From: Fischerella sp. JS2
GTDB taxonomy: Bacteria > Cyanobacteriota > Cyanobacteriia > Cyanobacteriales > Nostocaceae
Direction: 5' to 3'
Assembly (NCBI RefSeq): GCF_032393985.1
Contig: NZ_CP135918.1
Coordinates: 5,147,724 to 5,211,723, forward strand
Length of the DNA stretch: 64,000 nt
This document shows positions 1 through 64,000 of the stretch, in pieces. Under the pieces are notes generated by a model. It ran no database searches. It was not told where the DNA came from and saw nothing but the letters and a program-made list of their open reading frames with translations. The position numbers were made by a program, and so were the translations under genes. The first letter of the stretch is position 1. Each line of letters begins with the position of its first letter.

Positions 1-60
1 TACACCGATGAACACAGATAAATCATCGGTGTTCATCGGTGTGCATCTGTGTTCGATTAA
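1..60. repeat. Dispersed ACACAGAT/CATCGGTGT repeat
   Basis: The first 60 bases are built from short direct and inverted units such as ACACCGATGAACACAGAT and CATCGGTGTTCATCGGTGT. The same family recurs near 6232-6262, 18566-18612 and 28565-28600, always between genes. It is AT/GC mixed with no coding signal. It is a dispersed intergenic repeat of unknown function. Confidence 0.7.
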
Positions 61-196
61 TAAAACAGAAATGAAGGTGCGTTACACTTCATTAACGCAC
101 CCCACTTTATGCTTGACAAAATTGCCCTCAAACCCCAACACTCATAACTCAAATCTGAAATTTGCAGACGCGTCATGGTGCGTCTTCCCCAAACCT

Positions 197-1093
197 ATGA
201 CTGTTGTAAAAACTCAACTGCCAAGATTTTTAAATTTTGCTAAAAGTCCTAACCTCTCCCAAAAATTAATGGTTGTGGGTTTAGTGATTACCATCTTCTT
301 TATATTTTTAGCGTTATTTGCTCCTGTATTTCAGGCTTGGGGATGGCTACAAGATCCCACAGATTTCTTGAGTAACCCCATTCATAGCCCACCGTCAGCC
401 AAGCATTGGTTTGGTACTAGTCGCCTTGGTTATGATGTTTTCTCACGTACAATATTTGGCATCCAAGCAGCGTTGCAAGTAGTTTTGCTAGCAACAGCCC
501 TAAGTATGGTTGTGGGTGTGCCATTGGGAATGGTGAGTGGCTATATTGGGGGTAAATTAGATAAAACCTTGCTGTTTTTGATGGATAGCATCTACACTTT
601 ACCAGGATTATTACTTTCGGTAACACTAGCGTTTGTAGTGGGACGGGGAATTTTGAATGCAGCGATCGCAATTAGTATTGCTTACATTCCCCAATATTAC
701 CGTGTTGTCCGTAATCATACTGTGAGTGTCAAAACAGAAGTATATATCGAAGCCGCCCAAGCGATCGGTGCTAATACCTGGCAAGTCCTTTCTCGCTACC
801 TCTTTTTCAACGTCATTCAAAGCGTACCCGTGCTATTTACCCTCAACGCCGCCGATGCAATTTTGGTCTTAGGTGGTTTGGGATTTTTAGGTTTAGGATT
901 ACCCGAAGAAGTACCAGAATGGGGACGCGACTTAAAGCAAGCTTTGGAAGCCCTACCCACAGGCATTTGGTGGACTACCCTTTTCCCTGGCTTAGGTTTA
1001 ACACTCATGGTTGTAGGGTTATCACTACTTGGTGAAGGGTTAAACGAATTTATCAATCCGCGTTTGCGGAAAGAAAATGGAATCCGGAAATAA
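197..1093 (+). CDS. ABC transporter permease, DppC/OppC type
   Basis: Inner-membrane permease of a peptide/nickel-type (binding-protein-dependent) ABC importer. Starting at the ATG at 197 gives 298 residues, the usual DppC length. Reading further upstream only adds about 60 residues translated from repeat DNA. An N-terminal helix (about residues 18-42) is followed by the OppC-like N-terminal region. The permease core carries the EAA loop EAAQAIGANTWQVLSRYLFF near residue 185, which docks with the ATPase, and several hydrophobic helices follow. The partner permease, binding protein and ATPases are not in the window, so the substrate cannot be told from sequence. The gene is followed by a heptad-repeat spacer. 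Confidence 0.88.
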   Translation: MTVVKTQLPRFLNFAKSPNLSQKLMVVGLVITIFFIFLALFAPVFQAWGWLQDPTDFLSNPIHSPPSAKHWFGTSRLGYDVFSRTIFGIQAALQVVLLATALSMVVGVPLGMVSGYIGGKLDKTLLFLMDSIYTLPGLLLSVTLAFVVGRGILNAAIAISIAYIPQYYRVVRNHTVSVKTEVYIEAAQAIGANTWQVLSRYLFFNVIQSVPVLFTLNAADAILVLGGLGFLGLGLPEEVPEWGRDLKQALEALPTGIWWTTLFPGLGLTLMVVGLSLLGEGLNEFINPRLRKENGIRK

Positions 1094-1175
1094 TGATTGG
1101 TTGTTTGTTGTTTGTTAGTAGTTAATGGTTAGTGGTTAGTGGTGAAAAAACAACTACTAACTACTAACTACTATT

Positions 1176-1205
1176 GTACAGACGCGAGGAACATCGCGTC
1201 TCTAC
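1176..1205. repeat. 30-bp palindromic element, copy 1
   Basis: Arms GTACAGACGCGA and TCGCGTCTCTAC surround an asymmetric centre GGAACA. The element is embedded in TTAGTAG/CTACTAA heptad repeats (about 1110-1225). It is one of seven copies in the window (1176, 1673, 2710, 8656, 38480, 42132, 44255). Confidence 0.85.
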
Positions 1206-1286
1206 TAACTACTAACCACTAACAATTATCATTTGATTCGATTTGCTATTCTGGATATTTGTTGTAGTTTTTAGCGAGAGATTTGT

Positions 1287-1475
1287 GTGAACGATAAACT
1301 TTCTTTAGTTGCTGCCACGGCTGGTGGTTTTATGCTTTCCGTTGCTTTGGCTGGTATTTTACGAGGTGCGCCAGTTACATCTTGGCAGGTACAAGCAAAT
1401 GTGGGTTCAACTCCAGTTATGTATGTAACTCGAACTACACCATATGCAAGTGAAATCATTCAAAAACATAAGTAA
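1287..1475 (+). CDS. Small membrane-anchored hypothetical protein
   Basis: A 62-residue frame starting with GTG. Residues about 5-27 are hydrophobic and glycine/alanine-rich, as expected for an uncleaved signal or single membrane helix. The rest is short and polar, ending IIQKHK. No family is recognised. It stands between two repeat-rich spacers, ahead of the sugar kinase gene and on the same strand. The clean hydrophobic N-terminus in a frame that avoids the repeat DNA suggests a real gene, but the small size makes this uncertain. Confidence 0.45.
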   Translation: MNDKLSLVAATAGGFMLSVALAGILRGAPVTSWQVQANVGSTPVMYVTRTTPYASEIIQKHK

Positions 1476-1672
1476 GTCAGCACAAATAAAACTAATTAGT
1501 TGGGGTCGTCATTTGTCCTTTGTCATTGGTCATTAGTAAGGGATTTAGGTATGTTTACTTTTTGTAACATAGTTATATTTATTTCCGTCGACTTACTTAG
1601 TAACTACAGATAGCTGTTGGTTGTTGTTCGTCGATTGCTATTTGGACAACTAACCACTAACTACTAACCACT

Positions 1673-1700
1673 GTACAGACGCGATTAATCACGTCTCTAC
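1673..1700. repeat. Palindromic element, copy 2 (28 bp)
   Basis: GTACAGACGCGATTAATC followed by ACGTCTCTAC. This is a shorter, slightly decayed copy of the nested palindrome, flanked on both sides by CTACTAACCACTAA heptads. It lies 24 bases before the start of the ROK kinase. Confidence 0.8.
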
Positions 1701-1724
1701 CCACTAACTACTAACCAAAAAAGT

Positions 1725-2633
1725 GTGGTGACACCAGAAGTAATTGGTATTGACTTGGGGGGAACGGCAATTAAGCTGGGACGGTTTACAGCTGATGGCA
1801 CTTGCCTAAAATCCTTAACTGTAGCAACTCCCCAACCAGCAACTCCAGAAGCAGTGATAGCAACAATGGTAGATGCGATCGCCCAATTAGATCCACTCAG
1901 CCAGGCTGTTGCTATTGGTGTTGGTACTCCCGGCCCTGCGGATGCAACTAGGCGCATTGCTAAATTAGCTATTAATCTGCCAAGATGGGTTGATGTCCCT
2001 CTTGCTGATGCTTTAGAAGCGAAAATTGGCAAACCAACGATTCTCGATAATGATGCCAATTGTGCAGGTTTGGGAGAAGCTTGGCTAGGAACCGGTCGCC
2101 ACTTTCAAAATTTTATCTTATTAACTTTGGGGACTGGCGTTGGTGGGGCAATTTTTATTGATAATAAATTATTTGTCGGACATTACGGTGCTGCTGGGGA
2201 ATTAGGTTTAATTACATTCAACCCAGATGGAACCATGTGTAACAGTGGCAACAAAGGTTCGTTAGAACAGCATGTTTCAATTACAGCAATTCGTCGCCGC
2301 ACTGGAAAAGAACCCTCACAATTAAGCGTTTTGGCACAATCTGGAGACGCCGCCGCCTTAAATTTTTGGCAAGAATACGGTAGAGATTTAGGTATTGGTT
2401 TAACAAGTTTGATTTACGTACTGACACCACAAGCGATTATTATTGGTGGGGGTGTTAGCGCTAGTGCTAAGTTTTTTTTACCAGCTGCCAAAGCAGAAAT
2501 TGAGAAACGAGTCTTACCCACATCTCGCGTAGATTTACAAATTTTGCCAGCCGCATTAGGAAACTCTGCGGGAATGTTGGGTGCAGCGAGGTTGGCGTGG
2601 GGGATGGTGGGGAGGTGGGGTGATGGGGTGTAG
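1725..2633 (+). CDS. ROK-family sugar kinase (glucokinase-like)
   Basis: Cytoplasmic ATP-dependent kinase of the ROK family, most likely acting on glucose. The GTG start gives 302 residues, normal for the family. The N-terminal phosphate-binding motif is DLGGTAIKLG (about residue 9) and a second glycine-rich motif reads LTLGTGVGGAIF. The substrate-site motif GELG is present. The zinc motif of many ROK proteins (CxCGxxGC) is here C172-N-S-G-N-K-G-S179, so two of the usual cysteines are serine. The last residues (GMVGRWGDGV) are translated from a purine-rich GGGGAGGTGGGG repeat that runs past the stop, so the native C-terminus has probably been replaced by repeat sequence. Confidence 0.85.
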   Translation: MVTPEVIGIDLGGTAIKLGRFTADGTCLKSLTVATPQPATPEAVIATMVDAIAQLDPLSQAVAIGVGTPGPADATRRIAKLAINLPRWVDVPLADALEAKIGKPTILDNDANCAGLGEAWLGTGRHFQNFILLTLGTGVGGAIFIDNKLFVGHYGAAGELGLITFNPDGTMCNSGNKGSLEQHVSITAIRRRTGKEPSQLSVLAQSGDAAALNFWQEYGRDLGIGLTSLIYVLTPQAIIIGGGVSASAKFFLPAAKAEIEKRVLPTSRVDLQILPAALGNSAGMLGAARLAWGMVGRWGDGV

Positions 2634-2695
2634 ACGCGCTCATAGGCTTCCCGTAGGGTAGGGGTGATGGGGAGTGTGAGAGGTGTGAGGAGTAG
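2590..2695. repeat. Purine-rich GGTGGGGAGG tract
   Basis: G-rich tract made of variants of GGGGATGGTGGGGAGGTGG. It starts inside the ROK kinase C-terminus, continues past its stop, and is interrupted by a GTAGACGCGCTCATAGGCTTCCCG repeat unit. Similar tracts (either strand) occur near 8720-8775, 29125-29285, 30430-30600, 30900-31015, 31540-31580, 36265-36370 and 42840-42965. Confidence 0.75.
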
Positions 2696-2709
2696 TAATA
2701 ACAACTAAT

Positions 2710-2739
2710 GTACAGACGCGATGTTCCTCGCGTCTGTAC
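2710..2739. repeat. Palindromic element, copy 3
   Basis: Arms GTACAGACGCGA and CGCGTCTGTAC with centre TGTTCCT. It lies in the convergent spacer between the ROK kinase and the CHASE2 kinase and could form a strong hairpin there, so it may act as a bidirectional terminator. The centre reads in the opposite sense to copy 1. Confidence 0.8.
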
Positions 2740-2757
2740 TAACTACTAACCACCAAG

Positions 2758-4989
2758 TTATTCAATCTTTTGCAATTCTTGTAGCACTTCAGCAGCAGAT
2801 TGATAGCGATCGCTAAAGTGATAGCGAACCATTTTATCCAAAATTTCTGCTAAATTCTCGCTCACTTTTACTCCATGACGCCATTCCACAGTACCAGTTT
2901 CAGGATGCGGATGAAGTTCGTGCGGTGGTATCCCGGTAATTGCTTGAATGGCAATCATCCCCAAAGCATAAATATCACTGGATAATCGAGGATGACCAGC
3001 AAACTGTTCTGGTGGTGCGTAACCGCGTGTTCCAATAGCTACTGTGGCTAATTCCGTTTGTTCACTAGATTGTGGTTGCATCATCTTCACTGCACCAAAA
3101 TCAATTAGCACCAAGCGATGATCTGTATCGCATCTAATAATATTACTTGGTTTGATATCGCGATGAATCACACGATGTTCATGAACAAATACCAGTACTT
3201 CTAATATTCCTTTTAGTATTTCGATAACATCAGATTCAGTTTTGATATCGTGATGGGGTGGTAATTCATCGCTGAGGGCATGTCCCGAAATATATTCTTG
3301 TACTAAATAGAATTCGTTGTTCTCTTCAAAATATGCCAACAATTCTGGAATTTGATGATGCTTACCTAAAACTTCTAAAATTTCTGCTTCTGCATCAAAT
3401 AATCTTCTGGCAACTTGCATAAATCTTGTATCTCGGCGGGCTGGCATAAGTTGTTTGACGACACAAATAGGATTGCCAGGACGCTGGTTATCTTTTGCTA
3501 AATAAGTACAACCAAATCCACCCGAACCAAGTACTTTATGAATTTGATAACGCCCACCTAAAATAAAGTCACCAGTCGCTTTTTCTGTGTTATCAACTGT
3601 TGCCCCAGAATGGAAATGTTTGTCATAAATCCGTGTAGATTCTTTTAAGAGTGTATTTAATTGTTCTATGGCTTCTTTTTGTTTTTCAACTTGTAAAACA
3701 ATTACTTTTGTGTGTTGTTGAGTTTGGTAAGTACTGTAAGCCATAACACTAACACTACTCAAAACCAAAGTCACAGCAGGCGGTATAACTGGCAACCATG
3801 CCCCTTGCAAAAATAGTAAATAACAAACACCTACTAAGCCACCCAAAGACACACTACCAGCTAAACCTAGACGTAGGGGATATCGCAACTGCCATGCTAT
3901 GATACCTCCTACCATTGACCATCCCCACATCCAAACAGCTTCTGCCCAGTTTGGTAAGTACCAAATTAGGTGGCGATCGCTCAATACTGTACTGATAATC
4001 TGACTTGCTGCCTGTGCATGAATATAAACAGGTGCTATCCTTTGCGGATACTTAGATGAACCACTGTAGGGTGTATAAAAACCTGGATGAACGCTACGGG
4101 CAGTAGTACCAATAATGACGAGACGGTCTTTGAACCAATTAGGGTCTACTTTATCCTGTAAAACTTGTGTGAGAGTAACTTGTTTAGCAAACTCAGAAGG
4201 ATCACGGTAATTCAGTAGAATTTGATAACCTGCTGCATCAATATTTTCATAGCCACCTGCATCTTTCAATAAACGCGGAAATAGACTTTTACCTATATAA
4301 AAATGGTTTATATCAGTGAAATAAGATTTAATGCCTTGTCTTTCCAGGTAATGAATTGCTAATAGGGCGGCAAAGGAAAATTTTGTTTGACATTTTTTGT
4401 CATCAGAAGCAGCAAATAACAAACTGCGACGGACAATCACATCTTCATCATCAGAAATTACATCACTAAAGCCGACTTGGTCAATGGGAAAATTAGGTGG
4501 TGGCGGAATTTCTGGACTGCCCATACTGCTGAACGTGCAGTAAGTGATCACATTATCTAGATTTTGCAGACCAGCCCCTAAATTTTTCTGTTTGGAACGG
4601 TCAATACTCAACCCAATAACCCGTGGTTGATAAGACTGGATTTTGATTAATAGCCGATTGATAATGTCATCTGGCAGAGAAAAATCTTGTGACCCCAAAT
4701 CCTCTTCAGTGACAGTAACTAGTAAAAGATGGGGATCTGGTGCTTCAGCAGGGCGTAGCCTGATCATTTGGTCGTAAGTAGCTAATTCCCAAGTCTGCAA
4801 CCATTTCAGATGGCGAACTCCCAGCACTAAGATAGTAACTCCTACACTGGTTATAAAAATAGTTTGCAGCCAGTTGCGGCTGGTATTGTCCTGAGGACGT
4901 CTATCTTTTGTCGCTAAAGCGGTGCGGAGTTTCCTAAGTAGTGTAATCACGGCTTGGTGGCGATCGCCCAAATTTGGTAGATGGTGCAA
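2758..4989 (-). CDS. CHASE2-domain Ser/Thr protein kinase
   Basis: Membrane receptor kinase of 743 residues. An N-terminal helix (about 45-62) leads into an extracytoplasmic CHASE2 sensor domain (about 65-340). A cluster of three hydrophobic segments (about 350-420) and a short coiled coil follow. The cytoplasmic Hanks-type kinase domain starts near 478, with the glycine loop LGSGGFGCTYLAK, the lysine in CVVKQL, catalytic HRDIKPSN near 608, DFGAV, and the APPEQF substrate motif. All catalytic residues look intact. CHASE2 kinases are common in filamentous cyanobacteria; the ligand is unknown. The gene is transcribed alone. Confidence 0.9.
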   Translation of the reverse strand: MHHLPNLGDRHQAVITLLRKLRTALATKDRRPQDNTSRNWLQTIFITSVGVTILVLGVRHLKWLQTWELATYDQMIRLRPAEAPDPHLLLVTVTEEDLGSQDFSLPDDIINRLLIKIQSYQPRVIGLSIDRSKQKNLGAGLQNLDNVITYCTFSSMGSPEIPPPPNFPIDQVGFSDVISDDEDVIVRRSLLFAASDDKKCQTKFSFAALLAIHYLERQGIKSYFTDINHFYIGKSLFPRLLKDAGGYENIDAAGYQILLNYRDPSEFAKQVTLTQVLQDKVDPNWFKDRLVIIGTTARSVHPGFYTPYSGSSKYPQRIAPVYIHAQAASQIISTVLSDRHLIWYLPNWAEAVWMWGWSMVGGIIAWQLRYPLRLGLAGSVSLGGLVGVCYLLFLQGAWLPVIPPAVTLVLSSVSVMAYSTYQTQQHTKVIVLQVEKQKEAIEQLNTLLKESTRIYDKHFHSGATVDNTEKATGDFILGGRYQIHKVLGSGGFGCTYLAKDNQRPGNPICVVKQLMPARRDTRFMQVARRLFDAEAEILEVLGKHHQIPELLAYFEENNEFYLVQEYISGHALSDELPPHHDIKTESDVIEILKGILEVLVFVHEHRVIHRDIKPSNIIRCDTDHRLVLIDFGAVKMMQPQSSEQTELATVAIGTRGYAPPEQFAGHPRLSSDIYALGMIAIQAITGIPPHELHPHPETGTVEWRHGVKVSENLAEILDKMVRYHFSDRYQSAAEVLQELQKIE

Positions 4990-5161
4990 ACAGGGAATGA
5001 GAATTTATCCCAAGTATTTATCAATGTAGCAATTAGTGGATGGTTGGTGATTGTTGGTTATTTAACACTTCACATTCGTTGTACGTGATTTCGCAAATTC
5101 TCTATGACTTAAACCTAAAGACTCAATTAGTCTTCTAGATGTGTTAGCGTAACTTTTCACC

Positions 5162-5593
5162 TCAATGGCGATCGCCAATTTGTTGATACTCCGCATTCCC
5201 AAAAATCGCATCATAATGACGGTAATACTTAAATTCCATTAAGTTATAAAACGGATCTTCTAAAAAGAAAGTCGAATGTTCCAGAGGAGTACCAACAAAA
5301 CGATGCTTAGCTTCTTCTCTAAACAGTAGCTGATACTGTTGCGCTCTCAACAGTAAATATTGCCAGTCGTCTTCCGAGGTAAAAATTAATCCGAAATGTC
5401 TGGGATAAATACCACGTTGGGGTGTTAGGGGTTCCTTGGTAACATGAGCTACCAACTGATGACCATAAAGATTGAGAATGAGAGCATGGCGATTTTCCCG
5501 ACCAGGAATACAGCCTAAACCATTAACATAGTATGCTTTTGCTTGGGCAATGTCAGTGACAGGAAAAGCAAGATGAAATATAGTTTGATTCAT
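5162..5593 (-). CDS. VOC (glyoxalase/dioxygenase-fold) family protein
   Basis: Small cytoplasmic protein of the vicinal-oxygen-chelate superfamily, 143 residues from the ATG at 5593 (MNQTIFHLAFPVTD). The opening HLAFPVTDIAQAKAYYVNGLGC is the typical first beta-alpha unit with its metal-binding His. The C-terminal half has FFLEDPFYNLMEFKYY, matching the usual DPDGNxIEF motif with its Glu ligand. The family contains glyoxalases, dioxygenases and resistance proteins; sequence alone does not settle the reaction. A frame start 11 codons further upstream is possible but less typical. It is divergent from the MEKHLA gene. Confidence 0.82.
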   Translation of the reverse strand: MNQTIFHLAFPVTDIAQAKAYYVNGLGCIPGRENRHALILNLYGHQLVAHVTKEPLTPQRGIYPRHFGLIFTSEDDWQYLLLRAQQYQLLFREEAKHRFVGTPLEHSTFFLEDPFYNLMEFKYYRHYDAIFGNAEYQQIGDRH

Positions 5594-5698
5594 ATCTAGG
5601 GGATAGGAGTGAGGAACTAGAAGCAAGGGTTGAATAGCCGTATTACTATCTATATATAAATTGCGAAATAATCAGGAAATTATGCAACTGTAATATCT

Positions 5699-6175
5699 AT
5701 GACCAATGACATCCAACTTCCTGGGCAGCAAGAAGCTGTGATTCGCCATAGCTTACGTCTATTACGTAGTTTTGAGTATTGGACAGGAAGTTCTTTACTA
5801 AATGTTAATGGTTCTGCACGAGAAATCGCTCAAGCACTGTTTGCAGCGCCTTTTGCTTTAGTTTCTCACGGTACTGAACCAGACCCAATTTTTAACTATG
5901 GTAATCGTAAAGCCTTGGAACTATGGGAGCTTTCGTGGCAAGATTTTACTCAGATGCCTTCACGGAAAACAGCTCAAGAGGTTGTACAACAGGAGCGTAA
6001 TCGGTTATTAGCGGAAACGACAAGCAAAGGTTTTAGCAATTATTCTGGTGTGCGGATTACTAGTACTGGTAAACGTTTTTATATTAAAGATGGTATTCTG
6101 TGGAATTTGTTAGATGAGAATAATCACTATTGCGGTCAAGCTGCTGTTTTCTCGAATTATGAATTTATGCTGTGA
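5699..6175 (+). CDS. MEKHLA-domain protein
   Basis: A 158-residue soluble protein matching the MEKHLA family, a PAS-like fold found in cyanobacteria, bacteria and as the C-terminus of plant HD-ZIP III factors. Features are an N-terminal helix (VIRHSLRLLRSFEYWTG), the conserved FNYGNRKALELWELSWQDFTQMPSRKTAE-like core near residue 64, and the end KDGILWNLLDENNHYCGQAAVFSNYEFM. A sensory or ligand-binding role is inferred from the PAS resemblance. It is transcribed divergently from the VOC gene with about 105 bases between the starts. Confidence 0.85.
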   Translation: MTNDIQLPGQQEAVIRHSLRLLRSFEYWTGSSLLNVNGSAREIAQALFAAPFALVSHGTEPDPIFNYGNRKALELWELSWQDFTQMPSRKTAQEVVQQERNRLLAETTSKGFSNYSGVRITSTGKRFYIKDGILWNLLDENNHYCGQAAVFSNYEFML

Positions 6176-6198
6176 GAAAATTTGTGTTTTAGGAATCG

Positions 6199-6370
6199 TA
6201 GACGCGCTCATAGGCTTAAGGCAGGGTACACTCATGGAACACCGATGCACACGGATGTAAAATTGCTATAGCAAAACTCTGCGCGACGGCAGTCGCTACA
6301 ACGGGGGGAACCCCCGCAACGCGCTGCCTCCCCTTTGCGTCCTCCTTTGCGATCCTCTGCGTTTAAAAAC
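6199..6370. repeat. Mosaic of dispersed repeats after MEKHLA gene
   Basis: The spacer holds a GTAGACGCGCTCATAGGCTTA unit, an ACACCGATGCACACGGATG unit, and a GC-rich segment with inverted repeats around CGGGGGGAACCCCCGC. It has no coding potential. It separates convergent genes, so the GC-rich hairpin may work as a terminator. Confidence 0.55.
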
Positions 6371-6375
6371 GCTAG

Positions 6376-8547
6376 TTAATTTTGCATAGTCCCAACAGAC
6401 ACCCCTGCTTTTTCTTCTGATTCTTCTCCAGATGCAGAGACTGATTCTACAAGCTGAGGAACACAGATATCAGCACCATTGATAATTGCCCCCACTAACC
6501 CTAATTCTGATTCAACCAATTCATCTACAACTTCACCTAGCATGTTTTCCTGTGTATAGTGTGGTCGGGTGACTAGGATAATGCCATCGCTATAAGGCTG
6601 GATTAATAAAGCATCGTTGGATAAACTGATGGGGTTAGTGTCTAAAATCACAAAATCATAGCGTTCGCGGGCATCTTCAATTAAGCAGCGCAATTCACTA
6701 GATTCAAGGATCGCAGCAGGCTGACCTACAGGCCCGGCACTAGGAACAATGTATAAATTCTCGACATCAGGAACTAAGCGGATACACTCACTTAAACTAC
6801 CGTAATAACGCAGGGGTTCAACACTAGCATTGGGGTCAATTGTCACTTTCAGCGATGGACTGCCAGAAGGCGATCGCAAATCTGTTTCAATAATTAAGGT
6901 ACGTTTGCCAGCCCGGGCGGAAGCTATACCCAAGTTATAAGTACTCACGGTTTTACCTTCGCTACTACTTACACTAGTAATTAATATTACCTTTAAATTT
7001 TTGCCACCCAAGCGACGTAGATTACTACGAAACTTTTCATAGTACTCTAAATACGGGGAATATACAGAAAGTATTGTTGGAACTTCGTCTGCTGCCAAGT
7101 CCTCTACGGGCATTAAAGGCAACTCTCCCAATAAGGCGACTTCTCGTTGTTTGAGACTGTTGCGGATATCCTCTTTGGTTTTGAAAGTACCTTCTAGTGA
7201 GCCTAATAAAAATATCACGCCACCACCAACTATTAATCCCAAAAAACCACCAACCGCAAGGGTAGTTGGCACACTCTTAGGAGGTTTGACATCGGCAATA
7301 ACTAAAGGTACTTTCGCTACACTCAGGCTACTGACAGTTTCTGCTTCTGCTGCTTGAGCGTCAATTAGCTTCGCTTGCATTTTGTCGTAGATGGCTTTTT
7401 TCAGTACTACTTCTTGTTCTAAACGCGATCGCTCCAGTTGCTTGTTAGGTATCAAGGCATACATCTGCCGTAGTCGTTCTTCGTCTTGCGTTAAGGAAAC
7501 TAGCTGTTGTCGCAATGTCTCGTACTGAGTTTGTAAAGCTACTAACTGATTGGCAAGTTGTTGACGAGCTGGGTCTAAGTTACTTTGAGAACGAATATCT
7601 ATAATTGAACCAGCCAGAGGAGCAGTTGCACCCCCGCCACCTACTACTTCAATAGCTCGTTGTTGTAATAATTGTTCGTAAGCTTCTTTTTGACGCTGCA
7701 ATTGCACCATTTGGGGTAATTCCGGACGTGCACCTTGTTTGGCGAGAACTCCCATTTGGCTTTCGACTTGATAGATTTGCGATCGCAAGTTGGCAATAAT
7801 AGGGTCAGCACTCAAAGCTGAGGAAACATAAGCTTCGTTACCATTTAACCTCAACTTTTTTTGTAAACTACGAATTTGGGCATTTACTCCAGAAAGCGTC
7901 AGTTGAATTTGTCGTTGCTGACTTTGACTGCTGGTGATTGCAGTCAGCAAACTGCCATTTTCCGCAGCTAGTAATGCTGGGCCTTCGATGCGATCGTATT
8001 GTTCTAATTTCTTTTCTGCTAATTGTAAATCTTGTTTAATCGCGGGAGAGCGTTCGTTGATTTTCTTGATAATTGCATTTAATCGTCTAGTATTGATTTC
8101 GCCACTCAACTTAATCATGGCTTCCATCAATAACTGTACTGTTTCCTTAGCACGCTTTTCATGAGAATCTTTATATTTAATTTCAATAAGTGTAGATGCT
8201 GGCGCTTCTCCTGGCTTGCTTTTTTCAGGCACACTTAGAGCAACATTTTGACCAATTTGTCTAGGTTTAACATTGACTTTTGCTGCCACAGCTTCAATGA
8301 TTTGGTCTGATAACAAAGTTTCTTGAGTTAATTCTTGACCTTGCTGTTGAATTTCACCCCCAGTCACAGAGAATAAAACCGGAGGACTAGAGTAGGTGAG
8401 TGCGGCTTCTGCAACGTAACTGGCGGGTGGTTCTGGTTGCATAGCCACCACCGTTGAACCGACAACAACTAAAGTGAAACTGGCTAAGCCAATCCACTTA
8501 TACTTCTCAAAAGCTATTAGGTAACGTTTTACAATCGGTGGTGTCAT
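6376..8547 (-). CDS. Wzc-like exopolysaccharide co-polymerase with BY-kinase domain
   Basis: Inner-membrane protein of 723 residues controlling polysaccharide chain length and export. An N-terminal helix (about 17-38) starts a Wzz-type domain. A long periplasmic coiled-coil region (about 130-400) and a second helix near 430-452 follow. The cytoplasmic ATPase domain has a Walker A-like SSSEGKT near 527, Walker A' LIIETDLRSP and Walker B YDFVILDTNP. The C-terminal tyrosine cluster that Wzc proteins use for autophosphorylation is missing: the tail is acidic and ends SVGTMQN. It is followed upstream by the Wza-like gene on the same strand, so the two probably form an export operon or pair. Confidence 0.88.
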   Translation of the reverse strand: MTPPIVKRYLIAFEKYKWIGLASFTLVVVGSTVVAMQPEPPASYVAEAALTYSSPPVLFSVTGGEIQQQGQELTQETLLSDQIIEAVAAKVNVKPRQIGQNVALSVPEKSKPGEAPASTLIEIKYKDSHEKRAKETVQLLMEAMIKLSGEINTRRLNAIIKKINERSPAIKQDLQLAEKKLEQYDRIEGPALLAAENGSLLTAITSSQSQQRQIQLTLSGVNAQIRSLQKKLRLNGNEAYVSSALSADPIIANLRSQIYQVESQMGVLAKQGARPELPQMVQLQRQKEAYEQLLQQRAIEVVGGGGATAPLAGSIIDIRSQSNLDPARQQLANQLVALQTQYETLRQQLVSLTQDEERLRQMYALIPNKQLERSRLEQEVVLKKAIYDKMQAKLIDAQAAEAETVSSLSVAKVPLVIADVKPPKSVPTTLAVGGFLGLIVGGGVIFLLGSLEGTFKTKEDIRNSLKQREVALLGELPLMPVEDLAADEVPTILSVYSPYLEYYEKFRSNLRRLGGKNLKVILITSVSSSEGKTVSTYNLGIASARAGKRTLIIETDLRSPSGSPSLKVTIDPNASVEPLRYYGSLSECIRLVPDVENLYIVPSAGPVGQPAAILESSELRCLIEDARERYDFVILDTNPISLSNDALLIQPYSDGIILVTRPHYTQENMLGEVVDELVESELGLVGAIINGADICVPQLVESVSASGEESEEKAGVSVGTMQN

Positions 8548-8655
8548 GGTTAGTTGTTGGTTGTTGTTTGGTGGTTAGTAGTTAGTAGTTAGTAGTTAGT
8601 GGTTGGTTGTTGGTTGGTGGTTAGTAGTTAGTAGTTAGTGGTTAGTGGTTAGTAG

Positions 8656-8685
8656 GTACAGACGCGAGGAACATCGCGTCTGTAC
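8656..8685. repeat. Palindromic element, copy 4, in heptad array
   Basis: Arms GTACAGACGCGA and CGCGTCTGTAC, centre GGAACAT. It sits inside the longest heptad array of the window (about 8560-8710, units TTAGTAG and TTAGTGG), between the wza-like and wzc-like genes. The array is in turn followed by a CCCCATCACCCCATC pyrimidine tract (about 8720-8772). Confidence 0.85.
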
Positions 8686-8772
8686 ATTAGTGGTTAGTAG
8701 TTAGTGGTTACCTATATTACTCCTCACACTCCCCCCATCACCCCATCTTCCCATCCCCCCATCCCCCCATCC

Positions 8773-10089
8773 CTACTTCCCTCCACTGCTACTACCAAAA
8801 GTCTCAAAGAAGTTGAGAAAATTCTGAATACTGAAGAAGGGTTGAGTAAAAGTATTTATGAGGTTAGTAATTTTACCAATTAGGTTTCGACCAATAACGA
8901 TAACATCATTATCTTGAAGTGGTACGTTTTGAGTCGCATCTCCAGCTAGGGCCTTTTTACCGTTTAATCTCTGAGTGATGGCTTTACCTCGTTCTGGGTC
9001 GAACCGAACCAAGGCAATGTCTCGGATGTTGGTAAAATTAGGGTTGACTCCTGATAAAACATCAACAAAATTACTACCATTCGGTAATGTTTGCGTTACT
9101 AGTCCCCCGGTGGCATAGTTTAACACCCTAACTCGAATCTGGGGTTGAGCTAAAGAGGAACGAGCAACAAGATTGCGATCATAATTGTCATCACTAGCAA
9201 GGTCACGACGCATGACAACGATCGCATCTCCATCTTGCAAGCGGATGTTAGGTGCGCCCTCACCATTCAGTAAAGGGCTATACAAGTCTAGATTTTGAGT
9301 AATTATTGAACCATCAATTAACTTACGCCGCAATTGAACTTGTCGCAGGTCTGCCATCATTGTCGAACCGCCTGCTAGTAGTAAAGCATCAGCAATACGA
9401 GGCGTTGGCGAACTTATAGGGTAAATTCCTGGTCTTGGGACTTCACCACTAATAGTTATTTGTACCGTTCGAGGTGATGCTAATGATACAGCAACAACTT
9501 GACCTGGTGTCACGCGATCAAGTAATAAGCGGATTTTTTCTTGAGCTTCTTCTAAACTCAAGCCTTTTAAAGATACTGTGCCAACTTGAGGTAAAACAAC
9601 ATTACCTTCTGGATTAATTGCGAGTGAAAGATTTAACTCTGGTCGCTGCGACACAAGCGATAAAGTCACTATAGGATCAATGACATAAGTATTGAATAAC
9701 GAGCGAATCTTATTTTGTGCCTCTGCCAAAGTTAAATTTTGTAGTGATACAGTTCCTAAAAGAGGAACAGTAATCTTTCCTTCGGGATTAACAGAAGCTT
9801 GAAAACCTAGATCTGGAAAACGTTCGATCGCAACGCTAATGACATCTCCTGGTCCTAAACGATAGGAACCAGGAGGACGTTGAACTTGAAGAGTGATGAT
9901 ATCTCCCGGCCCTAAAATATAACGATTCAGTTGGGGTAATATTTCATTGCTACTAACATCCAACTGAGTAAATTCAATATGCGTCGCGGAAGCAGGAGGT
10001 GGCGCTTGAGCAACAATAGGTATTGTAGGTGTTGCTAAAAAAATACTGACTTGAAAACTAAATAAGTACAATGTGCTGAATGCACGCAT
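8773..10089 (-). CDS. Wza-like polysaccharide export outer-membrane protein
   Basis: Periplasmic/outer-membrane exporter of about 438 residues, starting at the ATG at 10089. An alternative TTG eight codons upstream would spoil the signal peptide. A hydrophobic signal sequence ends near VAQA. Poly-export motifs follow (YRLGPGDVISVAIERFPD and the preceding LGPGDIITLQV), then two near-identical repeats of the form NPEGxxxxPxxGTVSLxxLxLxEAQxKI, and SLBB-type segments (ISGEVPRPGIYPI). The duplicated LGPGD and NPEG units indicate an internal tandem duplication. With the adjacent Wzc-like protein it would form a trans-envelope export channel. Confidence 0.88.
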   Translation of the reverse strand: MRAFSTLYLFSFQVSIFLATPTIPIVAQAPPPASATHIEFTQLDVSSNEILPQLNRYILGPGDIITLQVQRPPGSYRLGPGDVISVAIERFPDLGFQASVNPEGKITVPLLGTVSLQNLTLAEAQNKIRSLFNTYVIDPIVTLSLVSQRPELNLSLAINPEGNVVLPQVGTVSLKGLSLEEAQEKIRLLLDRVTPGQVVAVSLASPRTVQITISGEVPRPGIYPISSPTPRIADALLLAGGSTMMADLRQVQLRRKLIDGSIITQNLDLYSPLLNGEGAPNIRLQDGDAIVVMRRDLASDDNYDRNLVARSSLAQPQIRVRVLNYATGGLVTQTLPNGSNFVDVLSGVNPNFTNIRDIALVRFDPERGKAITQRLNGKKALAGDATQNVPLQDNDVIVIGRNLIGKITNLINTFTQPFFSIQNFLNFFETFGSSSGGK

Positions 10090-10279
10090 ATAAACAGTAG
10101 AAGTAATAAACAATTTAATTTAAGCTGTGTAGTTATTCTCAGGCTGCAAGCGGCTATTTTAACTTAAACTACACGTAATTATAGGTGTAATATATTTTCT
10201 TTAAAATACAAGGGGCAAGTTTTGCAGCTTGTCTCTAGGTCTTTTCATCGATATTTGACCAGACATAATAATTCATAAT

Positions 10280-11017
10280 TCATAAAACACTTGTCATTAA
10301 AGTAGCCTGTACTGTTTCGCCGATAGACCTAACCTCAGACCAAAGTGTATCAATTTTTCCCAAAGGTTCCATCGGTATAAGGATGCTAACTGCAACCCAG
10401 GCAGCACGTTGCTTTTGTAATTGGGCTAGCTGATCTGCTAACAACCACTGTAAAGTTGAGGAACTGCCACCATCGCGCCAAGCGTACCATTGCAGAACAG
10501 CAAAAGTTTGTTCTGTTGTAGCAGCACGAAAAAACATAGCTTTTACCTTTGCTTGCGGTTGCTTGACAGGAAATTCCACTAAGCGGCTTTGAGCAATATT
10601 CCACTGTCCCCAGCGTGACCGACCCCAACCATTAATCTCTGTCCATTCTACTTGTGGCTGCTTTCTTGGGCCATTCTGCGGTAATAACAGTAACACAGCC
10701 TCAGTATTGGTTTGTAGCTTTTTAATTAGCTGCAAAGACCACTTTTGTTCACCAATTGGTTGTTCTGCTTGTTCAATTGTTTGCCAACCAGGAATAGCTA
10801 ATCCTGTCTGACGTATCTGTTTCAACTTTTTCAGATTAGTGATAGGTGCAGGTTGCTGCCATTGCCAGTTTCCCTTTAGGTATCCAGGAACTGCCCCTAT
10901 TACTAATATAAGTAGCAGTAACAACAGCGCTACTAGCTGAGCAAAGTAACGCTCTTTGAAGAGTTTGGCAGAAATCATCGGTAAAATACGTAGAGCATGA
11001 AAAAATTTTAGACTCAT
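10280..11017 (-). CDS. Cyanoexosortase B system-associated protein
   Basis: A 245-residue protein with one N-terminal membrane helix (about 26-46, very Leu-rich) and a soluble exported domain. The order PGYLKGNWQW, IPGWQTIEQ, and the tail with VSILIPMEP matches my memory of the EpsI-like partner of cyanoexosortase B. Exosortase systems sort PEP-CTERM-type proteins and are usually linked to exopolysaccharide genes, as here. The exosortase itself is not adjacent: upstream is a toxin-antitoxin-like unit on the other strand. No PEP-CTERM protein is seen in the window. The family call rests on recognition, not a search. Confidence 0.7.
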   Translation of the reverse strand: MSLKFFHALRILPMISAKLFKERYFAQLVALLLLLLILVIGAVPGYLKGNWQWQQPAPITNLKKLKQIRQTGLAIPGWQTIEQAEQPIGEQKWSLQLIKKLQTNTEAVLLLLPQNGPRKQPQVEWTEINGWGRSRWGQWNIAQSRLVEFPVKQPQAKVKAMFFRAATTEQTFAVLQWYAWRDGGSSSTLQWLLADQLAQLQKQRAAWVAVSILIPMEPLGKIDTLWSEVRSIGETVQATLMTSVL

Positions 11018-11158
11018 GTTTACCTAAATGAGTTCAGTAATATTATTGATTGATCTACTCACCTTGCCTTCAGTACTCTTGGAAGAGCGATCGCTCTACT
11101 AAACCTTGAAATCAAATAATCAAGGATGGACAATAAGAGTGATTGGATAAATTACTAA

Positions 11159-11335
11159 ATGAAACCAACTGTCGAACAAGCAATTGAATTATTCAAGGTG
11201 TGTCAGGATTTAACTCAGATGTACCTGCCGATTTACTTGGTGAGATTAGATGAACGGACAACACGTATTTACATTCTGGCAGGACAAGAAACTGAAATAG
11301 AGATATTTCACAACGCAAGAGTGAGATACCTATGA
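11159..11335 (+). CDS. DUF6888-like small protein
   Basis: A 58-residue frame not longer than typical for this family, starting MKPTVEQAIELFKVCQDL and ending HNARVRYL. The motif MYLPIYLVRLDERT is what I recall as DUF6888, a small cyanobacterial family generally found next to DUF6887. Its TGA stop overlaps the ATG of the next gene (ATGA), so the two are translationally coupled. It probably belongs to a three-gene unit ending in a RelE-type toxin. Function unknown. Confidence 0.72.
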   Translation: MKPTVEQAIELFKVCQDLTQMYLPIYLVRLDERTTRIYILAGQETEIEIFHNARVRYL

Positions 11336-11601
11336 CTGAGCGAAATTTTCAGGCAATGACTAAACAAGAGTTAAGAGCTTATGTTTTGGCACATCGAGAC
11401 GACCAAGAAGCTTTTTATGCCTTAGCCGACAAGCTTAGAGAACAGCCGGGAGTTGAAATCACCTCAACAAAGCAATTGCATGAGCTAGTTGAGGCAAGGT
11501 TGGATGACGCTGATGCAAGAGATGCTTATGCAACACTAGAAGAGGTTGCAATTGTTGGAGCAATGCCCCTTGAGGAGCTGAAAAAGGAGCTAGGGATATG
11601 A
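11332..11601 (+). CDS. DUF6887-like putative antitoxin
   Basis: An 89-residue protein. Its first 35 residues (FQAMTKQELRAYVLAHRDDQEAFYALADK) match DUF6887, normally paired with DUF6888. The second half (about 45-89) is acidic and helical (HELVEARLDDADARDAYATLEE) and ends KKELGI, like antitoxins of RelE/ParE systems. It overlaps both neighbours by four bases. The likely job, inferred from position, is neutralising the RelE-type protein encoded next; no DNA-binding domain is obvious. Confidence 0.72.
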   Translation: MTERNFQAMTKQELRAYVLAHRDDQEAFYALADKLREQPGVEITSTKQLHELVEARLDDADARDAYATLEEVAIVGAMPLEELKKELGI

Positions 11602-11858
11602 GCTATCAAGTAGCACTAGCACCATCAGCTGTGCAGGAAATTGCAAAATTAGATTCTGAATTACAACGACAGCTAGCGCAAAAACTAGAGCAACTAGCAT
11701 TTAACCCGCGTCCAGAAGATGCTATACAACTAATACTGAAGGGGACAGAAAATTTATATAGAATTCGCTTGGGCGAATACCGGGTTATTTACCATATTCA
11801 GGAGCAATCTTTGCTAGTCACAGTGATAAAAATTGCACATCCAAAAGATTACTATTAA
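11598..11858 (+). CDS. RelE/ParE-family toxin
   Basis: An 86-residue protein with the RelE-fold pattern: an N-terminal strand YQVALAPSAVQEI, a helix-rich AQKLEQLAFNPRP segment, and the core LYRIRLGEYRVIYHIQEQSLLVTVIKIAHPKDYY. The RIRLGEYRVIY and final HRxxxY-like motifs are those of mRNA-interferase-type RelE toxins. Its ATG overlaps the preceding stop (ATGA), a normal antitoxin-toxin arrangement. Target assignment (mRNA cleavage at the ribosome) is from the family. Confidence 0.88.
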   Translation: MSYQVALAPSAVQEIAKLDSELQRQLAQKLEQLAFNPRPEDAIQLILKGTENLYRIRLGEYRVIYHIQEQSLLVTVIKIAHPKDYY

Positions 11859-11932
11859 AACGTTTTTAGAACAGCGATCACCTGTTGAGTAGGAGCGATG
11901 CTGAAAATCTAGTGACGGATGAAATATCTAAT

Positions 11933-12655
11933 ATGGGGTCTGAGACTAATCATTTGTGGTTAACCGCACCAACCAATTTAACTTTGTTGTCTGATGAAAT
12001 GCATATCTGGCGAATTGAACTGGAACGACCAGAATCAGAATTGCAAGCTTTACAAACAACTCTCTCTAGTGACGAAATTGCTCGCGCTCAAAGGTTTTAC
12101 TTTGAGCAACATCGACAGCGTTTTATTGCAGGTCGGGGTATCCTCCGCACAATCTTGGGTCGCTACTTGGATTTGGAACCGCAAGCGGTACAATTTACAT
12201 ATGAACCTCGAGGAAAGCCAGTATTAGGTGATACATATATTCAGAGTGGGGTGTCGTTTAATTTGTCTCATTCTCAGGATTTAGCTTTATGTGCTGTCAG
12301 TAGTAACCGTCAGGTTGGTATAGATATAGAACACATGCGCTCAGTGAGTGATGTCGAAGCCCTTGCTGAAAGGTTCTTTGCACCCAGAGAATATGCAGTG
12401 GTGCGATCGCTTCCCCCAGAACAACAAAAGCAGGTATTTTTCCGCTACTGGACTTGTAAAGAAGCTTATTTAAAAGCAATAGGAGTAGGACTAGTTCAGT
12501 TAGAAAAAGTAGAGATTTCTTTATCTCCAGAACAACCAGCAAAACTAATCACTGACGAACAGTGGAGTTTAATTGAACTATTACCTGCTAATAATTATGT
12601 TGGTGCAGTTGCTGTAGCAGGTCAAAACTTACATTTAAAATACTGGCAGTATTAA
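11933..12655 (+). CDS. hetI: HetI, 4'-phosphopantetheinyl transferase (Sfp type)
   Basis: Transfers phosphopantetheine from CoA to the carrier-protein serine of synthases, here the ACPs of HglE, HglF and HglB. The ATG at 11933 gives 240 residues, close to Anabaena HetI. A TTG 16 codons upstream is the alternative. Sfp motifs are visible: RFIAGRGILRTILGRYL, FNLSHSQDLALCAVS, the magnesium-binding GIDIEHM, and FFRYWTCKEAYLKAIG. In Anabaena PCC 7120 hetI lies two genes from hglB with hetN between. Here about 6 kb of unrelated genes separate hetI and hglB. Confidence 0.93.
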   Translation: MGSETNHLWLTAPTNLTLLSDEMHIWRIELERPESELQALQTTLSSDEIARAQRFYFEQHRQRFIAGRGILRTILGRYLDLEPQAVQFTYEPRGKPVLGDTYIQSGVSFNLSHSQDLALCAVSSNRQVGIDIEHMRSVSDVEALAERFFAPREYAVVRSLPPEQQKQVFFRYWTCKEAYLKAIGVGLVQLEKVEISLSPEQPAKLITDEQWSLIELLPANNYVGAVAVAGQNLHLKYWQY

Positions 12656-12660
12656 ATTTG

Positions 12661-13272
12661 TTAGTGGGAAGAAGCAGGTGTTTTTTGGATAATGTTGTCA
12701 ACTAAACCGTAGGCTTTTGCTTCTTCAGCACTCATAACAAAGTCTCTTTCAGAATCAAGTTTAATTCTCTCTTCCGGTTGACCAGTGTTAGCAGCTATTA
12801 TCCTATTCATAGTTTCTCTGAGATACAAAATTTCTGTAGCTGCTACCTCAATTTCAGTTGCTTTTCCCTCAGTGCTTGTTGATGGTTGACGAATTGTAAT
12901 TCTTGCGTTTGGGAGAGTGTATCTTTTCCCTTTAGTACCAGAACAAAGCAAGAATGCTGCCGTAGCAGTCGCATTACCAATGCATACAGTACATATATCT
13001 GTACGCAGCTGAGTCATAGTGTCATAAACAGCCAAGGCTGCTGTTAAGGAACCTCCAGAACTATTGATATACAATGTAGTATCTTGCTCTGGGTCTTTCG
13101 CATCAAGAAATAGCATTTGTGCCACAATTAAATTCGCTATTTCTTCTGTTAATTCCCCACGTAAAAAGATAATTCTTTCTGCAAGCAATCGGGAATAAAT
13201 ATCAAACTGTATTTCTTCTTGCTGGGATGGTTGAATAATAGTTGCAAAGCCGATTTGAGATGGAGAGTTCAT
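12661..13272 (-). CDS. ClpP-like protein lacking catalytic Ser and His (ClpR-like)
   Basis: A 203-residue member of the ClpP fold. ATG at 13272 is preceded by GGAG ten bases upstream. The fold is clear: ERIIFLRGELTEEIANLIVAQMLFLDAKDP, the handle YINSSGGSLTAALAVYDTM, and ERDFVMSAEEAKAYGLVDNII. The active-site stretch GxxASM reads G99-NATAT, placing Ala103 where the nucleophile Ser belongs. The HQP histidine is Arg128. Such subunits resemble ClpR, which joins ClpP in mixed rings in cyanobacteria. It does not look like the canonical clpR gene. It converges on hetI with only five bases between stops. Confidence 0.85.
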   Translation of the reverse strand: MNSPSQIGFATIIQPSQQEEIQFDIYSRLLAERIIFLRGELTEEIANLIVAQMLFLDAKDPEQDTTLYINSSGGSLTAALAVYDTMTQLRTDICTVCIGNATATAAFLLCSGTKGKRYTLPNARITIRQPSTSTEGKATEIEVAATEILYLRETMNRIIAANTGQPEERIKLDSERDFVMSAEEAKAYGLVDNIIQKTPASSH

Positions 13273-13356
13273 AGTTACTAGCTCCAAAAGGTAAGATTTA
13301 TTTTTTAATAAACCACAGAAAACGCAGAGAACGTGGAGGAAGAGAATTACTATTTG

Positions 13357-13701
13357 TTAGGTTGATGCTTCCTCAAATACTCCCATTTCTCCAAGGCGGA
13401 TGGTAATGATTTCTACGTCTGTAATTGCTTTGTGGGGGCCATTTTTGGTATTAGCTGGTGTAAACCAAAATGTTCCCGATGTGCATTGGCGTCCATTGGT
13501 TTCGATTATTCCTTTGAGAACATAGACGTATTCATCACAAGGATGGTAATGAACGGGAATTACTGTGTCAGCAGTCATCCGTAATTTATGAATTGAGCCT
13601 TGCGCTATTGGTTCTGCTAGTGGCAGTATTTGTGTTCCCGGGAATTGCTCAATTTCTAGCCACTGTTTATTGTTTGTATCAATAAAAGTTTGTTCGACCA
13701 T
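13357..13701 (-). CDS. Single-domain cupin protein
   Basis: A 114-residue beta-barrel protein of the ChrR/cupin type. The metal-binding motif PVHYHPCDEYVYVLKG supplies two His and a Glu near residues 51-57. The second motif is degenerate around GTFWFTPANTKNGPHKA. Such proteins bind a metal and small molecules or act as stress sensors; no specific role is shown. It is in the same direction as the nucleotidyltransferase, SRPBCC and ArsR genes upstream, with 10 bases between it and the nucleotidyltransferase stop, so it may be the last gene of that operon. Confidence 0.8.
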   Translation of the reverse strand: MVEQTFIDTNNKQWLEIEQFPGTQILPLAEPIAQGSIHKLRMTADTVIPVHYHPCDEYVYVLKGIIETNGRQCTSGTFWFTPANTKNGPHKAITDVEIITIRLGEMGVFEEAST

Positions 13702-13711
13702 ATTTGATTTC

Positions 13712-14575
13712 CTAAGTGTGAAATTTATCTGACCAGAGTTTGTAATACTGCCAAGCTTCTGTTGTATCCACCTCTGGCATGTGTTTTTTCACTAGGGCAA
13801 ATGTTTCCTCTATCAATTCACCAAGGTGGTTAACCGCTAACTGAGGTTCTTCACAAAAAATCTGCTTGAGACGAAATGAGAGATTATTGGGAGCGATCGC
13901 CATTTGATTGATGAACTTATCCATCCCTTTAAATGGGACAGAATCAACGGGATGATAGAAGCAATTTAAGCCCAACAACACTCCAATGATATTCTTGACT
14001 CCCTTCAATAATTCCTCATGAAGAAAAAGCACATCATTTCTTTCTATTCCATAAAGTTGTAACACCCACAAACCGCGAAAATGCAAACGCTTTTTCACCA
14101 TTGCTTGAGCTAACTTATCGGGATAGTTTGCTACCTTTGTCTGCCATTGTTTAATTAATTCAGTATTATGCAACGGCAGCATATCAACAATGCCAGCTAG
14201 CACATTCAGCAGAGGATCGTCAGGCTTGCATTTCTCCAGCACCTTGTCTATGTCGCGCTCACAACACTCGATGGTGATATGACCAAAATCGCACTTGACG
14301 CCTTGAACAAAGTATTGTTCGACTATGTATCCTGCTTGGCGATCGCTACCATAAAGTCTATAGTCTGATCCTTGATTGTGTTCATACGCTGTTTTCAGTT
14401 CTTCATCAGATGGTAGTTTCCAGTAATAAATGCTCATGTCAATATCCGAGTAGGTATCAGCTTGTCCACGAGCAACAGAACCAACAACACCAATAGCCCT
14501 AACTTTCGGATTAACTAGGTAGCTGGCTGCATTTGTGCGCGCCAAAGCAAGCAGCTGTTTATTGGCGTCGTTCAT
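13712..14575 (-). CDS. Nucleotidyltransferase-domain protein
   Basis: A 287-residue cytoplasmic protein. The ATG at 14575 has AGGGAGA nine bases upstream and avoids overlap with the preceding gene. The DNA-polymerase-beta-like nucleotidyltransferase motif is GSVARGQADTYSDIDMSIYYW near residue 32, with the GS and the two metal-binding Asp of DIDMS. The C-terminal half is helical, resembling aminoglycoside adenylyltransferase-like enzymes (DUF4037-type). The substrate is unknown. It follows ArsR and SRPBCC genes, so it is probably co-regulated by that ArsR protein. Confidence 0.78.
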   Translation of the reverse strand: MNDANKQLLALARTNAASYLVNPKVRAIGVVGSVARGQADTYSDIDMSIYYWKLPSDEELKTAYEHNQGSDYRLYGSDRQAGYIVEQYFVQGVKCDFGHITIECCERDIDKVLEKCKPDDPLLNVLAGIVDMLPLHNTELIKQWQTKVANYPDKLAQAMVKKRLHFRGLWVLQLYGIERNDVLFLHEELLKGVKNIIGVLLGLNCFYHPVDSVPFKGMDKFINQMAIAPNNLSFRLKQIFCEEPQLAVNHLGELIEETFALVKKHMPEVDTTEAWQYYKLWSDKFHT

Positions 14576-14597
14576 TTTTCTCTCCCTGTTAATCTGG

Positions 14598-15176
14598 CTA
14601 TTTATTGTTACTGGCAAAACTAACTAAGACCTTTGGCATTGTTTCACTTAGCCTATAGTCCCACCCACCATTGAGAAAGGAACTGAAAATTACACTATCT
14701 AATGCTTCATACCTAGCAACAGGTATGGGCGATAACACGGTACTGTGAGCAGTTTCTGCTGTAGACTCATGCATAAAACGACTTTGCCACGGTTGAGAAA
14801 GGCGCATCGGTTCATGTAGAGACGGGTCATGGCGCGTCTGGTCAGGTTTGTGACTCAATCCTTTATGCTCAAGTTGCAGTCGAGTACCTCCATCCACAGG
14901 TTTTAACGTCCAAATCACAATTGAAGGCCCATGCATCATACTATCTTGCCAAGTGAAGGAAAGGCGCTTTGGCTCATCAAGTTCAATCACCTCACAATCA
15001 ATGCTTTCACTTAATCCTGGTAGTGATGAGTAGAGAAATCGGAATTTATGTCCCACACGTGGCTCAAAGTCATTTTCCATCAGCCATGCAGCAAGAGTGT
15101 GGCGGTTAGTGAGAACCTGCCAAATTCGTTGGGGGGGATAGGGATAGAAAACTTCCTTCTTCAAGTCTCGGAGCAT
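14598..15176 (-). CDS. SRPBCC/AHSA1-family protein with an unusual insertion
   Basis: A START-like ligand-binding fold of 192 residues, longer than the usual 140-160. Residues 1-108 are typical (VFYPYPPQRIWQVLTNRHTL, FTWQDSMM, GGTRLQLEHKGL) and so is the end SSFLNGGWDYRLSETMPKVL. Between them about 50 residues (roughly 110-162) are atypical. Part is encoded by a TAGAGACG-GGTCATGG-CGCGTCT segment resembling the dispersed palindrome, so a repeat has probably inserted in frame. It overlaps arsR by 16 bases and is surely co-transcribed. ArsR-AHSA1 pairs are common in bacteria. Confidence 0.82.
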   Translation of the reverse strand: MLRDLKKEVFYPYPPQRIWQVLTNRHTLAAWLMENDFEPRVGHKFRFLYSSLPGLSESIDCEVIELDEPKRLSFTWQDSMMHGPSIVIWTLKPVDGGTRLQLEHKGLSHKPDQTRHDPSLHEPMRLSQPWQSRFMHESTAETAHSTVLSPIPVARYEALDSVIFSSFLNGGWDYRLSETMPKVLVSFASNNK

Positions 15177-15496
15177 TGATTTTCCTCCAAATAGTTGCCA
15201 AGGGCATCTAGTTTTTCTTGCCAGAACTGCTCGTAATCAGCGATCCAGTCAGATATCTGCTTCAGTGGCTCCGGGTTCAGCCGATACAGGCGCTGTCGCC
15301 CTGCTTTCCGCATTTGTACTAAGCCTGCTTCGCAAAGAACTTGTAAATGCTGAGAAATGGCTGGCAAGCTCATCGCAAATGGCTCAGCCAGTTGTTTTAC
15401 TGGTTGCTCGCCAGTACGTAACAGATCCAATAGTGCCCTGCGTGTGGGATCTGCGATCGCCACAAACACATCAGCACTAGCAGCAGGTCTACTCAT
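15161..15496 (-). CDS. ArsR-family winged-helix regulator
   Basis: A 111-residue DNA-binding repressor. The winged helix-turn-helix reads IADPTRRALLDLLRTGEQPVKQLAEPF, then MSLPAISQHLQVLCEAGLVQMRKAGRQRLYRL. There is no cysteine metal site of the ELCVCDL type, so it is not a classic arsenic sensor but the type paired with AHSA1 proteins. It heads the operon arsR-SRPBCC-nucleotidyltransferase-cupin. Two palindromes 18-64 bases upstream of its start are obvious candidate operators, so it is probably autoregulated. Confidence 0.88.
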   Translation of the reverse strand: MSRPAASADVFVAIADPTRRALLDLLRTGEQPVKQLAEPFAMSLPAISQHLQVLCEAGLVQMRKAGRQRLYRLNPEPLKQISDWIADYEQFWQEKLDALGNYLEENQCSET

Positions 15497-15513
15497 TCAA
15501 ATTAACCATATAT

Positions 15514-15560
15514 TTAAGCAAACGCTTAACTATTTTTAGAATATATAAGCAATTGCTTAA
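15514..15560. promoter_or_regulatory. Twin palindromic operator upstream of arsR
   Basis: Two related inverted repeats, TTAAGCAAACGCTTAA (15514-15529) and TAAGCAATTGCTTA (15546-15559), have centres 31 bp apart, about three helical turns. They lie just upstream of the arsR start (15496). The same half-site TAAGC occurs four times, which fits cooperative binding by two ArsR dimers. Binding is inferred, not shown. Confidence 0.7.
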
Positions 15561-15844
15561 ATGTCAACTACTCATAAAAAGACGGTGGGCAAGCCCGTTC
15601 CTTCTAGGGTATTTTGCCTTTTTGGCGATCGCTAATAGCTTGTGATCTGCTAGCCAAGAAGAGATTTAGTTTAAAACTAGCTCAACAATAAAAATCTAAT
15701 TTAAAAGCTTTAAGACAACCGACTTTTATCAAAAAACCTTCCATTAGCAAGAGGTGAGAGAATTTTAAGCTTTCTAGGATAGGTGGATACATTGATCACT
15801 GAACTACTAACCACTTTGTTACGCAGTAATTCATAAAAACAGAA
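15561..15844. other. Spacer between arsR operator and HPF gene
   Basis: About 280 bases with a HIP1 octamer (GCGATCGC-like, near 15624) and AT-rich sequence. It should hold the promoters of the divergent arsR and HPF genes. I see no gene or clear box beyond the operator. Confidence 0.4.
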
Positions 15845-16474
15845 ATGAAGGTTCCACCAGAAATTACTTATCGCAACGTAGATAAAACAGATGCTCTTGA
15901 TGCTCTAGTTAATGAAAAAATAACCAAACTGGAACAAGTTTGTGATTACATCAGTAGCTGTCACATCGTAATTGAAAAAATTCACGATCGCCCCCGTTCT
16001 GGCTCGCCGTACCGAGTGCGAATTGATATGACGGTACCCCCCGGTCATGAACTTGTGGCGGAAAGCAATCCACCAAATGTTAACCAGTATCCACCTTTGG
16101 AGTCAGTAATTCGAGATGCTTTTCATGCAGCTACTCGCCAGTTGCGAGAACTCGCCAGACAACAGCGTGAAAGCGATAAATCCAAAACCAACGATAGCGC
16201 CCAACAGACAACGGCACTTGTTACCAAGTTATTTCTAGAACAGGGTTACGGCTTCATGAAAACTTTGGACGGTCAGGAAGTTTACTTCCACCGTAACAGT
16301 GTACTTCATGATGACTTTGACCGTTTAGAAATTGGTACGGGTGTGCATTGCTTTGTGGAACTCGGTGAAGAAGGACCCCAAGCCAGCACGGTGAAGATTG
16401 TTGACAAACCCGGCGTTGGTGCTGGGAAGGCAGAACAAACGATTGTTGAACTGCCATTGGGGTGGCAGGAGTGA
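15845..16474 (+). CDS. HPF/RaiA-like ribosome protein fused to a cold-shock domain (paralogue 1)
   Basis: A 209-residue fusion. Residues 1-110 form an HPF/S30AE-type domain (ITYRNVDKTDALDALVNEKITKLEQVCDYISSC, YRVRIDMTVPPGHELVAE, IRDAFHAATRQL), which in the family binds the 30S subunit and stalls it. Residues about 125-190 form a cold-shock domain with RNP1-like QGYGFM and RNP2-like EVYFHRNSV. A linker rich in Ser/Lys separates them, and the tail GAGKAEQTIVELPLG is extra compared with paralogue 2 (49020-49586). RNA binding near the ribosome under stress is inferred from both domains. Confidence 0.87.
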   Translation: MKVPPEITYRNVDKTDALDALVNEKITKLEQVCDYISSCHIVIEKIHDRPRSGSPYRVRIDMTVPPGHELVAESNPPNVNQYPPLESVIRDAFHAATRQLRELARQQRESDKSKTNDSAQQTTALVTKLFLEQGYGFMKTLDGQEVYFHRNSVLHDDFDRLEIGTGVHCFVELGEEGPQASTVKIVDKPGVGAGKAEQTIVELPLGWQE

Positions 16475-16630
16475 CACCGTTGATAAATCAGTGAACAGTG
16501 ATCAGTGAACAGTTATCAGTTATTAATTACTGTTCACTGTAAAAGTGAGTTTGAAAAACATTTTTTGTTCAAATCATCCGAAAAACTAAAATCCTAATTT
16601 GTAGATGAGAGTAATCAAACATCAAGAGCC

Positions 16631-17035
16631 ATGATGAACAGTATTACTCAAAAACAGAAAAAGCCTTTTTCTCTATTATTAGCTAGTGTTTGTGGAGCAG
16701 CTTCATTATTAAGTGGAATCTTAGGGATATCCTCATCTGCTACTGCTTCTCAACCAACATTATTTTCATGCAGCGCGAAGAATGTCATTGTTGAGGTTAA
16801 ACGTTCAAACAATGGTACGCTGCGTTATGAAGCATATAACATTCCTACTAATCTTAAACGTCCGGATCTTGCGATTAATAATGGTACAATTAGGCGTGGT
16901 CAGAATGGGGAAACTCTTTACAGTTTTAGAAATAATATCTATCAGTATGTTGCAGTAAAAGATAGTGGTTACGGTAAAGTTTTAGTTTATAAAAATGCTA
17001 AACTTATTGGCACAAATTATTGTGGAGATATTTAA
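16631..17035 (+). CDS. Small secreted protein of unknown function
   Basis: A 134-residue protein with a clear signal peptide: Lys-rich start (MMNSITQKQKKP), a hydrophobic stretch LLLASVCGAASLLSGILGI, and a probable cut after ATAS near residue 40. The mature part is basic and beta-rich with two cysteines (near 47 and 131) that could form one disulfide. Adjacent ATG codons at 16631 and 16634 are both possible starts. I do not recognise the family. It is a single gene between the HPF gene and the convergent epimerase gene. Confidence 0.7.
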   Translation: MMNSITQKQKKPFSLLLASVCGAASLLSGILGISSSATASQPTLFSCSAKNVIVEVKRSNNGTLRYEAYNIPTNLKRPDLAINNGTIRRGQNGETLYSFRNNIYQYVAVKDSGYGKVLVYKNAKLIGTNYCGDI

Positions 17036-17185
17036 TAATTATGGAATAGAGTAATCCTATTTGATTTGTGAAAAAGCAGAAATTTGAGAGATCAAGGAAT
17101 AGAGAAAAAGAAGATAAGGAGGAGATATTTCACAACTCCTTGATCTGAATTTCTCACCACAACCTCACAAAGGCTTAGAGTTCCT

Positions 17186-18190
17186 TTAGTTATTTAAGGT
17201 CTGGCTATCCGTGTTTGCTAGCCATTCTCGAATATATTCCATACCTTCTTCTAGAGTTATTTTCGGTTCATATCCTAGCTGGGTTTGTGCTTTTTTGATG
17301 GAATAAGCATGAGGACTGGTGGAAAAATCTACAGCTGCTGGAAAAATAACAGGTTGTTTACCCAAAATTCTCATTCTTAACCACTCTAAGCGAATTAGAG
17401 ATTTGACAATTGGTGCTGGTAGAGACAATGGCGGGGGTACATTTCCAGCTTTAGCCAAACGTGTGTAGTATTCTTTCCAAGAAGTTTCCTGTCCATCAGA
17501 AATATTGAAAGCATCTCCGTACGCCTCTTTTTCTATAGCAAGGAAGATTCCGTCGATTAAATTATCTATATATAAATGATTCATAACTCCCCCTCCAGCA
17601 TCTGGTATGACAAATCTTTTTTGGCGCATTAGTGAAAGGGGACGGATAACCCAGGGGTTGCTTCTTGGCCCATAAACAGCCGTAGGTCTGATAATGATCA
17701 CCCCAAAATCTGGTGGTGCGTTCAGCTTCAAGATTTCTGCTTCACTTTCTATTTTCGTCAAAGAATATGGATTGTTTTCGCTGCGGAGTGGCCCTTCTTC
17801 TGTAACTTGATTGGGGTAGGTGAAGCCATATACTATGACGCTTGAGAGATGGACAAAAGTCTTAACACCAGCGTTTATGGCTGCTCTCGCTATATTGAGA
17901 GTACCACCAACATTGACATTACGAAACTCCTCGAGCGATCCTCCTTCTTTGACAAGGGCGGCTGTATGCAGAATAATGTCTACTCCTTGACAAGCTTCCT
18001 GTGCCACAATCGGATCACAAATGCTACCAACAATTACTGTTGCGCCTAGACTCTGGGCGATTTTGGCGTTATTGGGATCATTCTCTATTCCTCTAACATG
18101 CATTCCTCGTGCGATCGCGAGTTCGGTAGTTCGCAAGCCAATAAATCCACCTATTCCTGTGATCAGGATGGTTTTATTTGTGAGGTTCAT
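17186..18190 (-). CDS. NAD-dependent epimerase/dehydratase, HgdA-like paralogue
   Basis: A 334-residue extended short-chain dehydrogenase. The Rossmann motif is ILITGIGGFIGLRTTELA at the N-terminus, with the catalytic Y-x-x-x-K in NPYSLTKIESEAEI and the substrate region RPTAVYGPRSNPWVI. It is very similar over its length to the HgdA gene at 41111-42118 (for example the shared KTFVHLSSVIVYGF, SLEEFRNVNVGGTLNIA and GDAFNISDGQETSWKEY). It follows hglB downstream on the same strand with a 440-base spacer. A role as a second nucleotide-sugar epimerase for the glycolipid head group is inferred from similarity and position. Confidence 0.85.
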   Translation of the reverse strand: MNLTNKTILITGIGGFIGLRTTELAIARGMHVRGIENDPNNAKIAQSLGATVIVGSICDPIVAQEACQGVDIILHTAALVKEGGSLEEFRNVNVGGTLNIARAAINAGVKTFVHLSSVIVYGFTYPNQVTEEGPLRSENNPYSLTKIESEAEILKLNAPPDFGVIIIRPTAVYGPRSNPWVIRPLSLMRQKRFVIPDAGGGVMNHLYIDNLIDGIFLAIEKEAYGDAFNISDGQETSWKEYYTRLAKAGNVPPPLSLPAPIVKSLIRLEWLRMRILGKQPVIFPAAVDFSTSPHAYSIKKAQTQLGYEPKITLEEGMEYIREWLANTDSQTLNN

Positions 18191-18634
18191 AAATACAGAT
18201 ATCCTTTGTGAAAAAAGAGAGTATTTGTTCTTAATTTCATGAACAAATATTCCAGAAGTCTTTTTTTAAGTATTTTTTTGGAGGGAATGAGATACGCAAA
18301 GTTGGAGTAGAAGTAAAAAATTTTGTCCTCCTACTCATGGTAAAGATACTTCAAATTAATGCAATCTGTCAGGTGGCGTATCTCTTGAATAGATTTTTAG
18401 AAAATATGCTTATGAGAACATTTTATTTATTTTGTTTAGTATTTTAATTAACATATTTTTACTAATTAGCTAAATATAAAAAAACAGTTGAAGCGGGTTG
18501 AAAACATTAAGTTATCTCTGATATAAGTTAAGTTGAATCTATGACCAAAATCATTGTTTTTAAATCGAACACAGATGCACACAGATAAACACCGATAGAC
18601 ACAGATAGATTATCTGTATGCATTTGTAGATTTG
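18191..18634. other. Spacer between epimerase paralogue and hglB
   Basis: A 444-base AT-rich spacer. It should hold the promoter of the epimerase gene (same strand as hglB). Near 18566-18612 lies the dispersed ACACAGATGCACACAGATAAACACC repeat family, immediately after the hglB stop. No other gene is seen. Confidence 0.45.
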
Positions 18635-20143
18635 TTATGCTACATTTAGAAAACCCTTCTGAAGTAAGTAGGTAGAATAGGTCATAAACAATTGTGTATC
18701 CATTGGTGGGCAAACAATACCACTACCAGCCAGTGCATTTAGGGTTGCTTCACAATTAATGATTGGTCTTCTACTTTGTAGATACAAATCGGGAATTGTG
18801 ATTTGTTCTTCTGACCAACGTTCTAATAAGAAAGGTCGTAGGGTATATAAAGGATTTTCTGCTGAGGAGATATCATTAATTAACTTAGTTTGCCATTCTT
18901 GATAAGGAATTGCTTCAATAGCAAAACCAAGAGAATGCATCCACTCAAGTAAATTAGATAAAGGAACAGGTACGGGATGCTGTAGATGAAAAGCTTTACC
19001 TAGAGATTCTTTTTGTTTAGAAAGATAAACAATGGCTTTGCTGACATAATCAACGGGTGATGCATCCAACCGATAATCTACATCTGGGAAGTATCCCATC
19101 TGAATACAACCTTTAATGACTAAGTTGATAAAATCATCTGTATTGCAAGCACCTGTTTTGCTATCTCCTGCAATTAAAGGTGGTCTGTGGATAGTTACAG
19201 GGAGTCCGCGATCGCGAGCAATTGTAACTAATTTTTCTGCTACCCATTTTGTTTGCGAGTAACCCAGAAAAATACCTTGCCAATGCTCAAAGCTATCATC
19301 TTCTTTGACAACTTTGCCAGCATAAAATGGCGATTCAAATACAGCGACACTGGAAACATAATGTAGTGGCTTGATTTTCAAAAGACACGCCAAACGCAAT
19401 ACTTCTTGTGTGCCTAAAACATTTGGTGTTTTGAGTGCAGAATAAGGATATACATAGTTTAGTGTTGCCGCACTGTGATAAATACTATCAAGATTAGCAG
19501 CTAGCATTTCAAAGGCTTCTTTGCTAATTCCTAATAGTGGTTGAGATAAATCACCGATAACTGGGATAATTCTGGGACGAAAAACTTCATTCCAAACTCC
19601 ATAACTTTGCAAGTTGTTCTTAAGTTTTTGCTTGCCTTCTTCTGGATGAGAAGCACGTACTAAACAATAAATATCGGCATTGGTTTGTTGTAGGAGTTCG
19701 TAGATTAAAAAAGCTCCTAAAAATCCTGTTCCACCTGTTAAAAATACGTTCTTTGGTTCAGTTGTAAACACAAAAGAACTAGATGTAGGGCGAATATTTG
19801 AGTCGAGAACTGCTTCAGCACTTAAATCTAAGACAGGAGTAGTATTTTTAACCGCTACAGTGTCTTCTAAATCTGCTGCTAATTCTTGTGATTCTTCAGC
19901 TAAACGCTGAGAAAGTGAAGCAATAGTTGGATAATGCCATAATAGTGTCGGAGCTACTTTAAATCCAAGCATTTTTTCGGCTTTGGTAACAAGTAGCATC
20001 GCCTGAGTAGAATCTAAACCATAACTATCCAATGGTTGTTCTACATCAATTTGGTTTGGTTCTGTTTTGATAACTTCAGCAAGATTAGATAGTAACCAAG
20101 CTTGAATTTCTGCTGCTGTTAAAGATTTTTTTGCTGTCATCAT
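18635..20143 (-). CDS. hglB: HglB (HetM): ACP plus thioester reductase
   Basis: A 502-residue protein ending the glycolipid chain. Residues 1-85 are an acyl carrier domain with the phosphopantetheine serine S45 in [10 protein letters not shown]. Residues about 130-500 are a thioester-reductase domain with NADPH motif [20 protein letters not shown], a catalytic Tyr in [14 protein letters not shown], and RPPLIAGDS. It would release the very long chain as aldehyde or alcohol by reduction. Its start is two bases after the hglA stop with GGAAG in the hglA end as ribosome site, so it is the last gene of the hglE-F-G-D-C-A-B series. HetI would activate S45. Confidence 0.95.
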
Positions 20144-20145
20144 AT

Positions 20146-21807
20146 TTAGGCTTCCAATGTAGAATTAACAGGAGTATACTGACTGTAGTAATTTGGAATT
20201 TGCAGCCCTTGAGTTTTCAAACTTTGAATTCGGTATAAGTAGGCAGTTCCCATCATGATGTGGTTCGCAACATCCACGACACGACGATGATTTGGATCTG
20301 CTAGATAGGAACCTCGTACCCAGTCATTAAAACTACCTATTGCTGGACCACACCAAATTTGATAATCAACTTCTCGACCTTTTTCTCCAGCATGAGACCA
20401 ACGAGAAGATAACCCTAAATACCAACGAAAAATTAACGCCATTTTCAATTTAGGATTATTCACAGCTTTCCCCAATTTCTCTGGATTTTTTTGAGATAAA
20501 TAAGAAGCTGTTTCTTCCCAAACTTGAGCAAGTGGCTTACGAAAAACTTGTTTTTCTAGTTTCTCTCTTTCTTGAGTCGGAATCTCATCAATTGAGTTAT
20601 AATTCCTGTAAATTTCATATAATTTTTGAGCGCGGAGAGGAAACATTGTACCGCGTTTGAGGACTTGCAGTTTTACCCCCATTTCAAACATATCTGCGGC
20701 TGGGGCCATCATCACATCAGCCATATCTGCTTGTGCTAACAATTGCTTAGTATGCTGACAACTTCCGGCTTCAATACATGATTGATTAATTGAACCAGTC
20801 ACCACATATGCAGCACCCATCATAAAAGCAGCTAGTGCAGATTGTGGTGTAGCAATTCCACCTGCAACTCCAACTCGAATCGGTTTTTCATAGTTGTACT
20901 GTGCTTGAATTTCATCCCGCAAAGCGACAATTGAAGGTAACAAACAAACCAGTGGACGATTATCAGTATGACCACCAGAATCTGCTTCTGCTGTAATATC
21001 ATCAGCAAGAGGAATTTTGGTTGCTAAATTAGCTTGTAATTCACTAATTAATCCTTGTGCAACCAATTCTTGCAGGATTTTTTGCGGTGCTGGTTGCATA
21101 AATTTACTTGCAACTTCACGGCGGGAAATTTTCGCAATGATTTTGTTTTTTATTTCAATTTCATTAGTTGAATTGACACCTAATCCTGCGGCACGATAAT
21201 AAACTATGTTGGAAGTAATATCTAAAAAAGCTGAAGCTTCTATGGTTCTTACCCCATATTTGAGGTATAAATCTACAGCACCACGTTCTAGTGCAGGTTC
21301 ATTAGGACTATGAATTAAATTGAAAGCATAAGGTTCATTTGGTAAGGCGTATTGGATGCGGTTAATAGCTATTTCCAAGCGATTTGGCAGTAAACCACCT
21401 GCACCAAAGGAACCTAAAATTCCCTCTTTTCCTAAAGCAATGATCATTTCTTCTGAGGCGATACCACCAGCCATTGCACCGGTAGTATAGGCATATTTCA
21501 CACCATGAAAAGTAAGAAAATTGGGATCTCCTAATTGTTGTAACCTGATAGGTGGAATCACCATCAAAAGTTCAATTTGTCCTGTTTTACTATTATCAAG
21601 AGGAGACAAATAACCGTCGTTGGTGACGCCAATTTTGCCGTCAACTCTCACAATATAACAAAGTTTATCTAAAGATAGGAGTTTTTCTTTGATTTTGCCG
21701 GGTTCAAAGGCTACGCAATCTAAAGAACCTTTCCATACTTGATTAAAGTTGCAGAGAGAACCATAAAATTCAAGACCGTTCTCTAGTAGCACATCTACTG
21801 TTTTCAC
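20146..21807 (-). CDS. hglA: HglA: PfaD-type enoyl reductase
   Basis: A 553-residue FMN-dependent TIM-barrel protein of the nitronate monooxygenase/PfaD family. It would act in trans to reduce the enoyl intermediate in each elongation cycle. The family signs are a substrate-loop region near [28 protein letters not shown], the flavin motif [12 protein letters not shown], and [32 protein letters not shown]. Length matches PfaD. It sits between hglC and hglB on the same strand, with about 210 bases before it and two after. It is assigned hglA by gene order as in Anabaena. Confidence 0.92.
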
Positions 21808-21837
21808 CGTAGTGATTCCTCAAATTAAAATATCTAA

Positions 21838-22020
21838 TGAAAAGAGGGGGTTAGGAATGAACTATAAAGGACACAAAGGACACAAAGAAAAAATTTCAAG
21901 TAAGGGATTAGTTGTGATTTACGAGAAAATTGCTTGCTAAAATCTTTGCGAACTTTGTGTTCTTTGTGGTTCGTTAGATCAAACACTATCTGGGTGGTAA
22001 TAAAATATTTTCCAGCAACC
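21838..22020. repeat. ACACAAAG/CTTTGTGT inverted repeat between hglC and hglA
   Basis: A spacer with GGACACAAAGGACACAAAG on one side and ACTTTGTGTTCTTTGTGG about 80 bases later. The same family occurs near 50155-50225 and 55085-55150, always between genes. It can form a long-armed hairpin within the transcript between hglC and hglA. Confidence 0.6.
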
Positions 22021-22021
22021 T

Positions 22022-25000
22022 TTACTCACTCAGTAAATTTTCAGCGCAAGCGAGTTGTAGTTGAATTAGTTCGCTGATTTGTTTGCTGAATTCTTGACGA
22101 GATTGTAAGAAAGCGTCATGGGTTTTATGAACTTGGAAATTATTGGCGTTAAGTTGTTGGTAATGAGATTGATTAAGGAGAGTAATAGGTTGGGTTGACT
22201 CAACAAATTGTACTTCTGCTTTTGGCTCTAAGCTGTTATCCATGATATTTTGTATTGGCATTTTTTCTGGTTGAGTCGCAGGGGGGTTGCTGGGTTGAGA
22301 TTTTTTGGTAGTTGTGGAGATGTTGCGGAAGAGTTGTTTGTTTTCTTCTGTCAAGATTTTGTCGGTGATGCTTTGTCCACCCAAGGTGACTTTTTTGAGG
22401 GTGAGTTTGGATTTTTTATTAGTTTCTGTTACCTGGGTATAGAGTGGCGAGAGGTCAACTGATATTTGATGGCTGACGAGTTTTGCTAGGGCTTTGATGA
22501 TACCGCTATGGTCGTCTAAACCTCTGCGATTGAGGGATATGGTGATGTGTTCTTTGTTGCTAAGAATTTTATCTATCCAGCGTGAACAAATGTTACCTGC
22601 ACCTGTTTCGATAAAGATTCTCGCCCCATCGTCGTAGACTCGGTTGACTAGGCGAGGAAAATCTAGCTGTTGCGATAAACCTGTGGCGATACTGTTAGCG
22701 ATCGCCCCACTCTCTAGTCTCACCGGACCATACTCAGCAGCAGAGTAGAGGGTGACATCTGGTAAGTTTTTCTGGATGGGTAAGGTGTTGACTCTGGCAA
22801 TTTCGTTATACTCGGAACCCATCGCCTCGCAATGGATCACGTGATCGAAGGGGGCGCGGAAGGCGTTACAGCCTAATATTTGAATGATTCTTTCACAAGC
22901 TGCTGGTTGACCAGCGATGACGACTTCTTCTGGTGTGTTGATTTGGGTTAAAAAGACGCGCTTCTCATGTTTGAGGTATTCTCTGACTTGGGATGGGGTT
23001 GTCATGAGAACATAGTTCGCCCAGAGGTTATTGTCTTGGGTTGGTGGTAATTGCCAATACTGACGGACGGCGTTTTTTGCACCAGATAATCTGTCGGCGA
23101 ATAGGGGGGAGGCGTGAAGGGCGCGGATTCCTTGGGTGAAGTTATCCCAGACACCAATAGCAGACATCATACTGGTTTCACCCAAGCTGTAACCAAAGAC
23201 AAATTCGGGTTTGACTTGGAATTGGTCACGGATGATTTGGGTGATGAATCTGGTAAACAGCATGTCTACGTCGAAGATCGCTAAAGGATCATCGAGAAAT
23301 TGCTGTTCGAGGGTTTCGAGTTGGCGAGATGAAAGTTTGTTTAAGCTTCTGGGGAAGACGACGCGGGAGATATCAGCGACGAGGTTTTGTAGTTCTTTGA
23401 TGGCGATGTCGTCGAGGATGTTGGGGAATAGGCGGAAGAGATTACGGGCAATACCTAGATAAGAATTGACTGCTGCTGGGTAAACGTAAGCAACTCCGCC
23501 GCGTTTACCGAGGGGTTTGGCTGTGAAGTAACTACCTAATGGTGTTTGCCAATCTTGTTTAGCAAAGGCGTTGTCTATGCCTTTTCTCGCGGCTGCGATT
23601 TCTCTGGTGAGTTCGTTTTGGTTGTGTGCCAGAATTACTAAGATGTAGTTGGCACTGGCATCGAGTTTATAGTTAGCAAAAGCTAGGTTAGCAGCATTGG
23701 CTAGAGAAGTACCATTATTAACGGTGTTTTCTAGGGTATCAAGTTGGGTGAGTAAATCAGTGCGATCGCGTCCAGTGATCGGGAATAAATAAAAGGGTGT
23801 TTGCTGTAGAAATCTGCTGCTGCGTTCTTGTTGTTCTGGTTCTTCTGATAAGATGACGTGGGCGTAACTGCCATCTATCCCCATGCTATTAATGGCAGCA
23901 ATTCTTTTTGTAGCTTGTTTGTCGAGAAACCAAGGTCTTGATTCAGTGGCGACGTAGAAGGGGGTGTGGGGGGTGTGAGGAGAATTTACTCCTCCTTGTC
24001 TCCCTTGTCCGCAATCCCCAATCCCTGACCAATTTGGTGTAGCTGGAATATATCTGTAATAAAGACACAAGGCTGTTTTAATTAAACTAGCAATTCCCGA
24101 TGCAGTGTATGTGTGACCGATATTAGCTTTAACACTGCCAATGGCACAGTTTAAGTCATTGTCACTTCCTGGATAAGCCTGAAGCAAACCTATGATTTCG
24201 GCTTCGTCTTCTTGTTTGTTACCACTACCGTAAACTTCGAGATAGTTAACTTCAGATGGTTTGATACCCGCCATTAACAAAGCTTGCTGACAAACTTGGT
24301 GAACTGCTTTAGGATTATTGTTACCCAAACGATCTTGGACAAAACTGATGGCATCAACAGCAGCGTAAATGCGATCGCGTTCTTTTTTGGCAGTTTCATG
24401 CAATTTTAAGACTACTGCACCTGCACCTTCTCCAACCATCCAGCCATTGACTTTTTGATCATAGCTGAGGGTGTTTGCACCAGAATTAATTGCTGTTCTT
24501 TGATTTCGCAACAATACATTTTCCATCCCGCCAGCTAAATCAATTGCACCCACAAGTACAGCATCTGCTTCTCCAGTTGTGAGTAAATGTTGGGCGACTT
24601 CTAAAACTTTGAAAGTGGAATTTTCACCCGCAGTCATAGTAAATACAGGTGCTGTAAAATCCCACAGTGAAGAAATGCGACTCGCCATAATATTGGCGAT
24701 ATAACTCACATATTCGCTGCTTTCAACAGGATGGTGAATACCATCTTTAACGATGGTTTCTAATTGATCAGCTTTATCAGTTGGTAGAGAAATTTCTCCG
24801 GCAATTAAACCTTCCTTAATTTGCCAATCTAAATTCCATCTTTGCTGTAAATGATGTGCAGAAAATTCCGTTTCTGCGGCAATGATTACTGCTACATTTG
24901 TACCTTCTTTAATGCCTGCATCTTTTAAGGCACGTTCGGCAACTTTCAATAATAATAATTGTTGTTGATTGAGTTTTTCGAGTTCATTCGGTGGAATCTT

Positions 25001-26623
25001 ACTGGAAACTGTATCAATTTCAAAGTCTGTAATGTATGCGCCTAATGGTGGTTTGCCGTCAGCTAAACCGTATTTTTTCAGTAACTCTGGTTCCTTTTCT
25101 ACCCCGTACCATCTCTGGGCGGGTAGAGGAATAAAATGTTGTCTACCTTCGTAAATACTGCGTTCAAAAGCATCTAAACCATCGCAGCCACCAAAAAAGG
25201 CATCCATCCCGACAATCGCGAGTTTGACCGGGTGTAAGGCTTCTTCTGGTGCGACTGGTTCTGTTCCCTTACCTTGTTCTAAAATCATGTGGGCATTAGT
25301 TCCGCCCAAACCAAATGCACTGATAGCAGCGCGTTTGATAGGTTGATTTCCCGGCCAATTGGTGGCGCTAGTAACAATGCGTTGCGGTGAGACAACACTG
25401 TTGTCTGCACCTATCGGTTCTGTAACATTGATTGTGGCTGGAATCACGCCATTAGACATGCTCATCAGCACTTTAATTAAGCTAACGCTGCCAGCAGCTG
25501 TGAGCAAGTGACCGACGTTAGATTTCACAGAACCGAGTAAAGGTGTAGCTTGGTATTTACCGAAGAAGGTTTCGATAGATTGGAGTTCGGTAGTATCACC
25601 TAACAACGTGCCAGTCGCATGGCATTCCATGTAATCTATATTGTTAGGATTAATCTGTGCTTCTTCGTAGGCGCGTGCAAACGCGAGGGTTTGTCCTTTA
25701 GAATTGGGGCTAAGTAGGTGTTTACCCCGGCCATCATTAGAAAGACCATTGCCCGTGATGGTAGCATAAATGCGATCGCCATCTCTGATGGCATCACTAT
25801 ATCTCTTCAGTACCACCATCCCGGCACCTTCCGCAGTCAGCATCCCGCGTGATAATTTGTCTAGGGGACGGCTGATATCATCATTTTCGGGATATCCTTG
25901 AATACCAGAAAACAACATCCTAATAAATAGCGGATCTGCACAGCTAATACCACCAGCTAACATCAAATCAGCTTTGTGTGTCCACAAATAATGAGATGCC
26001 AACTTGATAGAATATTGGGGCGATGAACAGGCAGCATCAATACAAAAATGTATATTTGATAATGAGAAAGCTTGGGCGATGATTGCTGCTGGCAAGCCTG
26101 ATATCATCGCATTGTAGAATGAGGCTTGTTCAGATGAATTTAAAGTAGCTAAATTAAAGTCTTGCTGCTGTAATAATTTTCTGAGTGCTGGTGTGAGGAC
26201 TTGTTGATAAATAGGTGCGAATAATTGATTAGATGCTTTGGTAGGAAGAGAAAGTGTCCCTAATATGACTCCGCATTGAGAAAGAATAGATTCTTGATTT
26301 AAGTAACCGCTATGTTGCAAAGCTTGTTTGGCAACATGCAGTGACCATTTAAAGGTATTATCTAGTTTTTCTAGTAATTCTGCTGGTAGTTTGTAGCCTG
26401 TAGGATCAAATTGAAAATCGCGGATGAATCCGCCTTTGAGGGAGTAGATTTTATCTGGTTTTCCTTTACTTGGTTCGTAAAAGATTTGGGGATTGACTCC
26501 GAGTTCTTGGGAGGTTATTGATGATGTGGAGTCTTTTTTTTGGATAAGATTTTGCCAAAATTCTTCGGGATTTTTGGCGTTAGGAAATAAGCATGAGAAT
26601 CCAATAATGGCGATTTTTTCCAC
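22022..26623 (-). CDS. hglC: HglC: KS-CLF-AT polyketide-type synthase subunit
   Basis: A 1533-residue iterative synthase subunit resembling the N-terminal part of PfaC. Residues 1-450 are a ketosynthase with active Cys199 (DAACSSPQYS), His in ECHATGT and SVKSNVGH. Residues about 460-930 are a chain-length-factor-like copy. There the Cys is lost (TMTAGENSTFKV near 661) and the first His is Tyr (EVYGSGNK). An acyltransferase follows with nucleophile Ser1146 in GYSLGE. The C-terminus (about 1470-1533) is helical and repeats a motif also found in HglE (QVHKTHDAFLQSRQEFSKQI), probably a docking element. It would build the very long chain together with HglE. Confidence 0.94.
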   Translation of the reverse strand: MEKIAIIGFSCLFPNAKNPEEFWQNLIQKKDSTSSITSQELGVNPQIFYEPSKGKPDKIYSLKGGFIRDFQFDPTGYKLPAELLEKLDNTFKWSLHVAKQALQHSGYLNQESILSQCGVILGTLSLPTKASNQLFAPIYQQVLTPALRKLLQQQDFNLATLNSSEQASFYNAMISGLPAAIIAQAFSLSNIHFCIDAACSSPQYSIKLASHYLWTHKADLMLAGGISCADPLFIRMLFSGIQGYPENDDISRPLDKLSRGMLTAEGAGMVVLKRYSDAIRDGDRIYATITGNGLSNDGRGKHLLSPNSKGQTLAFARAYEEAQINPNNIDYMECHATGTLLGDTTELQSIETFFGKYQATPLLGSVKSNVGHLLTAAGSVSLIKVLMSMSNGVIPATINVTEPIGADNSVVSPQRIVTSATNWPGNQPIKRAAISAFGLGGTNAHMILEQGKGTEPVAPEEALHPVKLAIVGMDAFFGGCDGLDAFERSIYEGRQHFIPLPAQRWYGVEKEPELLKKYGLADGKPPLGAYITDFEIDTVSSKIPPNELEKLNQQQLLLLKVAERALKDAGIKEGTNVAVIIAAETEFSAHHLQQRWNLDWQIKEGLIAGEISLPTDKADQLETIVKDGIHHPVESSEYVSYIANIMASRISSLWDFTAPVFTMTAGENSTFKVLEVAQHLLTTGEADAVLVGAIDLAGGMENVLLRNQRTAINSGANTLSYDQKVNGWMVGEGAGAVVLKLHETAKKERDRIYAAVDAISFVQDRLGNNNPKAVHQVCQQALLMAGIKPSEVNYLEVYGSGNKQEDEAEIIGLLQAYPGSDNDLNCAIGSVKANIGHTYTASGIASLIKTALCLYYRYIPATPNWSGIGDCGQGRQGGVNSPHTPHTPFYVATESRPWFLDKQATKRIAAINSMGIDGSYAHVILSEEPEQQERSSRFLQQTPFYLFPITGRDRTDLLTQLDTLENTVNNGTSLANAANLAFANYKLDASANYILVILAHNQNELTREIAAARKGIDNAFAKQDWQTPLGSYFTAKPLGKRGGVAYVYPAAVNSYLGIARNLFRLFPNILDDIAIKELQNLVADISRVVFPRSLNKLSSRQLETLEQQFLDDPLAIFDVDMLFTRFITQIIRDQFQVKPEFVFGYSLGETSMMSAIGVWDNFTQGIRALHASPLFADRLSGAKNAVRQYWQLPPTQDNNLWANYVLMTTPSQVREYLKHEKRVFLTQINTPEEVVIAGQPAACERIIQILGCNAFRAPFDHVIHCEAMGSEYNEIARVNTLPIQKNLPDVTLYSAAEYGPVRLESGAIANSIATGLSQQLDFPRLVNRVYDDGARIFIETGAGNICSRWIDKILSNKEHITISLNRRGLDDHSGIIKALAKLVSHQISVDLSPLYTQVTETNKKSKLTLKKVTLGGQSITDKILTEENKQLFRNISTTTKKSQPSNPPATQPEKMPIQNIMDNSLEPKAEVQFVESTQPITLLNQSHYQQLNANNFQVHKTHDAFLQSRQEFSKQISELIQLQLACAENLLSE

Positions 26624-26718
26624 GGGGAACTCCTAGGTCTTAATGCTTTAAACGCAGAGGTACGCAGAGTTAGCGCACCAGGTAGCAGAGTTTTTATAGG
26701 TGAATATTTAATTGGTAT

Positions 26719-28458
26719 TTAGGATTTTGGGTGCATTAATTTGGCTGGGAAAATAATTCCTTTTCCTCCGAGAAGTTGTGAGTAAATTTTCCCTTGTTTA
26801 TCATGTACGAAGAAATCAGCAACTACACCTGTTTGGGTTTTACTTTTAACTTCACAGGAGACGTAGAAGGGTTGGTTATAGGGTGTTTTGGCAAATTGTT
26901 CGTATTTTTCTTGTTGTCCTGGTAAGCAAATTTCTTGATGATAATGATGTAGCCAAATCCATAAGGGATGGGTACTCAGATCGGTTGTGAATCCATTTAT
27001 CCAATAGGCTGGAAATTGACCTTGTTTGGTTTTGTCGATTTCTTGCCAAAAACATTCGACGGTGATTTTTTCAGGAGTAATATTGATGACTCTTTTGAGT
27101 TGTTGAAAAGCTGGGCCATGAAATAATGCTGATTCTCCTGCTTGATAAAAGTCTTTACCTGTGGTGGTGATGATGTTATCTTCAGTCAAGTTCAGTTTTT
27201 CGTAGATGGGGGCGGGAGGAATATCACGCAGGAGTTTCACTTGGGTACTGAAGTGATATATGGTTTTACTTTCTGGTGTTTTACTCCAGATTTTACATAG
27301 GAAGTTTATTTCGTGATGATCGAGATTTTTGGATGTTTCTTGTAAGTCGAGAATGTATTCATCAGCTAAGGTTTCGTTAAAGGTAATTCCTTTGAAGATG
27401 CGGAAATCTGTGCTACTGAATGCTTTGTATCCTGGATATAATTTTTCACAAACATCGGACATCCATGACACTGCACAGGTTGCTGGTAAAACCGGATTTC
27501 CAGCGATGACATGATCCTGTAAAAAGGGATTGGCTGCAAGTGTCAGTTTACGACGGATGCGATAGGTACGAAGTTCAGAATCTAGAGGCGCAGCAGGTGT
27601 GGGCATGGGGCTGCCGATCACAAGTTGTGTGGTATTGTGATGAGCAGGATGCAGTTCTCTAACTAACATTTGTGTCCCTGCTTCTACTGGAATAATATCG
27701 ATTCCCCGACGCGCAAATTCTTTTTTCAATTCTGCTGTCACCATCCCACTATCCCAACCTCCCCAGTTAATTGCAACAACGTGAGATTGAGGATATTTTT
27801 GTTTGAATAAGTGGGCTGATTTGTTGAGAATCTCGTTAGCGATCGCGTAATCAGATTGTCCGATATTACCGTAAAAACCAGTTACGGAAGAAAACAAAAC
27901 CAAATGTTCTATCTGGCTAGGTTTGACACAAAATAAAATATTTTCTAACCCTTGAACTTTGGCTGTATAAACTTTTTCAAAATCCTGTTCTGTTTTCTTT
28001 TCAATTAATTTATCGGCTAAATTACCAGCACCGTGAATTATGCCTGTAATTTCACCCATGTGTTCAACAGTCGCAGTTATTTTTTGATTCAAAGCTGAAG
28101 TATCAGTGACATCTACGCTAATATATTCAGTTTGTCCACCTGCTTGCTGAATTGCTGCTAATGTTTCTTTAATTTCTCTACTTGATGTCAACTGATTATA
28201 AATCTTTTGTACGCTCATGGGCGTAGGCTTCTCTCCCTTTGAAAGAAGATATTCCATGATGCGTTTTTTTAATGTTGCTTCATCAAAACAATTTTGAGCA
28301 AAATCCGGTTCTGTTTCTAAAAGTTCCGAACGTCCTAGCAAAATAAATTTACAAGGATGCTGTTGTGCTAATTTAATTACACACTTAGCTGTTATTCCCT
28401 TAGCACCACCACTAACAAGAAAAACTGATGTAGGGCGAATTTGAGTTGCTGTAATCAT
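26719..28458 (-). CDS. hglD: HglD: ketoreductase (catalytic half) plus dehydratase
   Basis: A 579-residue protein. Residues 1-265 are the catalytic Rossmann half of a PfaA-type ketoreductase: FLVSGGAKGITAKCVIKLAQ, the Ser and Tyr in SSVTGFYGNIGQSDYAIANE, and NWGGWDSGM. Residues about 300-570 contain hot-dog dehydratase sequence with HxxxGxxxxP as H-VIAGNPVLP near 316. The structural half of the ketoreductase is missing here and is found at the end of HglF; in PfaA both halves are contiguous. The product thus reduces and dehydrates the beta-keto chain. The short gene hglG lies between it and hglF. Confidence 0.9.
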   Translation of the reverse strand: MITATQIRPTSVFLVSGGAKGITAKCVIKLAQQHPCKFILLGRSELLETEPDFAQNCFDEATLKKRIMEYLLSKGEKPTPMSVQKIYNQLTSSREIKETLAAIQQAGGQTEYISVDVTDTSALNQKITATVEHMGEITGIIHGAGNLADKLIEKKTEQDFEKVYTAKVQGLENILFCVKPSQIEHLVLFSSVTGFYGNIGQSDYAIANEILNKSAHLFKQKYPQSHVVAINWGGWDSGMVTAELKKEFARRGIDIIPVEAGTQMLVRELHPAHHNTTQLVIGSPMPTPAAPLDSELRTYRIRRKLTLAANPFLQDHVIAGNPVLPATCAVSWMSDVCEKLYPGYKAFSSTDFRIFKGITFNETLADEYILDLQETSKNLDHHEINFLCKIWSKTPESKTIYHFSTQVKLLRDIPPAPIYEKLNLTEDNIITTTGKDFYQAGESALFHGPAFQQLKRVINITPEKITVECFWQEIDKTKQGQFPAYWINGFTTDLSTHPLWIWLHHYHQEICLPGQQEKYEQFAKTPYNQPFYVSCEVKSKTQTGVVADFFVHDKQGKIYSQLLGGKGIIFPAKLMHPKS

Positions 28459-28621
28459 AACTTATCCTTCCGCAGAGATTAACTAAAAATTATGAATTAT
28501 TACAATTAATTATGAAAATTATTTCTGAAATACTCTCCAATCACAAAACTATTAATACTAATAAAACATCTGTGTTCCATGAGTGTGCATCGGTGTTCGC
28601 ATAACATCAAAACCTTAAATG

Positions 28622-29116
28622 CTAATAGATATGACTAACCGTACTACGCCTATTAACTGGAATTTTTTGAGGTGAAGGTTTAAAAGCGATCGCCATCATT
28701 AAAAACATCACCATCATGATCGCTATGATTATTGGTAAAGGAACAAAACTGTTCTCTTGGAATTGTGAACTTAACTTTGAACTAGAATGAGAATTAGAAT
28801 TTGATTTAAGATTAGAAGATGAACTCAAATGAGAATTAATATCAACCAGCCTAATATCACCAAGGTCTTTTTGATTTGGTGACAATTTTATGAAAGAGTT
28901 ATAATTTTTATAACTATTGGCTTGAATAGATAATTGTGCCTCCAAAGAATTACTGTTATTAAAGTTAATTTTTAATCGATATATTCCTTCTAAATCTGTG
29001 TAGGTAATCACTGAATTACCTGCATATGTTAATAACACTTTAGCCCTACTGATTGGGGCTTGTTTTTTTTGGTCAAGAACACGGCCAAGATAGGTAATTG
29101 TTTGATGCTTGGACAT
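28622..29116 (-). CDS. hglG: HglG: small membrane-anchored protein with a carboxypeptidase-regulatory-like domain
   Basis: A 164-residue protein from the ATG at 29116. A longer frame upstream is only the translation of repeat DNA (GATGAGAGGTATGAG units). Residues about 5-85 form a beta-sandwich of the carboxypeptidase-regulatory type (TYLGRVLDQKKQAPISRAKVLLTY, DLEGIYRLKI). A Ser/Asn-rich linker (about 88-115) leads to one C-terminal helix FVPLPIIIAIMMVMFLMMAIAF, so it may tether the synthase to a membrane. It is named hglG by position. No catalytic function is visible. Confidence 0.75.
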   Translation of the reverse strand: MSKHQTITYLGRVLDQKKQAPISRAKVLLTYAGNSVITYTDLEGIYRLKINFNNSNSLEAQLSIQANSYKNYNSFIKLSPNQKDLGDIRLVDINSHLSSSSNLKSNSNSHSSSKLSSQFQENSFVPLPIIIAIMMVMFLMMAIAFKPSPQKIPVNRRSTVSHIY

Positions 29117-29124
29117 ATCTTCAG

Positions 29125-29285
29125 TCGGAGTGGGAGTGGGGGGAGTGTGAGGAGTAGGGGGAGTGGGGGAGTGTGAGGAGTGGTGGGGAAAGTGTGAGGA
29201 GTAAAAGAAATATTTTATCCTTGTAATTCTCATACCCCTCACACCCCTCATACTCCTCATACCTCTCATACCCCTCACACCCCGT
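29125..29285. repeat. Low-complexity CACACTCCTCATACC tract between hglF and hglG
   Basis: A 160-base run of GGGAGTGTGAGGAGT/CACACCCCTCATACTCC variants separates the hglF stop (29289) and the hglG start (29116). It is of the same purine/pyrimidine family that breaks frames upstream in hglE. Confidence 0.7.
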
Positions 29286-29288
29286 GTC

Positions 29289-30563
29289 TTATCTGTCGGG
29301 TACGCTAACCAAAGTTACTCTTCCCTGGGAACCATAAGCTACTTCGGTAAGATAACGATTGGGGTCGTGAAGTTCAGCAACGATGTGCTGTGCTGATGTT
29401 TCGGCGTTAAAATCAGGACTCAGGTCTATTGCCCGACAATATACATTTGGCCATTCCCAAATCATGGTTTTGGTTAATCCAAATAAACCTGCACCAATCG
29501 CCCCAAAGTTAACTTTGTGTTCTACTCCAAAAGCCCCATCTAAACGTGCTACGGTACAGAAACAACTGCGTCCGTGATTGGCTGCTGCATTGAGAGATTT
29601 TTTCAGGTGTTTCGCTATGAAGAAGACTTGCTTAATAATCGCTTTTTCTTCTGGAAAATAAGCAATCTTACTGTTATCGCTAGCCTGAAAAACGGGGTGA
29701 ATGTGAATAAATGCGCCAACGTTACCGTAATGAGTAGCGATCGCTGCTAGTTGTTGTTGTAGATGTTCCTCGGTTGCATCTTGTAAGGTAACGCGATTCA
29801 CACCTGCTGGTAAGGGCGATTTTTCGGGAACTAGGGATGCAGGTAAGTTTAAAACTACTACTTTCCATCCCCGTTGACTCAGTAATTCTGCAACTTTGGT
29901 AGTAGTGAGGGAACCATCGTCGGTGATTAAAGCGATGTGTCCCTCTGGTATGGGGAATTCCCAAAAGTCGGGTGGAGGCAGAATTTGCAGCTTGGCTGGA
30001 CGACGTTGGACGTTAGGTACTGACTCGTCTAGCTGGTTAACAGATTCATGCTGCTGCTTTTTTTTTTCAGCCCCAGCTAGTTTCTGGAGGTACTCAACAA
30101 TTTGACCGATGGTGCGTAGTTCTGCTAATTCTTCTACATTACTCGGTTTCGGTAGGTCGGGGTATTTTTCTTGTAACGCCCCCATGATTTCTACCCGTTT
30201 GATTGAGTCAATCCCCAAGTCTGCTTCCATGTCCATGTCGAGTTCTAACATCTCGACAGGATAACCTGTTTTTTCGCTAGTAATAGCTAACAGGGTTTCA
30301 GCTAAGTTACTTAAGTCAACTTCTGCTGCGGGAGTTGCTGTTTCGGTAACGCTGATGATTGGTTCGGCGGCGACTGCGACACTTTCGCTAACTGCGGTGG
30401 AGTCGTTGCTGAATTCAGGTACACCAGAGGAGAGGTCGGGGGTGGGGGATAGGGAGGTGGGGGAGTGTGGGGAGTGTGAGAGGTGGGGGAGTGTGAGGGG
30501 TAGGGAGGTAAAAATACTTTCTATGTTATCTCCCTTGTCTTCCTTGTCTTCCTTGTCCTCCAT
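29289..30563 (-). CDS. hglF: HglF: ACP plus structural half of a PfaA-type ketoreductase
   Basis: A 424-residue protein. The ATG at 30563 follows an in-frame TAA eight bases upstream. Residues 1-75 are low-complexity, partly translated repeat (MEDKEDKEDKGDN, SHSPHSP). Residues about 80-155 are an acyl carrier domain with phosphopantetheine Ser120 in LGIDSIKRVE. Residues about 180-424 are the non-catalytic half of a PfaA ketoreductase (EFPIPEGHIALITDDGS, AKHLKKSLNAAANHGRSCF, WPNVYCRAIDLSPDF, GRVTL). The catalytic half is HglD. An almost identical ACP sequence lies just upstream in another frame. Confidence 0.88.
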   Translation of the reverse strand: MEDKEDKEDKGDNIESIFTSLPLTLPHLSHSPHSPTSLSPTPDLSSGVPEFSNDSTAVSESVAVAAEPIISVTETATPAAEVDLSNLAETLLAITSEKTGYPVEMLELDMDMEADLGIDSIKRVEIMGALQEKYPDLPKPSNVEELAELRTIGQIVEYLQKLAGAEKKKQQHESVNQLDESVPNVQRRPAKLQILPPPDFWEFPIPEGHIALITDDGSLTTTKVAELLSQRGWKVVVLNLPASLVPEKSPLPAGVNRVTLQDATEEHLQQQLAAIATHYGNVGAFIHIHPVFQASDNSKIAYFPEEKAIIKQVFFIAKHLKKSLNAAANHGRSCFCTVARLDGAFGVEHKVNFGAIGAGLFGLTKTMIWEWPNVYCRAIDLSPDFNAETSAQHIVAELHDPNRYLTEVAYGSQGRVTLVSVPDR

Positions 30564-30900
30564 GTCCCCTTATCTCCCTTGTCCTCTACTAACGCGGGGG
30601 TAAAAACTAACGATTGTAGATACTGGACGATTTGACCGATGGTACGTAGTTCGGCCAGTTCTTCTACATTACTTGGCTTGGGTAAGTCGGGGTATTTTTC
30701 TTGCAACGCACCCATGATTTCTACTCGTTTGATCGAGTCAATTCCCAAGTCTGCTTCCATGTCCATGTCAAGTTCTAGCATCTCGATGGGATAACCAGTT
30801 TTTTCACTGGTAATGGCTAGCAGAGTTTGATCTAAATCAGATAGATCAATGGTTGGTGCTGGTGTTGCTGGTGGTGTGCTGACAGTCGGTGTCGCAGAGG
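30521..30900 (-). pseudogene. Out-of-frame first ACP module after HglE
   Basis: Reading from about 30900 in the frame one base off from HglE gives TPTVSTPPATPAPTIDLSDL, then a complete ACP (MLELDMDMEADLGIDSIKR, the Ser attachment site) nearly identical to the ACP of HglF, ending with repeat-coded DKGTWRTRKTRKTREIT. It has no start codon before the domain; the first ATG is inside it. It would be the C-terminus of HglE if the frame were restored by one indel within 30900-31015. As it stands HglE ends at 30846 without it. Confidence 0.8.
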
Positions 30901-33900
30901 TTGGGGATTGGGAGGTGGGGAGGTGGGGAGATGGGGAGGTGGGGGAGTGTGGGGAGATGGGGAGGTGGGGAGATGGGGAGTGTGAGGAGTGTGGGAGTGG
31001 GGGAAGATATAGAAGTGTTTTCTTGTGTTGTTTCTTTGACTGGTTTGACTTGTGTTATTTGTGTGACTTCTTTGACTTCTTTGATGATTTTGACTTCTTC
31101 TGGTGTCCCTATTTTCCCATTTGTAGAAATTACTGGTTGAGAAGTTCCACTCTCGTTGATGAGTTGGGAGTATTCTTGCTGGACGAGTTGGAAGAAGTTT
31201 TTGGTGTATTTTACCTGATCTTTGAGATATTGCTCATGAATGCGCAGGGTTTCACCTTGTTGGGCGTGAAACTGCATCATGCTACGGTCTAAGCTTTCGA
31301 TGATGCTTGGTTTCAGCTTGACTGCATCTGCTGAATGTTTGCCATTAGCAAGCAGGGAATTTTGCTGCTGCATCAGTTGGAAAAAGGTTTTGGCATATTC
31401 CACCTGATGACTGAGATAGTGGGAATGAACTTGTAAATTCTCGCTTTGATTTTGTTGAAATTGTGTCAGGACGTATTCTAAACTTTCTAAAACTCTTTGG
31501 TAATTTACAAGTTTGTCTGGGATTTCTGGCAGCATTGGGGATTGGGAGGTGGGGAGAGTGGGAGGGGTGTGAGGGGTGGGGATGGAGGATTGGGAATTAC
31601 CGTTACCGTTGCTTTTTATTTCTTCCCCTTGACCCTTCCCAACTGTGTTTTCTACCAAGTGGAGTTGTTTGCTGTGTCCGTTAGTACCGTTATTACTATT
31701 AGTTTGTGGCAATGCGCTCGCACCAGTGGGAACAGGAGTAGAATGTACAGTTATGGTTGTTTCACTGGGTTGCAATTTCACTGTTTGCCCATTCTGCAAA
31801 GCTTGCTCAAATGCCATTTTCGTTTTGTCTGATACGTAGTTACTACCGCATAATTTCACGTTCAAACCTTTGTTTTTCGGCGCTTCGGTAATTACTGGTG
31901 GCAGTTGGTAGGGGTCGAGGTTTTTTAGAGACATACCCGCAACCCGCAGTTGTACGGCGGCTTCGCGCACAGAACGATCGCTGTTCTTTTGGGCGCTGGG
32001 GTTGAGTGCGATCGCCATATGGGGGCGATCGCCTAATATGTCTTTGATGAGGTTGGTGAGAATGTTTCTGGGGCCAAATTCCACGAAGCAGTAACCACCA
32101 GCCGCGTAGATGTTTTCAATTTCCTGCTTGAATAGTACAGAGTTAGAAAGGTGGGTTTCGAGGGTTTTTTGGATTAATGCTGGTTCTTTGGGATATTCCT
32201 TACCTGTGACGTTGGTGTAAACAGGGATTTGGGGTATTTGGAAGTTAACGTTTTTAATGGCGATCGCAAAGGATTTTTGAGCAAAGGCAATTAACGGTGT
32301 ATGGAATGCTGCGGATACTGGTAGGGAAACGGCTGCATATCCTTGTTTGTGTAATGCATCCCGCACTTGGGTAATGGCATTGGTGGGGCCTGCTAATACG
32401 ACTTGGCGGGGTGAATTAAAGTTAGCGATCGCTACCTGGGGATAATTCCTGATTACAGCTTCTACCTTACTCAGGTCTTCTTTGACCGCCAGCATCGCTC
32501 CTATATCATAATTGGGATCTTGGGGTGCTGCCATTGCTTGTCCCCGTGCTTTCACAAGGAAACAGTAATCTGCATCACTCAACACTCCCGCCGCCCACAA
32601 TGCTGTCAGTTCACCAAAACTGTGTCCAGCAACGAAATCTGCCTTAAATCCAGATTGTTGCAGAATTTTATACATCCCTGCACTCAACATCCCAATTGCA
32701 GGTTGAGCATATTGTGTCCGTTGTAATGCCGCAACTTGGGCATTCTTTTCTGTCTCTTCAAATACGGGATGGGGAAAAACTATCTCAGATAGTGGCTGCA
32801 AGTTATCTTTGCATAATAAGCTATCCATATAGCCATACAGATTCCGCATTTCTGGGAAATTCATGACTAATTCCCGACCCATATTCAAGTATTGCGAACC
32901 CTGCCCGGAAAATAAAGCTACTACTTTTCCGGTTAATTCCATACCAGAAGCACGGTAGTAAACACCTTGGGGATGTTCCCAGGATGTGGCTGTTGGTTTG
33001 TTTTTCAGCAAGTCGATACTAATTTGCAGTAACTTGCAAGCTTCAGCACTATTCTGGGCGACAAAACCAACTCTCGCAGCACCTTGGGGAATTTCTTTGG
33101 TTTTGCAAGCTTCGACCAATTCTACATAATTCTTATTACCCACCTCAGACTGCAATTGAGCTAAAGTTTCCTGACAACTGCTTAATAACTCCTCCGGAGT
33201 TTGAGCAAACAGGACTACTTCACTAGGCGCAGTGTGCAAGCGATAAGCTTGGTTGTGTTCGCCTTCGTATTCTTCCAGAACAACATGGTAGTTTGTACCA
33301 CCAAAGCCAAAGGAACTGACACCCGCCCGTCTTGGCGCTTCCCCTTGTGAGCGAATCCAAGGTCTTGTTTCCGTGTTCAAATAGAAGGGGGAATTCTTGA
33401 TGTTAAGTTTGGGGTTGGGTTCAGTAACGTTTATTGTCGCTGGTAGGATCTTATGATGAAGTGCCAAAGCAGTTTTAATCAAACTTGCTGCACCAGCAGC
33501 CGCTTTTGTATGTCCAATTTGGGATTTGACTGTACCAAGGGCGATGTGATGTCTTTTAGAGTTGTTTTCTGTGAAAAATTCTCGTAAAGATCCGAATTCG
33601 GTCGGATCGCCCGCCATAGTCCCTGTACCGTGGGCTTCAATCAGGGAGACAGTTTCTGGCGTAAAGCCTGCATCTTCGTAGGCGCGGCGCAATGCTTGTA
33701 CCTGTCCTTCCTGGCGAGGGGCGTAAATACTTTTATAACGTCCATCGCTGGATGTACCGATACCCTTAATAACTGCATAAATTTTATCGTTGTCTCGGAC
33801 TGCATCTTCTAAACGTTTGAGGACAACCATACCAATACCTTCACCCAACATCATGCCATCGGATTGGGTATCGAAGGGTCTAACAACGCCGCTAGGAGTT

Positions 33901-34790
33901 ACCGCCGGGGTTTTACTAAAACTGATATAAGCTGTGATTGAGTTATCAGTATCAACGCCGCCAGTCAGCATCATGTCACAACGATGCTCAACTAACTCGC
34001 TAATTGCCATTTTCAGGGCTGCGAAGGAACTAGCACAAGCAGCGTCAACTGTACAATTTATCCCGCCTAAATTCAAACGGTTGGCAATACGTCCGGAAAT
34101 GACGTTCGCTAACATTCCGGGGAAAGCGTTTTCATCCCACTTGACGTAAGCACTTTTGATTTTCTCAATGATTTTTTGGGTATCTTCATCAGATAAGCCA
34201 CTACTTTTGAGGGCTTTCTCCCAAATTGGATATTGTAGACGGGCAGAAAGGGGAATTCCTAATTTTAGGGCTGCTGATCCTAAAATGACGCCAACAGTCT
34301 CACGACTAAATTCCCGGCTTTCGCTGTAGCCAGCATCTTCCATTGCTTGTTTGGCAACTAGCAAGCTCAATAGTTGCGAAACATCTGTAACTTCTAAGAT
34401 ATTTGGCGGAATGCCAAAATCCATTGGGTTAAAATCAACATGGGGGAGAAATCCACCTCTTTTACAATAGGTTTTATCTTCTGGTGTTCTGGGGTTGGGG
34501 TCGTAGTAATCTTCCACACTCCAGTGTGTGGGTGGAATGTCGGTTATACAGTCGAGTTTATTAACTATATTTTGCCAATATTCCCGCAAGTTTCTAGCTT
34601 GGGGAAATAAAGAAGCCATACCAATAATAGCAATAGGATTATGCTGCAATTTTCTGTTTATTTTTTCGATTCCCATAGATTTATCCGACATCCTTTTTTT
34701 GACCTCAAGAAACCTCGTCACTGCCTTTTCACAATTGTTTATCTGTTCTTCCAATTGCGCTAAGGCAATCTCAATTGAATGAGCAGACAT
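30846..34790 (-). CDS. hglE: HglE: KS-AT synthase subunit (C-terminal ACP lost from frame)
   Basis: The main elongation subunit of the heterocyst glycolipid aglycone synthase, 1314 residues in the open frame. A short N-terminal helix region precedes a ketosynthase (about 50-500) with Cys252 in DAACASSFAALK, EAHGTGT and TVKSQIGH. An acyltransferase follows with Ser724 in VAGHSFGE. After about 1090 the chain has two copies of a helical motif, LQVHSHYLSHQVEYAKTFFQLMQQ and LRIHEQYLKDQVKYTKNFFQLVQQ. The last 40 residues (SPPPHLPTLPHLPISPPPH) are a translated purine/pyrimidine tract, and the stop comes before the ACP. The first gene of the synthase series; it starts at 34790. Confidence 0.93.
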   Translation of the reverse strand: MSAHSIEIALAQLEEQINNCEKAVTRFLEVKKRMSDKSMGIEKINRKLQHNPIAIIGMASLFPQARNLREYWQNIVNKLDCITDIPPTHWSVEDYYDPNPRTPEDKTYCKRGGFLPHVDFNPMDFGIPPNILEVTDVSQLLSLLVAKQAMEDAGYSESREFSRETVGVILGSAALKLGIPLSARLQYPIWEKALKSSGLSDEDTQKIIEKIKSAYVKWDENAFPGMLANVISGRIANRLNLGGINCTVDAACASSFAALKMAISELVEHRCDMMLTGGVDTDNSITAYISFSKTPAVTPSGVVRPFDTQSDGMMLGEGIGMVVLKRLEDAVRDNDKIYAVIKGIGTSSDGRYKSIYAPRQEGQVQALRRAYEDAGFTPETVSLIEAHGTGTMAGDPTEFGSLREFFTENNSKRHHIALGTVKSQIGHTKAAAGAASLIKTALALHHKILPATINVTEPNPKLNIKNSPFYLNTETRPWIRSQGEAPRRAGVSSFGFGGTNYHVVLEEYEGEHNQAYRLHTAPSEVVLFAQTPEELLSSCQETLAQLQSEVGNKNYVELVEACKTKEIPQGAARVGFVAQNSAEACKLLQISIDLLKNKPTATSWEHPQGVYYRASGMELTGKVVALFSGQGSQYLNMGRELVMNFPEMRNLYGYMDSLLCKDNLQPLSEIVFPHPVFEETEKNAQVAALQRTQYAQPAIGMLSAGMYKILQQSGFKADFVAGHSFGELTALWAAGVLSDADYCFLVKARGQAMAAPQDPNYDIGAMLAVKEDLSKVEAVIRNYPQVAIANFNSPRQVVLAGPTNAITQVRDALHKQGYAAVSLPVSAAFHTPLIAFAQKSFAIAIKNVNFQIPQIPVYTNVTGKEYPKEPALIQKTLETHLSNSVLFKQEIENIYAAGGYCFVEFGPRNILTNLIKDILGDRPHMAIALNPSAQKNSDRSVREAAVQLRVAGMSLKNLDPYQLPPVITEAPKNKGLNVKLCGSNYVSDKTKMAFEQALQNGQTVKLQPSETTITVHSTPVPTGASALPQTNSNNGTNGHSKQLHLVENTVGKGQGEEIKSNGNGNSQSSIPTPHTPPTLPTSQSPMLPEIPDKLVNYQRVLESLEYVLTQFQQNQSENLQVHSHYLSHQVEYAKTFFQLMQQQNSLLANGKHSADAVKLKPSIIESLDRSMMQFHAQQGETLRIHEQYLKDQVKYTKNFFQLVQQEYSQLINESGTSQPVISTNGKIGTPEEVKIIKEVKEVTQITQVKPVKETTQENTSISSPTPTLLTLPISPPPHLPTLPHLPISPPPHLPIPNLCDTDCQHTTSNTSTNH
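30900..31015. repeat. Purine/pyrimidine repeat tract at the 3' end of hglE
   Basis: About 115 bases of GGAGGTGGGGAGATGGGGAG variants in the HglE linker. This is the only stretch where a change of one base would join HglE to the ACP frame. Such tracts are prone to slippage. Confidence 0.8.
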
Positions 34791-35067
34791 AGAAGATAGA
34801 TTAATTTTTGGTAATGTGGATGATAGAACTGCTACAATTTCTGTAGCGAATTAATGCAGCAGTTATCCTATGCAAAAAAGCTAAATACTTGTATTGACAT
34901 CAGCACCCAATATCAAATGTCACCCTGAGAATTTTGGATTTTGGATTTTGGATTTTGGATTCATATTTTTTGGAATATCAATTCTACAATCACAAATCTA
35001 AAATCTCAAATTGGTTAACTAGATGAAAATAATTTTGCTTGTGTCTGTTGCAATTAGAGCCAAAATA
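34791..35067. promoter_or_regulatory. hglE upstream region with a 17-bp palindrome
   Basis: The 277 bases before the hglE start contain GCTACAATTTCTGTAGC (34831-34847), six-base arms with a five-base spacer, 41 bases from the start codon. Further out (34930-34960) is a run of GGATTTT heptads (GATTTTG repeated). No exact NtcA box (GTA-N8-TAC) was seen. The palindrome is a candidate regulator site for the synthase operon. Confidence 0.5.
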
Positions 35068-35346
35068 TTACACAACGCTCGACTCCTGAGATTGTGGTAA
35101 TAAGTCGATGACGTTGTTGTAACTAGTAAAGTAGTCTTGTAGTGCGTTAGCAGCCTGACCGGTGAACTCTATCCATTCGTAATTATGGAGATTAGGCGAG
35201 ATGCTCTCACACTGGAACAGTGGAAACTTAGGAGTAACTAAGAGGACAGAAACGCTTTTTAATTCTGAGCCAGTTTGATTATCTAGCTTAACTGCGGCAA
35301 TATAGTTGGTGTTAATAATAACGTTCTGAATCTTGATAAATGCCAT
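35068..35346 (-). CDS. Small hypothetical protein
   Basis: A 92-residue soluble protein from the ATG at 35346 (MAFIKIQNVIINTNYIAAVKLDN). Alternating beta pattern: strands IKIQNVIINT, AAVKLDN, VSVLLVTPKFPLF, then WIEFTGQAANALQDYF and an acidic tail. Reads like the small cyanobacterial FIKIQNxIINTxYI family often found as single copies; I have no function to offer. It lies upstream of hglE on the same strand, separated by the 277-base region. A start 15 codons upstream is possible. Confidence 0.65.
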   Translation of the reverse strand: MAFIKIQNVIINTNYIAAVKLDNQTGSELKSVSVLLVTPKFPLFQCESISPNLHNYEWIEFTGQAANALQDYFTSYNNVIDLLPQSQESSVV

Positions 35347-35391
35347 AGCAGTTTCGACTTCCAAGATAATATATTCTATGAATTTTGTCAA

Positions 35392-36355
35392 AGATTATTT
35401 GACAAATTCGTTACAAAAAAACACCTCTTTTCATCTGAATTCATAAGCCACTTGTACAAATAATTGAACTAAGTAGAAAACAGAAGGTAAAAAGAAGGTT
35501 GTAGACGCGCGAGAGACTTCCCATAAACGTGTGGCGGAAACCTCTACTCAAAGCTTCAAAGAGGCATAAGGCAGAAGAAAAAAGCTGCTTGCTGATTTGA
35601 TTTCAATAGTTGGCATTTTACGTTTAATTATGTCCACTTACTGAATCATTAATGATGACATTCGAGCTTTTTAGTGATTAGTTATTTACTCTCAATTAAT
35701 TAATTATTAACTCACTAATAAGCTTTTATGCCTGAAAGAATGACAATTAATACCAAGATTAGCATAAGCAGCATGAACTGGATTGTTCGTAGAAGGCAAT
35801 TTTTAAAAAAATCTCATCTAAACTTGAAAATTCTCAAAAAGTAGCATTTCTTACTATTGAATAAAGGTGGAAAGTAAAAACTGCTATGGGGTAGAGATAA
35901 ATTTACTCAATAACTATTGGTTTAGGAATTAAATTAACAATGTTATTAATAAATTTTTGTAGTAGATGAACATCAGTATATTTTTCATGACAAGCTGATA
36001 ATTCAGCTAGAAATGATGCTGTTTTTTTAATAAAAATCAACTAGATATATTAAGAGGTTATTTAAGTCAATATTTATTTACATTATTGAGATTGGTTAAT
36101 TGTTGGTTGTTAATGGTTAGTGGTTATACCGTTTCACTATAAGTCTGATACATTTGGCGACCAAGAAGAAACAAAAGGGAGACAAGGAGGACAAGACAAG
36201 GGAGAAGATTTGTATCAATAAATTTGTGAAATGGTATTAGTGGTTAGTAGTTATTGCTTTACTACTCCTCACACCACCCCACCACCACCCCCCACCTCCC
36301 CACCTCCACCTCCCCACTGCCCCTAATCCCCACCAGGGGCCTAGGTGAGTTCCCA
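35392..36355. other. 960-base spacer, repeat-rich
   Basis: No open frame of interest. The part near 35500-35570 carries the GTAGACGCGCGAGAGACTTCCC repeat family. 35600-36060 is AT-rich with no clear signal. 36100-36365 has TTAGTGG heptads, GGAGACAAGGAGGACAAG units, and a CCACCCCCCACCTCCCC tract that runs into the ParB-domain gene end. Confidence 0.5.
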
Positions 36356-37705
36356 TCACCCTACTCCCCCACCTCTACTGGCTTTTTTCCCAGTCCACTT
36401 TTCCCAACGGATGATTTCGCGACTGACTAATTCTGGGTTTTGATCTGCGATAAAACAGATACGCCCCATCCTTTCACAAGCATTTAGAATTTCACCATTT
36501 CCCATAAATGGAGCAATGACAAATTGATCTTTGTGACTTGTATAAAGATTGATGAGGTAATTGATTACTCCCTCTATACCTTCAATATGAATTGGTGTTT
36601 GTGGCTTTGATATTGATTGATGAGAAAAGATGCCAATATACATGTTACTAATTATTAATTCATACTGATATGGCATCCGAGTTTTACTGCAAAACTCATA
36701 AATGTTATCTTGGGAACGTATCACCGCCACAATTCTTGCTTCATCGACCAAGTAATCATGGTTCCAAGTAGGTGCTAGAGTAGCGATCGCTAAAGCTGCA
36801 TTTGAGGGTAATAGTTGTCTAAAACCTTGACTACTGGTATCGCCACAATAAACTAAATGTCTACCCAGTATTAATTCATCACCAACTTTTACTTGTGCTT
36901 CTTTGAGAATAATGGTTGCTTTGTTATCTGTCTGTTCTAACCGATTGGCAGCTTTTTTCACAGCTGACTTTGCTTGTTTTTGAGCGATCGCACTTTTGAA
37001 GGCTAATAATTGTAACTCCTTTTGCTTGGCTCGTGATTGCGCTGCTAACTGGGCTTGTCGTTCGGCTTCTTGTTCTTCTCCCTTGGCTTTGGCTAATTGT
37101 GCAGCTTCTTCCGCTTGTTCTGCTAAGGTACGTTCAGCAGTAGCAGTTCTGGCTATTTCTAGCTGTGCTGTAGTACTTTTAGCCAATGGTGTTTCTTTAA
37201 TTAGCTGTTTTACTTCCGAATGAATCGCCTTGGCGATTTGTAAGCCTTGCTGCAAAGTACGTTCAGAGAAACCTGTTTGTTTGGCGATGTCCCGAGTAGT
37301 TTTGGCTGGTGGTGAAATGGTTGCACTACCTTTGAGGGTATATTGATTATCTCCTGGTTTCGCCCTCAGTCCCATACGTTGGAGAATCTGTTCCCGTTCT
37401 AACCACAACTCATTACGTTCTAAAGGTTCTAGCTCATTGCGAATCAAATTTTCGTCTATTTCCGCTAGACGAGATTGCTCAGCATCTTCATAATTAACAA
37501 CATTGCACTCAATTTCTTCTAAACCCAGCATTTGGCACGCCGTCAAACGGTGCAGCCCAGCAATCAGGTTATGATTTTGATCTACCGTGATAGGGTTTAA
37601 AAGCCCATTTGCCTGAATCGATTCTTTTAAATCCTTAACTTTTTCGCCATTTAATGGACGACGATTCACACCAATTTTGATTTTTGCTATAGGTATTTTA
37701 GGCAT
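36356..37705 (-). CDS. ParB-domain protein fused to a degenerate DNA-methyltransferase-like tail
   Basis: A 449-residue protein. Residues 1-100 are a ParB/Sulfiredoxin-like domain (VNRRPLNGEKVKDLKESIQANGLLNPITV, AGLHRLTACQMLG). Residues about 125-170 include a helix-turn-helix (TTRDIAKQTGFSERTLQQGLQ). A long Ala/Gln/Glu-rich coiled coil runs to about 265. Residues about 280-440 look like the tail of phage-type ParB-methyltransferases (ELILGRHLVYCGDT, FVIAPFMGNGEIL, RWEKWTGKKAS), but the catalytic DPPY motif is absent (LAPTWNHDY instead). The last residues GGGVG come from a repeat tract. It may bind DNA but should not methylate. Confidence 0.75.
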   Translation of the reverse strand: MPKIPIAKIKIGVNRRPLNGEKVKDLKESIQANGLLNPITVDQNHNLIAGLHRLTACQMLGLEEIECNVVNYEDAEQSRLAEIDENLIRNELEPLERNELWLEREQILQRMGLRAKPGDNQYTLKGSATISPPAKTTRDIAKQTGFSERTLQQGLQIAKAIHSEVKQLIKETPLAKSTTAQLEIARTATAERTLAEQAEEAAQLAKAKGEEQEAERQAQLAAQSRAKQKELQLLAFKSAIAQKQAKSAVKKAANRLEQTDNKATIILKEAQVKVGDELILGRHLVYCGDTSSQGFRQLLPSNAALAIATLAPTWNHDYLVDEARIVAVIRSQDNIYEFCSKTRMPYQYELIISNMYIGIFSHQSISKPQTPIHIEGIEGVINYLINLYTSHKDQFVIAPFMGNGEILNACERMGRICFIADQNPELVSREIIRWEKWTGKKASRGGGVG

Positions 37706-38554
37706 AATTGCTGTTTTTCTAAGTCGTCAGTGAGAATACCCGCAAGACGATAAACCCGATCTTATTTCATCAGTGTGATCACAAACATGAATTTTGTAAG
37801 AACTCTGATGAGGATGTCTTATGATTCATGGACATTCGATTTTGGATTTTAGATTTTGGATTGATTCCACAGATAAATTGGGGGGCTATATTTTTCTTTT
37901 TACGACCTTATTGAAGCCAATAATCCGAAAAAAGTTCCCCATAGGAACTTTTAGTTGATAAAGAAAATTGATAATTAGGCGTGGGGAGTGTGGGAAGTGT
38001 GGGGAGAATAATATAGTAGTCCCCCTCGTCCTCCTTGTCGTCCTTGTCTCCCCTGTCCCCTTTCCCGATTCTCAATCCCCAATTACTAGCTTGACAAAAT
38101 CAAACTTTTTTGCCATATTGGGAGGCAAGTTTTTTGATGCCCATACCATTGCCGCTTCGTTTTATTTCCAGTTTCTGTTTGGACTTAAAGTTTTTTAGTT
38201 TAGTTTTATATTGTTCAGGGGTTACTTTACCTGTTTTCTACCAAGAGTAAAATTGAGAAAATTTTGGTGTAAAGCTGCTGTTGATTGTGCGAACAATTAC
38301 ATTTATACCAAAACATTATTCTTATATCGTTGGGTTTCTGAATTAATTCAGTGAACAGTTATCAGTGAACAGTTATCAATAACTAATAACTGCTATTTTT
38401 CACACTCATTGTTAATGGATAGTGGTTAATAGTTAGTGTTAAAGAACTACCTACTAACTACTAACTAGTAACTACTAATGTACAGACGCGATGTTCCTCG
38501 CGTCTCTACTAACTACTAACAACCATCAACTATTAACTATCAACCAACAAAAAT
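37706..38554. other. 850-base spacer before hgdB
   Basis: Contains GATTTTG heptads near 37830-37862, a GGGAGTGTGGGGAG tract near 37983, and a minus-strand coding remnant at 38095-38225 (KVTPEQYKTKLKNFKSKQ then GIKKLASQYGKKV) preceded by a stop and lacking a start, so a decayed gene end. A repeated AGTGAACAGTTATC pair is at 38350-38380. The end holds heptads and palindrome copy 5. The promoter of the hgd operon must lie here. Confidence 0.45.
38480..38509. repeat. Palindromic element, copy 5
   Basis: GTACAGACGCGATGTTCC with the second arm CGCGTCTCTAC, in a CTACTAACTA heptad array 45 bases before hgdB. Confidence 0.8.
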
Positions 38555-39754
38555 ATGACAGCAGACAAGAAAAACTTGTTCTTCGCAAAACCTGTAACTA
38601 GGTGGGGAATTTTTTTGGCGGTTTCTATTGCTTTTGCGACTGGCTTAGTGTCTTTCTTCAGTTTGTTCTTGCTTCGCTCTCAGGTTCCAACAGAACCACA
38701 AAAGCCTGCTAAGGCTGCGCCTGCAAGAGTTGCTGTGACTGCTTTAGGGCGGATAGTACCTGATGGTGAAATCACTCAATTGTCTGCTCCGAGTTCATTA
38801 ACTGGTGTACGAGTAGAAAAACTGTTAGTGAAAGAAGGAGACCAAGTAAAAGCAGGCCAAGTAATAGCATTGCTGGAAGGATATACACGTACCCTTGTAG
38901 CTGTACAACAGGCTTTAGATAGTGTGACGGTTGCTCAAGCTAAACTAGCACAGGTCAAAGCTGGGGCCAAAACAGGTGATATAGATGCCCAAAAAGCAGC
39001 GATCGCTCAAGTAGAATGGCAATTACAAGGAGAAGTCAACACTCAGCAAGCAGCGATCGCTAGTCTCCAAGCCCAAGTACAAAATGCTGAAACCGAAAAT
39101 AATCGCTATCAACAACTATATAGAGAAGGTGCTATTTCCGCGTCTACAGCAGAGAGCAAAGCTTTACAACTCAAAACATTGCAACAACAACTAGCTGAAG
39201 GTAAAGCAGCCCTAACCCGCACTGTTGATACTCTCCAAGAACAACTCACAGAGTCTAAAGCCAGACTAGGAAGTATAAAAGAGGTACGTCCCACAGACGT
39301 ACGATTAGCAGAAGCCGAACTCAAGAGTGCAATGTCTGCTGTGAAACAAGCACAAGCCCAACATGAACTAACTTACGTAAAATCTCCTGTAAGTGGTAAA
39401 GTTTTGAAAACTCACGCCAAATCAGGAGAAGTAGTCGCCACTAGCGGTATTGTAGAGATAGGCAAAACTTCTCAAATGTGCGCGATCGCAGAAGTTTACC
39501 AAACAGATATTCAGAAAGTACGTATAGGTCAAAAAGCGACCATTACCAGCACCGCCTTCCCTGGTAAAAAATTGCAAGGAACCGTTAGCGAAATCGGTTT
39601 ACTTGTTGACAGACAAAATATCTTAAGTATTAATCCAGGCGCAGATACAGACCGCAGAGTCGTGCAAGTAAAAATTCGTATTGATAATCCAGCAGATAGT
39701 CAACTAGTCTCTGGTTTAACTAACTTACAGGTAGATGTGGCCATTAAAATTTAG
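38555..39754 (+). CDS. hgdB: HgdB: DevB-like membrane fusion protein
   Basis: A 399-residue periplasmic adaptor of the HlyD/DevB family linking the inner-membrane pump to outer-membrane export. It has one N-terminal helix (about 17-37), a barrel/lipoyl piece (VRVEKLLVKEGDQVKAGQVIALLEG), a long coiled-coil hairpin (about 120-270, rich in QAK, QLA, AALT), the second lipoyl half YVKSPVSGKVLKTHAKSGEVV and beta-barrel end. Anabaena HgdB and HgdC are needed for glycolipid layer composition. The next gene encodes HgdC; the cluster has no ATPase gene. Confidence 0.9.
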   Translation: MTADKKNLFFAKPVTRWGIFLAVSIAFATGLVSFFSLFLLRSQVPTEPQKPAKAAPARVAVTALGRIVPDGEITQLSAPSSLTGVRVEKLLVKEGDQVKAGQVIALLEGYTRTLVAVQQALDSVTVAQAKLAQVKAGAKTGDIDAQKAAIAQVEWQLQGEVNTQQAAIASLQAQVQNAETENNRYQQLYREGAISASTAESKALQLKTLQQQLAEGKAALTRTVDTLQEQLTESKARLGSIKEVRPTDVRLAEAELKSAMSAVKQAQAQHELTYVKSPVSGKVLKTHAKSGEVVATSGIVEIGKTSQMCAIAEVYQTDIQKVRIGQKATITSTAFPGKKLQGTVSEIGLLVDRQNILSINPGADTDRRVVQVKIRIDNPADSQLVSGLTNLQVDVAIKI

Positions 39755-39863
39755 CTACTCCCAGCAGTTAAAAAATCACCCACAAAACAAAGTAGTCAAG
39801 CTGATTTTTTACTACCAACCACTAACCACTAACTACCAATTACCAATTACCAATTACCAAATC

Positions 39864-41042
39864 ATGGTGTTTAAAATTCCTCTGGCATGGTTGCAACTAG
39901 TCAGAAACAGAATTCGTTCTCTAGTAGCTGTGGCTGGCATTGGTTTTATTGTAATTTTGATGTTTATGCAACTTGGATTTCAAGATGCTCTTTACTCCAG
40001 TGCTACCCAAGTGCATCGTAATCTCCAAGGCGATTTATTTTTAGTCAGTTCTCAATACAAATCTTTGACAGCAATCCAAAGCTTCTTTCGGACTAGATTG
40101 TATCAAGCTTTGGGGTTTGATGGTGTAGAGTCAGTTAGCCCCATATATTTGGGATTTGCTAAATTCAAAAACCCCGAAAATGGCGAGAAATATTCAATTT
40201 ATGTGATTGGTTTTGAACCAGGAAGACCAATTATGAATATGCCGGAGGTTGAGAAGAATATAGATAAAATTAAAGTGCCTGACGTCGTACTTTTTGACCG
40301 TAATTCCCGGCCAGAATTTGGGCCAGTTGCCAAGAAATTTATTCAAGAAAATACCGAGCAAATTCTCGAAATATTTCCCTTTGATTCATTAAGAGGTTAT
40401 AGAGTTAGAGTTGGTGGCTTATTCGGTTTAGGCCCATCCTTCGGTGTGGATGGAAACTTGATAGTTAGTGACACAACTTTTTTAAGGATATTTCCTAACA
40501 GCCGTCCTTCAGAAATGATTGATGTCGGTGTGATTTCACTGCAACCAGGTGCTAATCCCCAAAAGGTAAAAGCAGAATTGCAAAGTAATTTACCTAACGA
40601 CGTGAAAATTTTTACTCACCAAGAATTTATTGATTTTGAGAAAGAATATTGGGCTACGAGAACACCAATTGGTTTCATACTTAATCTCATGCTTTCAATG
40701 GCTTCAGTTGTCGGTGTAGTAATTGTTTATCAAATTCTTTACAGTAATATCTCCACTCAACTCGTCGCTTATGCAACCTTAAAAGCCATCGGCTATGAAA
40801 ATAATTACTTATTGAATGTCGTGTTTCAACAGGCTTTTATATTATCAGTATTAGGTTATATTCCAGGATTATTTATCTCTATATTCTTATATGATTTTGC
40901 TATGGAAGCAACTAAATTACCCATTATGATGAGTCCTCAAAATGCAGTCATTGTTTTCATTTCCACAATATTAATGTGTATGACATCTGGTGCATTAGCT
41001 ATCAACAAACTCCGCTCCACAGACCCAGCAGATATTTTTTAA
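39864..41042 (+). CDS. hgdC: HgdC: DevC-like ABC permease
   Basis: A 392-residue inner-membrane FtsX/MacB-type permease. The ATG at 39864 is preferred; a longer frame upstream overlaps hgdB and is repeat-coded. An N-terminal helix (about 15-40, NRIRSLVAVAGIGFIVILMF) is followed by a large extracytoplasmic loop and three helices at the end (about 270-385; LNLMLSMASVVGVVIVYQI, VFQQAFILSVLGYIPGLFIS, IVFISTILMCMTSGALAI). This is the DevC layout. Anabaena HgdC is needed with HgdB. No DevA-like ATPase follows, so an ATPase must be shared. Confidence 0.9.
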   Translation: MVFKIPLAWLQLVRNRIRSLVAVAGIGFIVILMFMQLGFQDALYSSATQVHRNLQGDLFLVSSQYKSLTAIQSFFRTRLYQALGFDGVESVSPIYLGFAKFKNPENGEKYSIYVIGFEPGRPIMNMPEVEKNIDKIKVPDVVLFDRNSRPEFGPVAKKFIQENTEQILEIFPFDSLRGYRVRVGGLFGLGPSFGVDGNLIVSDTTFLRIFPNSRPSEMIDVGVISLQPGANPQKVKAELQSNLPNDVKIFTHQEFIDFEKEYWATRTPIGFILNLMLSMASVVGVVIVYQILYSNISTQLVAYATLKAIGYENNYLLNVVFQQAFILSVLGYIPGLFISIFLYDFAMEATKLPIMMSPQNAVIVFISTILMCMTSGALAINKLRSTDPADIF

Positions 41043-41110
41043 TTTGGTAATGGGTAATTGGTAACTGGAAAAATCATTAACTACCAACAACTAATATTTA
41101 CAGGATTAGC

Positions 41111-42118
41111 ATGGATCTCAAGAATAAAACTATCCTCATCACAGGAATTGGCGAATTTATTGGTTTGCGTACTGCTCAATTAGCGATCGCTAAAGAAATG
41201 AAAGTCTGTGGAATACAAAGTTCCGCAGATAAAGCTAAAAAAGCACAGAATTTAGGTGCAAAAGTCATTATTGGTAATATCACCGATTCTGCTACTGCTC
41301 AATTAGCTTGTCAGGGAGTAGATATAGTTGTACACACAGATGAAATAGCCAAAGAAGGTGGTTCACTAGAAGAATTTCGCAAAGTAAATGTTGATGGTAC
41401 TCTCAACATAGCTAAAGCAGCCAAAAGGGCTGGTGTCAAAACCTTTGTTTATATCTCCAGTGCATTAGTTTATGGCTTTAATTACCCTAAACACATCACA
41501 GAAGAAGGGCCACTCTCTGGCGACAATAATCCCTATTGTCAAACAAAGATAGAAGCTGAAAAAGCACTTTTGCAACTGAATAATCCACCCCATTTTGGCA
41601 TCATTATTATCAGACCAGGTGATGTTTACGGACCAGGTAGTATTCCTTGGATAGTCAGACCATTACTAATGATGCGGCAAAAATTATTTGCATATGCAGG
41701 TGATGGCATGGGAGTCATCAATCATGTATATATTGATAACCTAGTTACAGCCATATTTTTAGCAATAGAAAAAGAAACCCACGGCGAAATCTTTAACATC
41801 ACCGACGGGCAAGAAACTACTTGGAAAGAATATTTTACTCGCCTGGCAGAAATGGAAGGTTTACCAGCACCTTTTTCACTACCAAAAGACGAACTCAAAC
41901 TATTTCTCAAGCTACGCTACCAGGGACAGAAACTCTTTCGCAAACAGGCTGATATTTTACCAGAAGCTGTAGATTTTATGACTCGTCCCTATGCTTATTC
42001 AATTGAAAAAGCGCGCAAAAAACTAAGCTATGAACCCAAAATTAACTTAGAAGAAGGAATGTGTTTAACCCAAGAATGGCTGAGAAAAACAGACCTTAAG
42101 AAAATGGTTAATAGTTAG
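41111..42118 (+). CDS. hgdA: HgdA: UDP-sugar epimerase
   Basis: A 335-residue NAD-dependent epimerase. The Rossmann motif is ILITGIGEFIGLRTAQLA and the catalytic Y-x-x-x-K is in NPYCQTKIEAEK. In Anabaena HgdA is reported as a UDP-galactose 4-epimerase needed for the normal glycolipid mixture. A close paralogue lies at 17186-18190. The spacer to hgdC is 68 bases and the following gene starts 158 bases after a repeat, so it is probably in the hgdB-C-A operon. Confidence 0.88.
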   Translation: MDLKNKTILITGIGEFIGLRTAQLAIAKEMKVCGIQSSADKAKKAQNLGAKVIIGNITDSATAQLACQGVDIVVHTDEIAKEGGSLEEFRKVNVDGTLNIAKAAKRAGVKTFVYISSALVYGFNYPKHITEEGPLSGDNNPYCQTKIEAEKALLQLNNPPHFGIIIIRPGDVYGPGSIPWIVRPLLMMRQKLFAYAGDGMGVINHVYIDNLVTAIFLAIEKETHGEIFNITDGQETTWKEYFTRLAEMEGLPAPFSLPKDELKLFLKLRYQGQKLFRKQADILPEAVDFMTRPYAYSIEKARKKLSYEPKINLEEGMCLTQEWLRKTDLKKMVNS

Positions 42119-42131
42119 TAGTTAGTAGTTA

Positions 42132-42161
42132 GTAGAGACGCGAGGAACATCGCGTCTGTAC
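42132..42161. repeat. Palindromic element, copy 6
   Basis: GTAGAGACGCGAGGAACA with the second arm CGCGTCTGTAC, flanked by TTAGTAG heptads after the hgdA stop. Confidence 0.8.
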
Positions 42162-42275
42162 ATTAGTTGTTAGTTGTTAATGGTTAATTATTAGTAATCA
42201 ATGGTTAATATTTTTTCAGATCTACTAACCACTAACCACTATCCACTAACAGTCATTACGAACGATATATTTACT

Positions 42276-42758
42276 ATGGTACAAACAATGTTAGCAAAAG
42301 CCTCTACAGTTTTGACATTTCTATTTCCGAGTTTGGTAAGTATTGTTCTATCTAGTACAGTACAGGCAGAACCTACAACCACATTGACTGTAGTAGTAAA
42401 CGGTATCAAACACCAAAAAGGCCAGGTTTGCCTGAAAGTATATGCCAATGAAAAAGGATTTCCTCTCAGTGAAACTAGCGGAATACAAAGTGGCTGTACC
42501 AAAATCACAGGAAGTTCTGTAAAAAAACAATTTTTTGGTTTGAAACCGGGAAATTATGCAGTTGCTGTAGTTGATGATCAAAATGGAGATTACAAACTTA
42601 ACCGAGATTTTTTAGGCATTCCCCAGGAAGGTTTTGGGCTTTCCAATAATCCAACAGTATCAGTCATAACTGGTACACCAAAATTTAATAAAGCGAGTTT
42701 TTCATTGCAGAAAAATACAACCATCAACATCGAAATGAAGTATGGACTAGACCCATAA
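42276..42758 (+). CDS. DUF2141 secreted protein
   Basis: A 160-residue exported protein of the DUF2141 family. ATG at 42276; the signal peptide (about 1-31) ends near VQAEP. The mature beta-sandwich has the family pattern LTVVVNGIKHQKGQVCLKVYANEKGFP, then GLKPGNYAVAVVDDQNGDYKLNRDFLGIPQEGFGLSNN. Two Cys (VCL and SGC) may pair. Its place in the glycolipid cluster suggests an envelope role, but none is known. I believe a homologue sits in the same place in Anabaena. Confidence 0.83.
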   Translation: MVQTMLAKASTVLTFLFPSLVSIVLSSTVQAEPTTTLTVVVNGIKHQKGQVCLKVYANEKGFPLSETSGIQSGCTKITGSSVKKQFFGLKPGNYAVAVVDDQNGDYKLNRDFLGIPQEGFGLSNNPTVSVITGTPKFNKASFSLQKNTTINIEMKYGLDP

Positions 42759-42769
42759 AATATTTGTTG

Positions 42770-42968
42770 TTAGTTGTTGGTTGTTAATTGTTGGTTAGTA
42801 GTTAGTGGTTAGTAGTTATTGGTTACTAGTTGTTTAATACCTACTCCCCACACTCCACCCTACGGGAAGCCACTTGCGTGTCTACACACTCCACCCTTAC
42901 CTTAAGCCGCTACGCGTCTACACACCCCTCACACTCTCCCCACCTCCCACTCCCTCCACTCCTCACAA
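42770..42968. repeat. Heptads and pyrimidine tracts before GT2 gene
   Basis: TTGTTAGTTGTTGG heptads, then two units of the CTACGGGAAGCCACTTGCGTGTC family (about 42860-42925) separated by CACACTCCACCC tracts. Spacer without genes. Confidence 0.6.
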
Positions 42969-44228
42969 ATGAAAGAATTGGCGATATCTCTGTCTAGAAT
43001 GTTGCTAAGTTGGCTAGCAATTCAAACATTTGTTGCACTAGCTTTTTTATGGACATTAAGAACACATTGCAGAAATTTCTTACCAGATGAACAACTTCCC
43101 AAAACAGCAGTTATTCTTTGTTTACGGGGAGGCGATCCTTTTCTAGCCAATTGTTTAGAATCGCTTCTACAACAAAACTATCCAAGATATAATTTAAAGA
43201 TAATTATCGATAACCGCGAAGATCCAGCTTGGAAAATTGCCAGCGAGACAATAGCTTCGCTAGGTGCAACCAATGTCCAAATTAGCCCTTTGACTATCAG
43301 ACGGTATAACTGTAGCCTCAAATGCAGTTCTCTAGTTCAAGCTGTCTCAGAATTGGATGAATCATACAAAGTAGTTGCATTAGTAGATGCTGATGCAGTG
43401 GTTCATCCCAACTGGTTACGCGAATTAGTCAGTCCTCTAGCTGATCCAAAAGTAGGGGCGACTACTGGTAATCGCTGGTACTTACCCACAGGTAAATATT
43501 GGGGTTCGCTGGTGCGGTATTTCTGGAACTCCTCTGCTGTTGTGCAAATGAGTCTCTACCGCATTCCTTGGGGAGGTAGTTTAGCACTGAAAACACAAGT
43601 GATTCACGAAACCGAATTACTAGAGAGGTGGGCCAGAGCCTATGTTGACGATACCATTATCCGCAGAGTGCTAGCAAATTATGGATTCCAACTGAAGTTT
43701 GTACCATCTCTGTTGATTCTCAATCGTGAAGAGTGCGACTTACCAAGATTATTTGACTGGACAAAACGTCAAATGTTATCTTCGCGCCTGTATCATCCCC
43801 AGTGGTGGGCGGTAATTGCTGACGCATTGCAAACAGTACTACTTCCGAATCTGCTGTTGGTGTTGTCTATAGCTGCGTTATGGACGCAACAATGGGATGC
43901 TGCAACTCTAGCTTTTGCTAGCTATAGTAGCTACATAGTAGCATTGCTGTTGTTGGCGATCGCTCTAGAAATTGGAGCCAGACCCATAATTCACCACAAT
44001 GCAAAGGTTAAAACCAAATTCTCACCAGTCATGGTAGTCAGAATGCTATTTGGTATACCCCTAACACACTGGTTTTATGGGTTGGCATTGATATTGTCTT
44101 TTTGGATGCCAAAAGTTACTTGGCGCGGCGTCATCTATCAAATTAAAGGGCCTTGGCACATCCGCCTTATCAAATACCGCCCCTATCAAAAATTAGACCA
44201 ACCCATTGATACCAAAGTATCTCTTTGA
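42969..44228 (+). CDS. Glycosyltransferase family 2, membrane-bound (GT21-like)
   Basis: A 419-residue membrane glycosyltransferase. One N-terminal helix (about 12-30) precedes the GT-A domain. There the donor-binding DxD is VDADAV near 140, then GNRWYLPTG and DDTIIRRVL, and an acceptor motif KRQM in place of Q/RxxRW. Three to four C-terminal helices (about 285-385) follow. The layout resembles ceramide glucosyltransferase-type enzymes. It should attach or modify the sugar on the long-chain alcohol, inferred from position in the glycolipid cluster. Confidence 0.85.
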   Translation: MKELAISLSRMLLSWLAIQTFVALAFLWTLRTHCRNFLPDEQLPKTAVILCLRGGDPFLANCLESLLQQNYPRYNLKIIIDNREDPAWKIASETIASLGATNVQISPLTIRRYNCSLKCSSLVQAVSELDESYKVVALVDADAVVHPNWLRELVSPLADPKVGATTGNRWYLPTGKYWGSLVRYFWNSSAVVQMSLYRIPWGGSLALKTQVIHETELLERWARAYVDDTIIRRVLANYGFQLKFVPSLLILNREECDLPRLFDWTKRQMLSSRLYHPQWWAVIADALQTVLLPNLLLVLSIAALWTQQWDAATLAFASYSSYIVALLLLAIALEIGARPIIHHNAKVKTKFSPVMVVRMLFGIPLTHWFYGLALILSFWMPKVTWRGVIYQIKGPWHIRLIKYRPYQKLDQPIDTKVSL

Positions 44229-44254
44229 ACATCTAACTAGTTAGTAGTTAGTGG

Positions 44255-44284
44255 GTAGAGACGCGATATTCCTCGCGTCTGTAC
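44255..44284. repeat. Palindromic element, copy 7
   Basis: GTAGAGACGCGATATTCC with second arm CGCGTCTGTAC, 27 bases after the GT2 stop, flanked by TTAGTAG/TTAGTTG heptads. Confidence 0.8.
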
Positions 44285-44373
44285 ATTAGTTGCTAGTTGC
44301 TAGTTGTGATTGGTTTACTACTCCTCACACTCCTCACCTCCCCACACTCCCCATCCCTCCAAATAACTTAACT

Positions 44374-45645
44374 ATGAAAAAACAACCTCTTCGCATCGCG
44401 CTGATTACAGGATTATATGCGCCATTTTTGACAGGGGTTTCCATCGCGGTACACCAACGAGTGCGCTGGTTACTACAACAGGGACACGAAGTATTTCTAA
44501 TTCATCCAGAAATCAATGACCAGTATCCTGAAGAGGTTGGTAGTCGTCCTATGGCGGGACTCAAAGAACTCCAATCTTTCCCCAAATTTTCTTCTTATGC
44601 ATTTCCCACCCAACCACTAATATTTTATAAATCTCTTCCCCAACCATTACATAATCGCCATTGGAGCGATACCAAATTATTAGAGAACTTTAAACCAGAC
44701 ATTGTGGTAGTTGAAGAAGCACCACAAATGCGAGGATTTTACTCACTTTATTTACAAGGTTACGGTCGCCCTGTAGGTATTGAATACGCTAGAAAAACTG
44801 GCACACCAATTATATCGCTATTCCACACTGATATCGTTGCTTACATTCGCTATTACATGGGCAATCAGTTTTTTAGCTTTATTCGTCCCATGTTACCGAT
44901 GTTAATCAAGCAATTTAGCGAAGCTTACGACTATAACTTCTTTCCTTCGCGAGAACAGCTAGAGAAATATAAAAACTTGAAATCCCAACGCAGCGAATAC
45001 CTACCTTATCAAGGCATAGATTGCCAAAAATTTAATCCTGCCAATATCTGCTACAATCCCATTCCTAACGATAATCGTCCCACCCTTTTGTTTGTTGGAC
45101 GCATTGCTCCTGAAAAAAGTGTCATTCAACTTCTAGATATATACCCAATCGTCGCTGCTAAAATACCTGATGCCCATCTAGTGATCGTCGGTAGTGGCCC
45201 CCAGCAAGAAGAAATCCGTCAACGTGCAGCTAAATTTGGTAAAGGCGTAACAGTTTGGGGAGAGTCTCATGGTACAGAACTATTGGGATGGTATGCACGA
45301 GCGGATGTATTTGTCAATCCATCCGCTACGGAAAACTTTTGTACCTCCACCAACGAAGCCTTAGCCTCGGGAACTCCGGTAGTTGCAGTCAAAGCACCCT
45401 CAACCTCAGAACAAGTAGTTCCCGGACGTAACGGTTTTTTAGCTCAACCAAATAGTCCTTGGGATTTTGCCAACAAAGTAATTAGAATTTTAGAAAATCC
45501 CAACCTCAAACAAGAAATGTCTCTCCACGCTCGTTTTTCCGTTCTCGAATATGATTGGTCTGTATGTATGGAAAAATTTGAACAGAGACTATATCAAATA
45601 GTAGAAAAATCAAACAACTTAGCAACAGCACCTATTTCAAGTTAG
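44374..45645 (+). CDS. hglT: Glycosyltransferase family 4 (candidate HglT)
   Basis: A 423-residue GT-B retaining transferase. ATG at 44374; an in-frame extension upstream is repeat. The N-terminal acceptor domain has ALITGLYAPFLTGVSIAVHQRV. The donor domain has LLFVGRIAPEKSVIQLL and the E-x7-E motif ATENFCTSTNEALASGTPVVA. Similarity in pattern to SqdX-like enzymes. In Anabaena HglT (all5341) adds glucose to the long-chain alcohol and is the last gene of this cluster. The name is by gene order and family, less certain than for hgdA-C. Confidence 0.8.
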   Translation: MKKQPLRIALITGLYAPFLTGVSIAVHQRVRWLLQQGHEVFLIHPEINDQYPEEVGSRPMAGLKELQSFPKFSSYAFPTQPLIFYKSLPQPLHNRHWSDTKLLENFKPDIVVVEEAPQMRGFYSLYLQGYGRPVGIEYARKTGTPIISLFHTDIVAYIRYYMGNQFFSFIRPMLPMLIKQFSEAYDYNFFPSREQLEKYKNLKSQRSEYLPYQGIDCQKFNPANICYNPIPNDNRPTLLFVGRIAPEKSVIQLLDIYPIVAAKIPDAHLVIVGSGPQQEEIRQRAAKFGKGVTVWGESHGTELLGWYARADVFVNPSATENFCTSTNEALASGTPVVAVKAPSTSEQVVPGRNGFLAQPNSPWDFANKVIRILENPNLKQEMSLHARFSVLEYDWSVCMEKFEQRLYQIVEKSNNLATAPISS

Positions 45646-46263
45646 CTAGGGGTTTCTACGCCACGTGACACCACGTGCTAATACAACACGTAGAGTATAT
45701 AATACCCCACCCCAACCCTAAGCAAGATCGCTTAGAGTGCCGTTAGGCAGGTGGGGTATTCCCAAGCAGATATATTGATGGGAGTTGTAATTGCACCAGG
45801 AGCGATACTATTAACTCGGATTTTTCAAAGGTGGCATTACCTTAGCTAGTTAGATAAGGGTAGAGGACAGAAAGTTCTAGATAGTAATTCTGCACTCTGC
45901 TTTCTTAATATCTAAATTGCTAAAGGGGAAAATTAGTAATCTTTCAGCTTGGTTCTACTTTAATAAATCCCTAATATTTACTCAATATATCAAAATAAAT
46001 ATCAAATCTCAGAATTAAATTTACCACACAAACTACATTAATTAATTAGATTAAACAGCTTAATATTTTCCTGAGTTGTCGTTTCTATGACAAACTCATG
46101 ACAATTTTATGAATATTTGTAAAATTAGTAATTTATAACTCTAATCTCAATCTTGAGAAAGATGCGTCTAAGAGACTTCACCTTGTATTTGTTAGTTGCA
46201 AACAATAATTATGTAAATTACACTTTTGTGTATTTAGATAAATTTACTTTCAAGAAAAAAATT
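45646..46263. other. 600-base spacer with a structured segment
   Basis: CACGTGACACCACGTG (45662-45677), then a stem AATACCCCACC/GGTGGGGTATT (45701-45711 with 45750-45760). Near 45780-45850 a short frame MGVVIAPGAILLTR, like part of an SDR enzyme, has decayed (stop after 23 codons). The rest is AT-rich with no gene seen. Confidence 0.4.
45701..45760. terminator. Candidate terminator/structured RNA after glycolipid operon
   Basis: An 11-bp perfect stem (AATACCCCACC with GGTGGGGTATT) encloses a 38-base loop that itself has TAAGC-AAGATC-GCTTA. It follows the glycosyltransferase stop by 55 bases. It has no clear U-run, so a factor-independent terminator is only one option. Confidence 0.45.
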
Positions 46264-46503
46264 ATGAATTTACTAGCAAAAGAATTGCCATCTCCAAAAA
46301 CAATTCAAGAAGCCCCAGTATCAGGTAAAAACCAAGAAACACTCATTGCACATGGTTTACAAAAAGAGCAGTATATTGGCATTTCTGGGCTAGCGATCGC
46401 TTTGATTGCTGCTGTGGGCTTTTTTAGCCGTCGATTTGAATATGCTCTTGTATTTGCTCTGATTCTTAGTGCTATTTTGATAGCTTTGTTTTTAGTAATA
46501 TAA
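46264..46503 (+). CDS. Small membrane protein upstream of NDH-2
   Basis: A 79-residue protein from ATG at 46264 (MNLLAKELPSPKTIQ). Residues about 40-78 form two membrane helices (YIGISGLAIALIAAVGFF and YALVFALILSAILIALFLVI) joined by RRFE. The first 35 residues are polar. No family is recognised. It is 64 bases ahead of the NDH-2 gene on the same strand and may serve it. Confidence 0.65.
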   Translation: MNLLAKELPSPKTIQEAPVSGKNQETLIAHGLQKEQYIGISGLAIALIAAVGFFSRRFEYALVFALILSAILIALFLVI

Positions 46504-46567
46504 GCAGAAAATAGAAGGAAAAGTAATACGAATTAAATATATAAAAATCTAAAAATAAGAGGTTCTT

Positions 46568-47935
46568 ATGAACAGTCCAATTTATCAAACTGTGATTATC
46601 GGTGGTGGTTTTACGGGACTATTTACAGCATTACACCTAGCACATGAACACTATCCCCGTTCTGTAATCTTGATTGATAAAAATGAACGCTTTTGTTTTA
46701 AGCCACTACTCTATGAATATTTTGATGGTGAGATGGACACCTTTCAAGTTGTACCACGGTTTTCGGAATTACTTCAAGGTAGCGGTGTGATTTTTGTTCA
46801 AGATACAGTACAGTCGATAGACCTGCATCAAAAGGAAGTTAAATTAGTTTCGGGAAACTCCTACAAATACAGTAACTTAGTATTAGCTTTGGGCAGTGTT
46901 ACTGGCTATCATCACATTGAAGGTGCTAAAGAAAATGCTTTCCCTTTCTGGACGCAAGCAGATGCGATCGCTCTTGATCGGCATTTACGCGACTGTTTAC
47001 AAAAAGCCGTCCAAATAGACAATATAGAACAACGTCGAAAACTATTAACAGTCGTTATAGTTGGTGGTGGCCCTAGTGGTGTAGAAATGGCTGCAACTTT
47101 AGGAGACTTTCTCCCCCATTGGTATGCGGCTTTAGGGGGTAATTCTACTGAAATTCGTGTGGTTCTCCTCAATCATGGTCAAGAAATTCTTGAGGGTGAT
47201 ATTAACGATTTGTTACGCCAAATTGCAGAAAAAGAATTACAAAAACGCACTGTACCAATTGAAATTCTTAGGGGAGCAGAAGCCACTGCTGTTCACCCTC
47301 ACGCCATTGAATATAAGAGCAATGGTGAAGTAAAAACATTGCCAACATACACTACAATTTGGACAGCTGGCACTTCTACCCATCCCTTGATCCAAGACTT
47401 ACCAATTACGCAAGAACATCGAGATCATCATGGTCGTCCCCTAGTGACTCCCACAATGCAATTGCTTGACTTTCCAGAAGTTTTTGCAGGTGGTGATTGT
47501 GCAGCAGTTCAGGATACTTCGCTACCACCTACAGCTCAAGTTGCTTATCAACAAGGAGCTAATATTGCTCAGAATTTGAAAGCGATCGCTCTCGGAGAAG
47601 ACCCCAAACCTACTAAGGTAAATATTCGGGGAACTCTCTTGAAATTGGGGGTAAATGATGCTGCTGCTAATCTATTCAATGTTTTTGAAGTTGTAGGTGA
47701 ACCCGCGCATTTTATCCGTCAAGGCACTTATTTAACCTTATTACCAACGCCAATTCATGACTTTAAAGCTACAACTGAATGGCTGGACGAAGAAATTTTT
47801 CATCATCATATCGACCCCCACGATGTCGGTAAAAAAGTGGTGCAAGCGGTGGAATTAGTTGGTGCAGGAGTTGTTGGTATTTTAGTGGCAAGAAAATTAT
47901 TAAAAATGTTGGGTGATGAGGAGAAAAAGGAATAA
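46568..47935 (+). CDS. Type II NADH dehydrogenase (NDH-2)
   Basis: A 455-residue FAD-dependent, non-proton-pumping NAD(P)H:quinone oxidoreductase. FAD motif QTVIIGGGFTGLFTALHLA at the start, NAD-binding VVIVGGGPSGVEMAATLG near 160-180, and GGDCAAV near 315. The C-terminus (about 415-450) is amphipathic/hydrophobic (KVVQAVELVGAGVVGILVARKLLKML), giving membrane attachment. Length and motifs are normal. Possibly an operon with the small membrane protein just upstream. Confidence 0.92.
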   Translation: MNSPIYQTVIIGGGFTGLFTALHLAHEHYPRSVILIDKNERFCFKPLLYEYFDGEMDTFQVVPRFSELLQGSGVIFVQDTVQSIDLHQKEVKLVSGNSYKYSNLVLALGSVTGYHHIEGAKENAFPFWTQADAIALDRHLRDCLQKAVQIDNIEQRRKLLTVVIVGGGPSGVEMAATLGDFLPHWYAALGGNSTEIRVVLLNHGQEILEGDINDLLRQIAEKELQKRTVPIEILRGAEATAVHPHAIEYKSNGEVKTLPTYTTIWTAGTSTHPLIQDLPITQEHRDHHGRPLVTPTMQLLDFPEVFAGGDCAAVQDTSLPPTAQVAYQQGANIAQNLKAIALGEDPKPTKVNIRGTLLKLGVNDAAANLFNVFEVVGEPAHFIRQGTYLTLLPTPIHDFKATTEWLDEEIFHHHIDPHDVGKKVVQAVELVGAGVVGILVARKLLKMLGDEEKKE

Positions 47936-47958
47936 TTTGCCAACAGCCAAAGTCCAAA

Positions 47959-48972
47959 TTACAGCACTGTAACCTTTTTCCCAGTTTCTAATATGACTTC
48001 TAATCCTTCTGATGTTTGTATGACATTAGTATTAAAAGCTGCACAAAGAGATTGCATACGGTGACAGATAGTAGTAAACTCTTTGCCCTTTGCTAGCTCA
48101 ACCTGCGCGTATTTTAAAATCACAGGTATCAAACGCAACTTATATAAGCTGCGATCGCTCACTTCCACCAGAAACACAAAAGACCAATCGTTACGCAACA
48201 GAGGATCAACTACATAGTCATCCAGAAAATCCCCTGTGTCATAAAGAATTAGCCCCTGTTTGTAGTGTTCTACACCTTGGAAGATATGAGCAGAATGACC
48301 ATGAAAGATATCTACACCCCTATCCACCACTGCGCGAGCAAACTGGCGAAAGTGGGGCGGTGGTGAGATGACCATATTTGATCCCCAATGGGCAGAGAGG
48401 ATAACCAACTTAGCCCCTGCTTGGCGTAACTGCACCACCGCAGATTCAATCAGTGATAAAGTTAACGGATTAGAATTGATTTCTAAATAATTAGTACCTG
48501 GAGAATCCTTAGTTGCCGCAAAATCAGGCTCGTTATCTGTAAGGGCAATGATACCAACACGCAGACCAACAATATCCATGATGATTGGAGTTGTAGCCTG
48601 AGTGATATCCCGACCCGCCCCAGCATGGCAAATTCCGGCAGCATCAAGGTATTTTAGTGTATCTAGTAACCCCTGGTCGTCGAAGTCGAGAATGTGGTTG
48701 TTGGCAAGACTAACACACTGAATATTAGCAATACGAAGTACTTCTACTGCGGCGGGGTCAGCGCGGAAATAAAACACTTTTGCTGTTCTCCCACACTTGT
48801 GAGTGTGTTGAGTAATGGCACATTCCAAATTAGCTATGACAGCATCCGCACCGCGCAAAATTGGTAAGACATCACCCCATAAGCATTCTGCTGCTGTGTG
48901 GGTAATCTCTTCGTTGACCCCCCGACCCAGCATGACATCCCCGATAAATGCTAAAGTGACGGACTTTGCCAT
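47959..48972 (-). CDS. CapA-family protein (poly-gamma-glutamate-like phosphoesterase fold)
   Basis: A 337-residue protein of the CapA/metallophosphatase fold. ATG at 48972 (MAKSVTLAFIGDVMLGRGV). Metal-site motifs are GDVMLGR, NLECAIT, LANNHILDF, GAKLVILSAHWG and GHSAHIFQG. No signal peptide is seen from this start, so it may be cytosolic. CapA proteins take part in poly-gamma-glutamate export, but many cyanobacterial ones have unknown substrates. It converges with NDH-2 and lies 47 bases after the second HPF fusion on the same strand. Confidence 0.85.
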   Translation of the reverse strand: MAKSVTLAFIGDVMLGRGVNEEITHTAAECLWGDVLPILRGADAVIANLECAITQHTHKCGRTAKVFYFRADPAAVEVLRIANIQCVSLANNHILDFDDQGLLDTLKYLDAAGICHAGAGRDITQATTPIIMDIVGLRVGIIALTDNEPDFAATKDSPGTNYLEINSNPLTLSLIESAVVQLRQAGAKLVILSAHWGSNMVISPPPHFRQFARAVVDRGVDIFHGHSAHIFQGVEHYKQGLILYDTGDFLDDYVVDPLLRNDWSFVFLVEVSDRSLYKLRLIPVILKYAQVELAKGKEFTTICHRMQSLCAAFNTNVIQTSEGLEVILETGKKVTVL

Positions 48973-49019
48973 AGCCTGTTTTGTATTTTTTGTTAAGAAA
49001 GTGCCTGAAATCAACAGCT

Positions 49020-49586
49020 TCAACTTTGTAGGTGATGCTTACCAATCAGTCTGACAGTGCTAGCTTGAAGTCCTTTGTCACCTCCTTCTTCTGCAAAACG
49101 AACTTCGTCTCCCACTTGCAACTGCTTGAAATCACCATTGAATAGACTGTTGCGGTGAAAATAAATTTCCTTACCATCAGGTGTTTCGATGAAGCCGTAG
49201 CCTTTATCTGGGAATAATGTCACAATTTGTCCATGAGGCTGCACTTCATGAGTCTTGGTTTCGTGCCGTAGCATACTAATATGGTCTTGCAGCTTGCGCT
49301 TGGCTGCATCAAAGGCATCACGAATTGCTACATAGATATCTTTGTGGGATTGACGTTCAGGCGGGTCACGTTTAACAATTATTTCCCCATTTGGCACAGT
49401 GATGTCAATTCGCACCTGATAAAGTTTGCCATTCCGGTGATGTCGATGTGGCGCATCAATTATGACTCGACAACTAGTAATTCTGTCATAGAAGCGATCT
49501 AGCTTATCAGCTAAAGAGCGAATTTTTGCTTCTACAGCTTCTGATGGTGGGATGTTGTGAAAGGTGACTTGTAGTGGGATTCTCAT
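49020..49586 (-). CDS. HPF/RaiA-like protein fused to a cold-shock domain (paralogue 2)
   Basis: A 188-residue fusion with the same order as 15845-16474. The HPF domain (LQVTFHNIPPSEAVEAKIRSLADKLDRFYDRITSC, YQVRIDITVP, IRDAFDAAKRKL) covers residues 1-105. The cold-shock domain has GQIVTLFPDKGYGFIETPDG and EIYFHRNSLF. AGGAG lies seven bases before the ATG. The two copies in one window suggest duplication. Ribosome and RNA binding are inferred from the domains. Confidence 0.88.
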   Translation of the reverse strand: MRIPLQVTFHNIPPSEAVEAKIRSLADKLDRFYDRITSCRVIIDAPHRHHRNGKLYQVRIDITVPNGEIIVKRDPPERQSHKDIYVAIRDAFDAAKRKLQDHISMLRHETKTHEVQPHGQIVTLFPDKGYGFIETPDGKEIYFHRNSLFNGDFKQLQVGDEVRFAEEGGDKGLQASTVRLIGKHHLQS

Positions 49587-49649
49587 GATTTCTCCTATTT
49601 CTCAAGTATCTCTTGCCTTGATTGATAAGTTGCTCAGGCAAGATGCTAA

Positions 49650-49814
49650 TTAAGATGCATTTTCCCAATCACTCAGCAACTCATGCTCTTGCTTCACTGG
49701 GAGTTGCCGGAGGGGAACTCGAGGAGTGCCTATATTTATTGGATATTGAGATAACCGTTTTTTCTTAATTTGCTTTTTTACCTGCAAATTTGGATTAGTG
49801 GTTGTGATGGTCAT
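49650..49814 (-). CDS. 54-residue basic protein with strong ribosome site
   Basis: Frame MTITTTNPNLQVKKQIKKKR followed by LSQYPINIGTPRVPLRQLPV and an acidic end HELLSDWENAS. The ATG at 49814 is preceded by GGAGGTGAG at a normal distance, an almost perfect anti-16S sequence. Basic centre, acidic tail. It is upstream of the HPF gene on the same strand (64 bases). No family is recognised. Confidence 0.6.
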   Translation of the reverse strand: MTITTTNPNLQVKKQIKKKRLSQYPINIGTPRVPLRQLPVKQEHELLSDWENAS

Positions 49815-50286
49815 TATACTCACCTCCCACACTAAATCTGGAAGGAAAATCATTATATGGGCGCTCTATGTAGCAGCAATTACAACCCAGTAGTCAATAT
49901 AATTTGAATTTTGAACTTTAATTATTACTACTCTGCTTTCAATTTCTATTATTTCTCTAAAAGCTATTGTCAGCAAGGAAAAGATAAAAAAATATATAAA
50001 AATCAAACGTCGGATTTCGACAAACAGAAGTTAAAAAAAATAGAAAGTTTTGATTACTTGATGGTTGAGCCAGTGGCGATCCCGTCGTCTATGAGGTCGA
50101 TACACTCTGGTGGGATTCCCTTTGCTTTGACTAGTAACGTGCGTTAACTTGACTTCGTGTCTTTGTGCCTTGGTAGTTTAGATAAAATGTTATTTTTCAC
50201 CACAAAGATACTAAGACACAAAGGTTAACTATGTATATATTGAATAATCCGCATTGTTTGTAAATCTATTGAGCTATCCTTATTAG
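49815..50286. other. Spacer with repeat and phosphoribosyltransferase-like remnant
   Basis: AT-rich up to about 50050. Minus strand 50073-50138 reads LLVKAKGIPPECIDLIDDG then IATGSTIK, stop on both sides, resembling a phosphoribosyltransferase PRPP-loop. 50155-50225 contains the CTTTGTGCC/CACAAAG inverted repeat. No full gene is seen. Confidence 0.4.
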
Positions 50287-51828
50287 TTATTTCATCCTTG
50301 CCAACAAATGCTCTCCCACTCGTAATGCATTTGCCATAATCGTTAGTGATGGATTTACAGCAGAACTTGAAGGGAAAAAGCTACTATCAACAACATAAAG
50401 ATTATCGACATCGTGGGTGCGACAATTAAGATCAAGTACAGAATTTCTAGAGTGTTTGCCAAAACGACAAGTACCACATTGATGTCCAACTTCTTTCAAA
50501 GTCATTTGTTGAGGAAAAACAACAGAAACATGCCCTTGATGAGATGGTAGTTTCATTGATTGTAAAGTTGCAACCCAGCGCTTTATAAAACGATTAAAGG
50601 TTTGTTCATTATTCTTGGTATAATCAATAGAAATTTGCTCACCTTTAACATACACACGGTTATGAGGATTTGGTAAATCTTCAGTGATTAGCAACCAAGA
50701 AACAGAATGAGTTGCTACTGCTTGGGCAATAAATTTGGGTGTCAAAGGTGGTGCATAAGCAGCAACTCTATTTGTGGTGATATTCCCTAGTAATTGGACG
50801 CTTCCCATAGGGAAAGGGAAATTTTTTTCACCCCAATAAAAATCATTGACAGCTATTGTTTTGGGAAAAACTGTAGGATTAAATTTTGTAGATAAGGCCA
50901 TGACTACCCCAAATTTATGAGCCATGTAATTTCGCCCTACTAGATTAGAGCTATTGGCTAATCCATTGGGATGTTGATCATTGGCAGATTGCAGTAATAA
51001 TACTGCTGAGTTGACTGCACCACAAGCTAAAACAACAATATCTCCCGAAAAAATATGTCGTTTACCAGCGATTTCTGCTACTACCCCGGTAACTTCTCTA
51101 CCAGATGCACTTGTATGCAGACGTAGGACTTTGGCTTGAGTAATTAAAGTCACGTTTTGATTAGCTATGGCTGGACGCACACAGTTAATATCAGCATCAG
51201 CTTTAGCATTTAAAAAACATGGAAAACCATCACAAGTATCACAACGAATACAAGTACTTAAAAAACGACTAGCTTCATTGAGTTTAATACCAAGTGGTAG
51301 ATAAAATGGATGTAAGCCTTTGTCTTTTAAACCATCATTAATTTCTTGAATATATGGTTCGTGGCTAATAGGAGGAAAGGGGTAATCTTCACTAGTTTGA
51401 GGTTCAGTAGGATCTAAATTTCGTTGACCATGTACTTCATATAGTTTTTCGGCTTCCGTGTAATATGGGGCAAAATCTTGATATTTTAATGGCCATTCGG
51501 GAGAGATACCATCTTGATGAAAAACTCTATTAAAGTCCTGTTCACGAAATCTAAATAATGCCCCGCCATAAAATTTAGTATTACCGCCAACATAATAGTG
51601 TGTGACTGGACGAATTATTTTACCACATTTGTCATACCAAACTTCTTGAGGGCGATAACATTCTTTTTGAAAAATTAGCCGAGAATCCCAATTTGCTTTT
51701 TCTTTAGGTACAAAAGAGCCTCTTTCGAGTAGCAAAATTTTCTTACCACTTGGTGCTAATTTAGATGCTAGCGTTCCACCACCAGCACCCGTACCAATGA
51801 TGATGACATCATAATGACTATCAGCCAT
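50287..51828 (-). CDS. GMC-family FAD oxidoreductase
   Basis: A 513-residue flavoprotein. FAD motif VIIIGTGAGGGTLASKLA at the start, GGNTKFYGGALFRFR, and the C-terminal GMC signature GTCRFGKHSRNSVLDLNCRTHD ... VDSSFFPSSSAVNPSLTIMANALRV. Near residue 192 is CIRCDTCDGFPC, four Cys in twelve residues, as in some bacterial GMC enzymes. It probably oxidises an alcohol or sugar with an unknown acceptor. It is downstream of the SDR gene, 390 bases away. Confidence 0.88.
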   Translation of the reverse strand: MADSHYDVIIIGTGAGGGTLASKLAPSGKKILLLERGSFVPKEKANWDSRLIFQKECYRPQEVWYDKCGKIIRPVTHYYVGGNTKFYGGALFRFREQDFNRVFHQDGISPEWPLKYQDFAPYYTEAEKLYEVHGQRNLDPTEPQTSEDYPFPPISHEPYIQEINDGLKDKGLHPFYLPLGIKLNEASRFLSTCIRCDTCDGFPCFLNAKADADINCVRPAIANQNVTLITQAKVLRLHTSASGREVTGVVAEIAGKRHIFSGDIVVLACGAVNSAVLLLQSANDQHPNGLANSSNLVGRNYMAHKFGVVMALSTKFNPTVFPKTIAVNDFYWGEKNFPFPMGSVQLLGNITTNRVAAYAPPLTPKFIAQAVATHSVSWLLITEDLPNPHNRVYVKGEQISIDYTKNNEQTFNRFIKRWVATLQSMKLPSHQGHVSVVFPQQMTLKEVGHQCGTCRFGKHSRNSVLDLNCRTHDVDNLYVVDSSFFPSSSAVNPSLTIMANALRVGEHLLARMK

Positions 51829-52214
51829 TTTTTCTCCGTCGGTTGAGTTCGTGGTAATGCATCAGGTGTGAGGAGAGAAGAGAATAATGATGAACAACAC
51901 TAAATAAAAAAACCTAATGACAAGTATAAATAGCAGCTATATAAAGTATTTAAGCATCTTTATAAAGATGACACACTGCTAAAGATGTTTGTCAAGTGTA
52001 ATCTATCAAGCGAAGTAAATTTATAAAAAATCAAATAATTAGAATTTTCAGTAATTAATTTTGCAGTTTTAATGTAATAAATATGATGTTTTATTCAATT
52101 TTTATTAAATATGGTAATCAAGACCTTAAAAACTTGATATCAAATATATATAAGGATTTGTAGTAAGCACTTTAGTCCTTACTACAAACAATTGAAAGTT
52201 GGTGTCAAAGACTA
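51829..52214. other. Spacer between GMC and SDR genes
   Basis: AT-rich. At 52160-52191 the palindrome TTTGTAGTAAG...CTTACTACAAA, with about 10 bases in the loop, lies just past the SDR stop and looks like a terminator of that gene. The same family appears at 53600-53650. The GMC promoter should be in 51840-52150. Confidence 0.5.
52158..52191. terminator. TTTGTAGTAAG palindrome after SDR gene
   Basis: Arms TTTGTAGTAAG and CTTACTACAAA flank CACTTTAGTC. It is located 24 bases beyond the SDR stop on its transcript. A related palindrome (TTTGTAGTGAGGACTTTAGTC) follows the TPR gene stop at about 53600. Confidence 0.55.
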
Positions 52215-53048
52215 CTACTGATGTGAACGTCTTTCAGCTAGTATTTGATTTTCTGCACAAGTTTGGTTGAGATTGGTTAAACCAATCCAACGGTAAATAG
52301 CATCTCCAAATTCTGGAAAAAGTTGTACATTAGAAAAGAGAAGCCTGGTTAGTAATCCATCAAGGATGACTTCTGCTTTGTTGTTTTTGATGGCATCTAT
52401 AACTGCGATCGCTACGGTTTTTGGTTCAGAAACACGCGCTAGTTTGGGTGCTGGTAAGCCAAATTTCAAATACATCCCTGCTTTTGTGTATCCTGGACAA
52501 ATCACAGAAACGCCTACGTTAGTATCAATTAATTCTTGCCGCATTGCATCTGTCCACATAATTAAACCAGCTTTACTGGCAGAATAAATGCTGTTGTAAG
52601 GCGCTCCTTTTTTCCCAGAACCAGAGGAAATATTGACAATGTGACCACTATTACGTTCCAACATACTCGGTAATACTAACCGAGTTAATTCCATTCCTGC
52701 TAATAGATTAGTTATCAGTATTGACTGGATATCATTGAGAGAGTAATTTTGAAAAGGTCTATATTTTTCAATCGCAGCATTATTAATCAAAACATCAATT
52801 TGACCTACATGTTGATTAATTTGCTGGACAAGTAATGGTAATTCTTCTAATTTGCTGATATCAAAGGGAATGCTGAGGTATGTACCACCAGCAACTTCTA
52901 CTTCAGCACGGATATTTTCTAATTTTTCTTGGGAACGAGAAACACCAACTACAGTTGCTTTTTCTTTTGCTAGCGCCCGAGCAATAAATACTCCTATACC
53001 ACCCGCAGCACCAGTTAAAACTACTGTCTTCCCTGCAAGATTTTTCAT
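52215..53048 (-). CDS. Short-chain dehydrogenase/reductase, HetN-like
   Basis: A 277-residue classical SDR. ATG at 53048 (MKNLAGKTVVLTG); the longer frame is GTTGATT repeat. It has the NADP motif VVLTGAAGGIGVFIARALA, NNAAIE, the catalytic Ser (ISSGSG) and YSASK. It resembles HetN of Anabaena over its length (LIMWTDAMRQEL, ICPGYTKAGM). However, the HetN segment that gives ERGSGR reads ERNSGH here, so it lacks the RGSGR pentapeptide. The likely role is a ketoacyl- or polyol-type reductase. Confidence 0.82.
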   Translation of the reverse strand: MKNLAGKTVVLTGAAGGIGVFIARALAKEKATVVGVSRSQEKLENIRAEVEVAGGTYLSIPFDISKLEELPLLVQQINQHVGQIDVLINNAAIEKYRPFQNYSLNDIQSILITNLLAGMELTRLVLPSMLERNSGHIVNISSGSGKKGAPYNSIYSASKAGLIMWTDAMRQELIDTNVGVSVICPGYTKAGMYLKFGLPAPKLARVSEPKTVAIAVIDAIKNNKAEVILDGLLTRLLFSNVQLFPEFGDAIYRWIGLTNLNQTCAENQILAERRSHQ

Positions 53049-53652
53049 GATTGTTGGTTGTTGATTGTTGATTGTTGATTGTTGATTGTTGATTGTTGGT
53101 TGTTGATTGTTGCTATCCAAACAACCCATAACTATGAACAAACAACTAAGTAATAGCTAATTACCAAAAACAAGAAAGAACTCTGCTCTACTTCACTTCA
53201 GTAGAACATTCATCATCACTAATTATCTATACTCTGAGAGCATATGCAATTAACAACAAATTGAGTGTCTTATTACGCTTACTTCCCCTAAACGCTCTCA
53301 GCACACTTTTTAACGTTGACACTCTTCTAGCTATTAATTGCTAATTTAATTTAATTAAAACACAACTCTCATGCTTTTTAAGCTTTTTATGCAATAAATT
53401 TTAAATTGTCAAACGTTCCATATAATATATGGAATAAAGCTTCAATTTAAGATTTAGTTTATATAATTTTAATTATTTCAATTAATCACTAATTCTTGAC
53501 AAAAAATAAGTTAAATAAAAATAGCAAACTTGACAGCAAACTGCATCGGTAAAAAGAGAGAGTGACTCGGTATAGTAGGACAACATAAATAATTAAAGAT
53601 TTGTAGTGAGGACTTTAGTCTTCAAAAAAGAGCTAAAACCCTTACTACGAAA
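53049..53652. other. Spacer between SDR and TPR genes
   Basis: A run of GTTGATT (53048-53110) begins it, then AT-rich DNA. The palindrome TTTGTAGTGAGGACTTTAGTC/...CCCTTACTACGAAA lies at 53600-53650 directly at the TPR stop. No gene is seen. Confidence 0.4.
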
Positions 53653-54888
53653 TTATTGGGGATTTTGTCCAGAAAGTTTTTGAATTTGCCCTGAAAAGTA
53701 ATCTTCCTCGTACTTTAATTGTTGGGCTACTTCCAACCCTTTTTGGAAAGCATTTAGTGCTTGCGGATACTCTTTGCGTTCCAAGTGCATTTTTCCAATT
53801 TGATCGTAAGCATTCATCAAACCATAGAAATTCGAGGCTAATTGTTGAGTCTGTACAAGAATTTCGCTAGCTTGTAACGCCTCTTGTATTTGTCCTTGGG
53901 AACGGTAGAGTGCGATTAATTTTTGCAACGCTTCACCTGCACGCACATATTGTTGTGATTGCCAAGCAATTGTGTAAGCTTGTTGATAATTATTGAAAGC
54001 TTCTTGAAGAAGATTAGGATTTTCCTTTGCCAAGGATTCATAATCTGAACCGATCGCTAGTTTTAAAGCTGGTAATTGAGTCGGATTATTCTGTCTTTGG
54101 TATATTTGTGCGAGTCGGTTCTGTATTTCTATTGCTTGCTGGGGTTGTTTCCCTTGTTCGTAAATATAAGCTAATTTTTGCAAGTATAATAGCTCATTGC
54201 TACTATCACCCCTAGCAGTAGCTAATTTTAACAACTCCTGATAAGTTGCTCCTGCTTTACTGTAATCAAACCAACTCAGATGTACTTCCCCGATTGTCTG
54301 TAAAATTTGTACTTCTTTAGCTAAATCTTGTTGCTGTCGCGCCGCAGCTAAAACTTGCTCATAGACTTCCACAGCATTTTGAGGCGATCGCACTTGTTGG
54401 TAAGCTAGTCCTAGTGCTTGCAATAACTCTAAATCACGAAATTTTTGAGACTGTGCCTGCTTTTGAATCGCTTGTAATCGCTGAGTAACATATTGTACCT
54501 CTGGGCGATTACTTTTTTGATAAGCTACAGCACCCACCCTTCCTAGTGCTTGCACCTCTTTCACAGCACCCAAATATCGACGCAACCGCAGTTCTCGGTT
54601 CCAGATATCAAATGCTCCCACCTCATCACCTGCTTGCAATTTTGCCGTAGCTTGTTGATTCAACTTATCCAACTCCACCTCCAACTGTTGCTGTTCAGTC
54701 ACAGATAACGGCTGTTTGTCTTTGTCGGGATTCCGTGGCAACAATGGATCGGGTGTGGTAATTTCTAACGGTGATGGCGGAAACTCATCTGGTGGTTGAG
54801 GCTTTTTAGTAGCCGCCATAGTTAGGGACGTGCTAAATAACCACAAAGCAGCAAGAGCACTAATTGTCACACTTAAGCGTTTGAGCAT
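53653..54888 (-). CDS. TPR-repeat secreted protein
   Basis: A 411-residue protein. ATG at 54888; the signal peptide MLKRLSVTISALAALWLFSTSLTMAA is clear. A Pro/Asp-rich linker precedes about seven to eight tetratricopeptide repeats (about 100-400), for example AVEVYEQVLAAARQQQDLAKEVQILQTIGEVHLS and ALNAFQKGLEVAQQ. Helical protein-protein scaffolding in the periplasm is inferred. A frame start further upstream is repeat-coded. Confidence 0.82.
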   Translation of the reverse strand: MLKRLSVTISALAALWLFSTSLTMAATKKPQPPDEFPPSPLEITTPDPLLPRNPDKDKQPLSVTEQQQLEVELDKLNQQATAKLQAGDEVGAFDIWNRELRLRRYLGAVKEVQALGRVGAVAYQKSNRPEVQYVTQRLQAIQKQAQSQKFRDLELLQALGLAYQQVRSPQNAVEVYEQVLAAARQQQDLAKEVQILQTIGEVHLSWFDYSKAGATYQELLKLATARGDSSNELLYLQKLAYIYEQGKQPQQAIEIQNRLAQIYQRQNNPTQLPALKLAIGSDYESLAKENPNLLQEAFNNYQQAYTIAWQSQQYVRAGEALQKLIALYRSQGQIQEALQASEILVQTQQLASNFYGLMNAYDQIGKMHLERKEYPQALNAFQKGLEVAQQLKYEEDYFSGQIQKLSGQNPQ

Positions 54889-55186
54889 GGTTGTTAATAG
54901 TAAATAGTTGGTTGTTGATAGTTGATAGTTGGTTGTTAACCATTTCCTTGTTTCCCTAGTCCTCCTTGTCCTATATGAACCCATCAGTTTAAAGTTGGCA
55001 GACTACTAGCCATTAACAATTAGCCATACAGACGATAAGTCATGCAAAAATTCTCCTGCAAAACTAGCCCCTTCAAGATGTAACTTAGTGTCTTTGTGTC
55101 TGGGTGTTTCAATAATTCTTTTTTTCACCACAAAGACACAAAGGCTTACTTTCCAACAAACCACTTCACATGTAAAGTAATAATAA
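54889..55186. other. Spacer upstream of the fluoride riboswitch
   Basis: GTTGATAGTTG heptads at 54895-54940, CTTGTCCTCC repeats, and near 55085-55150 the GTGTCTTTGTGTCTGGG ... CACCACAAAGACACAAAGG inverted repeat. It should hold the promoter of crcB copy 1. Confidence 0.45.
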
Positions 55187-55256
55187 GGCGATGGAGTTCG
55201 CCATAACCGCCTTCTAGTGATATTTAACACTTAATCAAAAGGCTGATGACTCCTAC
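55187..55256 (+). ncRNA. Fluoride riboswitch (crcB motif)
   Basis: Sequence GGCGATGGAGTTCGCCATAA opens the aptamer, then CCGCC ... GGCTGATGACTCCTAC closes it, matching the fluoride-riboswitch core. A short CTCCG/CGGAAG hairpin follows as possible expression platform. It lies 88 bases before the crcB start, as expected. Confidence 0.93.
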
Positions 55257-55344
55257 TTCTCCGGCTTGCTACGGAAGAGTGGGGCTATTTGTCTTGTTAT
55301 TCCGTTGCAAGTCACGCTGGCTCTTTCAGTGTTCTAAAGTTAAT

Positions 55345-55758
55345 ATGCTACAAAAACTTGCAATTCGTACCCCTATTGGTATCAGTATCGGTGCAATTGC
55401 TGGCGCCCTCTCGCGTTATTATCTCGGTTTGTGGATTACTCAGCTTTTTGGTACAGGATTTCCCTACAGCACACTGATCATTAATGTCAGTGGATGTTTT
55501 GTCATGGGTTTTTTTACGACGCTGGCAATGGGACGATTAATCGCAATTCATCCTGATATCCGGCTATTAGTAACCACAGGTTTTTTAGGATCTTATACCA
55601 CTTTCTCGACTTATGAGTTAGATACAGCCAAGTTGTTCCAAGAACACAGCTTAGAAATTGGTTTGATTTACTGGCTTGGTAGTGCTGTTTTAGCACTGCT
55701 CAGCCTGCTGTTAGGGAATGCTCTGGCTGAATGTATCCGGATCAAAAAGGAATCATGA
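55345..55758 (+). CDS. crcB: CrcB/Fluc fluoride channel, copy 1
   Basis: A 137-residue inner-membrane fluoride exporter. ATG at 55345; an upstream in-frame start falls inside the riboswitch. Four helices and the family motifs GALSRYYLGLW, STLIINVSGCFVMGFF, GFLGSYTTFSTYELD are visible. The Na+-site segment TTFSTY is intact. It is under the riboswitch and probably induced by fluoride. It pairs with the copy at 56229-56678; Fluc channels work as dual-topology dimers. Confidence 0.95.
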   Translation: MLQKLAIRTPIGISIGAIAGALSRYYLGLWITQLFGTGFPYSTLIINVSGCFVMGFFTTLAMGRLIAIHPDIRLLVTTGFLGSYTTFSTYELDTAKLFQEHSLEIGLIYWLGSAVLALLSLLLGNALAECIRIKKES

Positions 55759-55809
55759 CAATCACCGGAAGTAACTCCATATTGGCTTAAGATAAAGCGA
55801 TCGCTAGTG

Positions 55810-56151
55810 TCACTTGGAGATACTTACAGGTGCATGATGAACCACTTTCACTGTATCCTGAACAACAATGCCTCCAGCTACCATTTGTTGTACTGTAGGC
55901 AAAAAGGAAGCGATCGCCTCTGCTGTATCGATAATTGTCACTACCATTGGCAAATCAGACGATAATTCCAAGATTCTGGCAGTATGCAATTGTTGATTTT
56001 TCCCGAAACCTGCTACTCCACCAGTCACGGTAGCTCCAGCCATCCCTATACGTCGGGCTTCTTCTACTAAAGCAATATAAACAGGTTTTCCATGCCAGTG
56101 ATCCGACTCGCCAACATAAATTGTCAAACGCTCTAGGGTATTCATGTTCAC
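55810..56151 (-). CDS. DUF190 family protein
   Basis: A 113-residue ferredoxin-like-fold protein of the DUF190 family, PII-like. The motif GKPVYIALVEEARRIGMAGATVTGGVAGFGKN and SSDLPMVVTIIDTAEAI are the family core. DUF190 genes commonly sit beside crcB. It is between two crcB genes and on the strand of the second, 78 bases downstream of it, thus probably co-transcribed. Confidence 0.9.
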   Translation of the reverse strand: MNMNTLERLTIYVGESDHWHGKPVYIALVEEARRIGMAGATVTGGVAGFGKNQQLHTARILELSSDLPMVVTIIDTAEAIASFLPTVQQMVAGGIVVQDTVKVVHHAPVSISK

Positions 56152-56228
56152 CCCTCAGTCAATCAATTTTGAATTTTTTATGAAAAAAATACTGATTAAG
56201 ATTTTAAGACTTTACAGATATTAGCAAA

Positions 56229-56678
56229 CTAAAGCATCTTTGCTAAGAATATTCCCAACTCTATACTAATAAACCCTAACAGCAGGCTACCAAACCAGTA
56301 GAGTAATGCTGCTTTATAGTCTCTCGTTCGTAAGAGATTAGAGGTGTCTAAGGCATAAGTTGAAAACGTGGTGTATGAACCCAACAAGCCTACTGAAACT
56401 AACATTTGTACTGCTGAAGGAATAGACAGCTTTGATGCGAGGGTAGTAAAAAAACCCATCAAAAATGCACCTGTAAGATTGATGAATAAAGTTCCATAAG
56501 GAAATCCGATTCCAAACCAGCGCCCAAAACATAAGGTGAGGTAATAGCGACTCAATCCACCTAGAACTGCTCCCAAGCCAATGATAATGGCAACATAAGT
56601 TGCAGAGTTCATAGAAGTCAATAATTCCACAGGATTTCTAAGTTCAGCCAATATATCACTAGGGATGTGAACAAACAT
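56229..56678 (-). CDS. crcB: CrcB/Fluc fluoride channel, copy 2
   Basis: A 149-residue CrcB protein. The ATG at 56678 has TAGGAGATGTAGA upstream, a good ribosome site. The motifs LGGLSRYYLTLCFGRW, GTLFINLTGAFLMGFF and GLLGSYTTFSTYALD are present with four helices; an extra N-terminal piece (about 20 residues) precedes the first helix. It faces crcB copy 1 with DUF190 between them. No riboswitch is seen upstream. Confidence 0.92.
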   Translation of the reverse strand: MFVHIPSDILAELRNPVELLTSMNSATYVAIIIGLGAVLGGLSRYYLTLCFGRWFGIGFPYGTLFINLTGAFLMGFFTTLASKLSIPSAVQMLVSVGLLGSYTTFSTYALDTSNLLRTRDYKAALLYWFGSLLLGFISIELGIFLAKML

Positions 56679-57087
56679 TCTACATCTCCTAGAAAATACA
56701 TTGATACCAAGTTGCATTCCAAGTTGCATTCATAGATATTACCTCACCCCGGCTACGCCACCCCTCTCCTTACTAAGGAGAGGGGATGGGGGGGTCCCCT
56801 CTGGGGAACTCGGGGGCCCCACTCCCCTAAGGGAGTGGGGATTAGGGGTGAAGGGGCTGTTCTTGTGAGGTTTTTAAACACAACTTGGTATGACCAACAG
56901 AGGCAGAAGGCAGAGGAGCCACTGCGCCCTTGGAGGTTCCCTCCGTTGTAGTACGTAGCGGTGGCAGAAGGGATTTATATTCACCCCTGAAAACTTATGA
57001 ATTATGTAGATTAATTCTATATATTCAATTTGATTTATATTTTAAAATGAGATTCTTGCAGAGTTAAGTTATCTAAATATTAATATT
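56679..57087. other. Spacer with GC-rich palindromic repeat
   Basis: Near 56740-56880 a mosaic of palindromes CCTCTCCTTACTAAGGAGAGG and CCACTCCCCTAAGGGAGTGGGG with ACCTCACCCC at both ends. It is a dispersed repeat; the remainder holds a CGTTGTAGTACGTAGCGG unit and an AT-rich start of the methyltransferase leader. Confidence 0.6.
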
Positions 57088-57870
57088 ATGTCAATTCCTG
57101 TTTACAATTCAATTGGTCAACAATATTCCAAAACTCGCATTCCCGATTATCGCATCGTCAATACATTAATTGAGTTACTCAGTTTACCTAAAGGAAGCGT
57201 TATTGCTGATATTGGTGCTGGTACAGGTGGTTATAGTTTAGCGCTAGCTAACCAAGGATTGTTTGTGAATGCTATTGAACCATCTCAAGTTATGCAAACA
57301 CAAGCGATAAAACACCCACAAATTGAGTGGTTTACTGGCTATGCAGAAGCTTTACCTTTACCAGATAATTATGTTGACGGAGTTATCAGTGTTCTGACAA
57401 TTCATCACTTTTCTAACCTCGCAAAAGCTTTTCAGGAAATGCAGCGAATTAGTAGAGATGGAGCAATAGTGTTGCTGACATTTGATATTAGATTCGCTCC
57501 CAAAATTTGGCTTTATGATTATTTTCCATTTTTATGGGAAGATGCCCTCAGATTCTTACAATTGAATGACCTGATTAATTTAATTACAACTAATACCAAA
57601 AGATATGTAGAAGTCATACCTTTTTTGCTACCTCATGATTTATCTGATTTATTTGCAGCAGCAGCTTGGAGACGTCCGGAATTATATTTACTGCCTGAAG
57701 TACGTGCCGGGATCTCGTCTTTTCCTTTAGCTGATCCACATTTAGTCGAGCGAGGAGTACAATCGCTAGCAGCAGAATTAAATAGTGGAGAATGGATGAA
57801 AAAGTATGGTGAAATTTGCAGTTTGACAGAAATAGATTTAGGTTATCGTTTTCTACGTGCTGAATTGTAA
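57088..57870 (+). CDS. Class I SAM-dependent methyltransferase
   Basis: A 260-residue soluble enzyme. Motif I is VIADIGAGTGGYSLALANQG, then AIEPSQVM and the post-motif FTGYAEALPLPDNYVDGVISVLTIHHF typical of UbiE/methyltransferase-11. The C-terminal part is all-helical without recognised function. The acceptor is not known. It is alone between two non-coding stretches. Confidence 0.88.
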   Translation: MSIPVYNSIGQQYSKTRIPDYRIVNTLIELLSLPKGSVIADIGAGTGGYSLALANQGLFVNAIEPSQVMQTQAIKHPQIEWFTGYAEALPLPDNYVDGVISVLTIHHFSNLAKAFQEMQRISRDGAIVLLTFDIRFAPKIWLYDYFPFLWEDALRFLQLNDLINLITTNTKRYVEVIPFLLPHDLSDLFAAAAWRRPELYLLPEVRAGISSFPLADPHLVERGVQSLAAELNSGEWMKKYGEICSLTEIDLGYRFLRAEL

Positions 57871-58316
57871 ACAATCACGTCGCTTAGCTTCCCGATTTTT
57901 TAGATAAGTCGGAAACTTGTTTTTCTTCTATAGCATTTTTATACTAGCTAGCAGCCACTTTGCGTAATTTCACTAAAACAAAAATTTTGGGAACAATTGC
58001 CCTTATTGGTGCATCACAATATTAAGAGTACTAGATTGAGCTCAAAAGCAAGTTTGAAATCAAAATAGTTGGTTTTGGACTGTGAAATTGTCATGTACCC
58101 CATTGGGCTGATGTCGGTTATCCGTCAAATCATTAGGGTTATTTGGAATTTCAAAATCAAGTAATTGGTGAAATTAATTCTTGGTTAGATATTTTATAAA
58201 ACACTCAGCCATATACAAAATTCCTGACCCAAGATAGATGAGTTTTCACGACTTTAATTAGTTATCATGTAAGTAGTAAAAGAATGATATACAGTTATAT
58301 TATTCGAGTTAGAAAA
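57871..58316. other. Spacer between methyltransferase and M48 genes
   Basis: About 445 bases, AT-rich, without a frame or repeat I can name. Should contain the protease promoter. Confidence 0.35.
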
Positions 58317-59129
58317 ATGAACCTTTTTCACAAACCACAAAGTACCCAAAGAACACAAAGTAAGGAAGATTTTTCTCGTTTACCTAAAAAATTAAATAAG
58401 GGTCTTTCTTTGATACTTGGTTTAGGAACTGCTGCAAGTGTAGGATTATCTGCTCCAAAACCTGCGGAAGCGCTTCCATTTCAGGATTTAATTGTTCCGG
58501 GAATCCAATATTTTCAACTTTCTAATTTATCAACTAAGCAAAAGGTTGAATTGGGCAGTAATATACATCAACAGGTACGCAGAAATTATAGAGTTGGTAC
58601 GAATGCAACTGTCACCAGAATTGGTCAAAGATTAGCGCGAGTTAGTAGCTGCTCTCAAACTCCTTTTAAATTTTATGTAGTTCAAAATGCAAGCATTAAC
58701 GCTTTTGCAACTACTGGTGGTTATGTTTATGTCCACACTGGTTTGATCAATGCGGCGGATAATGAAGACCAGTTGGCGTCGGTGATAGCACACGAAATTG
58801 CTCACATTTGTAATGACGATTTGGTTAAAAGGCTTAAACAAACGCAGTTAGTTCAAGGTGCAGCTTCACTTGCTGGTTTAGATAGAAGTAAGTTGGCTGC
58901 CATAGCTTATCAGTTGGCTGTAGATTTACCTAACAGCCGTGAGGCTGAGTTTAACGCTGATGCTCGGGGATTGCAGTATCTGCAACAGGCTGGTTACGAT
59001 CCTAATGCTATGCCTGCTTTCTTAAAGAAATTAGCGACTCGTTCTTCTCCACCAGAGTTTTTGAGTACTCACCCAAATCCACGAGAACGGATTGCAGTTT
59101 TACAAAGAAAAATTGCTGATAATCGTTAA
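58317..59129 (+). CDS. M48-family metalloprotease
   Basis: A 270-residue protein. ATG at 58317. It has a signal-like hydrophobic segment (about 27-50, LSLILGLGTAASVGLSA) ending before PAEALP. The zinc site HEIAH lies in VIAHEIAHICNDD near 158 and the third ligand Glu in NSREAEFNADARGL. Family members are periplasmic, BepA-like chaperone-proteases. Conserved end FLSTHPNPRERI is typical of the group. All active residues are present. Confidence 0.9.
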   Translation: MNLFHKPQSTQRTQSKEDFSRLPKKLNKGLSLILGLGTAASVGLSAPKPAEALPFQDLIVPGIQYFQLSNLSTKQKVELGSNIHQQVRRNYRVGTNATVTRIGQRLARVSSCSQTPFKFYVVQNASINAFATTGGYVYVHTGLINAADNEDQLASVIAHEIAHICNDDLVKRLKQTQLVQGAASLAGLDRSKLAAIAYQLAVDLPNSREAEFNADARGLQYLQQAGYDPNAMPAFLKKLATRSSPPEFLSTHPNPRERIAVLQRKIADNR

Positions 59130-59414
59130 ATTGCTGTAGATTAGCGATCGCCTGGTCAGCGTGATCCATTATCTTCTTCTCTAGCATGAGCAATCAGAGC
59201 GATCGCTGTTTGATAGAGTTCTTACATAAACATTTGTGGGTGGGAAAGGACTATTAGATTTTTCTCTACATGTATGAAACCAGCCTGGTTTATTTATAGC
59301 AACACCAAGTGGACACCTCCCTTTAATTCCTGATTCCGCACACTTTTATGATTCCCGTGACGACATAGGGGGATGTTAGGGATGTGGGGGATTTTGAGTG
59401 GGGATCTCTTCTGT
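59130..59414. other. Spacer between convergent protease and GntR genes
   Basis: 285 bases with HIP1-like GCGATCGC octamers at about 59143 and 59200. No gene is seen; both neighbours end here. Confidence 0.4.
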
Positions 59415-60455
59415 TTACTTTCTCCCCTTTTCCCTGTCGAAAATATTATTTGCTTTGCTAACTAACCTGCGAAATTTTGGTTGAATAGCAACTAAGCGAG
59501 TTTTTAAAACGGAGAGACTAGCTCTGTTAATGATGAAACTAAAACTTACAACCTTTTCAGATTGAGGGCTAATTTCACATATATAATCGCAGACAGATTG
59601 AGAAGCACAGATGATATCAGCATGATTAAATAACTGAAAGTATGACTGAATGTTTTCAATATTTACTGACTGTAAGTTTAAGTGAGAAATGCCAGATTTT
59701 TCTAGCATCTGTTTCATATTTTTACCTTCGCCCGATTTTTGACTAACAAGCAATACCTGACTACCACGATTTAAACTTGAAATCTGTGTTAGAAGTTGCA
59801 AATCTGGTTCAAAAATTATCCCAATCACCTCTTGTTTTGAAGTAGTGATTTGAGTCAATTCACATACATACTGAGCTTTTGTAATCACTAAATTAGAGGA
59901 ATAAAGTTCTTTTAAAGCTACTGGTTGACCAGCTTGCAAATTTTCCAAATACAGCAAGGATAGAGGATGACTAATTTCTGATTGAACAGAATGCAAATAC
60001 GAATCAGCCTCAGATTGAAGAGATTCTACAAATACTAGCTTCAAAGGAACAACTTGTTTACGCTCATTTGAACTCACTGCTACAGCATAAGCAGTCAACC
60101 CAAACTCAGATGCACTTAACTCCATTTGAGTTGCGATCAAAAAAGCTTGTTCTAAAATTTGATAGAGAGAATTACGACTAATTGACTTTTGTAATAATTC
60201 ACTTTCGGCGACAAAAGTTCCTTTTCCTCTTTTAGCTACTAAATATCCAGTTTCTATTAATTCCGAATATACTAATGCAATAGTATTGTGATTTATCTTC
60301 AGGTATTCTGCTAGTTGAATAACTGTTGGCAAGCTATCTCCAGGTCTCAGATATTCTATTGCAATCAATAGCTTAATTTGTTCAGATACCTGAACAGTAA
60401 TTGGGAGAGGAGCATGGACATCAATAGCTATAGGTAGTAGTCTCGAAGAGGACAT
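59415..60455 (-). CDS. GntR-family transcription regulator
   Basis: A 346-residue regulator. ATG at 60455; a TTG four codons upstream is less likely. The N-terminal winged helix is VQVSEQIKLLIAIEYLRPGD, SLPTVIQLAEYLKINHNTIALVYSELIETGYLVAKRGKGTFV. The C-terminal domain (about 90-346) is of unknown ligand type, with Rossmann-like alternation near 200-270. No pyridoxal-phosphate lysine motif is recognised. A target gene is not apparent; the neighbouring region is an IS remnant. Confidence 0.82.
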   Translation of the reverse strand: MSSSRLLPIAIDVHAPLPITVQVSEQIKLLIAIEYLRPGDSLPTVIQLAEYLKINHNTIALVYSELIETGYLVAKRGKGTFVAESELLQKSISRNSLYQILEQAFLIATQMELSASEFGLTAYAVAVSSNERKQVVPLKLVFVESLQSEADSYLHSVQSEISHPLSLLYLENLQAGQPVALKELYSSNLVITKAQYVCELTQITTSKQEVIGIIFEPDLQLLTQISSLNRGSQVLLVSQKSGEGKNMKQMLEKSGISHLNLQSVNIENIQSYFQLFNHADIICASQSVCDYICEISPQSEKVVSFSFIINRASLSVLKTRLVAIQPKFRRLVSKANNIFDREKGRK

Positions 60456-60603
60456 CAAAATAAACAAAATCTATAAACTGTTATTATTTATTTTAATTAA
60501 AATTTAGGTAATTGACATTCATGAGCAATCTCATATTCTCATATTTTTTCTAAAAAATAAGTATTGCACAGATAAGCAGCCTGATATACTTGATCAGATG
60601 CAC
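60456..60603. other. AT-rich spacer upstream of GntR gene
   Basis: 148 bases, AT-rich, up to the inverted repeat of the IS remnant. It probably holds the GntR promoter. Confidence 0.4.
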
Positions 60604-61255
60604 TTATCCCTCTTGTGTCACTTTCCGAGTATTCTGAATAAAAGGATTAAAAGAAAAAACTCTGGAAACTAAGCAGGGCAATGGATGTAGAATTACAAAT
60701 CTTGAAAAATTTGGCAAGAGATGCCCACCCAACGGTTGGGATTGTAGATGAATCGCGGTGCAGAGTACAAAGACCTGTTCAAAGAAGTGAGAAACTATGA
60801 ATGCTTTAAATATTTACAGTTGGGAATAATTTCACCGATTAAAAGAAAATAATTACCAGAAATAGCTAAAGTAGTAAGTATAAATTCTGCCCAGTCATTA
60901 CATCATTTTATAGCTAATTCAGACTGGTCAGAAAATGAGTTGAAGAGTCGAAGATTAAAGAAAACCAAATTGAAACTGAGGTACAACAAAATAATTCTCT
61001 TAATTTTTCTCATCATCAGCAATAGAAACATGAGGGTGGATGGAAAAATACTCTAAAGAATCTTCGTTTCATTGTCCAACCGCTCTTTCTAATTTGGTTG
61101 ATTTATTCCTGGTTAGATTCTTTGCCAATTCTGATTTATTGCTGGGATTCAATCACTTAATTTGTGCAATGAATCAATTGAAACCTTTTTATACTTCTGG
61201 ATAATTTCACTGATTTCCTACTTGTTTAATTCTGAAAGTGACAAAAGAGGGATAA
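60604..61255. mobile_element. IS701-like element, internally deleted
   Basis: Bounded by imperfect 25-bp inverted repeats starting TTATCCCTCTTGTGTCAC at 60604 and ending GTGACAAAAGAGGGATAA at 61255. Between them are only about 650 bp instead of about 1.4 kb. The plus strand reads parts of a transposase: MDVELQILKNLARDAHPTVG, EYKDLFKEVRNYECFKYLQL, SAQSLHHFIANSDWSENELK and the C-terminus LRFIVQPLFLIWLIYSWLDS, with stops and frame breaks. Non-autonomous. No target duplication was found. Confidence 0.85.
60682..61203 (+). pseudogene. IS701-type transposase remnant
   Basis: Starts ATGGATGTAGAATTACAAAT and reads several blocks of a DDE transposase in more than one frame. The catalytic middle part is deleted around 61000. 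Not functional. The C-terminal block ends about CAMNQLKPFYTSG. Confidence 0.8.
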
Positions 61256-61256
61256 A

Positions 61257-61730
61257 TTAGTCTAATATTCTATAAAATATATATAATTTTTCTCCTTCTT
61301 GATAAATTACTTCAATTTTTTTAACTTCTGCTACTAATTTATGAATAACTTTACGAAGATAAAACAACCATTTTTTATGTCGCTTCAGGTAGGAAAAAAG
61401 CCGGAAATTATAACAAGAGATTCTGATAAAACTGTTTTGAGACCAGAAATAAGCATCAATACTACAAGTCTGCAAAAGCTCTCTTGTAGGGTTGTCTAAT
61501 TCTGTCATAATTTGCTGATTTAGTGTTGGCGATAAAGTGCTAAGTTTCTCTAATCTTAGCTGTGTTAATTCTAAATTGTCTGTTGTGTTGTGCTTGCTTG
61601 TGTAATCTGGTGTTTGCTGAGTAGATGCTTTAGGGTCAAGTAGCTCAATTCTCACAGCTTGCCTCCAGGTATCTTTTTGGTAGCGTTTGGATAGTGGCAG
61701 TGCCTTAGTTAGAGTAAAACTTCCTGCCAC
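61257..61730 (-). CDS. Hypothetical protein abutting the IS remnant
   Basis: A frame of 157 residues from a GTG (MAGSFTLTKALPLSKRYQKD), open up to 48 bases further upstream. It is basic near the C-terminus (SYLKRHKKWLFYLRKVIHKLV) and stops directly at the IS end, so its 3' end may have been altered by the insertion. No family is recognised. It is 69 bases upstream of the RND stop side and on the same strand, possibly in its operon. Confidence 0.4.
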   Translation of the reverse strand: MAGSFTLTKALPLSKRYQKDTWRQAVRIELLDPKASTQQTPDYTSKHNTTDNLELTQLRLEKLSTLSPTLNQQIMTELDNPTRELLQTCSIDAYFWSQNSFIRISCYNFRLFSYLKRHKKWLFYLRKVIHKLVAEVKKIEVIYQEGEKLYIFYRILD

Positions 61731-61799
61731 TGTTAACTTTACAATTCTCAGTTGATCTAAATAGCTGACCTATCAGAGCAATAAAAGTAAAGTTCATAC

Positions 61800-64000
61800 T
61801 CAAACTTTTGCATCCAACTCTGACAGTTTTCTGGCAGAGAAACTGGTTTTATAACGTCTACGTACTAGCACCAAAAAGGCAGGAGGTACGCAGTACAGAG
61901 ACAATTGAGTAATACCAACCAAACCACCAATCATAACGATCGCAAAAGGCGGCCAAAAACCTGTACTATCAAAAAGCAAGGGAAAGAAACCACACATATC
62001 AGTAATTGTGGTAGAGATCATATGACGTGTGGCATGAACCACAACCTCACGTATTCCTTGGTGATCGCCTTGTTGAGCTAGCGGATCTTCTAATAAAGCA
62101 GCTAAAACAACAGTAGCTTCATTGATTCCTATACCTATGAGCGTAATCGTGGCCAGGATGGAAGTAAATCCAAACGGATAACCAAAAACACTTAAAGAGC
62201 CTAACCCAAAACCCGCAGCAAGTATAGCAATTAATCCGAGTACCCCTGCGATCGCAAAAGAATTAAAAGTTAGTACCAGTGTCCCCACCATCAGCACTAG
62301 CAACACACTCACCGTTGACAACAGATTAGTAACTGCTGTACTTCGTGTTTCTGCCTCACCTCCAAAATCTAATGAGTAACCGGGGGGTAACTGAAAGTCA
62401 CTGGCTGCTAAACGGTGTTGGAAATCTGCCAGAACTTTCGCTGGTAGTACCCCAGCACTCAGCAATCCCTGTATTTTATTTACTCTTTGCCTGTTGCGTC
62501 GAAAGATAGTTGCCACATCAGGCATAAGTTGAACATCACCTACAGCCGAGAGTGGAATCCTAGCACGTTCCTGACCTGATGTTGGAGTGTTGTTTGATAG
62601 CAAATCTAAGGAAGAAATCTGATCCAAGTTACCACGCTGGGAATTTGATAAGCGCACACGCACGGGTAAGTTTTCCGTATCTTCCAAAACTGAGCCACCC
62701 ACAGCCCCCTCTAAACTATTATCTAACTGCTGGGCAATCGCACTCTTATCAAGCCCTGCTAATCTTGCTTCTTCTTCGTCTATTTTTAAGCTGAGTTTCG
62801 GCAAAGCCTCAGCCAGAGTGGCGCGAGTATGGAGTACATGGGGAACTTGGTTTAATATTAACCGCATTTGGTTTCCCAATTCCCGTAAGCGTTCTAGGTC
62901 AGGGCCATAAAGGCGTAACTCAATAGGAGCCTCATATGGTGGACCTTGCTCCAGTTTTCGCACCCAAACGATAGCTGAAGGAAATGCCTGATCCAACTCT
63001 TTTTGCAAAGCTTGAATCACTGGTAATGGTAACACATTGGGTTTTAGTTGCACCAAACCTTGGGCGTAATTAGATGAATTTTCGCGATTATTAATGATGT
63101 TGTAGTAAATTTTCGGAGCGCTTTTACCGATAAACCAATGAACATCATTAACTTCTGGATGCTTTTTAATTAACTGCCGTGCTTGTAGAACAGTAGATTC
63201 AGTTTTTTCTAATGATGCTTGGATTGGTAGCTCTAACTCAGCGTAAAACTGATCCCGGCCTGAAGGTGGAAAAAACTCAATATCCAAATGGGGAGCTACG
63301 GCAAAACCAGCTATCGGTAAAATTAGAGACATACTTACTGCGATCACTGGTCTAGCAAGAGCTTTATCCAACGTCCAACGGTAAACTCGTGTGATCTGAG
63401 GGTGAGAAAAGCCTGTTTCCCACCAAACATTCCGGCTAGAAGTATGACTTCTACCTCTATGCGTCCAATCATGCAACTTTCCAGCCACCGCAGGTAAAAT
63501 AGTTAACGATGTAACTAAAGAAGCTACGATCCCTAGAATTGAACTTAAGCCAATAGTACCAGTAAATTCCCCTACACCTCCAGGAGCTAAAGCAATAGGC
63601 AAGAAAGCCAAAACAGTGCTAGTAGTAGAACTCACAAGTGGAACAGCTAAGTGCTTAAAACTATCTGCGATCGCTTGTTCTGGAGCCATGCCTTCATGCA
63701 GGCGGACTTGCACTTCATCAACCACGGCAATTGAGTTATCAACCAGAAGACCCAAGGCAATAATTAGTCCTGTGACAGACATTTGATGCAATGGCACCTT
63801 TAATACTTGCATTGCCCCGAACACTATTAAAGATGACAGAGGCAAAGTGACAGCAACAACCAGTGCAGATCTCCAGCCCATCATAAAATAGAGGACAATC
63901 AACGCCAGGACAGAACCAATCAGCAATTCCTGGAGGACAACACGGATGCGAGCTGCGACATAACTGCTTTGGTCAAGAAGGACTTTTAAACCAATCCCAC
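61800..64000 (-). CDS. RND-type efflux permease (N-terminal part outside window)
   Basis: The 3' part of an AcrB/HAE1-type inner-membrane pump. The frame is open to the window end (reads GIGLKVLLDQSSYVAARIRVV), so about 340 residues are missing. Helices and motifs: LIVLYFMMGWRSALVV, GLIIALGLLVDNSIAVVDEVQ (TM4, with Asp-Asn where AcrB has Asp-Asp), the docking and porter region, SVLLVLMVGTLVLTFNSF and IATITLIGIGINEATVVLAALLEDP. It probably works with a membrane fusion protein upstream, beyond this window. Confidence 0.88.
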   Translation of the reverse strand, partial: GIGLKVLLDQSSYVAARIRVVLQELLIGSVLALIVLYFMMGWRSALVVAVTLPLSSLIVFGAMQVLKVPLHQMSVTGLIIALGLLVDNSIAVVDEVQVRLHEGMAPEQAIADSFKHLAVPLVSSTTSTVLAFLPIALAPGGVGEFTGTIGLSSILGIVASLVTSLTILPAVAGKLHDWTHRGRSHTSSRNVWWETGFSHPQITRVYRWTLDKALARPVIAVSMSLILPIAGFAVAPHLDIEFFPPSGRDQFYAELELPIQASLEKTESTVLQARQLIKKHPEVNDVHWFIGKSAPKIYYNIINNRENSSNYAQGLVQLKPNVLPLPVIQALQKELDQAFPSAIVWVRKLEQGPPYEAPIELRLYGPDLERLRELGNQMRLILNQVPHVLHTRATLAEALPKLSLKIDEEEARLAGLDKSAIAQQLDNSLEGAVGGSVLEDTENLPVRVRLSNSQRGNLDQISSLDLLSNNTPTSGQERARIPLSAVGDVQLMPDVATIFRRNRQRVNKIQGLLSAGVLPAKVLADFQHRLAASDFQLPPGYSLDFGGEAETRSTAVTNLLSTVSVLLVLMVGTLVLTFNSFAIAGVLGLIAILAAGFGLGSLSVFGYPFGFTSILATITLIGIGINEATVVLAALLEDPLAQQGDHQGIREVVVHATRHMISTTITDMCGFFPLLFDSTGFWPPFAIVMIGGLVGITQLSLYCVPPAFLVLVRRRYKTSFSARKLSELDAKV

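Follow-up and report, generated by a model that had tools for sequence, protein, structure and literature searches.

A three-gene unit in the cyanobacterium Fischerella sp. JS2 most likely constitutes a type II toxin-antitoxin module belonging to the RelE/ParE superfamily, with a DUF6888-DUF6887 pair standing in for the DUF2281 domain usually found at the N-terminus of the antitoxin (we put the probability of this reading at roughly 0.7). The unit lies in a window of 64,000 nt, the whole stretch of DNA that we analyzed (NZ_CP135918.1, positions 5,147,724-5,211,723; assembly GCF_032393985.1), and the genome around it is a single contig of 7.02 Mb. Two features of the sequences point to this class: the third gene encodes a homologue of RelE/ParE toxins, and the adjoining gene encodes a protein whose tail is homologous to the toxin-binding tail of known antitoxins. 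In the mechanism that we propose, the tail of the 89-aa protein would wrap around the toxin and block it, and the DUF6887 domain, most likely together with DUF6888, would supply oligomerization, stability control or regulation of the operon.

Table 1. Features of the three-gene unit; positions are those of the window.
Feature	Position	Strand	Evidence
DUF6888 protein, 58 aa	11159..11335	+	PF21828, 95.7 bits (gathering score 27); predicted helix and four strands
Putative fused antitoxin, 89 aa (DUF6887 domain followed by antitoxin tail)	11332..11601	+	PF21826; conserved unit, 26 loci
DUF6887 domain, about aa 1-56	11332..11499	+	PF21826, 70.2 bits over aa 4-53 only (gathering score 24.2)
Tail, aa 52-89, homologous by profile to the toxin-binding C-terminus of DUF2281-type antitoxins	11485..11598	+	hhalign 97.7%, E 1.4e-12
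ParE/RelE-family toxin (predicted), 86 aa, ending AHPKDYY	11598..11858	+	PF05016 (ParE_toxin), 41.4 bits

As the original prediction stated, the three open reading frames overlap by four bases each; the overlap reads ATGA at both junctions. The second protein also carries the acidic, antitoxin-like half that had been ascribed to it, in the form of a mildly acidic extension (9 D/E versus 4 K/R in aa 55-89). DUF6887 is the only Pfam match of this protein above the cut-off, and a DUF2281 N-terminal domain is absent by the same measure. The closest matches of the triad are found in Fischerella sp. PCC 9431 and Pelatocladus maniniholoensis, with an identity of 92%.

Judged by profile comparison, the extension at aa 52-89 shares homology with the tail by which ordinary DUF2281 antitoxins of cyanobacteria bind their toxins. 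The match in Table 1 was obtained by aligning a profile of 14 tails with seven solo antitoxins, and its probability of 97.7% compares with only 0.4% for ordinary DUF6887 proteins aligned to the same seven. By this measure, the antitoxin feature sits in the added tail and not in DUF6887 itself. Three of the seven aligned solo antitoxins match DUF2281 (PF10047), which forms the N-terminal domain of the nearest relatives and is listed among the antitoxin families of Synechocystis (PMC4963859). When aa 40-89 were used to search 292 cyanobacterial genomes, we recovered three further fusions of DUF6887 and three short proteins that lack it (two of them with a DUF2281-like N-terminus), along with one weak match in a long unrelated frame. 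The three fusions and the three short proteins are each encoded immediately before a relative of the toxin in the window. More distant relatives of the toxin are preceded by antitoxins that combine varied N-terminal parts (classified by eye, DUF2281 excepted) with a similar acidic C-terminus. The structure of the fused antitoxin is modeled as four helices with moderate confidence (pLDDT 76, pTM 0.42), and a fold search with this model returned no convincing match.

The tail and the toxin are obligately linked. When 217 genomes from the family of this cyanobacterium were scanned, the fused protein was present at 26 loci (L075-L099 and L101), and each of these has the toxin, or what is left of it, directly downstream and DUF6888, whole or as a remnant, upstream, whereas the next best matches (L100 and L102-L104) possess neither tail nor toxin. 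A survey of 292 genomes yielded 113 other DUF6887 loci, and at none of them is a ParE/RelE gene placed to share an operon with DUF6887; the few such genes within the surrounding sequence covered all lie more than 500 bases from DUF6887 and, except at L133 (1.8 kb upstream), on the strand opposite to the locus-defining DUF6887. Fisher's exact test of 26/26 versus 0/113 gives p of about 1e-28, a value that is overstated because related loci are not independent. The original prediction had proposed looking for RelE/ParE genes beside DUF6887 at large, and had named homologues with the same C-terminus but, in most genomes, no toxin neighbor as the finding that would speak against it. Such homologues were not encountered among the 26 loci, and at the loci surveyed the expected neighbor is confined to the tailed proteins.

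The three-gene arrangement is not a product of chance, because the triad is conserved at these 26 loci and all of its parts are under purifying selection. Although genes of either type are frequent in these genomes, we therefore give almost no credence to the notion that a DUF6888-DUF6887 pair and a RelE/ParE gene merely came to lie side by side and acquired a random extension. This notion is contradicted by the conserved loci, by the match of the tail to known antitoxins and by the overlap of the genes, and chance alone would place a ParE gene at a distance of 1 kb or less from one of 96 DUF6887 genes only about 0.3 times.

The triads share a common origin. In a tree of the toxins, the 22 intact ones from triads fall into a single clade (99/98) that groups with DUF2281-linked toxins (81/99), and 10 of the 11 fused DUF6887 domains tested likewise form one clade (99/88), with the divergent domain of L101 falling beside it. 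The history that fits best is that DUF6887 replaced the DUF2281 N-terminal domain of the antitoxin, probably once. The unfused protein that comes closest, found in Fischerella muscicola PCC 7414 (L204), ends shortly past the point at which the tail would start. The unit has persisted in some seven genomic contexts: a comparison of flanks separates seven downstream contexts, some of which might be split by divergence. The median of pairwise dN/dS values is 0.15 for DUF6888 (16 intact triad copies), 0.12 for aa 1-43 of the fused antitoxin (DUF6887), 0.38 for its aa 44-89 and 0.26 for the toxin. Decay is seen in L088, L093 and L099, where the antitoxin or toxin gene is damaged; in L099, a short element with inverted GGACTTACGCA repeats at its ends interrupts the fused antitoxin gene at about 1415-1500. 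An operator shared by all triads was considered and rejected, since 18 aligned upstream regions display similarity within one genomic context only; a lineage-specific operator upstream of the triad is possible.

The RelE toxin of the original prediction holds as to family, and its PHROGs label is RelE-like. The narrower name fits less well, as the protein is closer to ParE_toxin in Pfam and its match to NCBIfam RelE_StbE falls below the cut-off of that model. Its relatives in the PDB are 2khe, 1wmi and E. coli RelE. A C-terminus of the form HRxx[VAI]Y is present in 25 of 26 sampled relatives that occur without DUF6887 but in none of the 22 intact triad toxins, all of which end in AH or TH followed by [PLSI][KQT][DN]Y. 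The HRxxVY segment overlaps the catalytic R81-Y87 segment of RelE, and the equivalent of RelE R61 (YR[IV]) is kept in triad toxins. Cleavage by RelE is lowered by the mutations R61A, R81A and Y87A and is nearly abolished in the R81A/Y87F double mutant (PMC2807027). The mapping of R81 is uncertain, with E. coli RelE carrying two extra residues in this region and the alignments to its PDB chains disagreeing.

Triad toxins thus lack the catalytic segment with R81 and Y87 that characterizes RelE as a ribosome-dependent mRNA interferase, and because the HRxxVY segment has been lost, a RelE-type nuclease mechanism is doubtful for them. They could act in a ParE-like manner, or they could have lost activity and be weak or inactive. 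Toxicity need not have been lost along with the motif, because ParE-type toxins, which have the same fold, poison gyrase without the catalytic residues of RelE. It is unlikely, in our judgment, that a former toxin-antitoxin pair has been repurposed, such that a toxin without nuclease activity now has a structural or co-regulatory part in a DUF6887/DUF6888 complex. The absence of a motif that the sampled relatives almost always keep, the near inactivity of the RelE double mutant and the purifying selection on the toxin despite this loss would all suit such a role, but the example of the gyrase poisons and the ambiguity over which arginine equals R81 weigh against it.

For a toxin-antitoxin module of the kind that we favor, DUF6888 is probably dispensable for neutralization, because in L084, L085, L089, L090 and L091 its gene carries a truncation, an interruption or a stop, whereas the antitoxin and toxin frames are open there. 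This damage counts against the module reading, as do the lost segment of the toxin, the lack of an upstream operator common to all contexts and the moderate confidence of the antitoxin model. L090 and L091 are close relatives, and the stretch that interrupts DUF6888 in L091 is similar to the element in L099. Of the antitoxin or co-antitoxin role originally suggested for these proteins, the part that concerns the fused DUF6887 protein of this lineage appears sound in view of the tail homology, and the part that casts DUF6888 as a co-antitoxin is weakened by this damage. A joint function of DUF6887 and DUF6888, presumably as a complex, is supported by L097, in which a single reading frame of 163 codons spans DUF6888 and the fused antitoxin (a natural fusion), and by the position of DUF6888 directly upstream of 74 of 96 DUF6887 genes in 24 near-complete genomes. 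The corresponding count over 114 loci is 91 of 117.

When the model of DUF6888 (pLDDT 96) was compared with solved structures, the best match was to the DNA-binding domain of T4 MotA, with a TM-score of 0.81 by query length, an rmsd of 1.8 and a Foldseek E of 0.38. A further comparison with this domain gave a Z of 6.4 and an rmsd of 1.6 over 56 aligned residues, and such small matches can reflect a common arrangement. DUF6888 may have a MotA-like DNA-binding fold, a likeness that, at a Z below 8, we take as a lead only. PDB sequence relatives of DUF6888 or DUF6887 were limited to repeat-like or borderline matches, which we disbelieved. Somewhat speculatively, DUF6887 and DUF6888 might form a small regulatory or DNA-binding platform that, joined to the tail, has become the head of a new antitoxin class, with a toxin that has lost the RelE segment and works by another mechanism. 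If true, this would provide the first function for DUF6887 and DUF6888.

The broader claim that the DUF6888 and DUF6887 families as such are toxin-antitoxin parts is not supported, because the immediate neighbors of ordinary DUF6887 loci are diverse and unrelated and the operons of the 113 surveyed contain no ParE/RelE gene. A common toxin family beside the ordinary pairs was also sought and rejected; raw counts of downstream genes are 4/83 for Uma2, 3/83 for DUF433 and 2/83 for GmrSD, and AAA ATPases are found upstream in 4/85. A search of plasmids gave two short partial matches only, and our literature search found no paper on DUF6887 or DUF6888. We regard it as quite improbable that DUF6888 and DUF6887 generally constitute a toxin-antitoxin pair of their own, in which case the locus would combine two systems. 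Like many two-gene modules, the pair has a patchy distribution, occurs in multiple copies, is tightly linked and lies in unrelated neighborhoods, yet neither protein bears a toxin mark in fold or sequence and PADLOC gave no match; the larger number of solo DUF6887 genes (22) than solo DUF6888 genes (9) does not decide the matter.

Several ordinary loci have features of their own. In L204 of Fischerella muscicola (1774-4559), a DUF6888-DUF6887 pair is flanked on one side by a MoxR-type ATPase gene and on the other by a gene for a 444-aa DUF58-looking protein, in a host operon that is otherwise familiar. L145, L153 and L154 encode DUF6887 proteins of ~180 aa that have in common a C-terminal domain of about 120 aa, a different DUF6887 fusion, and in L145 this gene is followed by a GmrSD-like gene. 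L110 (2184-2779) contains a DUF6887 gene that overlaps the gene downstream of it; from a reading of its sequence, this second gene looks like DUF433, a known cyanobacterial antitoxin family.

Among known systems, the cyanobacterial DUF2281-type antitoxins with RelE/ParE toxins (L049-L051) resemble the triad in toxin family, in antitoxin tail and in having the antitoxin directly upstream, but they have a DUF2281 N-terminus instead of DUF6887, no DUF6888 gene, and a toxin that keeps HRRDVY or HRRDAY. RelBE of E. coli likewise consists of an antitoxin gene followed by a gene for a RelE-fold toxin, although RelE keeps R81 and Y87 in the segment lost from the triad toxin, and the N-terminal domain of RelB is a ribbon-helix-helix, unlike the DUF6887-headed antitoxin. 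The paaR2-paaA2-parE2 operon of E. coli O157:H7 (PMC8630535) has three genes in similar order, with an extra upstream gene, an antitoxin and a ParE-family toxin; its upstream gene, however, encodes a transcriptional regulator and not DUF6888, and its antitoxin lacks an N-terminal DNA-binding domain, whereas that of the triad carries DUF6887. Panacea/DUF4065 antitoxins (PMC8832971) were also a domain family whose function was once unknown and that was exposed by toxin neighbors and domain exchange, but they have many toxin partners and DUF6887 is found here with one toxin lineage only.

Through the triad, the roles of DUF6887 and DUF6888, both common in cyanobacteria and functionally uncharacterized, become testable for the first time. 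The triad is a clean illustration of N-terminal domain exchange in an antitoxin that kept its toxin-binding tail, with a matching change in the active-site segment of the toxin. It also urges caution, in that one fused lineage should not name a whole domain family. Near the triad, the minus strand of the window (12661-13287) encodes a ClpP-like protein with GNATATAAFLL and ITIRQP at the sites of the catalytic serine and histidine motifs of ClpP. Because these sequences replace both motifs, the protein is, judged by eye, probably a ClpR-type inactive subunit.
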